Assembly (NCBI RefSeq): GCF_003946915.1
Contig: NZ_RPOC01000002.1
Coordinates: 248,001 to 312,000, forward strand
Length of the DNA stretch: 64,000 nt
Reading direction: 5' to 3'
DNA from: Flavobacterium ustbae
GTDB taxonomy: Bacteria > Bacteroidota > Bacteroidia > Flavobacteriales > Flavobacteriaceae
The translations under genes and the position numbers were made by a program. Positions 1 through 64,000 of the stretch are shown in pieces. How positions within the stretch are numbered: position 1 is the stretch's first letter; every line of letters starts with the position of its first letter. A model generated the notes under the pieces. The model searched no databases. It had not been told where the DNA came from and was given only the letters and a program-made list of their open reading frames with translations.

Positions 1-1
1 A

Positions 2-1237
2 TTTATGATGTTCAATATCATGGAACGTCGCTTTAATATTTTTGGATTTCCTTTTTGGCCTCAGGATTTTTATCTCTTCGTGATTTCAATGCTTATCGGC
101 GTTGTATTTATACTTTTATTTACTGTTGTTTTTGGAAGAATTTTTTGTGGCTGGATCTGCCCGCAGACTATTTTTCTAGAAATGGTTTTTCGTCGAATCG
201 AATATTGGATTGATGGAGACAGAGGTTCTCAGACCCGTTTGGCAAGACAGGAATGGAATGCCGAAAAAATTAGAAAAAGAGTAACCAAGTGGCTTATTTT
301 CTTCTTAATCTCTTTTCTTATTGCAAATGTCTTTTTGGCTTATTTGGTAGGAAGCGACACATTATTCTTAATGATTGAGCAAGGACCAATACAGCAATCA
401 AGCAATTTTATCGCATTGCTAATATTTACTGGTGTTTTCTATTTTGTTTTTGTATGGTTTCGCGAACAAGTGTGTATAATTGCTTGTCCATACGGAAGAT
501 TACAAGGAGTTCTTTTAGATAATAAATCTATAAATGTTGCTTACGATTTTGTTCGAGGTGAAAAAGAAGAAGGCCGTGCAAAATTTAATAAAAAAGAAGA
601 TAGAGCATTAACAGGTAAAGGAGATTGTATAGATTGTCTTCAGTGTGTTCATGTGTGCCCAATGGGAATTGACATTAGAAATGGAACACAACTGGAATGT
701 ACAAACTGTACAGCTTGTATTGATGAATGTGATCATATTATGGAATCTGTAGGATTGCCAAAAGGTCTTATTCGTTATGCCTCTGAGGACGAAATTGTAA
801 AAAAAGAGCCTTTCAAGTTTACAGCAAGAATGAAAGGTTATACAGCAGTTCTCTTTATTCTATTGAGTATTTTTGTTGGAATGCTGTTTTTAAGAACAAA
901 TGTTCAGGCAGTAATTTTACGTTTGCCAGGTCAGTTATTTCAGCATAATGGGGAAAAAATCAGTAATGTTTACACTTATAAAATTGTAAATAAAACAATG
1001 AAAGATTACAACGATATTCATTTTGAATTAATTGATCAGAAGGGAGAAATAAAAAATGTCGGAAAGAAACATTTTAAAATAAATAAAGAAGGAATTTCTC
1101 AAGGTACATTGTTTATCGAAATAGAGGAAGTTTTATTAGAAAGTGATAAAACAAAAGTAAAAATAGGAGTTTATAACGGTTCTGAACTCCTGGAAACAAC
1201 AACTACAAATTTCTTAGGACCACGAAGTTTTAACTAA
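2..1237 (+). CDS. ccoG: Cytochrome c oxidase accessory protein CcoG (5'-truncated by window edge)
   Basis: Membrane-bound ferredoxin-like protein of the FixG/CcoG family, involved in copper handling and assembly of cbb3-type cytochrome oxidase. The frame is open to the window edge and the first visible Met lies inside the family's N-terminal membrane region, so the true start is upstream. Visible are transmembrane segments near residues 22-45, 93-115 and 135-155, the CGWICPQT motif near residue 47, and a double 4Fe-4S ferredoxin region at about 208-247 (CIDCLQCVHVCP, then CTNCTACIDEC). A last membrane helix near 280-300 precedes an immunoglobulin-like C-terminal domain. It is followed 12 nt later by ccoH, so these are the distal genes of a cco operon whose catalytic subunits lie outside the window. 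Confidence 0.95.
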   Translation, partial: FMMFNIMERRFNIFGFPFWPQDFYLFVISMLIGVVFILLFTVVFGRIFCGWICPQTIFLEMVFRRIEYWIDGDRGSQTRLARQEWNAEKIRKRVTKWLIFFLISFLIANVFLAYLVGSDTLFLMIEQGPIQQSSNFIALLIFTGVFYFVFVWFREQVCIIACPYGRLQGVLLDNKSINVAYDFVRGEKEEGRAKFNKKEDRALTGKGDCIDCLQCVHVCPMGIDIRNGTQLECTNCTACIDECDHIMESVGLPKGLIRYASEDEIVKKEPFKFTARMKGYTAVLFILLSIFVGMLFLRTNVQAVILRLPGQLFQHNGEKISNVYTYKIVNKTMKDYNDIHFELIDQKGEIKNVGKKHFKINKEGISQGTLFIEIEEVLLESDKTKVKIGVYNGSELLETTTTNFLGPRSFN

Positions 1238-1249
1238 AATTATTAGATT

Positions 1250-1699
1250 ATGAAATTTAATTGGGGAACTGGAATTGTCATTGCATTTGGATTGTTTATG
1301 ACATTTATATTATATTTTGTTTTTGAAGTGCAGTCAAATTCTAAATACGATAACGATTTGGTTGTAGAAGAATATTACAAACACGATACACATTTTCAGG
1401 AAGAAATGGCCAGAATTCAAAATGCACATGATTTGCAACATAAGCCAATAATTAAATATACAGATAACGGCGTAGCTGTAACTTTTCCTGCAGGATTTGA
1501 AAGTGATAAAGTGAAAGGGAATATTCAATTGTATAGACCATCAAATAAAAAATTTGACTTTAATACTCAAATTGCTTTAACCAATTCTGAAATAATTATT
1601 CCGCAGAAAAAATTATTAAAAGGGCGTTGGGATGTTAACATGGAGTGGCAGTATGAAGGCAAAAAATATCTTACTAAAGAAGTTATTTACGTAAACTAA
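1250..1699 (+). CDS. ccoH: FixH/CcoH family protein
   Basis: A 149-residue single-pass membrane protein. It has one N-terminal helix (residues 6-26) followed by an extracytoplasmic domain containing YYKHDTHFQEEMARI, a pattern typical of FixH. In known systems FixH/CcoH helps the cbb3 oxidase subunits assemble. It sits 12 nt after ccoG and 5 nt before the SafE-like permease gene, so co-transcription is very likely. The match rests on size, topology and operon position more than on catalytic residues. Confidence 0.88.
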   Translation: MKFNWGTGIVIAFGLFMTFILYFVFEVQSNSKYDNDLVVEEYYKHDTHFQEEMARIQNAHDLQHKPIIKYTDNGVAVTFPAGFESDKVKGNIQLYRPSNKKFDFNTQIALTNSEIIIPQKKLLKGRWDVNMEWQYEGKKYLTKEVIYVN

Positions 1700-1704
1700 A
1701 TAAA

Positions 1705-2406
1705 ATGTTATTTTCAGCTTTCTTTTTGGGTTTAATCAGTAGTCTGCATTGTGTTGGAATGTGTGGACCAATTGCTATGATGCTTCCTGTTGACAGGCAA
1801 AATGAAGCCAAAAAGGTAACGCAGATTATGACCTATCATTTCGGGCGATTAGCTGCTTATTCTATAATTGGGCTAATATTTGGTTTACTCGGAAGAGGTT
1901 TCTTTCTTGCGGGATTACAGCAAAAAATGTCCATAATTATCGGAGTAATTATGATTATTGTAGTTTTGATTCCGGAAAAGAAATTTGCTCAGTATAATTT
2001 TTCTAAACCTGTTTACAAAATCATTTCAAAGATTAAAACCAATCTTGGAGGCCAGTTTAAAAAAAAGAGCTACAAATCTTTATTTACAATTGGTCTGTTA
2101 AACGGATTTTTACCATGCGGTATGGTGTACGTAGCTTTATTTGGAGCAATTGCAATGCAAAGCGCAAGTTATGGTATTCTTTACATGTTTTTATTCGGAA
2201 TAGGAACTATTCCACTAATGACTTTTGTTGTTTATGTGAATACATTATTGCGATTGCCATTTCGAAATAAAATTCAAAAGGCAATTCCGTATGTAGCAGT
2301 TATAATTGGAGTATTATTTATCCTTCGAGGACTAGGATTAGGAATTCCGTATATTTCTCCTTCAAATATGAGCTTATTTGTGCAACAGACTCCAAACTGT
2401 CACTAA
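1705..2406 (+). CDS. Sulfite exporter TauE/SafE-like permease of the cco cluster
   Basis: A polytopic membrane protein of 233 residues with about six hydrophobic segments. Its N-terminus carries HCVGMCGP, and GFLPCGMVY lies near residue 132; these Cys-containing helices mark the branch of the TauE/SafE superfamily that is regularly the last gene of flavobacterial cco operons. That placement suggests metal (probably copper) transport for oxidase maturation rather than sulfite export, but this is inference from context. The gene converges on hemN with only 44 nt between the stop codons. Confidence 0.85.
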   Translation: MLFSAFFLGLISSLHCVGMCGPIAMMLPVDRQNEAKKVTQIMTYHFGRLAAYSIIGLIFGLLGRGFFLAGLQQKMSIIIGVIMIIVVLIPEKKFAQYNFSKPVYKIISKIKTNLGGQFKKKSYKSLFTIGLLNGFLPCGMVYVALFGAIAMQSASYGILYMFLFGIGTIPLMTFVVYVNTLLRLPFRNKIQKAIPYVAVIIGVLFILRGLGLGIPYISPSNMSLFVQQTPNCH

Positions 2407-2415
2407 GTAAAACTT

Positions 2416-2435
2416 AAACTAAACTAAACTAAACT
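2416..2435. repeat. Short tandem repeat, AAACT x4
   Basis: Four perfect copies of AAACT lie between the convergent stop codons of the SafE-like gene and hemN, flanked by degenerate CTTAAA units. No obvious GC-rich terminator is present here. Confidence 0.8.
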
Positions 2436-2450
2436 TAAAACTAACTACCC

Positions 2451-3815
2451 TTAGACAGTCATCGAAAACAAATTTGTTTCCGGTGACTTTCTTTTTAGAT
2501 GTAAATCAAAAGCCATACAAATATTACGGACAAAAGGCCTTCCTTCTTTTGTAATTTTTATTTTATTATTTTCAATAACAATTAAGTTGTCGTTTTCGAT
2601 TTCTTGTAAAGCATTTAGAACTTCTGGGAGTTCAGTAAAACTTAAATGTTCTGCGGTCCAAGAAGTTTCCAATTCGCACGTTAAATTGAGAATGTGTTTT
2701 CTAATGATAAGATCTTCATCATTTAAAATATGACCTTTTACAACAGGAAGTTGATTTGATTCTAAAATTTCATAGTATTCTTCGATGCTTTTTGTGTTTT
2801 GCGCAAAGCTGTACCAGCTGTCACTTATGGAGGAAACACCAAGACCAATCATCACTTGAGTTTTTGAGGCGCTGTAGCCCATAAAGTTTCTGTGTAAATT
2901 TCCGTTGTGAGCGGCTTTATATAGACTGTCTTCTGCTAATGCAAAATGATCCATTCCAATTTCGTGATAACCGTTTTGTATAAGAAGTTTTTTCCCAGTT
3001 TCGTATAGTTTTCTTTTTTCAGCATCTTTTGGGAGATTTTCTTCGTTAAAACCACGTTGTCCGTTTCCTTTTATCCAAGGTACGTGTGCGTAGCTGTAAA
3101 AAGCTAATCGATCTGGTTTTAATGAATTTGTTTTTTCAACCGTATCAATTACATCTTCTATGGTTTGAAAAGGAAGTCCAAAGATGATGTCATGTCCAAT
3201 TGAAGTATAGCCAATTTCTTTTGCCCAAAAGGTTACTTTAGCAACATTATGAAAAGGCTGGATTCTATTGATAGCTTTTTGAACCGTAGCCGAATAATCC
3301 TGAACTCCAAAACTTACGCGACGAAATCCTAAATCGTATAATTTTTTAAGCTGTTCGTAAGTTGTATTATTTGGATGCCCTTCAAAACTAAATTCATGAT
3401 TTTCTGCTTTTACTGCATGATCGAAAATTCCGTTAATAAGACTTTCTAAGTTCTCTTTAGAAAAGAAAGTTGGGGTTCCTCCGCCTAAATGTATTTCCTT
3501 AATTTTTGGTTTTTCGGATAGTAAATTACAATACATAGTCCATTCTTTTAGAACAGCCTGAATGTATTTTTCCTCAACGGAGTGATTTTTGGTAATGCGC
3601 TTATTGCATCCGCAAAAAGTACACATGCTTTCACAGAAAGGAAGATGAATATATAAACTGATTCCGTTTTTTGAATTGCTTTCAGAAAATGATTTTTTCA
3701 AAGTAGTAATCCATTTTTCTGTTGTAAAGCCAGCTTCATTCCAATAAGGAACTGTCGGATAACTAGTATATCTTGGACCTGGGACATTGTATTTTTGAGT
3801 CAAAGAAATTTTCAT
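2451..3815 (-). CDS. hemN: Oxygen-independent coproporphyrinogen III dehydrogenase
   Basis: Radical-SAM enzyme that converts coproporphyrinogen III to protoporphyrinogen IX without oxygen, a haem synthesis step needed under low oxygen. The N-terminus NVPGPRYTSYPTVPYWNE is characteristic of HemN, and the cluster-binding motif C-x3-C-x2-C appears as CESMCTFCGC near residue 63. GGGTPTFF follows at about 111. The start is set at the ATG at 3815 (454 aa), because the eight residues upstream do not look like the family. Haem supply fits the neighbouring cbb3 assembly genes. A palindrome of the Crp/Fnr type lies 58 nt upstream of the start. Confidence 0.93.
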   Translation of the reverse strand: MKISLTQKYNVPGPRYTSYPTVPYWNEAGFTTEKWITTLKKSFSESNSKNGISLYIHLPFCESMCTFCGCNKRITKNHSVEEKYIQAVLKEWTMYCNLLSEKPKIKEIHLGGGTPTFFSKENLESLINGIFDHAVKAENHEFSFEGHPNNTTYEQLKKLYDLGFRRVSFGVQDYSATVQKAINRIQPFHNVAKVTFWAKEIGYTSIGHDIIFGLPFQTIEDVIDTVEKTNSLKPDRLAFYSYAHVPWIKGNGQRGFNEENLPKDAEKRKLYETGKKLLIQNGYHEIGMDHFALAEDSLYKAAHNGNLHRNFMGYSASKTQVMIGLGVSSISDSWYSFAQNTKSIEEYYEILESNQLPVVKGHILNDEDLIIRKHILNLTCELETSWTAEHLSFTELPEVLNALQEIENDNLIVIENNKIKITKEGRPFVRNICMAFDLHLKRKSPETNLFSMTV

Positions 3816-3866
3816 AACGACGGATTTAGTTTTCCTCAAAATTAAAACTTCAACCTAAGACATAAA

Positions 3867-3880
3867 ATGACAAATGTCAT
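3867..3880. promoter_or_regulatory. Crp/Fnr-family operator candidate upstream of hemN
   Basis: ATGAC-AAAT-GTCAT: perfect 5-bp arms with a 4-nt spacer, the symmetry of FNR/DNR-type sites (TTGAY-N4-RTCAA). It is centred about 58 nt before the hemN ATG. Confidence 0.6.
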
Positions 3881-3896
3881 AAAACTTGTAAAAAAA

Positions 3897-3922
3897 AAGA
3901 GACTCAAATTGAGCCTCTTTTA
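3897..3922 (-). terminator. Rho-independent terminator after the small membrane protein gene
   Basis: Stem of eleven pairs with one mismatch (AAGAGACTCAA against TTGAGCCTCTT) and a T/A tract on each side, just 3' of the minus-strand gene ending at 3936. Confidence 0.7.
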
Positions 3923-3935
3923 TTGAATTAAATAA

Positions 3936-4412
3936 CTAACGTGATATAGAATCTTGGATGATTTTAAGCCATTTTTTCGCAAACTGATGATCTTGATAAA
4001 CGCTGATTTGTTTAATACGATCGTCATCAAAATCATAGAATGGAATTATTATTTTTTTTGAAGTTCCTTTTTCTTGAAATTCAAAATCAATTTTAATAAT
4101 TGTGTCAGAACCAGCATCTGTTGTTGGAATTAATTTGCATGATGCAATTGTATTTAAATCCACATAAGTTGATTCTTGCTGATTTGGATTGAAATTCATT
4201 AAAATGAACTTATTGTTTTTTTGATCAATCGTTAAGGTTTTATTATTGATTGATTCTGTCAAATCAAAATCTTCTGGATGAGTTGGATTGAATCTTTTTT
4301 TGATGTTTAGAATTCTTGATTTGCTTGCTGCAGACGAACGTGCAGAAAAATATACTGGGATAGCGACAATAATTAGAATCACAATACCCATAATTGTGGT
4401 AGTAGTTTCCAT
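3936..4412 (-). CDS. Membrane-anchored hypothetical protein
   Basis: A 158-residue protein I do not recognise. Residues 7-24 form one transmembrane helix (IMGIVILIIVAIPVYFSA), followed by a basic stretch and a soluble domain of alternating beta-like segments (LTIDQKNNKFILMNF, then SCKLIPTTDA, then IIKIDFEFQEKG). The fold may be a PH-like or bacterial PH domain, but no motif proves it. It is monocistronic, with its own terminator. Confidence 0.7.
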   Translation of the reverse strand: METTTTIMGIVILIIVAIPVYFSARSSAASKSRILNIKKRFNPTHPEDFDLTESINNKTLTIDQKNNKFILMNFNPNQQESTYVDLNTIASCKLIPTTDAGSDTIIKIDFEFQEKGTSKKIIIPFYDFDDDRIKQISVYQDHQFAKKWLKIIQDSISR

Positions 4413-4519
4413 AATGTTTTAATGAAATAAATAAATGATAGAGATAAACGGTTCTCAGATTGAAAACGGTTTCTTAGATAAGTGAAGAATAAATCTTCAA
4501 ATGAAAATCAAGTATTTAT

Positions 4520-4867
4520 TTACCAGAAAAAATGGAAAGCATAGAGTATGACTGAAACCTTTTTACATTGAGTTGTAAAGAGTTTAGTATAAGCTGTAGT
4601 GTTTGTAACGGTTTGATGCTGTGGTATTAGCGGCAAAAGTGTATCAAAACATTTAATTATTCCAATCGGATTAGTTTTGATGTTTGCTACAAACTGATAG
4701 CTGCCCTGAGGCTGAATAAATGCTGATGAATCGAGAATGTCTTTGCCAAAATTGGTGTCCGACTTTTCCGTTTCAATTACGCTTACAGAGGTCTGGTTCG
4801 CTTGATAAGCAAACAATCCCGCAAGTAAGAGCGTAATAAAAATAACGGTTTTATGAATCCAATTCAT
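4520..4867 (-). CDS. Small secreted hypothetical protein
   Basis: A 115-residue protein with an N-terminal signal or anchor helix (residues 8-21, IFITLLLAGLFAYQ) and no known motif. Two Cys residues in the C-terminal half could pair. The last residues are hydrophobic and aromatic (VILYAFHFFW). No function can be assigned. It is retained because of its plausible signal sequence and spacing rather than from family recognition. Confidence 0.55.
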   Translation of the reverse strand: MNWIHKTVIFITLLLAGLFAYQANQTSVSVIETEKSDTNFGKDILDSSAFIQPQGSYQFVANIKTNPIGIIKCFDTLLPLIPQHQTVTNTTAYTKLFTTQCKKVSVILYAFHFFW

Positions 4868-4927
4868 GACGGCGAATTTAAGTCATAAAACGCAATTAAA
4901 GAAATTTTATAGAATTAATTAACACTC

Positions 4928-4957
4928 AAAAAAAGCCCTCAGTTTAGACTGGGGTTT
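4928..4957 (-). terminator. Terminator downstream of doxX
   Basis: Stem CCCCAGT/ACTGAGGG around CTAA, with a T tract when read on the minus strand. Confidence 0.65.
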
Positions 4958-4963
4958 GAGAGG

Positions 4964-5386
4964 TTATTGTTGCATTTTAAAATAATAGTCTGCAGAATGT
5001 TTGCCGCTTCCATAAAAGAGGAAGAATATACAGACTAATAAAACGACTAATGCTAGAATTAAACTTTCAGAGTGCATTTGTCCCATAAAGTTAACAAGGA
5101 CTGCACCGAATAAAATTGGTAATTGAGCTGCGATTGCCCATCTGGTCAAAAGGCCGAAAATAATCATTATACCACCAATCATGTGAGCTGGAGCAATGTA
5201 ATGCAGCATAAACATACCTCCTCCAAACTTGTCAATCGGGGAAATTAAATCATGCAGGTATTGAATATTGGTGACGAAAGAGACTCCTTTCATAAATAAA
5301 AATCCACCCAAAACAATACGTACTAAATCAACTGGTAAATAAGTGTGCGAATTTGCCCATTTATTCAAACTTTTTACATTTTCCAT
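4964..5386 (-). CDS. DoxX family integral membrane protein
   Basis: A 140-residue protein with four predicted transmembrane helices (about residues 19-37, 62-82, 86-103 and 109-127). The first helix region, VDLVRIVLGGFLFMKGVSF, is the DoxX signature. Family members are linked with thiol and oxidative stress handling or act as quinone-linked membrane partners; the exact role here is unknown. The start codon is preceded within 10 nt by a large inverted repeat that could be an operator. Confidence 0.85.
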   Translation of the reverse strand: MENVKSLNKWANSHTYLPVDLVRIVLGGFLFMKGVSFVTNIQYLHDLISPIDKFGGGMFMLHYIAPAHMIGGIMIIFGLLTRWAIAAQLPILFGAVLVNFMGQMHSESLILALVVLLVCIFFLFYGSGKHSADYYFKMQQ

Positions 5387-5395
5387 GATGCTGTG

Positions 5396-5434
5396 TGATT
5401 AAAAATTATATACTAAGGTACTAATTTTTAATCA
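5396..5434. promoter_or_regulatory. Operator-like inverted repeat upstream of doxX
   Basis: Perfect 13-bp arms TGATTAAAAATTA (5396-5408) and TAATTTTTAATCA (5422-5434) enclose TACTAAGGTA, itself a TAC/GTA dyad. MarR/HxlR-type regulators of DoxX and quinone-stress genes bind TAC...GTA dyads, so this is a plausible repressor site. Confidence 0.55.
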
Positions 5435-5508
5435 GATATTTATTTTTAACACCTTGAAAATTAGTTTTTTGCTTTTTATTTAACGTGTTTTTGAGAATTC
5501 TTAAATCA

Positions 5509-7137
5509 CTAAACTTGAATAACTCCTAAATTAAATGGTTTTTGAATAGGAGCGTGGTTTGCCGCTTCGATTCCCATAGAAATCCAATTACGAGTTTCTA
5601 ATGGATCAATAATGGCATCTGTCCAAAGTCTTGAAGCGGCATAATACGGAGAAGTCTGTTCGTCGTAACGAGCTTTAATCTTGTTGAATAGTTCTGTTTC
5701 TTTCTCTTCATCGACGTTTTCTCCTTTCGCTTTAAGCGAAGAAGCTTCAATTTGAGCCAGTACTTTTGCAGCTTGAGTTCCGCCCATTACGGCAAGTTCG
5801 GCACTTGGCCAAGCAAAAATTAGTCTAGGATCATACGCTTTTCCGCACATGGCATAATTTCCTGCTCCATAAGAATTTCCAACTATTACGGTAAATTTCG
5901 GAACAACAGAATTGCTGACCGCATTTACCATTTTGGCACCATCTTTTATAATGCCACCATGTTCAGATTTTGAACCTACCATAAATCCTGTAACGTCTTG
6001 TAAAAATACTAGCGGAATCTTTTTCTGATTGCAGTTGGCAATGAAGCGTGTGGCCTTGTCGGCACTGTCAGAATAAATAATACCACCAAACTGCATTTCA
6101 CCTTTTTTAGTTTTTACCACTTTTCTTTGGTTCGCAATAATTCCGACTGCCCAGCCATCAATTCTAGCGTAACCTGTAATTAAAGATTGACCGTAGCTTT
6201 CTTTGTAAGCTTCAAATTCTGAATTATCGACCAAACGTTTGATGATTTCCATCATATCATATTGTTCCGTTCTGGCTTTTGGCAGTATTCCGTAAATATC
6301 ATTTGGTTCTAAAGCTGGTTTTTCTGCTTTTATTCGGTTGTAGCCTGCTTTGTCAAAATCACCAATTTTGTCTACAATATTTTTGATTTTGTCTAAAGCA
6401 TCTTTATCATCTTTTGCTTTATAATCGGTAACGCCTGAAATTTCACAATGTGTTGTGGCTCCGCCTAAAGTTTCATTATCAATAGTTTCGCCAATTGCAG
6501 CTTTTACCAGATAGCTTCCTGCAAGGAAAATACTACCCGTTTTATCAACAATTAAAGCCTCGTCACTCATGATAGGAAGATAAGCGCCTCCAGCAACACA
6601 GCTTCCCATAACGGCAGCAATTTGGGTAATTCCTAAGCTGCTCATTTGGGCGTTGTTTCTAAATATTCGTCCGAAGTGTTCTTTGTCTGGAAAGATTTCA
6701 TCCTGCATTGGCAGATAAACTCCTGCGCTGTCTACAAGATAAATGATAGGTAGTCGGTTTTCCATTGCGATTTCTTGAGCACGAAGGTTTTTCTTTCCGG
6801 TTATAGGAAACCAGGCACCGGCTTTTACCGTTGCATCATTGGCTACAACAATACATTGTTTTCCTTTTATATAACCAATTTTAACTACTACGCCGCCTGA
6901 AGGACAGCCACCATGTTCTAGATACATTCCTTCGCCTGCAAATCCGCCAATTTCAATACTTTTAGAATTTTCATCCAATAAATAAGCAATTCTTTCTCGA
7001 GCGGTCATTTTGCCTTCAGCATGCAGTTTTTCGATTCTTTTTTCTCCACCGCCCAATTTTACTTTGGCAAATTTTTGTTTTAAATCAGAAAGAAGTAATT
7101 TATTGTGATCTTCGTTTTTATTGAAGTTTAAATCCAT
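5509..7137 (-). CDS. Acyl-CoA carboxylase carboxyltransferase (beta) subunit
   Basis: A 542-residue carboxyltransferase of the propionyl-/methylcrotonyl-CoA carboxylase type, which moves the carboxyl group from biotin to an acyl-CoA. Both crotonase-like halves are present: the N half with MTARERIAYLLDE (about 44), GVVVKIGYIKGK and the oxyanion-hole region GSCVAGGAYLPIMSDE near 178; the C half with DVTGFMVGSKSEHGGIIKDG (about 385) and NSYGAGNYAMCGKAYDPR near 423. The sequence looks closest to the methylcrotonyl-CoA (leucine breakdown) branch. The matching biotin carboxylase subunit is not adjacent, so it must lie elsewhere. A Crp/Fnr-like palindrome is centred 96 nt before the ATG. Confidence 0.9.
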   Translation of the reverse strand: MDLNFNKNEDHNKLLLSDLKQKFAKVKLGGGEKRIEKLHAEGKMTARERIAYLLDENSKSIEIGGFAGEGMYLEHGGCPSGGVVVKIGYIKGKQCIVVANDATVKAGAWFPITGKKNLRAQEIAMENRLPIIYLVDSAGVYLPMQDEIFPDKEHFGRIFRNNAQMSSLGITQIAAVMGSCVAGGAYLPIMSDEALIVDKTGSIFLAGSYLVKAAIGETIDNETLGGATTHCEISGVTDYKAKDDKDALDKIKNIVDKIGDFDKAGYNRIKAEKPALEPNDIYGILPKARTEQYDMMEIIKRLVDNSEFEAYKESYGQSLITGYARIDGWAVGIIANQRKVVKTKKGEMQFGGIIYSDSADKATRFIANCNQKKIPLVFLQDVTGFMVGSKSEHGGIIKDGAKMVNAVSNSVVPKFTVIVGNSYGAGNYAMCGKAYDPRLIFAWPSAELAVMGGTQAAKVLAQIEASSLKAKGENVDEEKETELFNKIKARYDEQTSPYYAASRLWTDAIIDPLETRNWISMGIEAANHAPIQKPFNLGVIQV

Positions 7138-7226
7138 GATAGAATATTGATTTTGTAAAATAGTAGTGGCTAATTTACAAAATCAATTGAAATAAAAGGG
7201 ATAAGATTATTTTGAAAATAAGAATT

Positions 7227-7240
7227 TTGACAAAAGTCAT
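7227..7240. promoter_or_regulatory. Crp/Fnr-family operator candidate upstream of the carboxyltransferase
   Basis: TTGAC-AAAA-GTCAT, the same TGAC-N4-GTCA core as the site upstream of hemN, directly abutting the lpxD terminator. Confidence 0.5.
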
Positions 7241-7273
7241 AAAAAAAACTGAAGCAAAGCTTCAGTTTTTTTT
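7241..7273. terminator. Bidirectional-looking terminator after lpxD
   Basis: CTGAAGC-AAA-GCTTCAG hairpin with eight A before and eight T after. It lies beyond the tandem array downstream of lpxD. Confidence 0.85.
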
Positions 7274-7388
7274 AGAACCTTAGAACCTTAGAACCTTAGA
7301 ACCTTAGAACCTTAGAACCTTAGAACCTTAGAACCTTAGAACCTTAGAACCTTAGAACCTTAGAACCTTAGAACCTTAGAACCTTAGA
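7273..7388. repeat. 8-bp tandem array TAGAACCT, 14.5 copies
   Basis: Fourteen perfect head-to-tail copies (7273-7384) plus a half unit that abuts the lpxD stop codon at 7389. No copy differs, which suggests recent expansion by slippage. There are no spacers, so this is not a CRISPR. Confidence 0.97.
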
Positions 7389-8390
7389 TCATTTCTTTGA
7401 ATCACAAACCATTCTTTTTAAAATTGCCCATTGTTTTAAAGCATCACGAGCTTCAACAGCTGGATATCCCAGCATTGTTTTTCCCGCAGTCACATCTCCT
7501 GTCACGCCCGATCCAGCACCAATTACAGCACCGTCGCCAATTGTTGTATGGTCTTTTATAGAAGCACTGCCGCCAATTATAACGCCATTTCCTAATGTTA
7601 CAGATCCTGCGAGGCCACTATTTCCAGCCATAATACAAAACTTGCCTAATTTACTGTTATGCCCAATTTGAACTAAATTATCTATTTTACAGCCATCTCC
7701 AAGAATCGTAGAGCTAAATTTACCGCGATCGACACAAGTATTGGCTCCAATTTCTACACAATTTCCTATAATTACATTTCCGATTTGAGGAATTTTAACC
7801 AACCCTTTTTCTGTACAAGGTCTAAAGCCAAAACCGTCAGCGCCAATAGTAGCATTTGGATGAATGATGCAGTCATTTCCGATGTGACAACGCTCGCGTA
7901 TAACTGCTCCTGACCAAATCGTTGTATTTCTTCCGATGGTACATTCATCTAAAATAGTAACATTTGGATATAATATTGAACCTGCACCAATTTCAACTTT
8001 TGGACCTACATAACATCCTGGACCAATCTTGACACCTTCGCCAATAATGGCTGTTTCATCAATAATGGCTGTTTTGTGAATGTCATTGCGAAATAGAGGA
8101 GCGGGTGGAGCAAAAAGGGCTAAAATTTGAGACATTGCCAAATCGGCATTTTTTACTTTAATGAAGGCGCGATTTTCGCCAGGCTCTATAGAAATGTCTT
8201 CGTTAACAACAGCTACAGAAGCATTGGAAGCTAACCAGTATTTTTCATATTTTTTGTTTCCTATAAACGAAATTTCTGAAGTTGTAGCCTTTTCAAGCTG
8301 CTCAGTAGCGGTTATATTTTGAGTTGTTGCGCCATAAATTACGCCATTTATTATTTCGTTAATTTCTTGAATTGAATAGGATTTCGTCAA
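7389..8390 (-). CDS. lpxD: UDP-3-O-acylglucosamine N-acyltransferase LpxD
   Basis: Transfers a 3-hydroxyacyl chain to UDP-3-O-acylglucosamine in lipid A synthesis. The protein has an N-terminal uridine-binding domain (to about residue 100), then a left-handed beta helix of hexapeptide repeats (about 105-290), then a short helical tail. Landmarks are [13 protein letters not shown] near residue 178 and QIGHNSKLG near 242, whose His matches the family's catalytic base. The length (333 aa) is normal. Flavobacteria often carry an additional LpxD-like paralogue; no lpxA or lpxC is adjacent here, so this may be the stand-alone copy. Confidence 0.9.
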
Positions 8391-8701
8391 TTTAGCTAAA
8401 TAGATTTAGGGTTAATTTTTGCCAAATAAAATGAATAAGATTTGAATAAACAAATTGTTGTTTTGACGTTTTTTAAAAAATATTTAAAATAACAGTTCGA
8501 ATATTACAAAATTAACATTCTACCTATTAAAGTTTTGATTTTTTTATATTTTAGTCTTTTTATTTAGTATTTATTTTCTTATAGATCTGTTTGTTAATTT
8601 TAAAAAGTGCTGATTATTAATAATTTGTAATTTTTATTTAAGACAAAAAAAAGCGATTCACTTTTTAAGAGAATCGCTTTTTTGTATAGAGTGATGTTAG
8701 T
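8391..8701. other. Intergenic spacer lpxD-msrB
   Basis: AT-rich and without a credible gene. It holds the lpxD upstream region and, near its right end, the msrB terminator. Confidence 0.7.
8645..8683 (-). terminator. Terminator after msrB
   Basis: Stem AAGCGATTC/GAATCGCTT with A and T tracts on either side. Confidence 0.85.
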
Positions 8702-9148
8702 CTATTCTTTTACTTTATTTAAAGATAAAGCATTAATACAATAACGCAAACCACTTGGAGGCGGACCATCAGGAAAAATATGTCCCAAGTGAGACTCGCA
8801 GACATTACAAGTGACTTCAACACGAATCATTCCGTGCGATCTGTCGGCATGATATCCAACAGCATTTTCTTTTACAGGTTGTGTAAAAGACGGCCATCCT
8901 GTTCCAGATTCAAATTTTTCGCTGGCATCAAACAATAATGTTCCGCAGCATTTACATTCGTAAATTCCTGGTTCAAATAAACTGCACATTTCGGAGCTGA
9001 AAGATCTTTCTGTTCCTTTTAAACGTGTCACCTGAAATTCTTCTGGAGTTAGAATTTGCTTCCATTCTTCCTCCGTTTTCTCCACTTTTTTATCTGGAGT
9101 CGGATTTCCTTTATTTGTAAAATGAATTACATCTGCCCATTTTATCAT
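8702..9148 (-). CDS. msrB: Peptide-methionine (R)-S-oxide reductase MsrB
   Basis: Repairs methionine-R-sulfoxide in proteins using thioredoxin. The catalytic region RYCINALSL is at the C-terminus. Two zinc-binding Cys pairs are present (CKCC near residue 64 and CNVC near 113), with GTGWPSFTQP between them. The start is set at the ATG at 9148 (148 aa), since the 13 residues upstream are not family-like. The gene stands alone; an msrA partner is not in the window. Confidence 0.93.
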   Translation of the reverse strand: MIKWADVIHFTNKGNPTPDKKVEKTEEEWKQILTPEEFQVTRLKGTERSFSSEMCSLFEPGIYECKCCGTLLFDASEKFESGTGWPSFTQPVKENAVGYHADRSHGMIRVEVTCNVCESHLGHIFPDGPPPSGLRYCINALSLNKVKE

Positions 9149-9198
9149 AACTTTTGTTTTTTGTTTAAAAAAAGTTTCAGGTTTCAAGTTTGTTGCGC

Positions 9199-9234
9199 CT
9201 GACCACTATCCCGATGCTTCGGGACTGACCACTA
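9199..9234. repeat. Mini-palindrome between 10-bp direct repeats
   Basis: CTGACCACTA (9199-9208), then the 16-bp palindrome TCCCGATGCTTCGGGA (9209-9224), then CTGACCACTA again (9225-9234). The arrangement resembles an insertion with target duplication. It lies between prfB and msrB. Confidence 0.85.
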
Positions 9235-9238
9235 AATA

Positions 9239-10337
9239 CTATTCCTCTTCCTTTTGACCCATCATCATCAGATAGGCTTTTAAGAAAGCATCAATGTTTC
9301 CGTTCATCACGCCATCGACATCGCTTGTTTCGTATCCTGTGCGAACATCCTTAACTAATTTATAAGGTTGCATAACATAATTACGAATCTGTGAACCCCA
9401 TTCGATTTTCATTTTCCCAGCCTCAATATCTGCACGTTGTGCTTGCTGTTTCTTTAACTCAATTTCATACAATTGAGAACGAAGCATTTGCATAGCACGC
9501 TGTCTGTTATCTTGCTGTGAACGTGTTTCAGAACATTGAATCTGAATTCCAGTCGGTTTGTGAACTAACTGAACTTTAGTTTCTACCTTATTTACGTTTT
9601 GTCCTCCAGCACCACTCGAACGAGAAGTTGTAATTTCGATATCGGCAGGGTTAATGTCGATTTCGATACTATCATCAACTAACGGATAAACGTAAACAGA
9701 TACGAAAGAGGTGTGGCGTTTAGCATTACTGTCAAATGGCGAAATACGAACCAATCTGTGAACTCCGTTTTCTCCCTTTAGATATCCGAAAGAATAATCT
9801 CCTTCGAACTCTAAAGTTACGGTTTTAATTCCCGCAACGTCGCCTTCCTGAAAGTTAAGTTCTTTGATTTTATAACCATAACTTTCGCCCCACATCATGT
9901 ACATACGCATCAGCATTCCTGCCCAGTCACAGCTTTCCGTTCCGCCGGCTCCGGCCGTAATCTGTACAACGGCACTTAAACTATCTCCTTCGTCAGAAAG
10001 CATGTTTTTGAATTCGATGTTTTCTATATGCGATTGTGCTGCATTGTATTGTTCATCTAGTTCTTCAACAGATAGTTCGCCTTCTTTATAAAAATCATAC
10101 GCCAGCTGTAATTCCTCAGTAAGAGAGACAGCTTTGTCATAATCTTCAATCCATTTTTTCTTATTTCGAAGATTTTTTACAATAAGTTCTGCTTCTTTTG
10201 GATTGTTCCAAAAATCAGGAGCAAAAGTTTTTTCTTCTTCGTTTGCAATTTCGATAAGCTTGGCATCAACGTCAAAGATACCTCCTCAACGCACCAAGGC
10301 GCTCCACAATACCTTTTACTTGTTCGGCTGTTGTCAT
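9239..10337 (-). CDS. prfB: Peptide chain release factor 2 (programmed +1 frameshift)
   Basis: RF2 recognises UGA and UAA stop codons and releases the nascent chain. The first 21 codons (10337-10275) run into an in-frame TGA at 10274-10272. The signal AGG AGG TAT CTT TGA C is the classic RF2 frameshift site, with an internal Shine-Dalgarno-like AGGAGG. Slipping one base resumes translation at 10273 and gives 365 residues, the normal RF2 length. The SPF anticodon-like motif ([13 protein letters not shown]) and the catalytic GGQ ([16 protein letters not shown]) are intact. This is autoregulation of a working gene: low RF2 lets the ribosome pause at TGA and shift. Confidence 0.97.
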
Positions 10338-10450
10338 AAATTAATTAATAGGTTTTTATATGTTTTTTAGAATTATTACGTTAATTTGGTCTATAGAAAC
10401 TTGCGAGTTAAATTTTATTAAACTTGCTGAGAATAACTATTTGTAATACG

Positions 10451-10458
10451 TAATTTTG
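10451..10458 (+). promoter_or_regulatory. Putative -7 element upstream of threonine aldolase
   Basis: TAATTTTG fits the Bacteroidota consensus TAnnTTTG. A TTG at 10424-10426 is a possible -33 element, at slightly long spacing. Confidence 0.4.
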
Positions 10459-10488
10459 CATACAAAAATAAGATATAGTTTTTAGAAT

Positions 10489-11508
10489 ATGGAAATAAAT
10501 TTAATCAGCGATACCATAACAAAGCCTACTTATGAAATGCTGCAGTATATGTTTAACGCTCATGTTGGCGACGATGTATACAAACAGGACCCAACGGTGA
10601 TTGAATTGGAAAATAGAACAGCAGAGTTTTTTGGTATGGAAGCTGGTCTTTTCTTTCCGTCTGGAACTATGGCAAACCAGACTGCAATTAAACTTCATAC
10701 GCAGCCTGGAGAACAATTAATTGCCGATAAATATGCTCACGTTTATCATTATGAAGGTGGAGGTGTTTCTTTTAACAGCGGTGTTTCGTGCTGTCTGATA
10801 GATGGAAACCGAGGCATGATAACAGCAGCGCAAGTTAAAGCTGCGATCAATGATCCTGAGTTTTACCATAGTCCGTTGACAAGTTTGGTTTGTGTAGAAA
10901 ATACAACCAACAAAGGAGGCGGTGCATGTTATGAATTAGAAGATTTAAGAGAAATAAAAAAAGTTTGCGACGCTAATAATTTGAAGTTTCATTTGGATGG
11001 AGCAAGAATTTGGAATGCTTTGGTAGCTAAAAGACAGAATCCGAGAGAGTTTGGAGCAATTTTCGATACTATTTCAGTTTGTTTGTCTAAAGGATTAGGC
11101 GCTCCGATTGGTTCTGTACTTTTAGGAAGTAAAGCTGACATTCACAGAGCGTTGAGAATCAGGAAGATATTAGGTGGAGGAATGCGTCAAGTTGGGTATT
11201 TAGCAGCAGCTGGATTATATGCTTTGGCTCATAATATTGAAAGATTGGCAGAAGATCATCGCAGAGCAAAAGAAATTGCCAAAATCTTAAGCACAAAACC
11301 TTGGATCGCATCAATAGAACCTGTAGAAACTAATATTTTGATTTTTTCGCTTGCAGAAGGTTACAGTGACCAATTGTTAATCGAAAAATTAAAACAGAAA
11401 AATATTCTGATAAGTTCTTTAGGACATAATAAACTTCGTATCGTGACGCACTTAGATTATAAAGAAGTGATGCATACGTATGTAATTGATACGCTTTCTA
11501 AGTTTTAA
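10489..11508 (+). CDS. ltaE: Low-specificity L-threonine aldolase
   Basis: PLP enzyme of fold type I that cleaves threonine or allo-threonine to glycine and acetaldehyde. The protein is 339 aa, as usual. MEINLISDTITKPTYEML at the N-terminus, GDDVYKQDPTV near residue 27 and the PLP-lysine region SVCLSKGLGAPIGSVLLG near 201 are typical. It is transcribed alone and ends in a strong terminator shared with the convergent adhE. Confidence 0.92.
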   Translation: MEINLISDTITKPTYEMLQYMFNAHVGDDVYKQDPTVIELENRTAEFFGMEAGLFFPSGTMANQTAIKLHTQPGEQLIADKYAHVYHYEGGGVSFNSGVSCCLIDGNRGMITAAQVKAAINDPEFYHSPLTSLVCVENTTNKGGGACYELEDLREIKKVCDANNLKFHLDGARIWNALVAKRQNPREFGAIFDTISVCLSKGLGAPIGSVLLGSKADIHRALRIRKILGGGMRQVGYLAAAGLYALAHNIERLAEDHRRAKEIAKILSTKPWIASIEPVETNILIFSLAEGYSDQLLIEKLKQKNILISSLGHNKLRIVTHLDYKEVMHTYVIDTLSKF

Positions 11509-11516
11509 TCATAAAA

Positions 11517-11540
11517 AAACCGCCTTTTATGGGCGGTTTT
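11517..11540. terminator. Terminator between convergent ltaE and adhE
   Basis: AAAACCGCC-TTTTAT-GGGCGGTTTT, usable from both directions. Confidence 0.85.
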
Positions 11541-11558
11541 GGATAATTTAGATAATAA

Positions 11559-14258
11559 TTAAATTTTTTCTCCGTAATAAGCTTTTCGCATAATTTCTTC
11601 CATGTCCTTAATTAAAGGTAAACGTGGATTTGCAGGAGTACATTGATCTTCAAAAGCGTTGATGGCAAGTGTGTTTAATTTTGCAAGCCATTCTTTTTCG
11701 TCAATTCCTTGCTCTTTAAAGCTCATTTTTATTCCCACTTTTTTAGCTAAATCCCAACATGCCTGAGCATAAATCTGCGGAGCATCTTTAGGTCCCTTTG
11801 CAGGAAGTCCTAATACTTGGCAAATTTCAAAATATTTTTGATCGGCTTTGTAAGTTTCATATTTAGGCCAAACCGAAAGTTTTCCAGGAACCTCACCATT
11901 ATATTTAATTACATAAGGAAGTAAAATTGCATTAGTTCGTCCGTGGGGAGTATGGAACATTCCGCCAATTTTGTGAGCCATAGAATGTGAAATCCCGAGC
12001 ATAGCATTGGCAAAAGCCATTCCGGCAATTGTAGATGCGTTGTGCATTTTATCTCGTGCCTCGTCATCGTTTTTACCATTGAGATAAGTTCTTTCTAAAT
12101 ATTGAAAAACCATTTTGATAGCCTGCAAGGCCAGTCCGTCTGTATAATCATTGGCAACAATAGATACATATGCTTCTGTTGCATGGGTAAGAACATCCAT
12201 ACCTGTATCTGCGGTGATAGAAGCAGGAACGGTTTTGGTTAATTCTGAGTCAATTATGGCAACAGTTGGCGTAAAAGCATAATCTGCCAGCGGATATTTT
12301 TTGTTAACAGAATGATCTGAAATTACCGCAAAAGGTGTTACTTCAGAACCTGTTCCAGAGGTTGTTGGTATACAAATCATTTTGGCTTTTTGTCCCAGTG
12401 CCGGAATTTTTACAGCGCGTTTACGAATGTCTAAGAATTTTTGTTTTACATCATCAAAAGAGGCATTCGGCTGTTCGTATAAAAGCCACATCACTTTGGC
12501 AGCATCCATAACAGATCCTCCTCCGATAGCGATAATATGATCCGGCTGAAATTCTACCATAGTTTCGGCACCCGCTTTTGCAGTTTCTATGCTAGGATCT
12601 GGCTCAACATTAGAAAAAATCCTTACATCTGCTTTGTGTTCGCGACGATTTAATACGTCGATAACTTTTTGTACAAAACCAAGTTTGAGCATGCTTGTAT
12701 CGGTAACAATCATAACTTTTTCTAGCTTTGGCATTGATTTTAAATATTGAATCGAGTTTGGCTCGAAATAGATTTTTGAAGGTACTTTAAACCACTGCAT
12801 ATTATTGTTTCTTCTTCCGATTCGTTTAATATTAATTAAATTTACAGCTCCGACATTTCCTGACACTGAGTTTCTTCCATACGATCCGCAGCCAAGAGTT
12901 AAAGAAGGAATAAAGGAGTTGTATACATCACCAATACCTCCAAAAGTAGCGGGAGAATTCCAGATTACTCGGATGGCTTTGACCGCTATTCCAAATTCTT
13001 TGGCGATTTTTTCGTCTTTAGTATGAATTGCGGCTGAGTGTCCTAATCCGTCAAATTCAACCATTTGTTCAGATAATTTTATGCCTTCTTGGGTTGAGTT
13101 TGATTTTAGAACAGCCAAAACAGGCGATAGTTTTTCTCGTGTTAAAGGTTCTTTTTCGCCAACTTCAGATACTTCAACAGCAATAGTAACCACATTTTCG
13201 GGAACAGAGAATCCAGCTTGTTCTGCAATCCATTGAGGTGATTTTCCAACAATATTTGGATTAAGTTTTGCGCCAGCACAGTTTATTCCTTTTGCTGTTA
13301 CGCCAAACATAAGTTCTTCCAGTTTTGCCTTTTCATTTTCATTTGCAAAATAAACATGATGACGTTTAAAGGCTGCTTTTGTTTCTTCGTAAATTTCTTT
13401 ATCTATAATTGCAGCCTGTTCAGAAGCACAGATCATGCCCCAGTCAAACGATTTTGAAAGAACAATATCATAGACAGCTTGTTTTATATTAGCTGTTTTT
13501 TCTATATAAGCAGGAACGTTTCCGGCTCCCACACCCAGCGCAGGTTTACCGCAAGAGTAAGCGGCGCGTACCATTGCATTTCCTCCAGTTGCTAAAATTG
13601 TCGAAATAATAGGATGGTTCATAAGAGAGTTAGTAGCATCTACAGACGGATATTCGATCCATTGAATACAATCTTCTGGTGCTCCAGCCTCTATTGCTGC
13701 ATCTCGTACCACAATAGCCGCAGCTTTAGAACATTGCTGAGCTGATGGATGAAAACCAAAAATAATTGGATTACGAGTTTTTAAAGCAATTAGAGCTTTA
13801 AAAACTGTAGTAGAAGTAGGGTTTGTAGTTGGAGTTACACCACAAATTACCCCAACAGGTTCTGCAATTTCGACAATTCCAGATAAATGATCTTCGCCAA
13901 TAATCCCAACCGTTTTTAGATTCTTTAAGCTATTGGTAACATTTTCTGCAGCAAACATATTTTTTGTGGCTTTATCTTCAAAAATACCGCGTCCAGTTTC
14001 TTCAACGGCATGCAGAGCAAGTTTACCGTGCTGGTCGATCGCAGCCACAGATGCTTTTGCTACAATATGATCTACCTGTTCTTGATTAAGTTCTAGGAAT
14101 TTTTTTAGCGCTTTTGCAGCTTTTTTAGCAAGTTCGTCAACGTGTGCAATAGCGTCTAATTTTTGAATTTCCTTATTAGAATCTTTTGCTGAACTAAAAT
14201 TGTTCTTATCTGCCAATTTGTGTTCAATTTCATTCGGTTTTACAGTTTTCTCATTCAT
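11559..14258 (-). CDS. adhE: Bifunctional acetaldehyde-CoA/alcohol dehydrogenase AdhE
   Basis: Fermentative enzyme reducing acetyl-CoA to acetaldehyde and then ethanol, regenerating NAD+. Set at the ATG at 14258 it has 899 residues, matching full-length AdhE. The N half is an aldehyde dehydrogenase with the active-site Cys in SFDWGMICASEQAAI; the C half is an iron-dependent alcohol dehydrogenase with GGGSVMDAAKVMW, TTSGTGSEVTPFAVI and the metal-binding His run GISHSMAHKIGGMFHTPHG. AdhE is unusual in mostly aerobic flavobacteria. A perfect FNR-type site lies about 205 nt upstream, so anaerobic induction is likely. Confidence 0.95.
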   Translation of the reverse strand: MNEKTVKPNEIEHKLADKNNFSSAKDSNKEIQKLDAIAHVDELAKKAAKALKKFLELNQEQVDHIVAKASVAAIDQHGKLALHAVEETGRGIFEDKATKNMFAAENVTNSLKNLKTVGIIGEDHLSGIVEIAEPVGVICGVTPTTNPTSTTVFKALIALKTRNPIIFGFHPSAQQCSKAAAIVVRDAAIEAGAPEDCIQWIEYPSVDATNSLMNHPIISTILATGGNAMVRAAYSCGKPALGVGAGNVPAYIEKTANIKQAVYDIVLSKSFDWGMICASEQAAIIDKEIYEETKAAFKRHHVYFANENEKAKLEELMFGVTAKGINCAGAKLNPNIVGKSPQWIAEQAGFSVPENVVTIAVEVSEVGEKEPLTREKLSPVLAVLKSNSTQEGIKLSEQMVEFDGLGHSAAIHTKDEKIAKEFGIAVKAIRVIWNSPATFGGIGDVYNSFIPSLTLGCGSYGRNSVSGNVGAVNLINIKRIGRRNNNMQWFKVPSKIYFEPNSIQYLKSMPKLEKVMIVTDTSMLKLGFVQKVIDVLNRREHKADVRIFSNVEPDPSIETAKAGAETMVEFQPDHIIAIGGGSVMDAAKVMWLLYEQPNASFDDVKQKFLDIRKRAVKIPALGQKAKMICIPTTSGTGSEVTPFAVISDHSVNKKYPLADYAFTPTVAIIDSELTKTVPASITADTGMDVLTHATEAYVSIVANDYTDGLALQAIKMVFQYLERTYLNGKNDDEARDKMHNASTIAGMAFANAMLGISHSMAHKIGGMFHTPHGRTNAILLPYVIKYNGEVPGKLSVWPKYETYKADQKYFEICQVLGLPAKGPKDAPQIYAQACWDLAKKVGIKMSFKEQGIDEKEWLAKLNTLAINAFEDQCTPANPRLPLIKDMEEIMRKAYYGEKI

Positions 14259-14456
14259 AATAATTAGATTTATATTAATATTTTGATTGAATAATCTTGT
14301 TGTTTTAATTCTAAATGACACCTAAAAAAACTGACGCTTATTTTTGAAAAGCGTTTAGCAGCAGATTGGAAATCTTTTTTGGTGTAAAGATGTTTCTGCA
14401 CAAAAAAAACAGTCATTTTTTTGATGCTTTTTATTAAAACAACTCTGTTTTTGGTT

Positions 14457-14470
14457 TTGATCTGTATCAA
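14457..14470. promoter_or_regulatory. Perfect FNR-type box upstream of adhE
   Basis: TTGAT-CTGT-ATCAA matches the FNR consensus TTGAT-N4-ATCAA at every defined position. It is centred about 205 nt before the adhE ATG, implying a long 5' UTR or a distant promoter. Confidence 0.7.
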
Positions 14471-14933
14471 ATTTCAAGACTTATTCAAAGAATAAAACTG
14501 ATATTTGTCAGGAATGACTGAAAAATCTACGCAAACGTTTTCTTCTGATTTTTAATATTTTACGTTTTTTAGAAAGGAAAAAAACTCCTATTATCACAGA
14601 AAATTATGGGAGAAATAAAGTTGGGAAATTTGTAAAAAGAAGGTGGCTAAAAAATGCATATCTGTAGAACTATCTCGATTGAAGAAGTTATTAGCAACAA
14701 AAAATAATCTGCATTATTTAGCGCTATTCAATGAGATAAAAAGAATGAATTTTGACATTTTTTGAAAGCAAAAAAACAGACAATATGCAATAGTAATTAT
14801 GCGAAAAGTGATTTTTTTGCGAGAAATTTTAACAGATTTTAATTTACTTTTCGATGTAAAAAGTATTAAAAATGAAAAAAAAGGGCCTAAAAAAAATATT
14901 TTAATTAAAGAAAATAGTCTTGTAAACAAAAAA

Positions 14934-14995
14934 TGAGCTTCAAAAAAAAACAAAAAAGGTCGTAAAGTACGTTTTATTGAATTTTTTGAAGCTCA
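14934..14995 (-). terminator. Inverted repeat downstream of ybaB
   Basis: 14-bp arms TGAGCTTCAAAAAA (14934-14947) and TTTTTTGAAGCTCA (14982-14995), separated by 34 nt. Probably a terminator, although the loop is long. Confidence 0.45.
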
Positions 14996-15021
14996 AAATT
15001 CTACCTAAATAGCAGTAAATT

Positions 15022-15342
15022 TTATTTAAAAAGATTATCCATTCCAGGAATAGAAGGCATATCCATTCTGGCTACAGCGTCTAATTCTCTTTCGTTTACA
15101 TTTGTAGCTTTTTCTATGGCTTTGTTTAAAGTTACGATTAAGTAGTCTTCTAACTGCTCTTTGTCTTCTAATAGAGAATCGTCAACAGAAATTGTTTTTA
15201 TTTTTCGACTAGCTGTAATAGTAACTTTTAATAATCCGTCAGCGCTTTGTTCATCAATCAAAACAGTATCAAGACGCTTTTTTGTATCTTCAATTTTTTG
15301 CTGGGTCTCTTTAAGTTTACCCATCATTCCCATTAAATCCAT
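15022..15342 (-). CDS. YbaB/EbfC family nucleoid-associated protein
   Basis: A small DNA-binding dimer of 106 residues. The start [22 protein letters not shown] and the later beta sheet region ([22 protein letters not shown]) match the YbaB family. In many bacteria it sits beside dnaX and recR; here it stands alone, divergent from the oligopeptidase gene with 144 nt between starts. Confidence 0.9.
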
Positions 15343-15446
15343 TTTTGTTGATTTTTTAAATTATTTCAGACAAAATTACTATATTGCTGTGTGAATTCAA
15401 TAGAATAATTTAAGAAAAAATTAATTCTGTTCTATTGGGTTTGTGC

Positions 15447-15454
15447 TATTTTTG
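15447..15454 (+). promoter_or_regulatory. Putative -7 element of the oligopeptidase gene
   Basis: TATTTTTG fits TAnnTTTG and is 32 nt before the start codon. Confidence 0.45.
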
Positions 15455-15486
15455 CGTCTTCATATTTAAAAATTAATGCTTAATCA

Positions 15487-17547
15487 ATGCAAAATGATAT
15501 ATCGGCCCCAAAGGCTAAAATAATACCAAAAACATTAAAAAAACACAAAGAATCTAGGATTGACAACTACTTTTGGCTAAATGACCGCGAAAATTCTGAA
15601 GTAATTGATTACCTAAATCAAGAAAATGCTTATTATGAGAATATGACTTCTCATACGAAAGAGTTACAGAAAAATTTGTTTGAAGAAATGAAAGGAAGAA
15701 TTAAAGAAGACGATTCTTCTGTTCCTTATTTCTATAATGGATATTTTTATATAACGCGTTTCGAAACCGGTCAGGATTATCCAATTTTTGCTAGAAAAAA
15801 AGGAAGCCTTTCTGCAGAAGAAGAAATTCTTTTTAATTGTAACGAAATGGCAAAAGGACATGCTTATTTCAAATTAGGAGGTTTAAGTATTAGTCCAGAC
15901 AACAAATTTGCAAGTTTTGGAGTAGATATTGTTGGTAGAAGAATTTATACTATTCAAATAAAAAATTTAGAAACAGGTGAAATTTTAGCAGATAAAATAG
16001 AAAATGTTACTGGTGCTTCGGTTTGGGCAAATGACAACAATACTATTTTTTATGTTAGACAAGATCAGACAACTTTAAGAGCTGATAAAGTTTTTAAACA
16101 TAAATTAAATACCAATTCAGAAAGTGATGTTTTGGTTTATAATGAAGTAGACGATACTTTTAATGTGTCGATAAGTAAAGAAAAATCGAGAAAATATATT
16201 GTTATTGGTTCCGGAAGTACTTTGACAACCGAATATAGAATTTTGAATTCTAATAATCCAGAAGGAGAATTTACTGTTTTTCAGCCACGTGTTCGCGGAT
16301 TAGAATATAGTATTTCTCATTACGAAGATTCATTTTATATCTTAACCAATAAAGACAAGGCGACTAATTTTAAATTAATGAAAACGCCTGAAGATAAAAC
16401 AGGAAAGAAAAACTGGGTAGATCTTATTCCGCACAGAGAAGATGTTTTGTTAGAAGATATAGAGATTTTCAAGAATTATTTAGTTGTAGAAGAACGTTCA
16501 AATGGATTGAATCATATTAGAATCATGCCTTGGAACGATGAACCAGATTATTATCTTCCTTTTGGCAGTGAGACTTATAATGCCTACACGACAACCAATG
16601 TAGATTTTGATACCGATATATTGCGTTACAGCTATCAATCATTGGCAACGCCGTCTTCTATAATTGATTTTAATATGAAGACTAAAACCAAAACGATTTT
16701 AAAAGAGCAAGAGGTTTTAGGCGGAAAGTTTGATAAAAACAATTACGTAGAAGAAAGAGTTTGGGCAACAGCAAGAGATGGTGTAAAAGTGCCAATTTCT
16801 ATGGTTTATAAAAAAGGGTTGGAGAAAAATGGTAAAAACCCATTGCTGCTTTATGCTTACGGTTCGTACGGAATTACAATGGATACTTATTTTTCATCGA
16901 CAAGATTATCGCTTTTAGACCGCGGATTTGTTTACGCCATTGCCCATATTAGAGGAGGCGAGGACTTAGGAAGACAATGGTATGAAGACGGAAAACTGTT
17001 AAAAAAGAAAAATACCTTTACAGATTTCATCGATTGCTCTAAATTTGTAATTGACCAAAAGTTTACTTCTCCAGAACATTTGTATGCAGAAGGAGGATCT
17101 GCTGGCGGACTTTTAATGGGAGTAATTGTAAATGAAGCTCCCGAATTGTATAACGGAGTTATTGCTCAGGTGCCTTTTGTAGACGTAATTACTACAATGT
17201 TGGATGATAGTATTCCGCTTACAACTGGAGAGTATGACGAATGGGGAAACCCTAACAATAAAAAATATTACGATTATATGTTGTCGTATTCGCCTTATGA
17301 TAACGTAAAAGCGCAGGAATATCCTAATATGTATGTTTCCACTGGATTACACGATTCGCAGGTACAATATTGGGAGCCAGCTAAATGGGTTGCAAAATTG
17401 CGAGATTTAAAAACAAATAATAAACTTTTGTTTTTAGATACGAACATGGATGCAGGTCATGGCGGGGCTTCGGGACGTTTTGAGGCTTTAAAAGACTTAG
17501 CAAAGGAATTTAGTTTTTTATTAGATTTAGAAAAAATTAAAAGCTAA
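15487..17547 (+). CDS. ptrB: S9 family oligopeptidase (protease II / oligopeptidase B type)
   Basis: A serine peptidase of 686 residues that cuts short peptides, typically after basic residues in this subfamily. An N-terminal beta-propeller (about residues 70-400) is followed by an alpha/beta hydrolase domain. Catalytic Ser is in GGSAGG (about residue 538), Asp in [14 protein letters not shown] (about 623) and His in DAGHGG near the C-terminus. It has no signal peptide, so it is probably cytoplasmic. The cysteine synthase-like gene follows on the same strand but has its own promoter-like element. Confidence 0.93.
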
Positions 17548-17563
17548 TTAGAAATTTTTTGTT

Positions 17564-17571
17564 AAATTTGC
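17564..17571 (+). promoter_or_regulatory. Putative -7 element of the cysteine synthase family gene
   Basis: TAAATTTG fits TAnnTTTG. It overlaps the possible upstream start at 17559, which supports the later start at 17619. Confidence 0.5.
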
Positions 17572-17618
17572 AACCTATCAAGGTTAATTTGAAAATGCCT
17601 TTGATTAACTATTTTTTT

Positions 17619-18659
17619 ATGAAAGAAGAAATAACTGCTTATAATAATGTTTTAGAGTTAATAGGAAACACCCCCCTTATTAAGCTAAATAAAATTACCG
17701 AAGAGTTAGAAGGAAATTTCTACGCAAAGGTAGAAGCTTTCAACCCAGGTCATTCCTCAAAAGATAGAATAGCATTATATATTATTGAAGAAGCCGAGAG
17801 AAAAGGAATTCTATCTCCGGGAGATACCATTATAGAAACCACATCTGGTAATACAGGTTTTAGTTTAGCAATGGTAAGCATTATTAAAGGTTACAATTGT
17901 ATTTTAGCGGTAAGTTCAAAATCATCTAAGGACAAAATTGACATGTTGAGAAGTTTAGGCGCCAAAGTGTATGTCTGTCCGGCTCACGTTTCTGCAGATG
18001 ATGAAAGATCTTATTATAATGTAGCAAAACGTTTGCACGAAGAGACAAAAGGTTCAGTCTACATTAATCAATATTTCAACCAATTAAATATTGATGCCCA
18101 CTACAACACTACAGGTCCAGAAATTTGGGAACAAACAAAAGGACAAATTACGCATCTTATTGCATGCAGTGGAACAGGAGGAACTATCTCTGGAACTGCA
18201 AAATTCTTAAAAGAAAAAAATCCAAATATTAGAATTCTAGGTGTAGATGCTTTTGGTTCGGTTTTGAAAAAATACCATGAAACAAAAGAATTTGATAGTA
18301 AAGAAATTTATCCTTACCGTATAGAAGGTCTTGGTAAAAACTTGATTCCGTCTGCTACAGATTTTGATATTATTGATAAATTCATGAAAGTAACCGACGA
18401 AGAAAGTGCTCACTCTGCAAGAGAGATTACTAGAAAAGAAGGTTTATTTGTTGGTTATACTTCTGGAGCAGTAATGCAAGCTATCAAGCAATATGCAGAA
18501 GAAGGAGAATTTACAAAAGATAGTAATATTATTGCGATTTTCCCAGATCATGGTTCTCGTTACATGAGTAAAGTATTCAGCGATGACTGGATGAACGAGC
18601 AAGGTTTCTTTGATAGTGTTAATGAAGAAGAAGCTCAAAAAATTGAATTCGTAAAGTAA
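17619..18659 (+). CDS. PLP-dependent cysteine synthase family protein
   Basis: Fold-type II PLP enzyme of 346 residues, related to cysteine synthase and cystathionine beta-synthase without CBS domains. The start is the ATG at 17619; translation from 17559 would add 20 unlike residues overlapping the promoter element. Landmarks are [15 protein letters not shown], the PLP-lysine region [14 protein letters not shown] and the substrate loop [13 protein letters not shown], followed by the phosphate-binding [13 protein letters not shown]. It may form cysteine or cystathionine; the substrate cannot be fixed from sequence. It ends in a strong hairpin terminator. Confidence 0.88.
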
Positions 18660-19001
18660 TAAAATACTTTTCAAAATATACAAACTCCATTCGTATTTTC
18701 GGATGGAGTTTTTTTATTTCCTAATATCATCTCCTTTCAGTTTTCTTCAAAAGTTAAAATCTATCGTTTTATTGAATATGCCGTATTTATACGTAAGAAA
18801 TTGTTGTTTAAGATATTTTTAATTTAATTTTTTAATAATAACAATGAAAAATATAAAAATTACTTAACGGACAAAATGCATAAAAAACGTTATTTGAACG
18901 AGTATTTTGGTAAGTTGTCGGAAAAATTTTAGCTCCAAGTAGTAAAAATATAGTTTAGCGATATAAAATAACATAGTTATTAATCCCTAAAATCTACTAT
19001 T
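18660..19001. other. Intergenic spacer before the first LamG gene
   Basis: AT-rich and without a gene; it holds the preceding terminator and presumably the promoter of the LamG gene. Confidence 0.65.
18682..18715 (+). terminator. Terminator after the cysteine synthase family gene
   Basis: AAACTCCATTCG paired with CGGATGGAGTTT, then a seven-T run. Confidence 0.85.
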
Positions 19002-19898
19002 ATGAAAAAAATACTACTAACAGGATTGTTTGTAAGTTTTTTGAATGCGAATGCACAAACACCGATTCAGGAATTTAACTTTAATGGCACTTTAAATAAT
19101 ACTGCAAATACAATATCATTTATTGGCACCAACAATTTTGTAGCAGATAGAGCAGGAGCTATAAAAGGAGCTCAGCGATTAAATAATAAAGCTCTAGAAG
19201 CTGTAATTGATAATTTGCCTCAAGGAAAAAGCTCAAGAACAATTAGTATTTGGGTAAAATTCAATGATATTGCCAATGCGAATTATATTTGGGGCTACGG
19301 AAATGCTTTAAATGCGCAATATTGCGGTTTATTACAACAAGGTACTACTTCTTCAAACTCTGATCTGAGTTTGGCTGCCTGGGGAGCTTCAAATGATGTT
19401 ATTGTATCTACACCGCTGGAGAAGAGCATTTGGTACAATTATACCATCACCTACGAAGGTACTACTTCTAAAATTTATCGCGATGGTAAATTATTAAAGT
19501 TTCTGGAAGGAATGACAAGATCTACTAACGGAAATATTTTTAGATTGGGAGAAATCAATACTATGGTAGGAATAAATGCTGATATAGATGATTTAAAGAT
19601 CTATAATGTGGCTTTGACTCCAGATCAGGTAAAAGAATTATATGAAAGCGAAAAAGGCAATGATTTGCTAGTAAAAGCTCCTGCTGAAACGAAGTCAAAA
19701 ACTGTAGTTAAATCAAAGACTGCAAATGAAACGATTATTACCACAAGCGATGTTAGTGGAATGACAAAAAAAATTGAAATTTATTCGCAAGGAGAAAAAA
19801 TTGTAGGAAGTAATGCCACGAATATAAACGATCTTCCTGAAGGGACTTATTTATTAAAAATTACCAGCACTCCGTCAAAAAAAATTACCTCAAAATAA
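19002..19898 (+). CDS. Secreted LamG-domain protein with type IX sorting-like tail (copy 1)
   Basis: A 298-residue protein with a signal peptide (MKKILLTGLFVSFLNANAQ). A concanavalin A/LamG-like beta sandwich (about residues 20-215) ends with ADIDDLKIYNVALTPDQVKELY, a standard LamG strand pattern. The C-terminal 50 residues (KIEIYSQGEKIVGSNATNI, then NDLPEGTYLLKI) resemble the last strands of type A sorting domains of the type IX system. A low-complexity T/K linker joins the two. Role unknown; such proteins may bind glycans at the cell surface. It is paralogous to the next gene. Confidence 0.82.
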   Translation: MKKILLTGLFVSFLNANAQTPIQEFNFNGTLNNTANTISFIGTNNFVADRAGAIKGAQRLNNKALEAVIDNLPQGKSSRTISIWVKFNDIANANYIWGYGNALNAQYCGLLQQGTTSSNSDLSLAAWGASNDVIVSTPLEKSIWYNYTITYEGTTSKIYRDGKLLKFLEGMTRSTNGNIFRLGEINTMVGINADIDDLKIYNVALTPDQVKELYESEKGNDLLVKAPAETKSKTVVKSKTANETIITTSDVSGMTKKIEIYSQGEKIVGSNATNINDLPEGTYLLKITSTPSKKITSK

Positions 19899-20309
19899 AA
19901 GATCTTTTTTAGTTTGTTTTAAATGTTAGTTAGTTTTTTTATTGCGCAAGCAATTGGTTTTTTGGAATAGTAAGAAAAGCTTTCTGTATCAGGAGGCTTT
20001 TTTTATTGCAAGATTAATATAAAATCGATTTGATATGGAATTGATTTTACTGAAGTCAAAACCTTTAAAATAGCCCAGATTAGGTTTAGAGTATTTCAAA
20101 CGGAATGCTATTTGACTGAAAAAGTTTTTTTGTGAGAATTATGTATTTGGATGTAAGAATTACTTGGTTGTGATGAATTTAAATTATAGTTTTAACAAAA
20201 TTTCTAAAAATAATAAATGAAATTTTAGAATTGAAAAATCTAAAGTATTTCAATTTAACAATCAATTTCTATTTGCCTTAAAATAAACATTCTGATAAAA
20301 GTTATAACT
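19899..20309. other. Spacer between the LamG paralogues
   Basis: 411 nt without a gene. It contains a terminator at the left end and a separate upstream region for copy 2. Confidence 0.65.
19976..20003 (+). terminator. Terminator after LamG copy 1
   Basis: Ten-pair stem (AAAGCTTTCT against AGGAGGCTTT, with G-T pairs) followed by a T run. Confidence 0.7.
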
Positions 20310-21203
20310 ATGAAAAAAATATTACTCACTTTAATGTTTGTAAATTTTTTAACTGCCAATGCACAAAATCCGGTGCAGGAATTTAAATTCAACGGAAATC
20401 TAAACAGTGCCGACAATTCTATTTCTTTTTTAGGTACCCCACTTTTTGTAAACGATAGAATGGGAAGCCCTAAAAGTGCCTTACGACTCACAAACAAAGC
20501 TTATCAAGCAGTAGTAGGCGAGCTTCCGCAGGATAATAAGCCAAAAACAATATCAGTTTGGGTAAAATTTAATGCTATCAATATTCCGAATTATATTTTT
20601 GGATATGGTGCCGCCATAAACGGACAATATTTTGGATTGGCACAGCAACCAGTATCAGGAGGAAATTCTGATGTCAGTTTAGTAGGCTGGGGAGATAACA
20701 ATAATGTAGTAGTTTCTGTGCCATTAGCAAAAGAAACTTGGTACTTTTATAGTGTTACTTTTGACGGAAATGTTTCTAAAATTTACCGAAATGGTGTTTT
20801 ATTAAAGTCTGTAGAAGGAATTCAGCGTTCGGCAAAAGGTTATATTTTAAATATAGGAAAACTAAATACCTCCACAAGTATTAATGCAGATATTGACGAT
20901 TTGCGATTATACAGTGTTGCTATGACAGACGAACAGGTTTTGGAGGCTTACAATAGTTCAAAACCAAATGGTGCTGCAGTACAGACAATACCAGTTTCAG
21001 CTTCTAATACTCAGAAAAAAGCGGTTACAGCACCCGTGAAAACATCTGCACCTGCTGCTGCAGTCGAAACTAGTAAAAGTGGTAAAACTGTTGAGGTTTT
21101 CTCGCAGGGAAGACAAATAATGAGTGCCAATGCTTCTAATATTAGTGATTTACCGGAAGGGACTTATTTGATTAAGGTTATAAATACTTCTGCTAAGAAA
21201 TAA
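20310..21203 (+). CDS. Secreted LamG-domain protein with type IX sorting-like tail (copy 2)
   Basis: A 297-residue paralogue of the previous protein with the same order: signal peptide (MKKILLTLMFVNFLTANAQ), LamG domain ending in ADIDDLRLYSVAMTDEQV, A/P/K-rich linker, and a sorting-like tail (VEVFSQGRQIMSANASNI, SDLPEGTYLIKVI). The linker is the least conserved part, as expected for a spacer. The pair probably arose by tandem duplication; each copy has its own spacer and terminator. Confidence 0.82.
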   Translation: MKKILLTLMFVNFLTANAQNPVQEFKFNGNLNSADNSISFLGTPLFVNDRMGSPKSALRLTNKAYQAVVGELPQDNKPKTISVWVKFNAINIPNYIFGYGAAINGQYFGLAQQPVSGGNSDVSLVGWGDNNNVVVSVPLAKETWYFYSVTFDGNVSKIYRNGVLLKSVEGIQRSAKGYILNIGKLNTSTSINADIDDLRLYSVAMTDEQVLEAYNSSKPNGAAVQTIPVSASNTQKKAVTAPVKTSAPAAAVETSKSGKTVEVFSQGRQIMSANASNISDLPEGTYLIKVINTSAKK

Positions 21204-21226
21204 GATTTTTAGGTTTTTTAAACAAC

Positions 21227-21260
21227 AATGCCTTCTGATAATTTTCGGAAGGCTTTGTTT
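21227..21260 (+). terminator. Terminator after LamG copy 2
   Basis: GCCTTCTG-ATAATTTT-CGGAAGGC and a T-rich tail. Confidence 0.7.
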
Positions 21261-21289
21261 GGTAGCATGAGCTTAATATGTTTGGAGAA

Positions 21290-22000
21290 TTATTCAAGAA
21301 TATAGCTTACAAATTCTCCTCTTTTATAATGAGGAATATCATTATGATTAGATTTTAATATCATAGTATTCCAAGGTTTCCATTCATTAGAAAGTTCATT
21401 ATTAGTTACTAAATAATGGTCTAATATTCCTTCTACAAAATAATCTTTTAAGGGAAGATCTAGAATTCTTTCTTTTCCATCTTGTGTGAGAACCACTTTG
21501 TATTCTAAATTATTTTTTTCATTAATATGAAAAGTAAATATACCACTATCCCATGAACTTAGATATTCTAAATCGCCATCTGAATCATATTGAGTAGGAA
21601 CAAGATTGTTATCTTTTTCAAATTCAAAAATCATTGACATCATTCTATCGTTTACCCAACGATAGAAAACTTCAGCATAATCTAATAGATTTTGATTTGC
21701 ATTTTCACTTTCCCATTTACAGGAGATAGAATATGAACCATCTTCTTTAATTGTATATAATACTATATTAAATTGATCGATTGAATCAATTTTTGTTTCA
21801 AAATATTCATGAACTTGTCTTTCATAAGTATAAAGCTCTCTTCCATCTAAAGTGCCTTCATTTTTATTATTGTCCTTATAATAGAACGTATAAATATCAT
21901 AACTTCCCCCAAGTGTAAAAATAAATTTTACTTCTAAAGTATCGTAAGGAAATTCCTTGTAGTAGTCATAGAATGCTTTAACTATTTCTTGTTCTTTCAT
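21290..22000 (-). CDS. Probable immunity protein (YezG/DUF600-like)
   Basis: A 236-residue acidic, soluble protein. Its pattern of short beta strands with a central FNIVLYTIKEDGSYSISCKW resembles the YezG immunity family that protects against nuclease toxins of the Endonuclease_NS_2 type. The resemblance is by eye and distant. The stronger argument is context: it starts 12 nt after the end of a frame that reads as the C-terminal end of such a nuclease. No signal peptide is present, consistent with a cytoplasmic antidote. Confidence 0.5.
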   Translation of the reverse strand: MKEQEIVKAFYDYYKEFPYDTLEVKFIFTLGGSYDIYTFYYKDNNKNEGTLDGRELYTYERQVHEYFETKIDSIDQFNIVLYTIKEDGSYSISCKWESENANQNLLDYAEVFYRWVNDRMMSMIFEFEKDNNLVPTQYDSDGDLEYLSSWDSGIFTFHINEKNNLEYKVVLTQDGKERILDLPLKDYFVEGILDHYLVTNNELSNEWKPWNTMILKSNHNDIPHYKRGEFVSYILE

Positions 22001-22012
22001 TTAGCTTTTGTT

Positions 22013-22258
22013 TTATGGATTAGTAATTGCTCTTTTACTTAGTGTGTTATCTTTAACGCCATCAAAAAGACCAACATCTACTCTAGTAGATGTTGGTCTT
22101 TTTGATGTTCCATCGAAATAAAATTCCATTTCTACTTTTATTTTTTTATTAGGATTTGCTCTTTTAAAATCAGAAATAGAAGTTTCCATCTTATACCAGT
22201 CTCCACCGGCTCTATTTTGCACAGCGTTTTGAGAAAAATAATTTATAATGGAGTAAGA
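22013..22258 (-). pseudogene. Remnant: C-terminal end of a DNA/RNA non-specific endonuclease toxin
   Basis: The open frame reads NYFSQNAVQNRAGGDWYKME, then a stretch ending in FYFDGTSKRPTSTRVDV. This looks like the final part of the Endonuclease_NS_2 domain (QN..LNR...W..ME, then SxRP). The frame opens after a stop at 22261-22259 with no proper start (only an internal GTG at 22222), and the catalytic DRGH region is missing. I read it as the tail of a lost polymorphic toxin left beside its immunity gene. Confidence 0.5.
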
Positions 22259-22562
22259 TCATCAAATTTAACTTGCAAACTTCCTCTTAAATAATTGTGA
22301 AATTTCTCGAAAAACAATTTGATATCAGCCTCAGAATAACGCTCTTTAAAAGGGGAATCAACTATTGATAAACAATAATCATCTTGAGTTAAAGCAAAGC
22401 CAAGACATTTATATAACATTTCCCAATATTCCAAGGTTCCTATTTCTAATAATGCTCCCAATAATCATCTTCAAATACTTTTTCATTATTCAATCTATGA
22501 TGATGATAATAAATAAAATGAACCGCAATCCCTAAATATTTTTGAAGAGTTTTTACTTCCAT
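22243..22562 (-). pseudogene. Frameshifted small hypothetical gene
   Basis: The frame from ATG 22562 encodes 38 residues (MEVKTLQKYLGIAVHF... to DDYWEHY) and stops. A second frame begins at the same point (22461) and continues for about 70 residues ending KFDDLTPL. One missing G in the GGG run near 22457-22459 would join them into a protein of about 106 residues. Function unknown; the position beside a toxin remnant suggests a second immunity-like gene in decay. A sequencing error is an alternative. Confidence 0.45.
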
Positions 22563-22664
22563 TTAAAAAAAATCTAATTATTAGTATTTACCAAGCCGCT
22601 TTTTTCAGTAGATATGACTTAGCATCTTATAAATGCTAAGTTAAAACTATATTGATATAAAAAA

Positions 22665-22688
22665 AGCCTTCTGAAATTCAGAAGGCTT
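22665..22688 (-). terminator. Terminator after the small lipoprotein gene
   Basis: AAGCCTTCTGAA paired with TTCAGAAGGCTT, with A/T tracts. Confidence 0.8.
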
Positions 22689-22693
22689 GTAAA

Positions 22694-22897
22694 TTATCTT
22701 TTTTTCTGCTGGCCAGGAGCGTACCCTTTTGCACTTTTGTCTCCGTTCATTTTTTTAGCTTGCCCAGGAGGTATTTTTTTACCAGAACTTGGTGGGTTTT
22801 GAGTGTGAACATGAGTACTGCAACTGATTACGCTTAATACTAAGAACAAAAGAACTAGTACAACTACAGCAATTCGTGTGATTTTAGATGTTTGCAT
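22694..22897 (-). CDS. Small lipoprotein with PPGQAKK motif
   Basis: A 67-residue protein. Residues 8-26 are a hydrophobic signal ending in the lipobox-like LSVISCS, so it is probably a lipoprotein processed at Cys26. The mature part is Lys/Pro/Gly-rich with PPGQAKKMNG and YAPGQQKK, two related PGQ units. No function can be assigned. It has a clear terminator and no operon partner. Confidence 0.7.
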   Translation of the reverse strand: MQTSKITRIAVVVLVLLFLVLSVISCSTHVHTQNPPSSGKKIPPGQAKKMNGDKSAKGYAPGQQKKR

Positions 22898-22971
22898 TTT
22901 TAGTTTAAATTTATTTTGAGGTGATGCAAATATAATTTTTTATTTGAATTAAGCGTAAGTTCACTAAAACA

Positions 22972-23001
22972 AAAAAGCTCCAGAAAAATCAAGAGCTTTT
23001 T
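22972..23001 (-). terminator. Terminator after yebC
   Basis: AAAAAGCTC ... GAGCTTTTT hairpin immediately 3' of the gene. Confidence 0.7.
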
Positions 23002-23022
23002 AAAATATATTTTATAGAAAGA

Positions 23023-23736
23023 TTATTCTTCTTTCATAGTATGATAAACGTTCATTACGTCATCATCTTCTTCAATTTTTTCGATTAGTTTTTCAACGTC
23101 AGCGATTTGCGCTTCAGTTAATTCTTTAGTGATTTGCGGAATACGCTCAAAACCAGAAGATAAAATTTCAAGACCTCTGTTTTCTAATTCTTTTTGGATA
23201 GCACCAAAACTTCCAAAAGGAGCATAGATTAAGATTCCGTCTTCGTCTTCAAAAACCTCTTCAGCACCAAAATCAATAAGTTCCAATTCTAATTCTTCAG
23301 GATCTATACCATCTTTTGCAATTCTGAAATTGCAAGTATGATCAAACATAAATTCAACAGAACCCTGAGTTCCCATTGTTCCGTTGCATTTGTTGAAATA
23401 ACTACGAATATTAGCTACCGTTCTATTATTGTTATCAGAAGCAGTTTCAATCAAGATTGCAATTCCGTGAGGCGCATAACCTTCAAACAAAATTTCTTTA
23501 TAGTTGGCAGTATCTTTATTACTTGCATTTTTAATCGCGCGCTCCACGTTGTCCTTAGGCATGTTTGCGGCTTTTGCATTCTGTATAACAGCTCTTAATC
23601 TAGAATTGGCGTCTGGGTTTGGTCCGCCTTCTTTAACAGCCATTACAATATCTTTACCAATTCTGGTAAATGTTTTGGCCATTGCAGACCAACGTTTCAT
23701 TTTTCTTCCTTTTCTAAATTCGAACGCTCTTCCCAT
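23023..23736 (-). CDS. yebC: YebC/PmpR family regulator
   Basis: A 237-residue protein of the YebC family; members act as transcriptional regulators and some help ribosomes through difficult peptide stretches. The N-terminal MGRAFEFRKGRKMKRWSAMAKTF, the central DNNNRTVANIRSYFNKCNG and the C-terminal EDDDVMNVYHTM are family hallmarks. It is monocistronic. The spacer behind it is rich in repeats (tandem TAAAATC array and two mini-palindromes). Confidence 0.93.
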   Translation of the reverse strand: MGRAFEFRKGRKMKRWSAMAKTFTRIGKDIVMAVKEGGPNPDANSRLRAVIQNAKAANMPKDNVERAIKNASNKDTANYKEILFEGYAPHGIAILIETASDNNNRTVANIRSYFNKCNGTMGTQGSVEFMFDHTCNFRIAKDGIDPEELELELIDFGAEEVFEDEDGILIYAPFGSFGAIQKELENRGLEILSSGFERIPQITKELTEAQIADVEKLIEKIEEDDDVMNVYHTMKEE

Positions 23737-23807
23737 TTCTAATTTTTAGTTTTTGTGATGCAAAAATACGGTTTTCCTAATTTTTACAAAAACAAAATAA
23801 AAAAAAT

Positions 23808-23849
23808 AAATTCCAATTTTTATCCCGAAGCCTCGGGACCAAATTCCAA
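23808..23849. repeat. Mini-palindrome between AAATTCCAA direct repeats
   Basis: TCCCGAAGCCTCGGGA (23823-23838) is bracketed by AAATTCCAA at 23808-23816 and 23841-23849. Confidence 0.75.
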
Positions 23850-23867
23850 AAAAAAGCGAAGCTTTTT

Positions 23868-23937
23868 TAAAATCTAAAATCTAAAATCTAAAATCTAAAA
23901 TCTAAAATCTAAAATCTAAAATCTAAAATCTAAAATC
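23868..23937. repeat. 7-bp tandem array TAAAATC, 10 copies
   Basis: Ten perfect units. An eleventh copy (23959-23965) is separated from the array by a mini-palindrome and overlaps the stop codon of the S41 protease gene. Confidence 0.95.
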
Positions 23938-23939
23938 TA

Positions 23940-23957
23940 TCCCGATAGCTATCGGGA
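23940..23957. repeat. Mini-palindrome interrupting the TAAAATC array
   Basis: The perfect 18-bp palindrome TCCCGATAGCTATCGGGA sits between CTAAAATC units (23930-23937 and 23958-23965). Confidence 0.9.
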
Positions 23958-23963
23958 CTAAAA

Positions 23964-26000
23964 TCACTTACTCCCTCCATTAAAATCATTAATGATATTT
24001 ACGGCTTCGTTCAGGTACGGATTTGTTTTCAGATTATCCATTTGATATTGGTTAATCGTTTTCTCATTCGGATAGGCGCCCAGAAGAAACTGATTCACAC
24101 TCGAATTATAAACATCCAGCGGATTATTTTCGTCATTAAAAGTATTGATCTCTGTCCAAAGCGTATTCAGAATTTTTTTCTGCTTAAAAACGGAGTCTAA
24201 TGTCATCGGGATTTCAGCCTTTGGGCTATTTACAAGCTGATCTATTTTAAGATTGATCTTTTTAATATTGTTAAAAAAGTAATTGTCAGACAATCTCGCA
24301 GAACTATTAGCTGCAATTTTATCGATCAAATTTCGTTTAACATACGTTTTGTATTTTAAGAAAGGTTCAATACTATCATTTTTAATCGCCGTCGGAAAAT
24401 CACTTTCTTTTTGATAAACATCTTCGTAGAATTCGGGAAGCACCACATCTGGTTTTACCCCAATAAATTGATGGCTTTTGCCTGTAATTCTGTAAAACTT
24501 ATTAATTGTAATTTTCAAGTAATCTGTATTTTTTTCTTCTTCAAGCGGAAGAATAGTCTGCATCGTCGCTTTTCCGAGCGTATTGCTTCCTAACAAAAGT
24601 GCACGGTTATAATCTTGCATAATAGAAGAGAAAAACTCGCTTGCCGACGCCGTATTGCTATTGACTAAAACCACAATTGGGCCTCTGTATATAACGCCTC
24701 TGAGAGGGTCATTAATAACCGATTTTTCTTTCTTGCTGTCAATTACAATAGAAAGCGGACCATGATCAACAAACATTCCGGCCAGTTTTATAGCTTCTTC
24801 CATAGAGCCGCCACCATTGTCAATAAGATCAATAACAAGTCCTTTTATACTATCTCTCTGCAGTTTTATAACTTCTCGCGCAACATCATCTGCACATCCT
24901 TTTCTACTATTGCCATCAAGATCTGCATAGAAGCTCGGAATTTTGACGTATCCAACTTTGTTATTTTTACCAATGATGAAACTAAAAACCGAATTCTCCT
25001 CATCCTTCATGACTTGTTTTTCAATGTAAACATCAAAACTTTTACCTGAGTTGCGTTTTAAAGTAAGTGTAATATGTTTGTTGGTTTCAGACAAAATCAT
25101 CGTTGAAATAGATTCTAAAGAAGCGCAGGAAACCTGAAGAGTTTCTTTCTGATTGGAAATAGAAATAATCTGATCGCCTTTTTTTATCTGACCCGTTTGA
25201 TACGCAGGTCCGTTTGGGTCTACCTCATCAATAATGATTTCGTTTTTCTCATTTAAGTTAACCGTCATTCCAAGCGACAAATGCTCTTTTGATAATGAGG
25301 CAACAAAACTCGTTTTAGAATCGTCACTAAAATAAGCCGTATGCGGATCAAAATAGGTGCAGAAGAAATTGTAAAGTTTCTCTTCTAGTTTAGTATTAGA
25401 GTCTATTAACGTGCTAAAACGGCAAATTTCATTCGTCAGAATTTGATTTTTAGAAACCTGTTCAATCGATTTAAAATTGGTTTTTAAAGAATCTAAATTA
25501 TTACTCATTTCAGCAATATCATCCAAGATCTGATAGCGTAGCTTCTTTGTCCAAACCTTTTCCAGATCTTCTTCCTTTAGATAAAAAGCAAAAGATTTTT
25601 TATAAAAACGAATAGTATCTTTTTTTATATAATCAATCGGAAGCGTCTGAATCTTTTCTAAAACTTTTTTAGTACGCAAAAGGCCATTTACATATTGTGC
25701 TTTTATATCGGAAAGAAAACTGCAATCGTTTTTAAGGATCAGATTATCTAGATTATATCGGTATTTCTGAGCTAATTCGTCATATTCGCTCTTAAAAAGG
25801 ATATTTCTAGAAGGATCAAGTTCATTAATCAGGTTGTCAAAAACAAACACAGATAAGCTGTCATCAACTGGTTTTGGCCTTAAATGTTCAGCTTGAATAA
25901 GCGCATTTATTTTGTTTAATATTTCACAAGTTTCTGCGCTGTTCTGACTAAAAGAGAGAGTTGATGTCAGCAAAAAAAGGAGTAGTGAAATCTTTTTCAT
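23964..26000 (-). CDS. S41 family C-terminal processing (tail-specific) peptidase
   Basis: A periplasmic serine protease of 678 residues when started at the ATG at 26000, which places a clean signal peptide at the front (MKKISLLLFLLTSTLSFSQ). An N-terminal helical region is followed by a PDZ domain (about residues 240-320) and the S41 domain. The catalytic Ser lies in NSNTASASEFFSSIMQDY and the Lys in GSNTLGKATMQT, the standard Ser-Lys dyad. A tail domain follows, as in Prc/Tsp. The substrate is unknown. The stop codon overlaps a tandem repeat unit. Confidence 0.92.
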   Translation of the reverse strand: MKKISLLLFLLTSTLSFSQNSAETCEILNKINALIQAEHLRPKPVDDSLSVFVFDNLINELDPSRNILFKSEYDELAQKYRYNLDNLILKNDCSFLSDIKAQYVNGLLRTKKVLEKIQTLPIDYIKKDTIRFYKKSFAFYLKEEDLEKVWTKKLRYQILDDIAEMSNNLDSLKTNFKSIEQVSKNQILTNEICRFSTLIDSNTKLEEKLYNFFCTYFDPHTAYFSDDSKTSFVASLSKEHLSLGMTVNLNEKNEIIIDEVDPNGPAYQTGQIKKGDQIISISNQKETLQVSCASLESISTMILSETNKHITLTLKRNSGKSFDVYIEKQVMKDEENSVFSFIIGKNNKVGYVKIPSFYADLDGNSRKGCADDVAREVIKLQRDSIKGLVIDLIDNGGGSMEEAIKLAGMFVDHGPLSIVIDSKKEKSVINDPLRGVIYRGPIVVLVNSNTASASEFFSSIMQDYNRALLLGSNTLGKATMQTILPLEEEKNTDYLKITINKFYRITGKSHQFIGVKPDVVLPEFYEDVYQKESDFPTAIKNDSIEPFLKYKTYVKRNLIDKIAANSSARLSDNYFFNNIKKINLKIDQLVNSPKAEIPMTLDSVFKQKKILNTLWTEINTFNDENNPLDVYNSSVNQFLLGAYPNEKTINQYQMDNLKTNPYLNEAVNIINDFNGGSK

Positions 26001-26115
26001 AAATGGAAATTCATGGTTCATGATTAAAGTTACACTAATTTTTTTACAAAAAACAGTAATTCCTTTAAATATCGACGACAAAAAGGTTTTTTACTATAAA
26101 ATACATATTTGAGAG

Positions 26116-26259
26116 TTGCCACGAATTACACGAATTCGCACTAATTTTTATTTTAGTTAGCCACAGATTAAAAGAATTAGAAAGATTTTTTTAATAATCC
26201 TTTTAATCTCTGTAATCTGTGGCAAAAAAATTAGCGGAAATTCGTGTAATTCGTGGCAA
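26116..26259. repeat. Nested long inverted repeat (ACGAATTACACGAATT type)
   Basis: The outer arms (about 26116-26149 and 26225-26259) share TTGCCACGAATTACACGAAT and its complement. Inside, a second pair of arms starts with GCCACAGATTA and ends with TAATCTGTGGC. The single strand could fold into one long hairpin. It is non-coding. Confidence 0.85.
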
Positions 26260-26263
26260 AAAA

Positions 26264-26294
26264 AATGCGTCACAACTTTTCGCTGCAACGCATT
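26264..26294 (-). terminator. Terminator after gcvT
   Basis: AATGCGT ... ACGCATT with a T run when read on the minus strand. Confidence 0.65.
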
Positions 26295-26314
26295 CAATTA
26301 TAATCTAAAAAGAA

Positions 26315-27397
26315 TTATTTCTTATAAAAAGGCAGTTTTACCACTTTAGCAGGAACATCATTTTTTCTGATTCTGATAAAAATATCACTATCTACAGCAC
26401 TATTTGCAACAGTAACATACCCTAAGCCAATACCTTTATTCATAGAAGGCGACATAGTTCCAGAAGTTACAATTCCGATTACATTTCCGTCAGCATCAAC
26501 AATCTCATAATCATGTCTTGGCACCGCGCGCTCCTGCATTTCAAAAGCAATTAATTTTCTTGTAACGCCAGCTTCTTTCTGTTTTTTAAGCGCTTCAGAA
26601 TTCGTAAAATCTTTTGTGAATTTTGTAATCCATCCTAAACCAGCTTCAAGTGGAGAAGTAGTATCATTAATATCATTTCCGTAAAGGCAGAATCCCATTT
26701 CTAGACGCAAAGTATCACGTGCAGCAAGACCAATAGGTTTAATTCCGTAAGATGCTCCAGCTTCAAATACTTTGTTCCAGATTTGTTCTACTTCATTGTT
26801 TTTACAGTAAATTTCAAATCCGCCAGAACCAGTATATCCTGTAGCAGAAATAATTACATGTTCGATTCCTGCAAAATCACCCACTTCAAAATGATAATAC
26901 GTAATAGCAGACAAATCAACAGAAGTCAAAGACTGCATAGCCTCAACCGCTTTTGGTCCCTGAATTGCCAAAAGAGAGTAATCATCAGAAATATTCTTCA
27001 TTTCAACACCCAGATCATTGTGAGATGAAATCCAGTTCCAGTCTTTTTCAATATTCGAAGCATTTACAACCAGTAAATACTGCTCTTCTTTCATTTTATA
27101 AATAATCAAATCGTCCACAATTCCGCCTTCGTTGTTTGGAAGACAAGAATATTGCGCTCTTCCAACAGTCAAAGTAGAAGCATCATTTGAAGTCACTTTC
27201 TGAATCAAAGCCAAAGCATTTGGACCCGTCAACAAAAATTCACCCATATGCGAAACGTCAAAAACTCCCACGCTGTTACGAACTGTTTCGTGTTCAGCAT
27301 TAACCCCTTCATAAGTAATAGGCATATTATAACCCGCAAAAGGAAGCATTTTAGCCCCTAAACCTTCATGTATGTGCGTAAGCGCAGTATTTTTCAT
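26315..27397 (-). CDS. gcvT: Glycine cleavage system aminomethyltransferase (T protein)
   Basis: Transfers the aminomethyl carbon of glycine from lipoyl-H protein to tetrahydrofolate and releases ammonia. The protein has the normal 360 residues. [15 protein letters not shown] near residue 42, the folate-site region [15 protein letters not shown] near 183 and [20 protein letters not shown] near 224 identify it. The H and P protein genes are not adjacent, as is common in this phylum. No glycine riboswitch is visible in the short 5' region. Confidence 0.95.
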
Positions 27398-27481
27398 TGT
27401 GTTGTTTTATAAAATTGTTTTGCAAATTTATTCAAAAAATATCGAATTAGAATGTCTTAAATTATAAATTTCGCAATAATT

Positions 27482-27626
27482 AGGAGCTATTCCAGCTTTT
27501 CGTTACAAGTCCTCATAAAAAAAGCAAAGTTTCTAATGCTCTAAAAAGAGCTTCCTTTGGTCGCTTTTTTAGAACAAGAAACTTTTGCTTTTTTTACTCC
27601 GGGCTTTTCACTTCAATCTGGGCTAG
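27482..27626 (+). other. Structured GGAGCTA...GGGCTAG intergenic element
   Basis: Begins AGGAGCTATTCCAGCTTTTC and ends CACTTCAATCTGGGCTAG. A central hairpin pairs AAAAAAAGCAAAGTTTCT (27518-27535) with its near-complement at 27577-27594, and nested CTCTAAAAAGAG makes an inner stem. From memory, elements with these ends are widespread in flavobacterial spacers; it may be a structured RNA or a mobile palindrome. Confidence 0.55.
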
Positions 27627-27701
27627 AGTACACGGTTTCAAAAAGAAGAATTAGTATTTCAATTTTTTATGTAACTTTAATTTGTAGTGCTGAAAATTTC
27701 T

Positions 27702-27783
27702 CGCAAAGACGCGAAGACGCAAAGTTTTCTACGAAAGACCTTATAAAAAAGAAGAAAAAACTTTGCGTCTTTGCGACTTTGCG
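27702..27783. repeat. CGCAAAG-type inverted repeat
   Basis: 27-nt near-perfect arms at 27702-27728 and 27757-27783, built of CGCAAAG/CGCGAAG units. Confidence 0.8.
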
Positions 27784-27842
27784 CGATTAAAAAAGACAAG
27801 CATTAGCTTAAAAAATCTTTGGGACTTAAAAAAAATAAAAAA

Positions 27843-28688
27843 ATGAAAGAACCGTATTTAATCGACAAAGAAGAAATTCTAAGACTCTATAAACCTAGAG
27901 ATTCCAAAGCACACAAAGGAACACAAGGTCACGCCGTTATTATTGCGGGAAGTTACGGCAAAATAGGAGCAGCAGTTTTGGCCTCAAAATCCTGCCTAAA
28001 AACAGGCTGCGGACTCGTAACGACTTTCATCCCAAAATGCGGTTATCAAATCCTTCAAATCTCGATTCCGGAAGTTATGACCGTAACCGATGAAAATACC
28101 AATTTCATCACCAATATTCATCTTCCGTTAATTCCGCAAGCCATCGGAATCGGTCCTGGTCTAGGAAAAGAACTCGGCACACAAAAAGCTTTATTTGAAT
28201 TTTTAAGAGTAAACAAAGCACCATTAGTTTTAGATGCCGATGCTTTAAACATTATTTCAGAAAATATTTCTTGGTTAGAATTAGTTCCCGAAGACACCAT
28301 TCTCACACCGCATCTAAAAGAATTAGAACGCTTAATCGGAAAATGGAATTCAGAATCCGAGAAATTCCAGAAAACAATCGCATTTTCAGAAAAATACAAA
28401 GTCATTGTCGTCATGAAAGGCGCACCGACCTACATTATAAACCGAACATCAGTTTACGAAAACACAAGCGGAAACGCAGCCCTCGCCACAGCAGGAAGCG
28501 GCGACGTCTTAACCGGAATCCTGACGAGCCTTTTGGCACAAGGTTACGAACCTAAATACGCTTCTAAAATCGGGGTTTTCCTCCACGGTTTAACAGCAGA
28601 TTTGGCATTACCAAAATTTGGTTATGAGTCTTTTACAGCTTCGACGATTATTAAGTATTTAGGAAAAGCTTTTCTGAGTTTAGCTTAA
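27843..28688 (+). CDS. nnrD: ADP-dependent NAD(P)H-hydrate dehydratase
   Basis: Repairs damaged NADHX and NADPHX using ADP or ATP; ribokinase-like fold of the YjeF C-terminal family. Started at the ATG at 27843 it is 281 residues. Signatures are [24 protein letters not shown] near residue 22, [11 protein letters not shown] near 133 and [18 protein letters not shown] near 219. It lacks the epimerase (NnrE) domain that is often fused in other phyla, so that activity is encoded elsewhere. Confidence 0.92.
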
Positions 28689-28932
28689 CCGCAAAGCACG
28701 CAATACCGATAGCTATCGGGAACGCAAGGTTCGCAAAGTTTTTTTTAATACTAGACGATTTAATCTCGCAAAGTCGCAAAGACGCAAAGTTTTATTTCAC
28801 GCAGATTTAAAAAGATTTAAGCAGATTGAACAGATAATTTTTTAATTAATCTGCTTTAATTTGAAATCTCGATAGCTATCGGGAGTGTGAAATAAAAAAA
28901 TCATTTTAATCCATTTAATCTGTGGCAAAACC

Positions 28933-29104
28933 AAAACTTCGCGTCTTTGCGAGATTTATTTAGTTCTGCTTAAATTTTCTTAAATAACTTATATGGTTTA
29001 AAATTGCGCTCCTAGCATAAAAACAAAAACTTCGCGACTTTGCGTGATTTATTTAGTTCTTTTTAAATTTTCTTATATGACTTATATGGTTTAAAATTGC
29101 GCTC
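28933..29104. repeat. 79-bp direct repeat, two copies
   Basis: Copies at 28933-29011 and 29026-29104, both starting AAAACTTCGCG and ending TGGTTTAAAATTGCGCTC, differing at a handful of positions. A related inverted fragment (AAACCATATAAGTTATATAA) occurs at about 30388-30408. Confidence 0.85.
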
Positions 29105-29166
29105 TTTGCGTAAACCTTAGCGTCCCTTGCGGTTAAATTTATTAAGTTTGTAATGTCAAAGATTAG

Positions 29167-29182
29167 TCCCGAAGCTTCGGGA
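29167..29182. repeat. Mini-palindrome TCCCGAAGCTTCGGGA
   Basis: A perfect 16-bp palindrome of the same family, flanked by TAG on both sides, just upstream of the HipA-like gene. Confidence 0.85.
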
Positions 29183-29223
29183 TAGCAACTCAGTACCTTA
29201 GCATCTTTGAACCTTTAAAAAAA

Positions 29224-30006
29224 ATGAAAAACAACTTCGATCTAAGAACAGTAAACGTCATGCGTTACATAACGCCACTGCGTGAAGGCGGTTCCTTACC
29301 AGCCTTAGCAGAAGCCGATGACGACTTTAAATACGTATTAAAATTCAGAGGAGCCGGTCACGGCGTAAAAGCATTAATCGCCGAATTAGTAGGCGGACAA
29401 ATCGCAAAAGCCTTAAAACTGCAACTGCCAGAATTAGTTTTCGCCAATCTCGACGAAGCTTTCGGAAGAACCGAAGCCGACGAAGAAATTCAAGATTTAC
29501 TGCAAGGAAGTCAGGGATTAAATTTGGCGCTACATTTTTTATCTGGCGCAATTACTTTTGATCCTGCCGTAACGACTGTCGATGCCAAACTAGCTTCGCA
29601 AATCGTTTGGTTAGACGCCTATATTACGAACGTTGACAGAACATTCAAAAACACCAATATGCTGATCTGGCATAAAGAATTATGGCTGATCGATCACGGA
29701 GCGTGTTTGTATTTTCATCATTCCTGGAACAACTGGGAACAGCACGCTAAAAGTCCGTTTGCGTTGATAAAAGATCACGTTTTATTGCCACAAGCGTCAC
29801 TTTTAAAAGAAGTTGATGCCGAGTTTAAAGCGATTTTAACTCCAGAAATTTTAGAAGAAATTGTAAATACGATTCCGTTAGACTGGCTGCAGTGGGAAGA
29901 TGCAGATGAAACTCCGGAAAATTTAAGAAATGTGTATTTACAGTTTTTAAAAACACGATTAGCCAATTCAGAAATATTTGTAAATCAGGCGAAAAATGCA
30001 AGATAA
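29224..30006 (+). CDS. HipA-like kinase domain protein
   Basis: A 260-residue protein of the stand-alone HipA-like kinase family. Visible kinase features are the likely ATP-binding Lys in YVLKFRGAGHG (about residue 39), the catalytic-loop motif DAYITNVDRTFKNTNML (about 137-153, with Asp, Asn and Arg in HipA-like spacing) and the metal-binding DHG in LWLIDHGACLYFHH near 159. It lacks the N-terminal HipA subdomain and no HipB-like DNA-binding partner precedes it. It overlaps the DUF3037 gene by 11 nt, a pairing I recall from other bacteria. Target unknown. Confidence 0.8.
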   Translation: MKNNFDLRTVNVMRYITPLREGGSLPALAEADDDFKYVLKFRGAGHGVKALIAELVGGQIAKALKLQLPELVFANLDEAFGRTEADEEIQDLLQGSQGLNLALHFLSGAITFDPAVTTVDAKLASQIVWLDAYITNVDRTFKNTNMLIWHKELWLIDHGACLYFHHSWNNWEQHAKSPFALIKDHVLLPQASLLKEVDAEFKAILTPEILEEIVNTIPLDWLQWEDADETPENLRNVYLQFLKTRLANSEIFVNQAKNAR

Positions 30007-30379
30007 TCACTTATACGAATATGCTGTGATTCGTGTTGTGCCAAGGGTAGAGCGCGAAGAATTCCTAAATATCGGAATCATTTTGTTTTGCAAAAGAGCC
30101 AAATTTATAAAAGTCCTTTTTCATTTAAATAAAGAAAGAATACAAGCCCTTTCTGCCGATTTTGACATCGAACAATTAGAATGTAATTTAACGTCATTGC
30201 AAAAAATCGCCAACGGAGCCAAAGACGGCGGTCCAATCGCTGAATTCGAAATTCCGGAACGTTTTCGATGGTTAACGGCCATTCGAAGTTCTGCAATTCA
30301 AACCTCAAGACCTCATCCGGGTTTGTGTCAGGATTTGGAGAAAACTATTCATCGATTGTTTGAGGAGCTTGTTTTGTGA
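29996..30379 (+). CDS. DUF3037 domain protein, partner of the HipA-like kinase
   Basis: A 127-residue protein beginning LYEYAVIRVVPRVEREEFLNIGIILFC, the usual start of DUF3037. The C-terminal half contains FRWLTAIRSSAIQTSRPHPG, also typical. The gene starts inside the kinase gene in another frame, so the two are translationally coupled and likely act together. No biochemical function is known to me. Whether the pair is a toxin-antitoxin, defence or housekeeping module is open. Confidence 0.8.
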   Translation: MQDNHLYEYAVIRVVPRVEREEFLNIGIILFCKRAKFIKVLFHLNKERIQALSADFDIEQLECNLTSLQKIANGAKDGGPIAEFEIPERFRWLTAIRSSAIQTSRPHPGLCQDLEKTIHRLFEELVL

Positions 30380-30701
30380 TGTTTTTTAAACCATATAAGT
30401 TATATAAGATAATTTAAGCTTGGTGCTTAAAAGAATCTCGCAAAGTCGCAAAGACGCCAAGTTTTCTTTCACAGATTTATATTCTCATTTTTGTCATCCC
30501 GAGGAACGAGGGATCTCCGCAAGTAACTCTGCAAAGTATTGTTAATCTTTGTAGAATATTGTCGCGGAGATCCCTCGTTCGTCGGGATGACAAACTATAC
30601 GGTAACCGTACTAATAAACTTTGCGTCTTCGCGACTTTGCGCGATTAAAAAAAACTTTGCGAATCTCTGTGTAATTCTCTGCGAATCTTTGTGACATAAC
30701 T
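30380..30701. other. Repeat-filled spacer
   Basis: Two nested inverted repeats: an outer CGCAAAG type (about 30434-30464 and 30616-30646) and an inner GTCATCCCGAGG type (30490-30520 and 30564-30594). No gene. Confidence 0.8.
30490..30594. repeat. GTCATCCCGAGG inverted repeat
   Basis: 31-nt arms (30490-30520, 30564-30594) that are complementary except for one or two positions and contain TTTGTCATCCCGAGGAACGA. Repeats of this kind are common between genes in Bacteroidota. Confidence 0.9.
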
Positions 30702-31208
30702 TCAAACCTTTTTCTCCATAAATATAAACTCCAAAGGCGTATCAGAAATCGTAACATGAATTTCGCTTTCCGGAAAAGCCTCTCTTTCTCCCGTATCTGC
30801 ATAACCATGACGTTTGTACCACGCAATCAATTCTTCACGAGCCGAAATTACCGTCATAACAATGCTCGATAAACCCAAAGATTGAGCATGATTTTCGGCT
30901 TCGGCTAAAAGCTTTTTCCCGATTCCGCTGTTTTGAAGTTCTGGCGAAACCGTTAACATCCCCAAATACAATTGCTTTTCTTTTTCAACCAATAAAACCG
31001 AACCAATAATTTTATCATTTTCAGTAAACTTGAGTATTGTATTTTTAGGATCAAGGAAAATATCGGTCATTTCGGGTTCGTCGGTTCTTTTTCCTTCTAG
31101 TAAATGCGCTTCGGTTGTCCAGCCTTGTTTAGACGTTTCGCCTCGGTAAGCCGAATTAATTAAGGTTACTAATGCTGGAATGTCTTCGAGTAATGCTTTT
31201 GTAATCAT
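30702..31208 (-). CDS. GNAT family N-acetyltransferase
   Basis: A 168-residue acetyl-CoA-dependent transferase. Residues 92-116 hold the core motif YLGMLTVSPELQNSGIGKKL, where QNSGIGKK is the pyrophosphate-binding loop. Later VMTVISAREELIAWYKRHGY is the usual GNAT C-terminal half. The substrate cannot be predicted; small molecules or N-termini are both possible. It is followed on the same strand 21 nt upstream by a lipoprotein gene, so the two may be co-transcribed. Confidence 0.88.
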   Translation of the reverse strand: MITKALLEDIPALVTLINSAYRGETSKQGWTTEAHLLEGKRTDEPEMTDIFLDPKNTILKFTENDKIIGSVLLVEKEKQLYLGMLTVSPELQNSGIGKKLLAEAENHAQSLGLSSIVMTVISAREELIAWYKRHGYADTGEREAFPESEIHVTISDTPLEFIFMEKKV

Positions 31209-31229
31209 GTGTTATAATATGTTGTCCAA

Positions 31230-31817
31230 TTAATAATTTGGAGTATTTTGTTTTACTTTTTCAAGCAATTGATTTTCTTTTTCAATTACTTTTTCAAAAG
31301 GAGATTTTTCTGGAAGATTTTCTTTTTGATATTGTTCTATAAGAGGAAGGGTTAAAACAATTTTTAAAGCCGTATGATAATTAGTTATTTCAGTTCTTTT
31401 CTCGTCAATTGTCGACACCAGACTTTCTAATTCAGCTTTTTGAGAGCCATATTGGTCTGAACTTTTATCTATTAAACTTTTAATTTTCTTTTTTAGTATA
31501 CTGTCTCTAATACCTTCCATTTGACCTTTGGCAGAACCATAATAATTATAAGATTTATTATCATAATTGTGAAAAATAGCAGTAGTATCTCTAGGATTTA
31601 AAGCGTGCAATTCATCTTCTAAAGCTTTTAGTTTGGGAGATTTATCTACAAGTTCCTGATATAAATTATCTACTAAATTATCTCTGCTTTTAAATCTTCC
31701 TAAGCCTATGCCTTCTTCCTGCAATGCTTTTGGTTCTTCATTTTCTTTGATGTTTGTATTTTCCTGTTTGCAAGATGTTAAAGCAATTAACGAAAATAAA
31801 ATGTATATTTTGTTCAT
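31230..31817 (-). CDS. Hypothetical lipoprotein
   Basis: A 195-residue protein with a short signal peptide and lipobox (LIALTSC, Cys16). The mature part is acidic and helical, with probable coiled coils around residues 40-75 and 105-150. No family is recognised. It precedes the acetyltransferase gene on the same strand by 21 nt. Confidence 0.7.
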   Translation of the reverse strand: MNKIYILFSLIALTSCKQENTNIKENEEPKALQEEGIGLGRFKSRDNLVDNLYQELVDKSPKLKALEDELHALNPRDTTAIFHNYDNKSYNYYGSAKGQMEGIRDSILKKKIKSLIDKSSDQYGSQKAELESLVSTIDEKRTEITNYHTALKIVLTLPLIEQYQKENLPEKSPFEKVIEKENQLLEKVKQNTPNY

Positions 31818-31942
31818 GGTTTTATTTTGAGTTTAATATTAAAACTAAACTACAAAAAAAAGTAATCAGCAGATGCTGAAATTTTAAGGAAATATCTGAA
31901 AAAAAATATTGAAATTTGTATTAAATCGAAAATCAATAAAGT

Positions 31943-32713
31943 ATGAGCAGAATACATTTATTCGAGTTTGAAGATCAGCAATGGCTTCGGGAATTCATTA
32001 GAAATTACATGACCGACTTTTTGCAGTTTCTTTCTAATAAAACTGCGCTGTACCGAGGAATTGTTCCCATAATTGAAAAAGCTTTAAAAGAAAGCCAAAC
32101 CAATCAGATTACTGATCTTGCTTCGGGTGGCGGTGGCGGACTGATTTGGCTGAACAATGAATTGCGAAAAAACAATCCCGATTTAAAAATTCTGCTTACC
32201 GATTATTACCCGAACATTCCTGCTTTTGAACACACGAAAAAACAAGCTGATAATTTCGATTTCATCAAAACTTCTGTCGATGCGAGAAACGTTCCCCAAA
32301 ACCTCAACGGACTAAGAACTCAATTCTTGTCTTTTCATCATTTTAAACCCAAAGACGCACAGCAGATTCTGCAGAATGCGATTGACAGCAACAGTTCGAT
32401 TGCAATTTTTGAAGGGCAGGAGAGAAGCGTTCCGAGTATTGTGGCGATGATCTTTTCGCCGATTAGTGTTTTGCTGACAACGCCTTTTATCAGACCGTTT
32501 AAAATTGGCAGAATCATTTTTACGTATCTCATTCCCATCGTACCGCTTTTGGTTTTGTGGGATGGCGTAGTTTCGTCTTTAAGAACCTATTCTGTTGATG
32601 AAATGAACGAATTGATTTCTAAGCTTAATAATAAAGAAAGTTTTAATTGGGAAGTTGGAAAAGTAAAATCCGGGCCTGCGAAGATTTTGTATTTGGTTGG
32701 GACGAAGAAGTAA
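31943..32713 (+). CDS. Class I methyltransferase-like membrane-associated protein
   Basis: A 256-residue protein. TDLASGGGGGLIWLNNEL (about residues 57-74) looks like SAM-binding motif I, and LKILLTDYYPNIPAF continues the Rossmann pattern with an acidic residue after strand 2. Residues 160-205 contain two hydrophobic segments (IVAMIFSPISVLL, RIIFTYLIPIVPLLVLW), unusual for a soluble methyltransferase and suggesting membrane association. Substrate unknown. Its 3' end resembles the sequence that precedes a second palindrome 256 bp downstream. Confidence 0.6.
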   Translation: MSRIHLFEFEDQQWLREFIRNYMTDFLQFLSNKTALYRGIVPIIEKALKESQTNQITDLASGGGGGLIWLNNELRKNNPDLKILLTDYYPNIPAFEHTKKQADNFDFIKTSVDARNVPQNLNGLRTQFLSFHHFKPKDAQQILQNAIDSNSSIAIFEGQERSVPSIVAMIFSPISVLLTTPFIRPFKIGRIIFTYLIPIVPLLVLWDGVVSSLRTYSVDEMNELISKLNNKESFNWEVGKVKSGPAKILYLVGTKK

Positions 32714-32732
32714 AAATTTGTTTTCCACGTAT

Positions 32733-32816
32733 GCTAGTGCGAGCGTCTCGCTCGTACCCGTTTCAATATTCACGTTTGCCAATCTTTGCGTTCACGAGCG
32801 AGACGCTCGCGCTAGC
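32733..32816. repeat. GC-rich REP-like inverted repeat, copy A
   Basis: 23-nt arms (32733-32755 and 32794-32816) built on GCTAGnGCGAGCG and its complement CGCTCGCGCTAGC. Confidence 0.9.
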
Positions 32817-32828
32817 GGGGACCCTATG

Positions 32829-32931
32829 CTGTGCGAAGTCTCCTGACTTTGTACTCGCACCTATATTCCTTTCCAATATAGATGCTTTATGTCCAATTGG
32901 AACGGGTGCAAAGTCGGGAGACTTCGCACAG
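32829..32931. repeat. Second type of GC-rich inverted repeat
   Basis: 15-bp perfect arms CTGTGCGAAGTCTCC (32829-32843) and GGAGACTTCGCACAG (32917-32931), with further partial pairing inside. It lies between the two copies of the GCTAGCGCGAGCG palindrome. Confidence 0.85.
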
Positions 32932-32989
32932 CGATCGCAATACTTCGTAGAGCGGGGGACTAAAAAATAAAAATTTGTTTTCCACGTAT

Positions 32990-33073
32990 GCTAGCGCGAG
33001 CGTCCCGCTCGTGCCCGTTTCAGTGTTCACTTTTGCCTATTTTTGCGGTCACGAGCGAGACGCTCGCGCTAGC
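32990..33073. repeat. GC-rich REP-like inverted repeat, copy B
   Basis: 23-nt arms at 32990-33012 and 33051-33073, the same family as copy A. The right arm supplies the TAG stop and the last residue codons of the gene ending at 33069. Confidence 0.9.
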
Positions 33074-34111
33074 GGGGAGCATCTTTAATTGATGACGCGA
33101 TATATTCATAAAATTCATATTCTTTCTCATTTTTCCAATCACAAATTAGTCCTTGGATCGTAAATTTTTTATCAAAATTTCTGCATAGTATTACCAAATT
33201 ATTGAAGTTGTCATAGAGTTTAACACTTGCAACTAAATTTCCATCAAGCACAAAAATTATAATTTGATGTGAATCTTCTGGAAATTTAAGTGTAGAGGTT
33301 TTGTTTGGATGTAGAATGTGTACAAATTCATTTTTACCACCATTAACAATCCAATCTCTTAATGGATTGAATTTTGAATTTAGCACGAAATCTTTCCCTG
33401 AACAAAAGGCTAAAAAATTAAAAGCAATTTTAGCGCAACATCTGTAATAATTCGAATCTATTTTAGCTGATTGATGTGTTCTGACTTGAGAAGTTACTAA
33501 TACCGGACTAATCGAGTTATTTAAAGCATTAGAAATTTCACTTACCAAAGTTTGTGTGAAAGGATTGGTTTTACCATCATAACTGGCAATAAAACATGAA
33601 TAATTTTCTTCAATTCCGCTTTTAATTCCCAACATGAATTTATGCTTTTCAAGCGTTGCAAATTTAATAAATCTAGTTTTTAAGTTTTTAGCTTTTGATA
33701 TATTCTCAAAAAGAACTTTAATTCTTCTTCAGAATTTTGTTTTGGAAAATTAAAAATAACTTCTCCAGTGATTTGATTAAATATTACATGAGGAATTTCA
33801 AATGGTTTATTCATTTGAATATAACCAAGTGAAAAACATTCACCTTTCGTAGGTTCGCTAAAAACTGAAATTTTGGACTTTGTTTCTCTTTTAGGATTTA
33901 GACTTCCTCTTTTACCAGGTCCAGAAATTTGCCTCGGAAGAGAAATGATTGATGATCGTAAAAATTCTTGCTCAGATTTAGAAATTATATTATTGAATTC
34001 ATCGCTGACATACCCTAAAGGCAACTTAAGTTTTCCTCCTAAGCCAGCTGAAATAATGTGCTCCGCATTCTTATAATTTAATTTTTCTTTCGATGTTAGA
34101 TAGATACACAT
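33069..34111 (-). pseudogene. HNH-endonuclease-like gene split by a frameshift
   Basis: Two adjacent minus-strand frames, 34111-33680 (143 residues) and 33635-33069 (188 residues), appear to be one gene. The first begins MCIYLTSKEKLNYKNAEHII and contains AEHIISAGLGGKLKLPLGYV, SDEFNNIISK and GPGKRGSLNP, the look of HNH-type proteins of about 320 residues. The second frame is open well upstream of its ATG and overlaps the first frame's stop in an A-rich run near 33675-33685, so a one-base change would fuse them. Its 3' end lies in a palindrome arm. Two separate genes remain possible. Confidence 0.5.
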
Positions 34112-34132
34112 ATTTGGATGTCTTTCGATGTT

Positions 34133-34210
34133 GTGCTAGCATGAGTATCTCGCTTATGCTCGCTTAATGGTTTGATTTACTTTACGTTCACGAGCGGGAC
34201 GATCGCTCTA
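34133..34210. repeat. Degenerate REP-like palindrome, copy C
   Basis: GCTAGCATGAGTATCTCGCT and CACGAGCGGGACGATCGC resemble worn arms of copies A and B. Confidence 0.5.
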
Positions 34211-34236
34211 AAGAAGGCAAGTATCATCATTATAGT

Positions 34237-34722
34237 TTAGTCAAGTTTCAATGTAAATGTCCAATTTTCTTTTGGATTTTCACTAAAAGGTATTTTTGAT
34301 CTATTTAGAATAATATTATTGATATTAGTTTGAAAGGGAAGATCAAATGGCCACCAAAACTTATCACTTTCATTTTCAGGCCAAGCTACCAAATGATAAG
34401 TTTGGTCTTCTGGATTATTAATATTAGTTTTATCAAATGAGCATATTCCTTTTTTAGCAATTTCAACAAAATCAGTTAGGTATGATTCTAATTGTAACTG
34501 ATTTAATCCAAGTATTTCACTTAAATTAGGATTTGTAATATATTTAAAATCAGATGGAAGTTGTGAAATATTTTCATGTAATTGCTCATTTGCAATATCA
34601 TTTGCCTCAATTACTCTTGGTAATCTTCCTCCTGCAGAGGCAAAATGTAATAATCCCAATGTAACGTTATAAATATAGTAATCAATATCTCTACTATATT
34701 GTTCAAGTACTGTGTAACTCAT
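34237..34722 (-). CDS. Hypothetical protein coupled to the deaminase-like gene
   Basis: A 161-residue soluble acidic protein, not recognised. Helices dominate the first half (LEQYSRDIDYYIYNVTLGLL) and Trp-rich strands the second (HLVAWPENESDKFWWPFDLP). Its ATG overlaps the last base of the upstream gene's TAA (TAATG), so translation is coupled. Given the deaminase-like partner, it could be an immunity or adaptor protein, but this is only inference from position. Confidence 0.65.
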   Translation of the reverse strand: MSYTVLEQYSRDIDYYIYNVTLGLLHFASAGGRLPRVIEANDIANEQLHENISQLPSDFKYITNPNLSEILGLNQLQLESYLTDFVEIAKKGICSFDKTNINNPEDQTYHLVAWPENESDKFWWPFDLPFQTNINNIILNRSKIPFSENPKENWTFTLKLD

Positions 34723-35084
34723 TATTTATCAAATGTGTGTTTACAATTATCGCAAATCGGAACAGGTTGTTTTGTTCTTGGTCTAATTGGAGTTGAAAAT
34801 ATTATTTTATCTAAAGGGATAGTTGAATTTCCAATCATTAGTTTTTGGCTGACATTAACTTCTGCACAATTACCAATTGGATTTCCCTTTCCATTTTTTT
34901 GGATGTATAAATCACCTAATTCTCTTAACTTATTTCTCAAAGAATTTCTCATATTAGAATCACAAGGCTTACTATACGAGAAAACACGCTTACCATTATA
35001 TTCCGCTCCAATAACTACAGCAGGTTTAAATTTGAAGGAAATAAGTTTTATTACATATTTTTCAGTTTGTTCTTCTAAGTTCAT
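34722..35084 (-). CDS. Cytidine-deaminase-fold protein (stand-alone)
   Basis: A 120-residue protein. GNCAEVNV at residues 72-79 and PICDNCKHTF at 109-118 have the C-A-E and C-x2-C spacing of zinc deaminases: Cys73, Cys111 and Cys114 would bind zinc and Glu75 would be the proton shuttle. The order and small size resemble deaminase domains of polymorphic toxins more than housekeeping CDA. No signal peptide or delivery domain is attached. It is coupled to the next gene by a one-base stop/start overlap. The substrate (nucleoside, RNA or DNA) is unknown. Confidence 0.6.
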   Translation of the reverse strand: MNLEEQTEKYVIKLISFKFKPAVVIGAEYNGKRVFSYSKPCDSNMRNSLRNKLRELGDLYIQKNGKGNPIGNCAEVNVSQKLMIGNSTIPLDKIIFSTPIRPRTKQPVPICDNCKHTFDK

Positions 35085-35217
35085 TATTGGTTTTTAAGTT
35101 TATTATTAACTCGTTTGCTTGCTTTTCAAATATATGTATTTTTTCTTGCCATTTTTTATGGATTTCCGTACTGGATATTTTTACTTATTAATTCAAAATA
35201 ATTAATGGTAATACAAT

Positions 35218-35251
35218 AAAAAAAGCGAGTAAAAATACTTTTACTCGCTTT
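35218..35251. terminator. Terminator associated with the thrC 3'-end duplicate
   Basis: GCGAGTAAAA-ATA-CTTTTACTCGC with A and T tracts, positioned relative to the duplicate as the real thrC terminator is to thrC. Confidence 0.75.
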
Positions 35252-35271
35252 AATCATTCTTTATATGTTTT

Positions 35272-35304
35272 TTACCCCAAGAAACTCTTCAACTCCTCAT
35301 AAGT
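35272..35304 (-). pseudogene. Duplicate of the thrC 3' end
   Basis: On the minus strand this reads in frame TYEELKSFLG then TAA, against TYEELKEFLG then TAA at the end of thrC (36615-36647). The similarity stops abruptly upstream, where GATCGCGC-type palindromic DNA begins. Confidence 0.75.
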
Positions 35305-35337
35305 TCCCGATCGCGCAGATCTATCTCCGCAACGATA

Positions 35338-35533
35338 GCGCGGATTTGCAATCCGTGCCCGTAAAGTAATTCTTTTAACAACTCAAAAAACAAAAAGTTT
35401 AGTTTTATACTTTACTTTTATTTAGTTTGACAAAGAATTGTGCAGACTTAGAAAATGAATAAGAAATAATTATTTTGAACTCTTAAACTATTGCGCTTAT
35501 TCAACTATACGGGCACAGATTGCAAATCTGCGC
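35338..35533. repeat. Inverted repeat with GGATTTGCAATCCGTGCCCG arms
   Basis: 26-nt arms at 35338-35363 and 35508-35533 differing at about two positions. The intervening 144 nt is AT-rich and non-coding. Confidence 0.85.
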
Positions 35534-35604
35534 TAACGGGTATTTCAAGTAAAACTTTTTTACTTTTCCTTGCAAGCGCTTGCGCTAGCTGAGAGAAATT
35601 TTTA

Positions 35605-36363
35605 TCACTCCCATATTTTTCTTATTAGTCTTAATAGTTTTGGTTCTTCTTTTTGTGTACTATCGTTTTGAATTTTTTGTTTTTGCTGCTCTTGCTTTTG
35701 TTGCATAAGTTTCTCCCATTCTTTATTTGTCGGCTGTTTTAAGTCAGCCCCACCTTTATGTGCAAAGTGGACGTAACCAATTTCAGGTTGAGGAAGTTTG
35801 TCTTCACATTCCTTTGAACACAAATTAGTGAGTAAAGGTAAAGTGTCTGTCCCAACACGAAGAGTTATCCAAAGTTGATTTGTTTGCTGATAAGTGATTT
35901 CTTTATTACAAATACTACATTTTAGAGTATCTCCAAAGTATCTAACAGGATTATGTGTAAGTAAAGGAAATCTCATTCGGTTCTTGTAGTTTCCAAATAA
36001 TGCTCTTGTGCTTACACGACTGTCTTTTAGTTTTTTACAGTTACTAATTTCATAAGGAAACCAATGTAAGTTATAAGAAGTGTATGGATCGAAGTATTCA
36101 AGTGATTCCATTTGTCCAATTTCAGGCGGAATTCGTTTTAATTTGCTTCCATAAAGCCAAACCTTTTTTACTTTTTTAAGTTTTGATATACTCTCTGGTA
36201 AAGTATGAATTTGAGAAAATAGTTCTTTTCCAAGCTCATCGAATGGCGAAAATTCTTCTCTATTTTCGTAGGCAACTTTGTCTACATATTCGCAAAGTTT
36301 TTTCCATGCATAAGAGTTTCTATCCTGTACATCGTTTTCAATTTTGTGAATTCTATCGTTCAT
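35605..36363 (-). CDS. Leucine-rich-repeat protein with Cys-pair domain
   Basis: A 252-residue protein. Residues 54-110 contain LRR-like units (LPESISKLKKVKKVWLYGSKLKRIPPEIGQM, split by motif LxxL). A C-terminal domain has CSICNKEI near 149 and CSKEC near 182, a likely zinc knuckle, followed by a Gln/Lys-rich tail. Function unknown; LRR proteins of this sort occur in accessory regions near toxins. It lies between the real thrC terminator and the duplicated thrC end, so it is part of the inserted block. Confidence 0.65.
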   Translation of the reverse strand: MNDRIHKIENDVQDRNSYAWKKLCEYVDKVAYENREEFSPFDELGKELFSQIHTLPESISKLKKVKKVWLYGSKLKRIPPEIGQMESLEYFDPYTSYNLHWFPYEISNCKKLKDSRVSTRALFGNYKNRMRFPLLTHNPVRYFGDTLKCSICNKEITYQQTNQLWITLRVGTDTLPLLTNLCSKECEDKLPQPEIGYVHFAHKGGADLKQPTNKEWEKLMQQKQEQQKQKIQNDSTQKEEPKLLRLIRKIWE

Positions 36364-36566
36364 TATTTATTGTGAAATACTTTTTATACTTCATCTGCTA
36401 ATTTATAGGCTAGAGAAACCTTCATGCATATTAAGTCAGATTGATATGCGAAGATCTATTTTTGTTTTTCCTACTTTTCAAATATATGTATTTTTCTTGC
36501 CAATTTTTAATTTGTGTCAAATAATTAAAATGAAATTTCTTGTTTGAAAAATAGATATTGTTGGAT

Positions 36567-36599
36567 AAAAAAACGACTGAAATAATTTTCAGTCGTTTG
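36567..36599 (-). terminator. Terminator of the thr operon
   Basis: AAACGACTGAAA-TAA-TTTTCAGTCGTTT directly after thrC. Confidence 0.85.
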
Positions 36600-36614
36600 A
36601 TATATAATTAAGAG

Positions 36615-37904
36615 TTACCCCAAGAACTCTTTCAACTCCTCATAAGTCTCAATCTTCACACTAACTTTCTCCTCATTAATAACACTCTCAATCTGTGTTG
36701 GAATCGGAAGCGTAATTCCTAGCGCTGGTTCAACAACGTCTAAGAATTTAATTGGGTGAGCGGTTTCTAAGAAAATACCAAGGGCATTAGGAAATTTTTC
36801 AAGCTCTTTTTTCAAACCTAAATAACCCACAGCGCCGTGAGGTTCTGCGATATAACCGTCGGTTTTGTAGATTTTCTTCATGGCTTCAAGAGTTTGTTCG
36901 TCTGTGTAGCTGTAAGAAGAGAAATCTTTTTCGAAAGCTTTTAAATCATTATTGTATAATTCCTGAATTCTAATAAAGTTACTTGGGTTTCCAACATCCA
37001 TTGCGTTAGAGATTGTTGCTTTAGAAGGTTTCGGGTCGTATTTTCCGTTTTCTAAGAATCTTGGTACGGTGTCGTTTACGTTTGTAGACGCTACAAAATG
37101 CTCAATTGGCAAACCTAATTTTTTTGCCATAATTCCGGCACAGATATTTCCGAAGTTTCCGCTTGGGCAAGAGAAAACCAATGGTTTGTTTTGGCTCTTC
37201 AACGCTTTGTAAGCAAAGAAGAAATAAAACATCTGTGGCAACCAGCGCGCAATATTAATAGAATTTGCCGAAGTCAGGTTTTTGTGCGCCAAAGTTTCGT
37301 CCAAAAACGCTTTTTTCACCATATCCTGGCAATCGTCAAAAACACCGTCAACTTCCAGTGCTTTAATGTTCTGCCCTAAAGTAGTCAATTGTTTTTCCTG
37401 AATATCGCTCACTTTTCCAGACGGATATAAAATGACAACATCTACGCCGTCAACACCCAGGAATCCGCTTGCAACGGCTCCGCCCGTATCGCCCGAAGTT
37501 GCTACTAAAACGGTATTTTTAGCGTCTTTTTTGTCTTTGTTGAAATAACCCAAACAGCGTGACATAAATCGCGCTCCAACGTCTTTAAAAGCCATTGTCG
37601 GTCCGTGGAATAATTCTAACGAATAGATTCCATCTTCGACTTTCACAACCGGGAAATCAAAAACCAAAGTTTCGGCAATGATTTCTTTTAGTTTTGCTTC
37701 TGGTATTTCGTCGCCTACGAATTGTTTAATCGCTTCAAAAGCAATTTCTTCGTGACTTAAACTTTCGATTTTATCAAAAAATGAAGGATCAAGTGGCGTA
37801 ATGCTTTCGGGGAAATATAATCCTTTGTCACTCGCTAATCCTTGTATTACAGCTTCCTGAAAAGAAACTTTTGGGGCATTATGGTTTAAACTGTAGTATT
37901 TCAT
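36615..37904 (-). CDS. thrC: Threonine synthase
   Basis: PLP enzyme that converts O-phosphohomoserine to threonine, the last step of the pathway. It is 429 residues. MKYYSLNHNAPKVSFQEAVIQGLASDKGLYFPE is the typical N-terminal domain, the PLP-Lys region is GPTMAFKDVGARFM (about residue 105), and VATSGDTGGAVASGF (about 137) binds substrate. It is the last gene of the thr operon, with a terminator right behind it. The spacer upstream (37905-38034) contains degenerate TTAGTCC/GGACTA repeats. Confidence 0.95.
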   Translation of the reverse strand: MKYYSLNHNAPKVSFQEAVIQGLASDKGLYFPESITPLDPSFFDKIESLSHEEIAFEAIKQFVGDEIPEAKLKEIIAETLVFDFPVVKVEDGIYSLELFHGPTMAFKDVGARFMSRCLGYFNKDKKDAKNTVLVATSGDTGGAVASGFLGVDGVDVVILYPSGKVSDIQEKQLTTLGQNIKALEVDGVFDDCQDMVKKAFLDETLAHKNLTSANSINIARWLPQMFYFFFAYKALKSQNKPLVFSCPSGNFGNICAGIMAKKLGLPIEHFVASTNVNDTVPRFLENGKYDPKPSKATISNAMDVGNPSNFIRIQELYNNDLKAFEKDFSSYSYTDEQTLEAMKKIYKTDGYIAEPHGAVGYLGLKKELEKFPNALGIFLETAHPIKFLDVVEPALGITLPIPTQIESVINEEKVSVKIETYEELKEFLG

Positions 37905-38034
37905 TGTTTTTTTAGTTCTTAGATTTTTAGTCCTTAGTCCTTAGTTTTTTTTGTTTAGTGCTTAGTTTTTTAGTATTTAGTTTAATCTTTAGCTTTCAGA
38001 CTAAGGACTAGGGACTAACGACTAAGTACTACTA

Positions 38035-38955
38035 TTAAAGAATTCTTACACCGTCTGGATTAATCTTCGAAACGTGAATTTCATACGGTAAATTCATTTT
38101 TTCGTAAACTTCACTCATGGCTTTGGCGATTTGGTCGGCGGTGTTTTTTCCTCGGCTTAAAGCGAAAATCGACGGACCAGAACCTGAAATTCCAGAACCT
38201 AAAGCGCCGTTTTCGTAAGCGGTTTTTTTGATCTGGTCGAAACCTGGAATCAAAACACTTCTAAGAGGTTCAACGATTTCGTCATGAAGCGAACGTCCAA
38301 TTAATTCGTAATCTTTGGTATAAAGACCTGCGACAAGTCCGCCTACATTTCCCCATTGCGTGATGGCGCTTTTTAGGGAAACATTTTGTTTCAAAACCGA
38401 ACGAGCGTCAGAAGTTTTTAATTCAATCTGCGGATGAACCACCGTTGCGAATAATTCTTCCGGACTGTCGATTCTGATAATATCTAGCGGAGCATAACTT
38501 CTTACCAAAGTGAATCCGCCTAAAAGGGCAGGAGCAACGTTGTCGGCGTGCGCATTTCCGCTGGCTAGTTTTTCGCCCTGCATCGCAAATTGAACCAAAT
38601 CTTTACGAGAATATGGTCTTCCTAACAATTCGTTGATTCCGAAAACTGCTCCGGCAGAACTTGCCGCACTGCTTCCGATTCCGCTTCCAGCTTTTATATG
38701 TTTATAGATTTCGATTTCGAAACCAAAATCCAATTCATCCAAAGTCGCTAACATCGCTAAAGCCGCCACACCCGAAACATTTTTCTCGGTTTCAAGCGGT
38801 AAATCGGCACCAACGATTTTAGTAATACGAACGCCTTTCTGATCTGATTTTCGAACGATCATTTCATCACCCGCATTGTCTAAGCAAAGTCCCAAAACGT
38901 CAAATCCGCATGAGAGATTGGCGATAGTTGCAGGACAAAAAAGTTTTATTTCCAT
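38035..38955 (-). CDS. thrB: Homoserine kinase
   Basis: GHMP-family kinase that phosphorylates homoserine. The start is the ATG at 38955 (306 aa); an in-frame ATG at 38973 lies inside an intergenic repeat and adds only six residues. Features are CPATIANLSCGFDVLGLCLD at the front, the ATP loop AGSGIGSSAASSAGAV (about residue 91) and the C-terminal GSGISGSGPSIFAL. It is the middle gene of thrA-thrB-thrC. Confidence 0.94.
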   Translation of the reverse strand: MEIKLFCPATIANLSCGFDVLGLCLDNAGDEMIVRKSDQKGVRITKIVGADLPLETEKNVSGVAALAMLATLDELDFGFEIEIYKHIKAGSGIGSSAASSAGAVFGINELLGRPYSRKDLVQFAMQGEKLASGNAHADNVAPALLGGFTLVRSYAPLDIIRIDSPEELFATVVHPQIELKTSDARSVLKQNVSLKSAITQWGNVGGLVAGLYTKDYELIGRSLHDEIVEPLRSVLIPGFDQIKKTAYENGALGSGISGSGPSIFALSRGKNTADQIAKAMSEVYEKMNLPYEIHVSKINPDGVRIL

Positions 38956-39120
38956 ATTTTTGGTTTTTGCCACGAAGGCACAAAGTCACAAAGTTTTGTT
39001 TTTTTTGCCACGAAGGCTCAAAGACACTAAGATTTTTTATTGCAAAGGCTCTAAGATTTTAGTTTCTGAGCTTAAAAAACTTAAAAACTTAGCGCCTTCG
39101 TGTCTTAGTGGCCAATAATA
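38956..39120. repeat. Degenerate inverted repeat between thrA and thrB
   Basis: TTGCCACGAAGGCACAAAG and TTTGCCACGAAGGCTCAAAG are direct copies, and CCTTCGTGTCTTAGTGGCC near 39093-39114 is the inverse. It is non-coding, inside the thr operon. Confidence 0.65.
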
Positions 39121-41568
39121 TTACACATTCCCGATACGGATGACGTCAGCAAAAATTCCTGAAGCGGTAACGGCTGCACCGGCTCCGGCTCCTTTGATCA
39201 ATAAAGGCTGATCTACGTAACGATCGGTGTAGAAAAGCACGATATTGTCTTTTCCTTCTAAATTATAGAAAGGATGATCTTTTGGAATAAACTGAAGACC
39301 AACGCTTGCTTTTCCGTTTTCGAATTGCGCTACGTATTTCAATCTTGAATCTTTTGCTAAAGCTTCTTTATAAATGTTTTCAAAATGAGAAGCGTGTTTG
39401 ATTAACGAAGCAAAAAAGTCATCATTGTTTGTTGTTGCTAAACATTCAGCTGGTAAAAACGATTCGTTTGCAATAGCGTCAATATCCATTTCGTAACCGC
39501 TTTCGCGAATTAGAATCAGGATTTTACGTGCCACGTCAATTCCGCTTAAGTCGATTTTCGGATCTGGTTCTGTGAAACCTTGAACTCCCGCTTCTTTTAC
39601 GACATCGTGGAAAGAATTATTCTCGTCAAAATTGTTGAAAATAAAGTTCAAACTTCCCGATAAAACCGCTTGGATTTTATGCACTTTATCTCCAGATGCA
39701 ATCAGATTTTTTACAGTATCTATAATTGGCAATCCCGCACCAACATTCGTTTCAAATAAAAATGGAGCGTTGTATTGACGAGATAAGTTTTTCAATTTTT
39801 TATAATTGTCGTAAGCAGAAGAACACGCAATTTTGTTACAAGTTACAACGGCAATACTTTCTTTTAAGAATTTCTCGTAAGCTTCAGAAACTGTTGCGTT
39901 TGCAGTGATATCTACGAAAATGCTGTTACGTAAATTCAATTCTTTCGCTTTTTTGATGAATTGTTCAATACTTGCTGGTTCACCTTCGCTTAAAGCGGCA
40001 TCCCAATTTTTAAGAGAAATTCCGTCTTCATCAAAAATCATTTTTCTAGAGTTTGATAAAGCAATTACACGAACGTTAATTTTTAAAACTTCTTTTAAGA
40101 ATTTTCTCTGATTGTGAATCTGTTCGATGAATTTTTCACCGACATTTCCAACTCCCATTACAAATAAATTCAGCTGTTTAGTGTTTTCTTCAAAGAAATT
40201 TTCGTGTAAGGTATTCAACGCTTTTTTAACGTCTCTTTCGTTAATTACAGTCGAAATATTACGTTCAGAAGCTCCTTGCGCAATCGCACGAATGTTTACG
40301 TTGTTTTTTCCTAAAGTGCTGAACATTCTTCCGCTTAAACCTTGGTGATTTTTCATGTTTTCACCTACCAAAGCAATAATGCAAAGATCTTTTTCTACAT
40401 AACAAGGATCGATTTTGTTCTGCGAAATTTCGATTTCAAAAGCTTTGTTGATCGCAGCTTCGGCATTATCGGCATCAGAATTCAGGATTCCGATACAAAT
40501 TGAATGTTCAGAAGAAGCCTGAGTAATAAAAATTACGTTGATTTTTTCCTGAGATAATACTTCAAATAAACGTCTAGACGAACCCGCAACTCCAATCATT
40601 CCCGGACCTTCAAGTGTTACAAGCGAAATATGATCAATATGGCTAATTCCTTTTACAACAGTATCTTTTGATAAAACCACATCAGAAATTAAAGTTCCTT
40701 CTGCTTCTGGCTCAAAAGTATTTTTGATTAAAATCGGAATGTTTTTTCTTAAAACGGGCTGAATTGTGGGCGGATACAAAACTTTTGCTCCAAAGTGCGA
40801 CAATTCCATTGCCTCTTGGTAAGAGATATTTGCAATTGGCTGCGCTTGTTTTACAATTTTCGGGTTTGCCGTAAACATTCCGTTTACATCTGTCCAGATT
40901 TCCAATTGTTCTGCGTCGATTGCTCCAGCGATAATGGCAGCAGTATAATCAGATCCTCCACGTCCTAGGGTCGAAGTGATTCCGTCAATTGTCTGTGCAA
41001 TAAATCCAGGCAGGATATTGATTTTTGCTTTATTTTGAGCAAAGTATTCTTTAATCAGCTGATTTGAAACTTCGAAGTTTACAGCAGCTTTTCCGAAATT
41101 ATTATCCGTTTTTATTAATTCGCGGCTGTCTTTGTATACAGCCTCTTTTTCAGATTGCTGAAATGCCTGAGCGATAATGAATGAAGAAAGTAATTCTCCG
41201 AAACTTAAAATAGTATCAGCTGTTCTTGGAGACAATTCGCCTAAAAGAAAACAGCCGTCCAGTAAAGTTTCTAAATGGTTGATGATTCTTTTTACATGAC
41301 TTAAAAGACTGCTTTGCTCGCTCACCGGAATCAGTTCTTTTAAAGTATCAAGGTGTTTTTTCTCAATTTCGGCTACAACCTCTCTAAAGCTTTCGTCGTT
41401 TGCGGCTGCTTTTGCGGCTGCGGATTGCAATAAATCGGTTACTTTACTAAGAGCAGAAACAACAACGACCAATTGGTCTTGTTTTGCTTTTTGGTTAACA
41501 ATTTCGAGAACGAGTTTTATATTTTGAGCATTGGCTACAGAAGTTCCGCCAAATTTTAATACTTTCAT
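39121..41568 (-). CDS. thrA: Bifunctional aspartate kinase / homoserine dehydrogenase I
   Basis: An 815-residue fusion catalysing the first and third steps from aspartate to homoserine. The start is the ATG at 41568, which gives MKVLKFGGTSVANAQN. The kinase domain has KFGGTS and GRGGSDYTAAI (about residue 213). Two ACT regulatory domains lie at about 315-455, and the dehydrogenase domain starts near 460 with LFVMGVGNVGEKFI and includes GSLNFIFNNF. The ACT domains imply feedback by threonine. It is the first structural gene, preceded by a threonine-rich leader peptide. Confidence 0.95.
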   Translation of the reverse strand: MKVLKFGGTSVANAQNIKLVLEIVNQKAKQDQLVVVVSALSKVTDLLQSAAAKAAANDESFREVVAEIEKKHLDTLKELIPVSEQSSLLSHVKRIINHLETLLDGCFLLGELSPRTADTILSFGELLSSFIIAQAFQQSEKEAVYKDSRELIKTDNNFGKAAVNFEVSNQLIKEYFAQNKAKINILPGFIAQTIDGITSTLGRGGSDYTAAIIAGAIDAEQLEIWTDVNGMFTANPKIVKQAQPIANISYQEAMELSHFGAKVLYPPTIQPVLRKNIPILIKNTFEPEAEGTLISDVVLSKDTVVKGISHIDHISLVTLEGPGMIGVAGSSRRLFEVLSQEKINVIFITQASSEHSICIGILNSDADNAEAAINKAFEIEISQNKIDPCYVEKDLCIIALVGENMKNHQGLSGRMFSTLGKNNVNIRAIAQGASERNISTVINERDVKKALNTLHENFFEENTKQLNLFVMGVGNVGEKFIEQIHNQRKFLKEVLKINVRVIALSNSRKMIFDEDGISLKNWDAALSEGEPASIEQFIKKAKELNLRNSIFVDITANATVSEAYEKFLKESIAVVTCNKIACSSAYDNYKKLKNLSRQYNAPFLFETNVGAGLPIIDTVKNLIASGDKVHKIQAVLSGSLNFIFNNFDENNSFHDVVKEAGVQGFTEPDPKIDLSGIDVARKILILIRESGYEMDIDAIANESFLPAECLATTNNDDFFASLIKHASHFENIYKEALAKDSRLKYVAQFENGKASVGLQFIPKDHPFYNLEGKDNIVLFYTDRYVDQPLLIKGAGAGAAVTASGIFADVIRIGNV

Positions 41569-41755
41569 TTTATTTTTTCTTAGGTGTAAAGGTTCTGAGT
41601 TGCTAAGGTTCAAAGATTATAGACTGTGAACTGAAACTGAAAACGGTTACTATTGTTTTTTTTTCTTTTTGTAAATGTTTTCTATGTATCCATTAACTTT
41701 CTTCTTTTGCGAAAAAAGTATAGACAACCTGGATTATATGTAAAAATGTATACCC

Positions 41756-41860
41756 CTAAGGGGTAGTAGTTGTTGTAGTAGAAATAATGGTAGCAGCAAT
41801 TGCAACTCGTGTTTGAGCTGTAATAATTGTAGAATGATATTTTATGCTGTTACTTTTCAT
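41756..41860 (-). CDS. thrL: Threonine operon leader peptide
   Basis: A 34-residue frame, ATG at 41860 to TAG at 41758-41756, reading MKSNSIKYHSTIITAQTRVA then IAATIISTTTTTTP. It has ten Thr (six consecutive near the end) and six Ile codons, closely resembling the logic of the E. coli thr leader. It lies 187 nt before thrA on the same strand. Ribosome stalling at the Thr run when charged tRNA-Thr is scarce would change folding of the following RNA. I could not identify one unambiguous terminator in 41569-41755; a weak GTATA/TATAC stem followed by TTTTTT at about 41715-41756 is the best candidate. Confidence 0.85.
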   Translation of the reverse strand: MKSNSIKYHSTIITAQTRVAIAATIISTTTTTTP

Positions 41861-41871
41861 TTTTGATTTTT

Positions 41872-41879
41872 CAAAAGTA
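41872..41879 (-). promoter_or_regulatory. Putative -7 element of the thr operon
   Basis: TACTTTTG on the minus strand fits TAnnTTTG. It lies only 12 nt before the leader ATG, which would make the transcript almost leaderless. Confidence 0.5.
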
Positions 41880-42213
41880 CAGCTTTTTATAAGAGTTAAA
41901 AACTTGAAAAGCTTTTTTACGAATATTTTAATAATTCAAATCTGCGTAATTTAATATTGAGCATTTGTTAAAAGAGGATATGTTAAATTGATGTTTTGAT
42001 ATATTTTGGAATGTAGTTTTTAAAGATTTAATCCGTTCAAAAGACTGAATTTTAATTCAAAATGATCTAAAAATGGAACGAAAGACAAAGTTTTAGTTCA
42101 AAAAGAAATTTAAAGTATTTAAATGGCTTTTGTTAAAATCTTAATTATTGTGATAATTTTTTGCTTTTTAATATTGATTTGTTGAATTTTGGCGTTTAAA
42201 ATTTCAAATCATC
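41880..42213. other. Divergent spacer thr operon-ammonia-lyase
   Basis: AT-rich and without a gene; it carries the divergent promoters. Confidence 0.6.
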
Positions 42214-43728
42214 ATGAGAGAGATCCATTATATAAGTTCAGAAACTATTACTTTAGAAACCTTACAAGAAATTCTAAGTCAGAATAAAATATTAGAATTG
42301 TCTGAAGAGGCTAAAGTCAATGTTCAGAAATGCCGTGATTATTTAGATAAAAAAATGGCATCGCACACAGCGCCAATTTATGGAATCAATACTGGTTTTG
42401 GCTCTTTGTATAGTGTGAAAATCTCTAATGAAAATTTATCTAAACTTCAGGAAAATTTAGTTAAATCACACGCTTGCGGAACAGGAGAAGAAGTTCCAGC
42501 TGAGATTGTGAAAATGATGCTTTTGCTGAAAATCCAATCTTTAAGTTATGGACATTCTGGCATTCAGTTACAAACACTGGAGCGTTTAGTTGACTTTTAT
42601 AATAATGATATTCTGCCTATTATTTATACGCAAGGTTCACTTGGAGCTTCTGGAGATTTAGCTCCTTTGGCACATTTGTCTTTGCCATTAATAGGTGAAG
42701 GAATTGTACTTTTTGAAGGAAAAAAAGTAGCTTCTGCCGAAGTTTTAGAACATTTTAACTGGGAACCAATCGTTTTGCAGTCAAAAGAAGGTTTGGCTTT
42801 ATTAAACGGAACGCAGTTTATGAGTGCTTATGGAGCGCATATTTTAATTAAAGCTTACAAATATTCGTATCTAGCCGATTTAATCGGAACTATTTCGTTG
42901 GAAGGATTTGACGGAAGAATCGAACCTTTTAATGAATTGATCCATTATATTCGTCCGCACAAAGGGCAAATCGTAACCGCACAACGCATTACTGAATTTT
43001 TGGACGGAAGCGAAATTATCACTCAAGAAAAGAAACACGTACAAGATCCGTATTCTTTCCGTTGTATGCCGCAAGTTCATGGCGCTTCAAAAGACGCCAT
43101 TGATTATGTTCGAAAAGTTTTCAAAACAGAAATCAATTCGGTTACCGATAATCCTAATATTTTTATTGAAGCCGATCAGATTATTTCTGGAGGAAATTTC
43201 CACGGACAGCCTTTGGCTTTAGCGCTTGATTTTATGGCAATTGCTTTGGCAGAATTAGGAAGCATTTCTGAAAGAAGAACGTATCAATTAATTTCAGGAT
43301 TGCGTAATCTTCCTGCCTTTTTAGTAGATAATCCAGGATTGAATTCAGGATTTATGATTCCGCAATACACAGCGGCAAGTATCGCAAGTCAGAACAAGCA
43401 ATTGGCAACTCCGGCAAGTATTGATAGTATTGTCTCTAGCAACGGCCAAGAAGACCATGTAAGCATGGGAGCAAACGGTGCTACAAAAGCCTTACGAATT
43501 TTAGACAATTTAGAACGTATTTTGGCAATAGAATTATTAAATGCGTCACAGGCAATTGCATATAGAGAGCCACTAAAATCGAGCGATTTTATCGAAATGT
43601 TCTTGAATAGCTACAGAGAAATCGTGCCTTTGGTAAAAGAAGATAGAATCTTACATAATGACATAGAAAATACGGTTTTATTTTTAAAGAGTTTTCAAAT
43701 TGAAAACGATTTGTTAACAATGGCTTAA
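42214..43728 (+). CDS. hutH: Histidine/aromatic amino acid ammonia-lyase
   Basis: A 504-residue MIO-dependent lyase that removes ammonia from histidine to give urocanate. The self-cyclising triad Ala-Ser-Gly is in LGASGDLAPLAHLSLP (about residue 145). YGINTGFGSL (about 53) carries the catalytic Tyr, and SHACGTGE (about 83) has the His found in histidine-selective enzymes. No hutU, hutI or hutG is adjacent. A tyrosine ammonia-lyase role, as in flexirubin-type pigment clusters, cannot be excluded from sequence. Confidence 0.85.
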   Translation: MREIHYISSETITLETLQEILSQNKILELSEEAKVNVQKCRDYLDKKMASHTAPIYGINTGFGSLYSVKISNENLSKLQENLVKSHACGTGEEVPAEIVKMMLLLKIQSLSYGHSGIQLQTLERLVDFYNNDILPIIYTQGSLGASGDLAPLAHLSLPLIGEGIVLFEGKKVASAEVLEHFNWEPIVLQSKEGLALLNGTQFMSAYGAHILIKAYKYSYLADLIGTISLEGFDGRIEPFNELIHYIRPHKGQIVTAQRITEFLDGSEIITQEKKHVQDPYSFRCMPQVHGASKDAIDYVRKVFKTEINSVTDNPNIFIEADQIISGGNFHGQPLALALDFMAIALAELGSISERRTYQLISGLRNLPAFLVDNPGLNSGFMIPQYTAASIASQNKQLATPASIDSIVSSNGQEDHVSMGANGATKALRILDNLERILAIELLNASQAIAYREPLKSSDFIEMFLNSYREIVPLVKEDRILHNDIENTVLFLKSFQIENDLLTMA

Positions 43729-43750
43729 CACTGAAACGTGTTATTGAAGG

Positions 43751-43758
43751 TAATTTTG
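43751..43758 (+). promoter_or_regulatory. Putative -7 element of the phosphate transport pair
   Basis: TAATTTTG fits TAnnTTTG, 27 nt before the start of the DUF47 gene. Confidence 0.5.
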
Positions 43759-43777
43759 CGCTATCAAAAATAAAACA

Positions 43778-44422
43778 ATGTCAATAAACAGTATTTTCCA
43801 ATTTTTAGTGCCGAAAGACAAAAAATTCTTTCCACTTTTTGAAGAAGCTTCAAGCAATTTAATTGAATTAGCTTCTAACTTACACGAAGCTGTAAATTTA
43901 CCATTAAAGGAAAGAGAAGTTCTTTTTCAAAAAATTGACGAATTAGAGCAAAAAGGAGAAGACATTACACGTCAGACCAATTTAGAATTGAGTAGAAATT
44001 TCATTACTCCATTCGATAGAGAAGACATCCACACTTTAATTACTTCTATTGATAACGTTGCAGATTACCTTCACGGAGCTGCAAGCCGTATGAAACTGTA
44101 TCAAGTAGATAAGATTACAAAATCTATCAGAAAGATGACAGAAATCAATCTTGAAGCTTGTCAAAACATTGACAGTGCGGTAAAAGAGTTGAGCAACTTA
44201 AAGAATATCAATGTTATTAAAGAAGCTTGTGCTAGAATCAACAAACTAGAAAACAAGTCTGATAACGTATATAACAAAGCAGTTTTTGAAATTTTTGAAA
44301 ACGAAACAGATGCTAAAAATATTATTAAATATAAAGAAGTATTATCTGTTTTAGAATCAGCAACAGACAAATGTAAGAGTGTTGCGAACATACTAGAATC
44401 TATTTCTGTAAAACATTCTTAA
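43778..44422 (+). CDS. DUF47 (PhoU-like) phosphate transport accessory protein
   Basis: A 214-residue all-helical protein of the DUF47/PhoU-like family. It begins MSINSIFQFLVPKDKKFFPLFEEAS and contains FITPFDREDIHTLITSIDNVADYL, the metal-binding helix signature of the family. Such proteins sit next to Pit transporters and are thought to regulate phosphate uptake. The pit gene starts 31 nt later. Confidence 0.9.
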   Translation: MSINSIFQFLVPKDKKFFPLFEEASSNLIELASNLHEAVNLPLKEREVLFQKIDELEQKGEDITRQTNLELSRNFITPFDREDIHTLITSIDNVADYLHGAASRMKLYQVDKITKSIRKMTEINLEACQNIDSAVKELSNLKNINVIKEACARINKLENKSDNVYNKAVFEIFENETDAKNIIKYKEVLSVLESATDKCKSVANILESISVKHS

Positions 44423-44453
44423 TTCAATTTTTTCAATCTGAAGTTATAATTTT

Positions 44454-45794
44454 ATGACGCTACTTATATTAATTATAGTATTAGCCTTAATTTTTGATTA
44501 CATCAATGGTTTTCATGATGCGGCAAATGCTATAGCGACTGTTGTTGCTACAAAGGTTTTGACACCTTTTCAGGCCGTGGTCTGGGCAGCATTTTTTAAC
44601 TTTCTGGCTTATTGGGTTTTCGGATTTGGTGTTGCGGATACTGTTGCTAAAACAGCGCATACCATGGAAATTAACCTAGTTGTAATTTTAGCCGGAGTTA
44701 TTGCCGCAATCTGTTGGAATTTATTGACTTGGTGGTTAGGAATTCCTTCAAGTTCTTCGCATACACTTATTGGAGGTTTTGCTGGAGCGGCTGTAGCGCA
44801 TGCTATCGCAGTTCATGGTTTTTCTGGATATGTTGGAGAAGATGGCGCAACACATTATTGGTATGAAATTGTAAGCTGGTATAAAGCCGGAAAAGATGGC
44901 GGAATGCCGTCTGGGGTTCTTATCATTATTGCGTTTATTGTTTTGGCACCATTAATTGGAGCATTAGCCTCTTATTTAATTTCGATCTGGCTTTTAAATG
45001 CTTCTCGTAAAAATATTTGGCCTAAAATCTTTACTGTAGCTTTAATGATCGCTACGATTGTTTTCGTATACTACCAAATGGTTTCTTACGAAGAAATTTT
45101 AGAGCATGGTAAACCTCGTTTTGAATCTCATTTTTGGAGCGTAGTGTTTGATTCTCATAATATTAAATGGTTTTTAGTAGCCTTTATTATTCTAACTGTT
45201 AGTGCATTTTGTTTAATATTCAGCAGTTTAAATCTTCATCAGGCGGATGCTGCTTTAAAGAAAATGCAATTGTTATCTTCTGCGGCATTTAGTTTAGGTC
45301 ACGGAGGAAATGACTCTCAAAAAGTAATGGGTATTATTGCTGCAGCTGTAGCAGTTTATATCAATACAAATCCAGGTGTACACATGGCTGAATGGCTTGA
45401 TGTGGTTTTACCAAATGAAGATGCTGGAATTAAAGGTGTTATGCCAGGATGGATTCCGTTGGCATGTTATTCTGCAATTGCAGCTGGTACTTTAAGCGGT
45501 GGATGGAAAATTGTAAAAACAATGGGATCTAAAATCACAAAAGTAAGTTCGTTTGAAGGTGTTGCAGCAGAGACTGCGGGAGCTTTAACACTTTACTTTA
45601 CAGAACACTTAAAAATTCCAGTAAGTACAACACACACCATTACAGGATCTATTATTGGTGTTGGATTAACAAAACGTGTTTCTGCAGTTCGCTGGGGAGT
45701 TACCGTAAGTTTAATCTGGGCTTGGATTTTGACTATTCCAATTTCAGCTTTATTAGCAGGTTTAGTTTACTTTATTTTAAGTGTGTTTATTTAA
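44454..45794 (+). CDS. pit: PiT family inorganic phosphate transporter
   Basis: A 446-residue membrane protein with about ten helices that carries phosphate with protons or sodium. Both PiT signature regions are present: DYINGFHDAANAIATVVATK (about residue 15) and GHGGNDSQKVMGIIAAA (about 283). A second repeat, AGALTLYFTEHLKIPVSTTHTITGSIIGVG, mirrors the first half's WWLGIPSSSSHTLIGGFAGAAV. It is co-transcribed with the DUF47 gene. Confidence 0.94.
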   Translation: MTLLILIIVLALIFDYINGFHDAANAIATVVATKVLTPFQAVVWAAFFNFLAYWVFGFGVADTVAKTAHTMEINLVVILAGVIAAICWNLLTWWLGIPSSSSHTLIGGFAGAAVAHAIAVHGFSGYVGEDGATHYWYEIVSWYKAGKDGGMPSGVLIIIAFIVLAPLIGALASYLISIWLLNASRKNIWPKIFTVALMIATIVFVYYQMVSYEEILEHGKPRFESHFWSVVFDSHNIKWFLVAFIILTVSAFCLIFSSLNLHQADAALKKMQLLSSAAFSLGHGGNDSQKVMGIIAAAVAVYINTNPGVHMAEWLDVVLPNEDAGIKGVMPGWIPLACYSAIAAGTLSGGWKIVKTMGSKITKVSSFEGVAAETAGALTLYFTEHLKIPVSTTHTITGSIIGVGLTKRVSAVRWGVTVSLIWAWILTIPISALLAGLVYFILSVFI

Positions 45795-45815
45795 ATAAAT
45801 CATATTCCAATATAT

Positions 45816-45848
45816 AAAACCGATTTCAATCTGAAATCGGTTTTTTTA
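45816..45848 (+). terminator. Terminator after pit
   Basis: AAAACCGATTTCA-ATC-TGAAATCGGTTTT and a T run. Confidence 0.9.
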
Positions 45849-45933
45849 TTTTAATTTGTTTTAAAATGAAACGACAAAAGCTTTTGTAAATACAGTATAT
45901 TTTGTCGATTTTTGAAGAAGTTAATATTTTAGT

Positions 45934-46926
45934 ATGAAGAAATTAATCCTGCTGTTTTTATTGCTGGCTGTACAAAACAGTTTTGCTCAATCTAATAATA
46001 CATCTTTTAAATATGGTTTTGTAGATCAAACTGGTAAAGAGATAGTTCCTTGCAAGTATGACGGTCTTGAGACATTTATAAATGGTTTTGCTGTAGTGCA
46101 GCTCAATGGTAAATTTGGTTTAGTCGACAAAACAGGCAAAGAAGTTGTTCGCTGTACGAATGATAAGATAATAAACAAACAAAGTTGGATTATAATCAAT
46201 AATAAAAATACCAAGCCACACTATTTGGTTAAATCATCTGATGTGTTGTTGACTAAAAAATATGAAGAAACAAAAACGTTGTCTCCAGAAATAATTGCCG
46301 TAAAAAAGAATGAAAAATGGGGATTTATAGATGTTGTAGGTGATGAGATTAATCCAAAGTATGAGGAGATAAGTAATTTTTCGGATCGATTTGCTGTTGT
46401 AAAATTGAATGCTAAATATGGAATTGTGGATCAGATCGGAAAAGAAATTATTCCACCAATATACGATCGTGTGCAGAATTTTAAAGAAGGCGTTGCAATT
46501 GTAGAATCTAATGGTAAATACGGAGTGATTAATGAAGATGGTAAAATGGTAATTCCTGTTGAGTACGATATGAATTTTTATTTTATGAATGGTGTTTCGA
46601 TTGTAAAGCTAGGTGATAAATATGGCGTTTTGGATAATGAAGGAAAAGAAATAGCGCCAGTAAAATATGATTTCATGGTTGTAAATAATGACCTGATTCA
46701 AATGAAATTGAATAATAAATACGGTCTGATTAATAAAGAAGGAAAAGAAATTTCTCCAGTTAAATATGATTGGATCGAATCTTTTAAAGATGGAATTGCA
46801 GCAATTAAACTAAATGGAAAATACGGTTTTATTAATAAAGAAGGCGAAGAAATTGTTGAACCAAAATACGATAAAGCAGATAATTTTATTGATGGAATGG
46901 CAGCTGTTAGGGTTATTAAAAATTAA
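45934..46926 (+). CDS. WG-repeat secreted protein
   Basis: A 330-residue protein with a signal peptide (MKKLILLFLLLAVQNSFAQ). About nine WG-type repeats follow, of the form KYGFINKEGKEI-PVKYD with spacing of roughly 35 residues; clear examples are at 26, 61, 130, 163, 197, 228, 263 and 298. WG repeats build a beta-propeller-like or solenoid surface and are of unknown function. The gene is monocistronic and convergent with the DUF421 gene, 12 nt apart. Confidence 0.85.
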   Translation: MKKLILLFLLLAVQNSFAQSNNTSFKYGFVDQTGKEIVPCKYDGLETFINGFAVVQLNGKFGLVDKTGKEVVRCTNDKIINKQSWIIINNKNTKPHYLVKSSDVLLTKKYEETKTLSPEIIAVKKNEKWGFIDVVGDEINPKYEEISNFSDRFAVVKLNAKYGIVDQIGKEIIPPIYDRVQNFKEGVAIVESNGKYGVINEDGKMVIPVEYDMNFYFMNGVSIVKLGDKYGVLDNEGKEIAPVKYDFMVVNNDLIQMKLNNKYGLINKEGKEISPVKYDWIESFKDGIAAIKLNGKYGFINKEGEEIVEPKYDKADNFIDGMAAVRVIKN

Positions 46927-46938
46927 TCGCATACCGTA

Positions 46939-47457
46939 TCAAGACTTTTGAAGGTTTTTACGATTATGCTTGCGTTTATAATGCGTCTGTTTTAGATTTT
47001 TTTGATCTTCAGAAATAATACTTATTGTTCCGTCAATTTCGAGCATGGCCAGTTTTATATTTTTGAAATATTCGATGCCGTGTTCTCTCATAGCTTCTTT
47101 TAATTCTTCGTCAGAAATATCGAGTCTGCTTAAGGTTTGAAAGTCTAATTTCCCATCATGAACTAGAACTTGAGGTTTATCTAATAGTAAATCGCTAATA
47201 GTTTTATATCTGCGGATCAGTTTTTTTATAATGTAATTGATGATGAATAAAACCAAAGCGGCTACCAAGCCTCCAATTAAACTTGTGTCTGGGCCAACCA
47301 TAGCGTTTTGAACGGAATTGCTAATAAGTAAAATCAGAATTACATCGGCGGTGTTTAATTGGGAAAGCTCTTTTTTGCCGAATACTCTCAAAGCAATTGT
47401 CATGAAAAAATAAACAGCGATACTTCTTAAAACAATATCTAGATAGGGAAAAGCCAT
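46939..47457 (-). CDS. DUF421 (YetF-like) membrane protein
   Basis: A 172-residue protein with three N-terminal helices (about residues 10-26, 38-56 and 58-76) and a soluble C-terminal domain containing LLISNSVQNAMVGPD (near 43) and ISDEELKEAMREHGIEYFKNIKLAMLE. This is the standard DUF421/YetF layout. Function unknown. The basic C-terminus (HYKRKHNRKNLQKS) is a small extension. Confidence 0.85.
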   Translation of the reverse strand: MAFPYLDIVLRSIAVYFFMTIALRVFGKKELSQLNTADVILILLISNSVQNAMVGPDTSLIGGLVAALVLFIINYIIKKLIRRYKTISDLLLDKPQVLVHDGKLDFQTLSRLDISDEELKEAMREHGIEYFKNIKLAMLEIDGTISIISEDQKNLKQTHYKRKHNRKNLQKS

Positions 47458-47484
47458 ATTTTTTATTTTAAAGTTAAATAAAAA

Positions 47485-47518
47485 AGCTTTGTCAAAGTTT
47501 TAAAACTTTGACAAAGCT
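47485..47518. terminator. Strong palindromic terminator after rimK fusion
   Basis: AGCTTTGTCAAAGTTT (47485-47500) against AAACTTTGACAAAGCT (47503-47518), with an A tract before it. Confidence 0.85.
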
Positions 47519-47558
47519 GCTAAAATATTTATGCTGAATTAAGTTTAAATGAACTTAA

Positions 47559-48926
47559 TTATAATTTGAAATTCTTTTCAATCGCTTTAATCATTTCTCC
47601 GGCAACATCTTTATTGGTTGCGCCTTCGATTCCTTCAAGGCCTGGAGAAGAGTTTACTTCTAATAATAGCGGGCCTTTAGAAGAGCGAATAATATCTACT
47701 CCGGCCACTTTTAAGTCCATTGCTTTCGCGGCTTTTATGGCGATCTTTTTCTCTTCAGGAGTTATTTTGATAACAGAAGCCGTTCCACCAAGGTGAATAT
47801 TAGCTCTAAATTCGCCTGGCATAGCTTCACGCTGAATTGCTGCAACTACTTTTCCATCTATCACAAAACAACGAATGTCTTTTCCGTTGGCTTCTTTAAT
47901 AAATTCCTGAACTAAGATGTTAGCATTTAAACTTTTAAAAGCATTAATAACACTTTCTGCAGCTTTTTTGGTTTCGGCTAAAACAACGCCTTTTCCTTGC
48001 GTTCCTTCTAATAATTTTACAATTAAAGGTGAACCGCCCACCATTTTAATTAAATTGTCTGTATCAAGCGGAGAATTGGCGAATCCCGTTGTCGGAATGT
48101 CGATACCGCTATTTAAAAGTAACTGTAAGGAATATAGTTTGTCTCTAGATTGCGTAATAGCAGTTGCCGAATTCAAGCAAAAAACCTTCAAAGCCTCAAA
48201 CTGACGGGTAAGCGCACAGCCGTAAAATGTAATGCTCGGTCTTATTCTCGGAATAATAGCATCAAATTGATTTAAAATCTTTCCGCCTCTATAATGAATT
48301 TCTGGAGTTTTGGCATCCAATTTCATATAGCATTCTTTGATATTCAAAAAATGCATTTCGTGTCCGCGCATTTCGCCGGCTTCCATAATTCTTTTATTGC
48401 TGTAAAGCTCTGGATTGCTGGCTAAAACACCAATTCTTAAGCCAGAACTTGCTTTTTCAGAGTTCTGATATAATTCTTTAAGTGATTCTGCTGTAGGCTG
48501 TCCTAATAGGTATTTCTGTTCTGGATCTACCAAAACCCTTCCGCTCATAGCTTCGCGCCCTAAAAGCATTCTGAAACCCATAGAATCGCGATTGGTTAAA
48601 GTCATTTCGATAGGCCATTTTGCATCGCCAATTTTTAAACTGGTCTGAATGACGTAGCGATGCTCTCTAAAACCGCTAGAACTTTTCACAATTCTCTTAT
48701 CGACCAGCGGAGCTTCGCAGTGAATAATAGTTTTAATATTATTCTGAATCGGATTAATATCAAATTTAACCCAATTGGCATCATTTTTTATAAAAGGAGC
48801 TATGTTTAATGCGTGCATTGCCGAAGTTTTAGCGCCAGAATCCACACGAGCCTTGATTGTCGGGATTCCTAGTTCTGGAAATGAGCACCATTCTTCGCTG
48901 CCTAAAATGACTTTGTTTTGAAGCAT
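47559..48926 (-). CDS. rimK: RimB-RimK fusion: retropepsin-like protease plus ATP-grasp ligase
   Basis: A 455-residue fusion. Residues 1-140 are a PF05618-like domain (RimB/ATP-dependent zinc protease family) with the Asp protease-like motif [14 protein letters not shown] at about 25 and [19 protein letters not shown] near 126. Residues 160-455 are a RimK ATP-grasp ligase, with [36 protein letters not shown] and [16 protein letters not shown]. RimK adds glutamate to the C-terminus of ribosomal protein S6. The start at 48926 drops 11 unlike residues. Fusion implies that addition and trimming may be linked. Confidence 0.88.
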
Positions 48927-49005
48927 ATATTGTTTCTTTATTATAGTATTAAAATTCAAAAATAGCTATTTGCTTTTACTAAAGATAGTGATTTTTACAA
49001 AAAAA

Positions 49006-49040
49006 AATGCCCGTTATGTTATGAAAACGTAACGGGCAAG
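49006..49040 (-). terminator. Terminator after clpC
   Basis: TGCCCGTTA (49008-49016) paired with TAACGGGCA (49030-49038), T run on the minus strand. Confidence 0.85.
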
Positions 49041-49067
49041 TTATTAGTGTTATAATTTTTGACTAAT

Positions 49068-51614
49068 TTATTGATTAGTCGGTTCTTCAGCTTTATGAAT
49101 TTCAACAGATAATTCTTGAGAATCTTCTTTTAAATCCATCCAGATTTCATCACCAGAATGTATTTTCGAAGTAATGATTTCTTCAGCTAACAAATCTTCA
49201 ACATATTTTTGAATTGCTCTTTTTAAAGGACGTGCTCCAAATTGTTTGTCGAAACCTTTCTCAGCGATAAATGCTTTTGCTTTGTCAGTTAAACTTAATT
49301 TGTAGCCTAACTCTGCAATACGAGAATATAGTTTTTTCAATTCGATTTCGATAATCAAATCAATATCAGCTTTTTCTAATGCATTAAATACAATTACGTC
49401 ATCAATTCTGTTTAGGAATTCAGGAGCAAAAGTTTTCTTCAAAGCGTTTTCGATAATGCTTTTTGAGTTTTCATCAGCTTGAGCTGTTCTTGCAGCTGTT
49501 CCGAATCCAACACCTTGTCCGAAATCTTTTAACTGACGCGCACCAACATTAGATGTCATGATAATGATAGTGTTTTTAAAGTCAATTTTGCGACCTAAAC
49601 TATCTGTCAAATATCCATCATCTAAAACTTGAAGCATCATATTGAATACATCTGGATGTGCTTTTTCGATCTCATCTAAAAGAACCACACAATATGGTTT
49701 TCTACGAACTTTTTCAGTCAATTGACCTCCTTCTTCGTATCCAACATATCCTGGAGGCGCTCCAACTAAACGAGAGATCGCAAATTTCTCCATGTATTCA
49801 CTCATGTCTATACGAACAAGAGCATCTTCAGAATCAAATAATTCTTTGGCTAAAACTTTAGCCAATTGTGTTTTACCAACACCAGTCTGCCCTAAGAAAA
49901 TAAACGAACCAATTGGTTTGTTTGGATCTTTAAGTCCAGCTCTGTTACGCTGAATAGAACGTGCAATTTTTAGAACTGCCTCATTTTGCCCAATTACTTT
50001 ATTCTGAATTAATTCAGGTAAATGTGCCAATTTGTTGCTTTCTGTTTGCGCAATTCTGTTTACAGGAATTCCAGTCATCATTGAAACAACATCGGCTACA
50101 TTATCTTCTGTAACTTCAATACGGTTGTTTTTAGAATCTTCTTCCCATTGTTCTTGAGCTAAAGCTAGATCTTTTTCAATACGTTTTTCATCATCGCGAA
50201 GTTTGGCTGCTTCTTCATATTTTTGTTTTTTAACAACCATATTTTTCATTTCGCGCACTTCTTCCAGCTGACGTTCTAAATCCAAAATTTGTTTCGGAAC
50301 ATCAATGTTAGTAATATGCACGCGAGAACCAGCTTCGTCCATTGCATCGATCGCCTTGTCTGGTAAGAAACGCTCAGACATATATCTGTTTGTCAGTTTA
50401 ACGCAGGCTTCAATAGCTTCTGGCGTATACGTTACGTTATGGTGATCTTCGTATTTGTCTTTTACGTTGTTCAAGATTGCAATCGTTTCTTCAACAGAAG
50501 TTGGTTCTACAATTACTTTTTGGAAACGTCTTTCTAAAGCTCCGTCTTTTTCAATATACTGTCTGTACTCATCAAGAGTAGTAGCGCCAATACATTGAAT
50601 TTCTCCTCTTGCTAAAGCAGGTTTGAACATGTTTGAAGCATCAAGTGAGCCTGTTGCTCCTCCAGCACCTACAATAGTATGGATTTCATCAATAAAAAGA
50701 ATAATATCATCGTTTTTTTCCAGCTCGTTCATCACGGCTTTCATTCTTTCTTCAAATTGTCCTCTGTATTTTGTTCCGGCAACTAAGCTAGCCAAGTCTA
50801 GAGTTACAACACGTTTGTTGAAAAGAATACGAGAAACTTTCTTTTGGATAATACGTAAAGCAAGTCCTTCTGCAATAGCAGATTTACCAACTCCAGGTTC
50901 TCCAATAAGAAGCGGATTGTTCTTTTTTCTACGGCTTAGAATTTGAGAAACACGTTCAATTTCTTTTTCGCGTCCTACAACTGGATCTAGTTTTCCTTCC
51001 TCGGCCATTTCTGTTAAATCTCTCCCAAAATTATCTAAAACTGGTGTCTTAGATTTTTTGTTTGACTTATTGGCGGGATTATTAAAACTGCTTTCTTTAA
51101 GACTGTCATCTTGTCCTGAATCGTCATTGTACGATTCGTTTCTTGGCAAGTTTTCTAAGAATTCTTCTTCGTTTGGAGTCATATTTAAATACTGTTCTTT
51201 AGCTACGTCATAATCTATTTTCAGTTTATTCAATAGCTTGGTTGTTGGATCGTTTTCGTTTCGTAAGATACACAATAGCAAATGTGCCGTGCTTATCGAT
51301 GAACTTTGAAATACTTTTGCTTCAAGAAAAGTGGTCTTCAGGGCTCTTTCGGCCTGTCGGGTAAGATGAAGGTTTTTCTTTTCTGCATTTACTTCAACGC
51401 TCAAGTTGGCTGGGCTCAGTATTTCTACTTTTCTGCGTAAATGATCTAAATCGACAGCTAGGTTGTTAAGTATATGAATAGCTTTTCCGTTACCATCTCT
51501 TAAAATACCTAGCATAAGATGTTCTGTACCAATAAAGTCATGACCCAATCGAAGAGCCTCTTCCTTACTGTACGTAATAACATCTTTTACTCTTGGTGAA
51601 AAATTATCATCCAT
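49068..51614 (-). CDS. clpC: ATP-dependent Clp protease ATP-binding subunit ClpC
   Basis: An 848-residue AAA+ unfoldase that feeds ClpP. It has an N-terminal double Clp repeat (to about 150), AAA-1 with Walker A GEPGVGKSA (about 241), a UVR-like middle domain (KYEEAAKLRDDEKRIEKDL near 465) and AAA-2 with GQTGVGKTQLA (about 573) and the sensor region GARPLKRAIQKYVEDLL. The middle UVR motif distinguishes ClpC from ClpA. Monocistronic, divergent from gyrA with 258 nt between starts. Confidence 0.96.
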   Translation of the reverse strand: MDDNFSPRVKDVITYSKEEALRLGHDFIGTEHLMLGILRDGNGKAIHILNNLAVDLDHLRRKVEILSPANLSVEVNAEKKNLHLTRQAERALKTTFLEAKVFQSSSISTAHLLLCILRNENDPTTKLLNKLKIDYDVAKEQYLNMTPNEEEFLENLPRNESYNDDSGQDDSLKESSFNNPANKSNKKSKTPVLDNFGRDLTEMAEEGKLDPVVGREKEIERVSQILSRRKKNNPLLIGEPGVGKSAIAEGLALRIIQKKVSRILFNKRVVTLDLASLVAGTKYRGQFEERMKAVMNELEKNDDIILFIDEIHTIVGAGGATGSLDASNMFKPALARGEIQCIGATTLDEYRQYIEKDGALERRFQKVIVEPTSVEETIAILNNVKDKYEDHHNVTYTPEAIEACVKLTNRYMSERFLPDKAIDAMDEAGSRVHITNIDVPKQILDLERQLEEVREMKNMVVKKQKYEEAAKLRDDEKRIEKDLALAQEQWEEDSKNNRIEVTEDNVADVVSMMTGIPVNRIAQTESNKLAHLPELIQNKVIGQNEAVLKIARSIQRNRAGLKDPNKPIGSFIFLGQTGVGKTQLAKVLAKELFDSEDALVRIDMSEYMEKFAISRLVGAPPGYVGYEEGGQLTEKVRRKPYCVVLLDEIEKAHPDVFNMMLQVLDDGYLTDSLGRKIDFKNTIIIMTSNVGARQLKDFGQGVGFGTAARTAQADENSKSIIENALKKTFAPEFLNRIDDVIVFNALEKADIDLIIEIELKKLYSRIAELGYKLSLTDKAKAFIAEKGFDKQFGARPLKRAIQKYVEDLLAEEIITSKIHSGDEIWMDLKEDSQELSVEIHKAEEPTNQ

Positions 51615-51872
51615 AATATATAATTGGTATTGTAAATTTAGTGAATTACAGTTTTAAAAACAAAAACCGTACCCTTCAGAATCTCCTGTCAGCTAATAGA
51701 CGAAAAAAAAGACAATAAAACAGTTAAAAAACGCTTAATTTATTAACTAAAAGCCAAAATAAAGTTGTTAATAAATCATTGAAATAAGTGTAAGGAAATA
51801 GCTGAAAAAATTTCAAAAAAACGTATCTTGGCACGCTTTGATAACTAATATAATTATTTAATATAACAACTT

Positions 51873-54518
51873 ATGTCTGAAGGAGAAAAGTTAATTCCTA
51901 TTAACATAGAGGATGAAATGAAGTCAGCTTACATCGATTATTCGATGTCAGTAATTGTATCGAGAGCACTTCCTGATGTTAGAGATGGCTTGAAACCAGT
52001 GCATCGAAGAGTTCTTTACGGAATGTATGATTTAGGTGTAACATCGAGATCTGCCCACAAAAAGTCTGCGAGAATCGTAGGGGAGGTTCTTGGTAAGTAC
52101 CACCCCCATGGTGATACCTCTGTTTATGATGCAATGGTACGTATGGCGCAGGAATGGAGTATGCGTTATTTGTTAGTTGACGGACAGGGTAACTTTGGTT
52201 CTGTCGATGGAGACAGTCCTGCAGCAATGCGTTATACGGAGGCCAGAATGCGCAAAATTTCTGAAGAGATTATGGCCGACATCGAAAAAGAAACAGTTGA
52301 TTTTCAATTGAACTTTGACGATACAATATATGAGCCAAAAGTAATGCCAACAAGAGTTCCTACTTTATTAGTAAACGGAGCAACAGGTATTGCAGTTGGT
52401 ATGGCGACTAATATGCCACCACACAATTTAACTGAAGTTATCAATGGTACTTTGGCGTATCTTGATAATAATGATATTGAAGTAGATGAATTAATGACTC
52501 ATATCAAAGCTCCTGATTTTCCAACGGGAGGTATTATTTATGGATATGAGGGCGTTCGTGAAGCTTTTAAAACCGGTAGAGGGCGTATTGTAATGCGTGC
52601 TAAAGTTGGTTTTGAAGAAGTTGACGGAAGAGAATGTATTATCGTTACTGAAATTCCATATCAGGTTAACAAAGCCGAAATGATCAAGCGTACTGCTGAT
52701 TTGGTTAACGATAAAAAAATCGAAGGTATTGCCAATATTCGTGACGAGTCTGACAGAAGCGGTATGCGTATCGTTTACATCCTGAAGCGTGATGCTACGC
52801 CAAACGTAGTTCTAAATACTTTATACAAATACACTCAGTTACAGTCTTCTTTCAGTGTAAATAATATTGCATTAGTAAAAGGGCGTCCTCAATTGTTGAA
52901 TCTAAAAGATATGATTCACTATTTTATTGAGCACCGTCATGATGTAGTAGTAAGAAGAACGCAGTTTGAATTGCGTAAAGCCGAAGAAAGAGCGCATATT
53001 TTAGAAGGGTTAATCATTGCTTCTGACAATATCGACGAAGTAATTGCGTTAATTAGAGGGTCTAAAAACACAGACGAAGCAAGAGAGAAATTAATCGAAA
53101 GATTTAAATTATCAGATATTCAAGCTCGTGCAATTGTTGAGATGCGTCTACGTCAGTTAACAGGTCTGGAGCAAGATAAATTAAGAGCGGAGTATGAAGA
53201 ATTAATGAAGTTAATTGAGCATTTGAAGGCTTTATTAGCAGACGTTAATTTAAGAATTGATTTGATAAAAGAAGAGCTTACAGAAATTCGCGATAAATAT
53301 GGTGATGATCGCCGTTCTAAAATCGAATATTCTGGAGGAGATGTAAGTATAGAAGATTTAATTGCAGATGAAAGTGTAGTTATTACCATTTCTCATGCAG
53401 GTTATATCAAACGTACTAACTTATCAGAATACAAAACACAAAATAGAGGTGGAGTTGGACAGAAGAGTGCCGGAACAAGAGATCAGGATTTCTTAGAGCA
53501 CATGTTCGTTGCGACTAATCACCAATATATGATGTTCTTTACCCAAAAAGGAAAATGTTTCTGGATGCGTGTTTATGAAATTCCGGAAGGAAGTAAAACC
53601 GCAAAAGGTAGAGCAATTCAGAACTTGGTAAATATTGAAAGTGATGATAAAGTAAAAGCTTTCATTTGTACGCAAGACTTAAAAGACAAAGACTATATCA
53701 ATACGCACAATCTTGTAATGGTAACCAAACAAGGTCAGGTGAAGAAAACTTCTTTAGAGAAATATTCTAAACCAAGAGCAAATGGAGTTGCTGCTATTAC
53801 AATTAAAGAAGGTGATGAATTACTTGGTGCTCAATTGACAAACGGAGAAAGCCAAATTATATTAGCAGTTAAATCTGGTAAATTGGTTCGTTTTGAAGAA
53901 ACTAAAACACGTCCGATGGGAAGAACAGCTTCTGGAGTTCGTGGAATTACCTTAAAAGATGATAAAGACGAAGTAATCGGAATGGTTACGGTTGATAAAA
54001 ATGATATTTCGACATCACAAATTCTTGTTGTAACTGAAAACGGATACGGAAAACGTACCAAATTAGTTGATGACGATGGAGAAGATGTGTACAGAATTAC
54101 AAACCGTGGAGGTAAAGGAGTTAAAACACTTAATATCACCGAGAAAACAGGTAACTTAATCTCAATCAACGCTGTGACAGATGCAGATGATTTAATGATT
54201 ATCAATAAATCGGGATTAACGATCAGAATGGCAATTGAAGATTTACGTGTTATGGGACGTGCTACTCAAGGTGTTAGATTGATTAACCTAAAAGGAAAAG
54301 ATTCTATTGCTGCTGTTACAACTGTAATGAAAGATGATGTTGAAGAAGTGGTTGTCGATGAAGACGGTAATGTTATTGAATCTGGGATTGAAAGGATTAA
54401 GCCTGATTTGGAAGTTTTAGAAGATGACACAGTTGTTGAGGATGAGGATGATTCTGATGATGAAGTTGTAGAGGATGAAGAAGATGCCGATGAAGAGGAA
54501 GAGGAATCTGAAGAATAA
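51873..54518 (+). CDS. gyrA: DNA gyrase subunit A
   Basis: An 881-residue topoisomerase II subunit that cuts and rejoins DNA. The catalytic Tyr is in [11 protein letters not shown] (about residue 123). The quinolone region reads [14 protein letters not shown], with Thr at the position equal to E. coli Ser83 and Asp at position 87, the susceptible type known in Flavobacterium. The C-terminal beta-pinwheel has [10 protein letters not shown] as its GyrA box (canonical QRRGGKG). A tail of about 37 mostly Asp/Glu residues ends the protein. The TPR gene follows 35 nt later. Confidence 0.97.
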
Positions 54519-54553
54519 TTAAAAGAGAAAATTAAATACAAATAAATATTATT

Positions 54554-55822
54554 ATGAAAAGTAAATATGTTATACTAGCATCAGCGTTACTGATTTCTGT
54601 AGCTACGTTTGCTCAAAAAGATCAAATTAAAAGTGCTGAAAAGGCATTGAAAAGTGGTGATGCTCAAGGAGCTATTACGATACTAAAAGATGCTGAGAGC
54701 TTAGTTGCAAATGCTAAAGAAGCAGAGCAGGCACAGTATTATTTTGTTCAAGGTAATGCTTTTCTTGACCTAGCAAATAAAAAGGTTGAAGAAAGTAAAA
54801 ATCTATTAGCTGCAGCAAATAGCTACAAAAAATTAATTGAAGTAGAAAAAGCTTCTGGAAAACAAAAATATTCAACTCAAGCAGCAGAATCAATTACAAA
54901 CATCAAAGGATTGTTGATTAATTCTGCAATTGCTGATACACAAGCAAATAAAAATGCAGAAGGGGCAAAAAAATTATACGAAGCGTATGGTTTAGATAAA
55001 AAAGATACTATCAACTTGTATTATGCAGCATCTACAGCTGTAAATTCACAAGATTATGATCTTGCATTACCTATGTATGAAGAGTTGAAAAAAATAAACT
55101 TTTCTGGAAAAGGAACTTCGTATTTAGCTACAAATAAAGCAAACGGAAACGATGATAATTTTGCTAATGCTAAAGAAAGAGATTTAGCTGTTAAATTAGG
55201 AACGCACGAAAAACCTAAAACAGAAGCTGTTCCTTCAAAAAGAGGTGAAATCTATAAAAACTTAGCGTTGATTTTAGTTCAAAAAGGGCGTACAGAAGAT
55301 GCTAAGCAAGCAATCGCTGATGCTAGAAAGGCAAACCCAGAAGATACTTCTTTAATCTTGACTGAAGCTAATTTGTACCTAGAAACTAAAGACTTCGAAA
55401 AATACAAACAATTAGTTGGAGAGGCTTTACAAAAAGATCCAAACAACGCTGATTTAGTATTCAACTTAGGAGTAATTAGTGCTGGAGCTAAAAACAATGC
55501 TGATGCAGAGAAATATTATCTAAAAGCAATCGAAATCAATCCTAACTATACAAATGCTTACTTGAATCTTGCAGCATTGAAATTGGAAGCTGAGAAACCA
55601 ATCATTGACGAAATGAACAAATTGGGTACTTCTGCTAAAGATATGAAACGTTACGATGTTTTAAAAGCACAGAGAGAAGCTGTTTTCAAAGGAGTTATTC
55701 CTTACCTTAAAAAAGCTAATGAGTTAGATCCTAAAAACGAGGATGTTTCTAAAACACTAATTGGAGTTTACAGCGCTCTTGAAATGACTGCTGAAGCTAA
55801 AGCTTTGAAAGCAAAAATGTAA
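54554..55822 (+). CDS. Secreted tetratricopeptide repeat protein
   Basis: A 422-residue protein with a signal peptide (MKSKYVILASALLISVATFAQ). TPR-like helical pairs span about residues 25-110 and 225-420; the clearest is NADAEKYYLKAIEINPNYTNAYLNLAALKLE near 315. It is close behind gyrA (35 nt) and shares its strand, so it may be co-transcribed. The role is unknown; such proteins often serve as periplasmic scaffolds. Confidence 0.85.
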   Translation: MKSKYVILASALLISVATFAQKDQIKSAEKALKSGDAQGAITILKDAESLVANAKEAEQAQYYFVQGNAFLDLANKKVEESKNLLAAANSYKKLIEVEKASGKQKYSTQAAESITNIKGLLINSAIADTQANKNAEGAKKLYEAYGLDKKDTINLYYAASTAVNSQDYDLALPMYEELKKINFSGKGTSYLATNKANGNDDNFANAKERDLAVKLGTHEKPKTEAVPSKRGEIYKNLALILVQKGRTEDAKQAIADARKANPEDTSLILTEANLYLETKDFEKYKQLVGEALQKDPNNADLVFNLGVISAGAKNNADAEKYYLKAIEINPNYTNAYLNLAALKLEAEKPIIDEMNKLGTSAKDMKRYDVLKAQREAVFKGVIPYLKKANELDPKNEDVSKTLIGVYSALEMTAEAKALKAKM

Positions 55823-55842
55823 TACTTCTTGTTTCAAAGCCA

Positions 55843-55878
55843 TAAAAAAACCATCAGCCGCGGGCTGATGGTTTTTTT
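55843..55878. terminator. Bidirectional terminator between the TPR gene and osmC-like gene
   Basis: CCATCAGCC-GCG-GGCTGATGG with A7 before and T7 after. Confidence 0.9.
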
Positions 55879-55884
55879 ATGGTT

Positions 55885-56304
55885 TTAACTGATTAATTCA
55901 GCAGATAGTGTAATTGTAGTATTCAATAGTTTTGAAATCGGACAGATTTCTTTCGCTTTAGCTGCCGTAGAAGCAAATTCTTCTGCAGAAATTGATGGAA
56001 CTTTACCTTTTAAATCTAAATGAATTAAAGTGATGGTTCCGTCTTCAAAAGTTACTGTTGCTTCTGTGGTTAAATCATCTGCAGTAAAACCACCTTCGTT
56101 CAGTAAAAAGCTTAATTGCATGGTAAAACAGCCCGAATGCGCAGCCGCAACCAATTCTTCTGGATTTGTCCCAACACCATCAGCAAATCTTGTTTTAAAA
56201 GAAAGTTGAGCATTATCTAAAGTAGTGCTTTGTGTACTAATTTTTCCTGTTCCTTCCATACCGGTTCCTTTCCAGTTGGCGTGTGCTTTTCTTGTAAATT
56301 TCAT
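55885..56304 (-). CDS. OsmC family peroxiredoxin
   Basis: A 139-residue protein reducing organic hydroperoxides. The two redox Cys lie in AAHSGCFTMQLS (Cys59) and AKEICPISKLLN (Cys122), the spacing typical of the OsmC branch. It begins KFTRKAHANWKGTGMEGTGK. The gene stands alone. Confidence 0.92.
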   Translation of the reverse strand: MKFTRKAHANWKGTGMEGTGKISTQSTTLDNAQLSFKTRFADGVGTNPEELVAAAHSGCFTMQLSFLLNEGGFTADDLTTEATVTFEDGTITLIHLDLKGKVPSISAEEFASTAAKAKEICPISKLLNTTITLSAELIS

Positions 56305-56440
56305 TTTTTAGCTATTAAAATTAATAATTGATTTGTTATTAGGTGATTATCAAATAGTAGTAATCTATCAAATATACCTAAAATTTTGCATTTCAGCTTT
56401 ATCAATTTGTTAGCTTTGAAATTAAAACTTACAAAAAAAT

Positions 56441-56488
56441 AAAATTCCAAATTCCAATTGCGTTTATTCAATTGGAATTTGGAATTTT
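56441..56488. terminator. Long AT-rich hairpin after the DUF349 gene
   Basis: 20-bp perfect arms: AAAATTCCAAATTCCAATTG (56441-56460) and its complement (56469-56488). A further copy of AATTTGGAATTTT follows. Likely a terminator for the minus-strand gene, but the TTGGAATTT units may also be a repeat family. Confidence 0.6.
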
Positions 56489-56510
56489 TAAAATTTGGAA
56501 TTTTCTATAT

Positions 56511-58490
56511 TTATTCCTGTCCTAAGTTTCTTAATTGTTTCAATTTATCTTTCCAAACCTCAAGACTTTCTTTGTGAATTGCAATGTTTTTACGTACTTC
56601 CGTAACAATTGAATTCTCTTTTTTAGCATTTTTAGTATTGGTAAAGAACTGAATATTGTTTTCTAATTGGAAAATTTCATTTTGAACTTCTTCAATTTTA
56701 CGCATAATAAAGATTTTCTCGTTATCTAATTTGCGTGTATCGTTACTATCAGATAAAGAGTCAATACGGTTGGCAAAACGCATCATTTCTGATTCTTTTT
56801 TGCTTAGACTCAATTTTTCAAAAAGAGCATCTAATATTTTATTGAATTTTCCTTCGATATGTCTTCTTGAGAAAGGAACTTTGCCCAATGCTTTCCAAGC
56901 TTCAATATGTGCTTTAATGGCATCTAAATCTGTTTTGTGATCTCCAGTAAGTTGGAAAGCTCTCAAAACATCCAAATATGCTTTTTTGTTATCAAAAGCA
57001 GCAACTTCTTCGCCATTTTCTTCTGACTTATGCTCTTTTAACTTATCAAAATAATGGTTGCATGCATCCTTAAATTCTTTCCAGATTTTATCTGAATATT
57101 TTTTAGGAACATGTCCAATTTGTTTCCATTCTTCCTGGATCTGCTTCATTACAGGAGTTGTTGCCGAAAAATCGGTGCTTTCTTGTAATTCTTTAGCCTT
57201 AGCAACTAGAGCAAGTTTTTTATTTAGATTGTCGTTTTGGTCTTTCTTAATATCCTTGTAAAACGAATTTTTAAAGGCATTAAAGTTTCTAACAGCAGTT
57301 TTAAAAGCGGCCCAAGTTTCTTCATTTACTTCAGATGGTACTTTTCCTGCAGCAAAAAACTCATTTCTTAAATCTTCTACTTTCTGAATTTGTAGTAGCC
57401 ATTGCGAATGAGAATTTACTTTTTCTGTTCCAAGAGTTTCGATTTTAGCAATAATCTCTTTTTTGATTTCAAGATTTCTGCCTTCGTTTGCTCTTTGGTT
57501 TTCAAATAAGACTTCTCTTTTATCGTGGATTTTCTTAGTCAGTTCACTAAATTGATTCCAGATTGTGTCGCGATGCTCTTTAGAAACAGGTCCAATTTCT
57601 TCTTTCCAAATTCTGTGTAAATCCTGTAATTCACGGAAAGATTTATTTACATCGGCATCATTTACCAATTCTTCTACACGAGCTATTATTTTTTGCTTTA
57701 ATTCTAAATTATGTTTAAAATCTAAATCTCTAGCTTCACGATCTAAATGAAGATAGTCATAGAAGTTTTCTACGTGAAAATGATAATTATTCCAAACGTG
57801 ATTGTATTTATCTTTCGGAATTGCTCCAGCATTTTTCCATCTTTCTCTTAATTCATTAAAATGTTTAAGAGTATCTTTTATGTTTTCCTGCGGATTAATT
57901 AATTCTTTTAATTCTTCAACAATAGCCAGACGATTTTCTAAATTGGTTTTTAAATTGGTTTGTAAATGTTTAAAATGAGCATTTCTTTTTTCTCTAAAAA
58001 CATTATAATATTCGTCAAATTTAGATTTTAGAGGCAGATGATATTCAAACTCTTCATTTGGATCTGGATTAGAAGCTAAAAATTCTTCTTTTTTCTCCTC
58101 TATAAGATGATGATATTGTAGCAAGAAAGCTTTTTTGATTTCTTCAATATGATCTTTTACAGACATCACTGCATCTGTATTAACCAGTTTTTTAAGTTCA
58201 TCAACAAGAGCGTCCAACGAAAATGTGTTGTAATCTTGCATAGGAATGTCGTGACGTTCCTTCAGCGTTTCGTCTTCACTTTCAGCAGCATTTGAATTGG
58301 TAATAACATCTAATGCTTCTTGATGAGCATTTTCTTGTTCTTCAGATTCATTTTCAGTTTCTGACACTAGATCTTCGGTCAAAATTTCAGAATCTGATAT
58401 TTCAATTGCTTCATTTGTTACAGAATCATTTATTTCGATTCCAGATTTTCCGTCTGCTTCATGCAGGTTATCATTCTTTTCTTCTAACAT
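56511..58490 (-). CDS. DUF349 domain protein
   Basis: A 659-residue charged helical protein with an acidic N-terminal region (about 1-85) and about five DUF349 repeats, each with a W-K-x-I/A-G-x-V/I-P pattern such as RWKNAGAIPKDKYNHVWNNY (about 215) and EWKQIGHVPKKYSDKIWKEF (about 450). The C-terminus is a coiled coil. DUF349 proteins are widespread in Bacteroidota; function uncertain. Confidence 0.9.
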   Translation of the reverse strand: MLEEKNDNLHEADGKSGIEINDSVTNEAIEISDSEILTEDLVSETENESEEQENAHQEALDVITNSNAAESEDETLKERHDIPMQDYNTFSLDALVDELKKLVNTDAVMSVKDHIEEIKKAFLLQYHHLIEEKKEEFLASNPDPNEEFEYHLPLKSKFDEYYNVFREKRNAHFKHLQTNLKTNLENRLAIVEELKELINPQENIKDTLKHFNELRERWKNAGAIPKDKYNHVWNNYHFHVENFYDYLHLDREARDLDFKHNLELKQKIIARVEELVNDADVNKSFRELQDLHRIWKEEIGPVSKEHRDTIWNQFSELTKKIHDKREVLFENQRANEGRNLEIKKEIIAKIETLGTEKVNSHSQWLLQIQKVEDLRNEFFAAGKVPSEVNEETWAAFKTAVRNFNAFKNSFYKDIKKDQNDNLNKKLALVAKAKELQESTDFSATTPVMKQIQEEWKQIGHVPKKYSDKIWKEFKDACNHYFDKLKEHKSEENGEEVAAFDNKKAYLDVLRAFQLTGDHKTDLDAIKAHIEAWKALGKVPFSRRHIEGKFNKILDALFEKLSLSKKESEMMRFANRIDSLSDSNDTRKLDNEKIFIMRKIEEVQNEIFQLENNIQFFTNTKNAKKENSIVTEVRKNIAIHKESLEVWKDKLKQLRNLGQE

Positions 58491-58740
58491 CTTTAAAAAT
58501 GTATAAGGTTTTTATTTTAAACAGTGCGAAAGATAGTAAAGGTGTTTCTAAATACAAAATAAATCCTTTGTTTATGCTCTTTTTACGATCAAATTCTTAT
58601 TATTGAGAACCATTTGAAAATAGGTTAAACGATTTTAGGATGATTTATTATTATAAATTTAAATTTTGGATTGCTATTTTTTTTAGACAATGTGTTTTAA
58701 TATCGCAGTATATATAGCCTTTAAGTAGTATAAATGAAAT

Positions 58741-59487
58741 TCAGAACAAAACCAGAATTCCTGCTTCAAGACCTAAATTGTATGTTTTTTGACCTCCAAA
58801 AGCAGCACTTGGATGAATGTAAACCAAATTGGTAGGTGTAATTTTTCGTCCAAATTCAACGAAAGCATTATTCTGAAAACCTTGCAAAACATCATTATAA
58901 CGAAATGCTACATCTGCTGCAATCCAGTTTTTGCCAAAAAAGTATAGAACAACATTTTCTAATACTGTGACGCTTATATCGTTGCGGCTATTTGCTCCGG
59001 CAAAACTCGCTTGATATTCTAACGTAGAGAGCCATAAAAGCTTTTTGGGGTAAAGATACTTTCCGTAAATTACTGCAGGCATAACGACCCATTTTCCAGA
59101 TCCAAAGTTCGGGTCAGATGCAGTATTGCCATAAACTCTAGTACGTAGTGCAATTCCGTTATTATTTTTCATAAACGGTATATAACTTACTCCCATACCA
59201 ACGTCGCCTATAGCAGTTTTGTTTATCGAATTGGTATTGGCAGAAATTAGCGGAAGATCAAAACGTAAATTCCAAGCTTTGTTACCCACAGGAAGTAAGA
59301 CTCGAACTTGAGTGGTGTTAAAAGAGCCATTGTCTGTGTCTAGATATTCATCAAAAAAAAGAAGCGTTTTGAGGAAATAATGGTAGCGCGGTTCAGAGAA
59401 AGGACTATTTTTAGGTATAGTATCTTGTGCAAAGAGCCTACCGGTAATCAAAAAAAATAAAATGCTAAGTAATTGTATTTTATTCAT
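58741..59487 (-). CDS. Putative outer-membrane beta-barrel protein
   Basis: A 248-residue protein from the ATG at 59487, with signal peptide MNKIQLLSILFFLITGRLFAQ. The remainder alternates short amphipathic strands (TQVRVLLPVGNKAWNLRFDLPL, GIALRTRVYGNT, NWIAADVAFRYN) and ends in a hydrophobic Phe (LEAGILVLF), the usual barrel end. It resembles transporter-like MetA-pathway/phenol-degradation family barrels only loosely. Function unknown. Confidence 0.7.
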   Translation of the reverse strand: MNKIQLLSILFFLITGRLFAQDTIPKNSPFSEPRYHYFLKTLLFFDEYLDTDNGSFNTTQVRVLLPVGNKAWNLRFDLPLISANTNSINKTAIGDVGMGVSYIPFMKNNNGIALRTRVYGNTASDPNFGSGKWVVMPAVIYGKYLYPKKLLWLSTLEYQASFAGANSRNDISVTVLENVVLYFFGKNWIAADVAFRYNDVLQGFQNNAFVEFGRKITPTNLVYIHPSAAFGGQKTYNLGLEAGILVLF

Positions 59488-59555
59488 AACCACCTGTTAT
59501 TTAGTGGATTAAAAATACAAAAAATACGTTAACATTTTATTTTTTGCTATTTATT

Positions 59556-60308
59556 TTATTTGTTCCATATTTTCCAAGCTTTTTCAGCCTGAAAAATAAG
59601 CATATCGTGCCCGTTTTTAATTACAGCTCCCTTTTCTTTTGCTTTTCGTAAGAAAGTAGTTTCTGCCGGATTATAGATTAAGTCGTATGCAATGTGCTTT
59701 TCTGTAAAAAACTCATAAGGTAAGTTTGGACAAGCTTCGATATTTGGACTTGTTCCAACTGGCGTGCAATTGATTATAATTTGAAAATTGTCAAAAGTAG
59801 TAGCATTAATCAAATCGTAATCTATTATGTTTTCTTTAGCTTCTCTAGAAACGAAAGTATACGGAATATCCAATTCATCCAAAGCAAAAGCAACACCTTT
59901 AGAAGCTCCGCCTGTTCCTAAAATAAGTGCTTTTCTGTGATGTGGTTCTAATAGTGGTTTTAGCGATTTTTTAAATCCGTAATAATCAGTATTATAACCT
60001 TTTAACTTGCCACTTTTAGTAAATTTGATAGTATTGACAGCGCCAATTAGAGCAGCTTTTTTTGATAGTTTATCTAGAAAAGGTATAACTTGTTCTTTGT
60101 ACGGAATTGTAACGTTTAATCCTTTTAAATCAGGATTGTTTTTAATTAACTCAGTGAAATAATTAATCTCAGATATGTCAAAATTCTCATAGCTGTTGCC
60201 AGCAAAAACTTCATTATTAAATTTTTCTGTAAAATAACCTTTTGAAAAAGAGTAGCTTATGTTGCGTCCTAATAATCCAAAACGTCTTCTTAATAAAATA
60301 TCAACCAT
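59556..60308 (-). CDS. aroE: Shikimate dehydrogenase
   Basis: A 250-residue NADP-dependent enzyme that reduces 3-dehydroshikimate in aromatic amino acid synthesis. The substrate site is GRNISYSFSKGYFTEKF (Ser-x-Ser), the catalytic Lys-Asp region is NVTIPYKEQVIPFLD (near 62) with GAVNTIK, and the NADP loop is LGTGGASKGVAFAL (near 129). It ends in GHDMLIFQAEKAW. Its start is 2 nt after the end of the upstream TPR gene, indicating an operon. Confidence 0.95.
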   Translation of the reverse strand: MVDILLRRRFGLLGRNISYSFSKGYFTEKFNNEVFAGNSYENFDISEINYFTELIKNNPDLKGLNVTIPYKEQVIPFLDKLSKKAALIGAVNTIKFTKSGKLKGYNTDYYGFKKSLKPLLEPHHRKALILGTGGASKGVAFALDELDIPYTFVSREAKENIIDYDLINATTFDNFQIIINCTPVGTSPNIEACPNLPYEFFTEKHIAYDLIYNPAETTFLRKAKEKGAVIKNGHDMLIFQAEKAWKIWNK

Positions 60309-60310
60309 TC

Positions 60311-61705
60311 TTATTTACGATGTTTTTCTATATAATTTTTTACTGTTTTTTTTGCCCAAACTACAGGAAACAAATCTTCTATTAAAATATAATTGTCAAA
60401 ATTTAGGCGTAAACCATTGCTTAAGTGAAATTTAGCTTTTGTGTTGTCTTGAATCATAAAATACAATCCAGCCAAACGATATTCGATTTCATTTTCTTCT
60501 GGAAAATATTCTGTCGCTTGCAATAAAGTTTGGATAGCCGTTTCAAATTCACCTAAAAACTGAAGGATATCAACCCAGAATAACCAAGTGTCTAGTGCGT
60601 AATCTCCAAATTCAACTGCTTTTCTAAAACCAAATTCGGCTTCTTCAAAGAAATTCATTTGTTTGTTGATCGTAGCATATCTTTTCCAGTACAAACGATT
60701 CTGATTGTCGATTGCCAAAGCTTTATTCACAAAAAACAAAGCTTTCTGATAGTTTTTCTGGCGAAGATGAAAATCTGTAATCGCAATCCAGCCTTTGTCT
60801 AAAAGCGGATCTTCGTGCACCGTTTGGTTATAGTATTGAATTGCTTTCGCTAAATTACCAAGTTTTTCATAACACTTTCCAATTCGAAGAAGCGCGTACG
60901 AAGTCGCATCATCCAATTCGATAGTTCTGTTATAGCTTTCAATTGCTTCGTTGTATTTTTTCAGACGCTCATAAGCTTTTGCTTTTTCCATAAAAGCGCC
61001 TAAAAATTCATCATCAATCAGCGTTGCATAATCAAAAGCGCGAATAGCATTTTCATATTCTTTTACGCCATAATGAAGACGTCCAAGCTGATGCCAAGCA
61101 ATTTCGCTGTAAGGATTTCTGTTGATGTATTCATTCAAATAAACAATCGCTTCTTGATTTTGATCTAAAAATTCAAAACAGTACACTACATTATAAAGCG
61201 CAGACTGATCTTCTAAATCTTCTTCAAGACATTTGATGAAACTTTCTTTTGCCAATTCTAGATTATCCATAAAAAGATATTCCATACCAATCAAATTGTA
61301 TACATCTGCATAATCATCAGTATACTGAAGTGCAATTTTTAACAGTTCAACTGCTTTTTCATGCTGATCTCTTTTTGAACAGATATTGGCTTTTTGGATG
61401 TAGATTTCCTCGTTGTTGGGTTCAATTGCGTACAACTCATTCAAAAGCTTTTCAGCGATATCGAGTTTGTCATCATAAACTAGCATTTCTACTTGTACTA
61501 ATTTTAAGCCTGTAGATTTTGGATGCTGGTCTAATGCAAGTTTTAAGGCCTTTTTTGCTAAATTAGCCTTGCCTATGTCTAAATAATGAAGAATTATTTC
61601 TTCGAATTCTTCAGAATCAAAAAAGAGTACTTTGTTGGTTTTTAACATCGACTCAAATTTGGATAGGGATAGGTTATAATCTTCTTCTTCGTTGCTTAAT
61701 TGCAT
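60311..61705 (-). CDS. Tetratricopeptide repeat protein
   Basis: A 464-residue protein made almost entirely of TPR units (at least ten; clear examples are EIAWHQLGRLHYGVKEYENAIRAFDYATL near 200 and SYALLRIGKCYEKLGNLAKAIQYYN near 270). It has no signal peptide, so it is a cytoplasmic scaffold. Located 2 nt upstream of aroE on the same strand and likely co-transcribed. The link to shikimate synthesis is only positional. Confidence 0.9.
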   Translation of the reverse strand: MQLSNEEEDYNLSLSKFESMLKTNKVLFFDSEEFEEIILHYLDIGKANLAKKALKLALDQHPKSTGLKLVQVEMLVYDDKLDIAEKLLNELYAIEPNNEEIYIQKANICSKRDQHEKAVELLKIALQYTDDYADVYNLIGMEYLFMDNLELAKESFIKCLEEDLEDQSALYNVVYCFEFLDQNQEAIVYLNEYINRNPYSEIAWHQLGRLHYGVKEYENAIRAFDYATLIDDEFLGAFMEKAKAYERLKKYNEAIESYNRTIELDDATSYALLRIGKCYEKLGNLAKAIQYYNQTVHEDPLLDKGWIAITDFHLRQKNYQKALFFVNKALAIDNQNRLYWKRYATINKQMNFFEEAEFGFRKAVEFGDYALDTWLFWVDILQFLGEFETAIQTLLQATEYFPEENEIEYRLAGLYFMIQDNTKAKFHLSNGLRLNFDNYILIEDLFPVVWAKKTVKNYIEKHRK

Positions 61706-61969
61706 ACTTCGTATATTTGAAATTAGCCTGTTATAAATTTAGGCAACCATATAATTGTTGTAAGGATAAGAAATTAATTGTTTTGAACAATTTAATTAAC
61801 AAAATATGGCGTTTTTTATTCTATTTTAGGAAGAAATATCCTTTATTATTAAAGGATTAACTTCAGTTTTATTCTTTTTTTATTTAGGCAGAAAGATTTT
61901 AATGAAATATAAATTGAGTATTATTTTCTGTCGTTTTTGTTGAAACTGCGCTCAAAATAATTTTGAATT

Positions 61970-63163
61970 CTATTTGTTGTTCTTTTTTATTATCTCATCC
62001 ATAACGTCTAAAATAATAGCGCAGCCTTCTCTAATTTCCTCTTCAGAAATCGTTAAAGGTGGTGTGATTCGTATCGCGCATCCTTCAAATAAAAGCCAGA
62101 ATAAAATAAGTCCTCTGTCTTGACAGGTTAAAATGACTTCGTTTGTAATATCTGCCGATTCTGTCATCGCGGCAAGCATTAATCCTTTTCCTCTAACTTC
62201 TGTAATCAAAGGATGTACCAAAAGTGATCTGAAGAGTTTTTCCTTTTCAAGCGCTTCTGCCATTAAATTTGTTTCAGTTAATTCTTGCAAAGTAGCCAAA
62301 CAAGCTGACGCAATGACAGGGTGACCTCCAAAAGTCGTAATATGTCCTAATTTCGGATTTTCTGTTAAAAGATCCATTTTTTCAGAAGAAGCTGTAAACG
62401 CTCCAACAGGCATTCCGCCACCCATTCCTTTTCCCATAACAACGATGTCTGGAACTACGTCATAATTTTGGAAACCGAAAAGTTTTCCTGTTCTTCCAAA
62501 ACCAGGCTGAATTTCGTCGACAATCATTAAAGCTCCAACCTCATCGCAGCGTTTGCGAACTTTCTCCAAGAAATTGTTTTCTGGCTGAATAAATCCAGCT
62601 CCTCCTTGAATGGTTTCTAAAAGAATGGCTGCAGTTCGAGTGGTTATTTTCTGTAAATCTTCTTCGCTGTTGAAAGTGATAAAATCAACATCTGGAAGCA
62701 AAGGCCTGAAAGCTTGTTTTCGTTCTTCAAATCCCATAACGCTCATAGATCCCATTGTGTTTCCGTGATAAGCGTTGTGACAAGAAATAAGCTGGCTACG
62801 GCCTGTAACTCGTTTTGCCAGTTTTAGCGAGCCTTCAATCGCTTCTGTTCCAGAATTTACCAAATAGGTTTTATTTAAAGATTCTGGAAGAAGTGAAGCC
62901 ATCATTTTACAATATTGAACGGCTGGACTTTGTGAATATTCTCCGTAAACCATTACGTGAGAATATTTGTCCAACTGATCTTTTATCGCCTGATTGACTC
63001 TCGGATGCTGATGTCCTAAAGTGCAAGCCGAAACTCCGGCAACAAAATCTAAATATTTCTTATCGTTTGTGTCGTATATGTAAGAGCCAATGGCATGCGA
63101 AACTTCCATTCCGAGTGGGTAAGGAGAAGTTTGCGCTTGGTATTTTATAAAATCTGGATTCAT
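61970..63163 (-). CDS. Class III aminotransferase (acetylornithine/ornithine type)
   Basis: A 397-residue PLP enzyme. The PLP-Lys lies in DIVVMGKGMGGGMPVGAF (about residue 248), and the cofactor-binding Asp is in ALMIVDEIQPGFGRTGKLFGF (about 220). YLVNSGTEAIEGSLKLAKRVTG near 98 is typical. It is not adjacent to arginine genes, so the substrate could be ornithine, acetylornithine or another omega-amine. The spacer upstream is full of CTAAGG-type repeats. Confidence 0.88.
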   Translation of the reverse strand: MNPDFIKYQAQTSPYPLGMEVSHAIGSYIYDTNDKKYLDFVAGVSACTLGHQHPRVNQAIKDQLDKYSHVMVYGEYSQSPAVQYCKMMASLLPESLNKTYLVNSGTEAIEGSLKLAKRVTGRSQLISCHNAYHGNTMGSMSVMGFEERKQAFRPLLPDVDFITFNSEEDLQKITTRTAAILLETIQGGAGFIQPENNFLEKVRKRCDEVGALMIVDEIQPGFGRTGKLFGFQNYDVVPDIVVMGKGMGGGMPVGAFTASSEKMDLLTENPKLGHITTFGGHPVIASACLATLQELTETNLMAEALEKEKLFRSLLVHPLITEVRGKGLMLAAMTESADITNEVILTCQDRGLILFWLLFEGCAIRITPPLTISEEEIREGCAIILDVMDEIIKKNNK

Positions 63164-63399
63164 TTTTTCTTAAAGGTTCAAAGTCGCAAAGGTACTAAGG
63201 ATCTAAGGTTTTTTAACTTTACGCTTAGGTTAACTTTTTTTTTAAGCTTCAAAGGCACTAAGGTTCTGAGATACTAATTTTTTTTTTACTTTATGCTTAG
63301 GTTGACTTTTTTAAAGTTGCTAATATCCTAAGGTTTTAGCGTACAGTATTTACTTATTTAAGTTTAAGCTGAACACTAAAAAAAACTGTACACTGACCA
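63164..63399. repeat. Degenerate CTAAGGTT-type direct repeats
   Basis: Units such as GGTACTAAGG, GGCACTAAGGTTCTGAG and ACTTTACGCTTAGGTT/ACTTTATGCTTAGGTT alternate between the two genes. Non-coding. Confidence 0.65.
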
Positions 63400-63999
63400 C
63401 TATTTCTTACTCTTAGCAGCTGGATTCTTCTTGTCGTAATTCAAAGTTTCCTTCCTGACTTTTAGCGGAATATTTTTACCTTTTTCTTCCTGTTCTTTTC
63501 CTTCTTTAATCAGTTTTTCATTCAGTTCGTTATCTTCATCGGTAAAAATATCATCTTTCGACTTTATTCTTTCGGCACCTCGCCAGTTCATTCCTCGCAG
63601 TTTTCTAGCATTTTCTGGGAGTTCGTCTTCTGGAAAAATATCACCATCAACTTTATTGAAGAAAGTAATGGTTTCTATAGCATTATTCTCCAAAATCATA
63701 TTGATTTTACTGCTAACATTTTTATTGATTCCGATTAGTTCATTGGTATCATTTCGCATATAATAAATGACTTCAGTATTTTTGATTACATCAACATCAT
63801 GGAGTTTTCCATCCCGGAATTTTCCAAACAAATTGAGTCCCTTGACCTGATTATAACCCGTTCCGAGCGTATCCTTGGAGAGAACAAAAGTATTATTGAG
63901 GACTTTTAAAGAGTCAATTTTTCTTGTTGTATTGTCGCCAATTAAGTGCATTACATCTCCTGTAATTTGGTTTTCGCCATTCCACAAAATCGGATTTCC
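63400..63999 (-). CDS. OstA/LptA-like LPS transport protein (5' part outside window)
   Basis: The last 200 or so residues of a protein whose start lies beyond the window; the frame reads GNPILWNGENQITGDVMHLI at the edge. Beta-jellyroll strands such as NQITGDVMHLI, NQVKGLNLFGKFRDGKLHDVDVIKNTEVIYY and SKINMILENNAIETITFF match the OstA (organic solvent tolerance) family that carries lipopolysaccharide to the outer membrane. The C-terminal 65 residues are charged and likely disordered, ending KKNPAAKSKK. Confidence 0.75.
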   Translation of the reverse strand, partial: GNPILWNGENQITGDVMHLIGDNTTRKIDSLKVLNNTFVLSKDTLGTGYNQVKGLNLFGKFRDGKLHDVDVIKNTEVIYYMRNDTNELIGINKNVSSKINMILENNAIETITFFNKVDGDIFPEDELPENARKLRGMNWRGAERIKSKDDIFTDEDNELNEKLIKEGKEQEEKGKNIPLKVRKETLNYDKKNPAAKSKK

Positions 64000-64000
64000 G

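Follow-up and report, generated by a model that had tools for sequence, protein, structure and literature searches.

The window is a stretch of 64,000 nucleotides from Flavobacterium ustbae (assembly GCF_003946915.1, contig NZ_RPOC01000002.1, positions 248,001 to 312,000). Its minus strand carries the threonine operon thrABC, whose three genes are identified by NCBIfam equivalog models, preceded by a short leader open reading frame (ORF) that encodes the peptide MKSNSIKYHSTIITAQTRVAIAATIISTTTTTTP and ends at a TAG stop codon (Table 1). This frame is as the earlier note had described it: ten of the 34 codons encode Thr (codons 28–33 forming an unbroken TTTTTT) and six encode Ile, and the leader stop lies 187 nt upstream of the thrA ATG (41568) on the same strand. 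The listed thrA frame extends back to a TTG at 41613. The divergent neighbour of the leader, at 42214 on the plus strand, is histidine ammonia-lyase.

Table 1. Features of the thr leader region and operon, in window coordinates
Feature	Position	Strand	Remarks
TACTTTTG box	41872..41879	-	matches the flavobacterial sigma-A -7 box TAnnTTTG; 11 nt before leader ATG
thr leader peptide ORF	41756..41860	-	34 codons
Hairpin A (predicted), CAGCTC-AAACAC-GAGTTG	41803..41820	-	inside leader ORF, before the Thr/Ile run; RNAalifold consensus
Run of six Thr codons (28–33)	41762..41779	-	final codon ACC is the 5' base of hairpin B
Hairpin B (predicted), TACCCC-TTA-GGGGTA	41751..41765	-	starts at last Thr codon, contains leader stop codon
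Candidate helix D, GGGGTATA with TATAATCC	41731..41756	-	mutually exclusive with hairpin B
Conserved motif CATATAATCC (wider form ATATNNTCC)	41731..41740	-	11–13 nt after hairpin B
Hairpin C (predicted), AU-rich	41687..41726	-	no U-tract after it
Extra spacer of about 80 nt, CTTTGAACCTTAGCAACTCAGAAC...	41580..41655 (approximate, by eye)	-	between hairpin C and thrA
thrA, bifunctional aspartate kinase/homoserine dehydrogenase I	39121..41568	-	NCBIfam equivalog
thrB, homoserine kinase	38035..38955	-	NCBIfam equivalog
thrC, threonine synthase	36615..37904	-	NCBIfam equivalog

PMC9723704 gives TAnnTTTG as the -7 box of flavobacterial sigma-A promoters. Because the TACTTTTG box stands so close to the leader ATG, the leader would start only a few bases into the transcript. 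A riboswitch or other known RNA family was dismissed for want of an Rfam match: a scan of the window returned no family at gathering score, and an E-value search of 41560–41960 returned five weak matches (E 6.3 to 9.2), none of them the thr leader.

Elsewhere in the genome, contig C57:14649-20328 carries a second aspartokinase–homoserine dehydrogenase, 37% identical to ThrA, and a separate homoserine dehydrogenase. In the stretches inspected, no Thr-type leader was seen before them.

Conservation and coding signal of the leader

Genus loci were collected by a ThrA search of 101 Flavobacterium genomes, that of F. ustbae included: 70 had a match at E up to 1e-200, and the other 31 lie outside the set. 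The regions before thrA taken from 60 of the 69 matching relatives, together with the window, make up 61 loci, found by ThrA alone, independent of the Thr/Ile run. The promoter box and a CCCC/GGGG hairpin at the expected distance occur in 56 of them. The leader element was not found in L048, L049, L056 and L063 (genomes G095, G001, G068 and G016), and L064 has, by eye, a Thr-rich leader with a different hairpin; the element is therefore dispensable in some lineages. L048 has a TACTTTTG box beginning 28 nt upstream of thrA, which would suit a loss of the leader.

Within named Flavobacterium loci (80), the strict leader pattern is found in 74, with 59 distinct peptides, and a hairpin stands at the leader end in all 80. 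The strict pattern recognizes all four features in 61 loci; of the 19 that fall short, 12 deviate in the exact spelling of the motif, 6 in the leader pattern and 1 in the distance to the box. L179 (F. johnsoniae CI04) is altered at the usual TAG, and its leader frame continues past hairpin B. Alignment of the regions upstream of relatives' thrA genes, which the earlier note had proposed as a check, reveals a Thr-rich frame that is kept while its sequence drifts.

Beyond the genus, a first covariance model (R1) matches 26 of 397 family genomes and 8 of 395 class genomes, and all 27 R1 loci inspected (L088–L114) precede a thrA-like start. A wider model of the leader end (R2; 65 positions, 48 sequences) describes the Thr/Ile run, hairpin B and the motif, and holds no thrA sequence. 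At E up to 0.01, R2 matches 99 of 397 family genomes (67 of 237 genera, one match per genome) and 16 of 395 class genomes, three other families among them; these counts include the genomes used to build the model, and the strict search filters drop weak matches, so genomes without a match may still hold the element. All 52 R2 matches checked precede a thrA-like start: 40 of the 69 family matches that were not yet loci, and 12 loci from the class search (L229–L240, of which L230–L233 lie in genomes already found by R1).

The pooled comparison starts from 140 loci: 61 from the genus, 27 from R1 (including two further genus members) and 52 from R2. Six were removed beforehand, as genomes already present or extra genus members (L111, L112 and L230–L233), and seven (L023, L048, L049, L056, L063, L064 and L288) failed the pattern, which consists of an AC..CC/GGG hairpin and [AT]TAT 6–20 nt after it. 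By eye, L023 and L288 hold the element with an altered motif. The remaining 127 regions have common ancestry, and counts over them are therefore not independent observations.

In all 127 regions, the frame ending at hairpin B stays open over a minimum of 20 codons; the other two frames do so in 45 and 88. Over the last 12 codons, the Thr+Ile fraction is 0.61 in the Thr frame vs 0.03 in each other frame (127 regions), a codon content that is not fully independent for regions found by R1 and R2, because these models include the Thr/Ile run. A promoter box with an in-frame start is found in 119 of the 127 (110 ATG, 7 GTG and 2 TTG), at a median spacing of 11 nt. Leader stops are TAA (70) or TAG (57), both of which are read by release factor 1; TGA is absent among the 127 stop codons counted. 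Relative to the end of the 3' arm of hairpin B, the stop falls anywhere from 8 nt upstream to 5 nt downstream in 122 of the 127.

A fortuitous or merely structural ORF without a regulatory role is extremely improbable. Such an ORF is compatible with a regulatory role that is a prediction from sequence, but frame, codon content and position before thrA are conserved across the family and beyond. The leader in 74 of the 80 named loci, and the open frame in all 127 regions, led to a chance ORF being dismissed. Very probably, the threonine-rich leader is used to sense the threonine supply.

Hairpins, conserved motif and spacing to thrA

The leader RNA is predicted to fold into three hairpins. For each of the six pairs of hairpin A (RNAalifold, 49 sequences), at least one sequence is changed on both sides with pairing kept. 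Hairpin B forms a perfect 4–5 bp stem in 96 of 100 R2 matches (by script). Its near-invariant pairs give no covariation above shuffles; the core pairs hardly vary and therefore say little by covariation. Fold z-scores against shuffles, computed for 80 of 88 loci, average -1.79 for the hairpin A region and -2.02 for the hairpin C region in 53 genus loci, and -1.44 and -1.74 in 27 R1-found loci; control windows, which do not fold better than shuffles, give 0.06 and -0.05 upstream, and 0.75 and -0.11 downstream. The whole 302-nt leader of the window has a fold z of -3.8.

The motif follows hairpin B at a narrow distance: 11–13 nt separate the last G of the hairpin from ATAT in 120 of the 127 regions, within a range of possible distances that the pattern had already limited to 6–20 nt. 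Within ATAT, the T, A and T are found in all 127 regions and the first A in 126; the TCC positions hold T 111 times, C 88 times and C 105 times. ATAT is preceded by a pyrimidine in 124 of the 127 (C in 88, T in 36). The invariance of [AT]TAT and AC..CC/GGG is partly by construction, because the pattern demanded these letters. The ATA of the motif is also invariant in alignment A1, whose 49 sequences (of 56 available blocks) were chosen by hairpin and promoter box only.

In the genome, WCATATAATCC has 10 copies vs 4 for a reversed control pattern, and GGGG plus the motif occurs a single time. A regulon-wide site was considered and dismissed, just one of the 10 genome copies lying, by eye, in such a leader.

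Helix D can pair in 94% (49 sequences) and 82% (48 sequences) of cells, and when CCCC is blocked, the predicted folds of the window and of several of the 14 sequences tried switch to it. This behaviour could be accommodated by a classical three-way switch, in which B would be the 1:2 helix, D (GGGGUAUA with UAUANNUCC) the 2:3 antiterminator, and a 3:4 helix past C the terminator; the direction of control would fit as well. However, D shows no covariation above shuffles, and the 3:4 helix tried (TATAATCC with GGATACATA after hairpin C) is paired in 74% of cells, equal to shuffles, in an alignment that is uncertain beyond the motif in distant sequences. Moreover, 123 of the 127 regions are without a terminator-like site after B. 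The three-way switch is considered unlikely.

Spacing to thrA varies widely. From hairpin B to thrA, the distance ranges from 66 to 279 nt across the 127 regions. In the 80 named loci, the distance from the leader stop to the ThrA match is roughly 180–190 nt in 37 and 100–110 nt in 28; the thrA query began one residue early (41571, not 41568), which is why residue 2 is the first one aligned in many matches. Some Flavobacterium species have the extra spacer of about 80 nt and many close relatives do not, a pattern that would suit gain or loss of an intergenic repeat; a 24-base piece of it has one occurrence in the window.

Leader translation could also act without early termination, altering the 5' fold or the stability of the mRNA and hence thrA translation. 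The absence of a standard terminator would suit such translational control or mRNA decay, as would the near-constant position of hairpin C 38–41 nt before the thrA ATG in many (untallied) of the 79 distant loci listed. Nevertheless, the extra spacer argues against control dependent on the thrA start: with some 80 nt or more added to the distance to thrA in many species, F. ustbae included, no fixed link appears to be required. Control at this level is very unlikely.

Missing terminator and the his and ilv leaders

In textbook leader-peptide attenuation, a stalled ribosome is set against a U-tract terminator. The E. coli example, thrL, is a short Thr/Ile-rich ORF after the promoter and before thrABC, followed by a GC-rich terminator with a U-tract; its Rfam family is named Thr_leader. 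The flavobacterial leader shares the placement of the Thr/Ile ORF before thrABC, and the position of the ribosome presumably selects the RNA fold in both. Compared with these features of the E. coli attenuator, it lacks the GC-rich terminator with U-tract and any Rfam match; its hairpin B begins with the final Thr codon and includes the stop codon or lies next to it, and ATATNNTCC is an additional element. Among the defining features of a ribosome-mediated attenuator, a short ORF of regulatory codons lies between promoter and operon, and the amino acid of the run matches the operon product; an intrinsic terminator between the leader and the first gene is missing.

The view of the earlier note that no textbook GC-rich terminator follows the leader proves to hold widely: a terminator-like site after hairpin B is found in 4 of the 127 thr leaders (shuffle mean 1.0), and a relaxed AU rule gives 7 vs 6.4 in shuffles. 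Hairpin C was rejected as an intrinsic terminator: its 10-nt tails average 3.2 T and 4.2 A, with at least five T in 20 of 70, these being the loci with a hairpin called among 79 distant loci, in some of which the best hairpin is not C.

Hairpin B is the sole terminator candidate, and a weak one. It might act as a plain weak intrinsic terminator that is covered by the stalled ribosome, with no further element required. The terminator scan of the window flags TACCCCTTAGGGGTA with TACATTTTTA (hairpin B and the bases that follow it), the loose terminator rule is passed in 39 of 56 genus loci and 57 of the 127 regions, the window included, and T is favoured 7–10 nt after the G run of B (31–33 of 48 sequences). 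On the other hand, B lacks a good U-tract and fails even this loose rule in 70 of the 127 regions, and its values on a standard terminator scale, the d-score (median -16.7, 10 of 75 above 0; 75 of 88 loci, 13 failing the pattern) lie far below those of the his leaders (median +37, 30 of 30 above 0) and the ilv leader (+23.5, own genome only), with hairpin limits optimized for thr and his, not ilv. This reading also leaves the conserved ATATNNTCC and hairpin C unexplained, and it is judged improbable. The suggestion in the earlier note of a weak stem before TTTTTT agrees with hairpin B of the window, which precedes TACATTTTTA, but is limited by the 57 of 127 regions and the low d-scores.

The his and ilv leaders of the same genome likewise encode leader peptides with runs of the cognate amino acids, before hisG and ilvD. 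The his leader MISIQLHHHHLHYCSQAMC (L082, contig C44, about 790–910) is followed by a 13 bp terminator, AAAACCCGTTTGAGTACATCAAACGGGTTTT and a T-run, and a his leader with its terminator was found in 30 of the 30 genus genomes tested. The ilv leader MQISIIITSVVVVNVVHTSASGML (L084, contig C44) has the terminator AAACCTTCCAAATACTGGAAGGTTT with a T-run before ilvD. Both possess a textbook intrinsic terminator, whereas the thr leader has none.

In tnaC, a stalled ribosome shields the RNA from Rho, and a stalled ribosome that shields the RNA is a possible read-out shared with the thr leader. By analogy, the stalled ribosome could protect the C-rich, G-poor leader RNA, and Rho would otherwise terminate the paused polymerase farther downstream. 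This proposal agrees with the missing intrinsic terminator and with an ACN codon run that is C-rich and G-poor, but such richness follows from the codons of any Thr-rich ORF, and the model does not require the tight placement of B and the motif. Rho acting in this way seems quite unlikely, even with the precedent of E. coli topAI, where a regulatory upstream ORF is described as modulating premature Rho-dependent termination (PMC12121999).

Proposed control of thrABC and its significance

About an even chance is given to the reading in which thrABC is under a ribosome-controlled attenuator whose hairpin B acts on the polymerase at the ATATNNTCC element. What the sequences themselves show is a conserved ORF with its characteristic codons, the promoter box, three hairpins as predicted folds, the tight spacing and the absence of a standard terminator. 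From these features we infer a threonine response, a stall, a pause and a release step; control of thrABC would be exerted by stalling at the Thr/Ile run.

Transcription would start a few bases upstream of the leader ORF, and the ribosome would translate through hairpin A and enter the Thr/Ile codons. When charged tRNA-Thr (or tRNA-Ile) is scarce, the ribosome would stall with its front edge over the 5' arm of B; hairpin B would be blocked, and the polymerase would continue into thrABC. When threonine is plentiful, the ribosome would run on to the stop codon, within B or immediately behind it, and depart. Hairpin B could then fold right behind a polymerase whose RNA end is near ATATNNTCC, 11–13 nt downstream; the polymerase would pause there and be released before thrA, either unaided at the weak hairpin B or with the help of Rho.

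The geometry is compatible with such a sequence of events. A ribosome footprint reaches about 12 nt past the first nucleotide of the A site. Placed where the regulatory codons end, hairpin B would therefore be unable to coexist with a ribosome on the last four Thr codons. The narrow distance between B and the motif suggests that the motif is read with the polymerase over it or just before it. In a his-type pause hairpin, about 11 nt separate the hairpin from the paused RNA end. The predicted hairpin B lies 11–12 nt behind the pyrimidine that precedes ATAT, so that its 11–13 nt to ATAT resembles the his-type arrangement in spacing, the one property compared. Because the gap between B and thrA is so variable, the module would need no fixed distance to thrA.

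Several points count against this reading. Stalled on an early Thr codon (11, 14 or 17), a ribosome would stop short of B, and occlusion alone would therefore be leaky. B would likewise be covered by a ribosome that trails the polymerase closely or lingers at the stop codon, so the predicted direction of control is less secure. The poor U-tract of B, the pairs of B and helix D without covariation above shuffles, and the genus loci in which the element was not found weigh in the same sense.

Leader-peptide attenuation in flavobacteria has already been suggested in print. For F. psychrophilum, a member of the same genus, the main text of PMC9723704 reports strong clues for attenuation by leader peptides before amino-acid operons; the term thrA is absent from that main text, and a thr entry is possible in its supplementary tables. 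In Bacteroides thetaiotaomicron, short ORFs reminiscent of attenuator leaders are mentioned (PMC7366714). A literature search that covered few subscription journals gave no apparent paper on a thr leader in Bacteroidota among the matches listed. The study of Lopatovskaya et al. 2010 (Mol Biol 44:128) may contain such leader predictions. What appears to be new is the anatomy: a threonine leader that is conserved in several families, without a standard terminator and with a hairpin–spacer–motif unit.

A more specific proposal is possible, if rather doubtful: a Bacteroidota threonine attenuator without a terminator, in which a ribosome-governed hairpin B at the end of the regulatory codons would pause and release the polymerase at the fixed downstream element ATATNNTCC, in place of a U-tract terminator. 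If true, it would represent a distinct mechanistic class beside classical attenuation, common to several families of the class. The thr leader keeps the codon sensor without the standard output signal, although the his and ilv attenuators of the same genome have that signal. Searches built on terminators would tend to overlook such leaders. Bacteroidota hardly use Shine-Dalgarno sequences, and in this phylum the thr leader offers a compact, testable element for the study of transcription–translation coupling.
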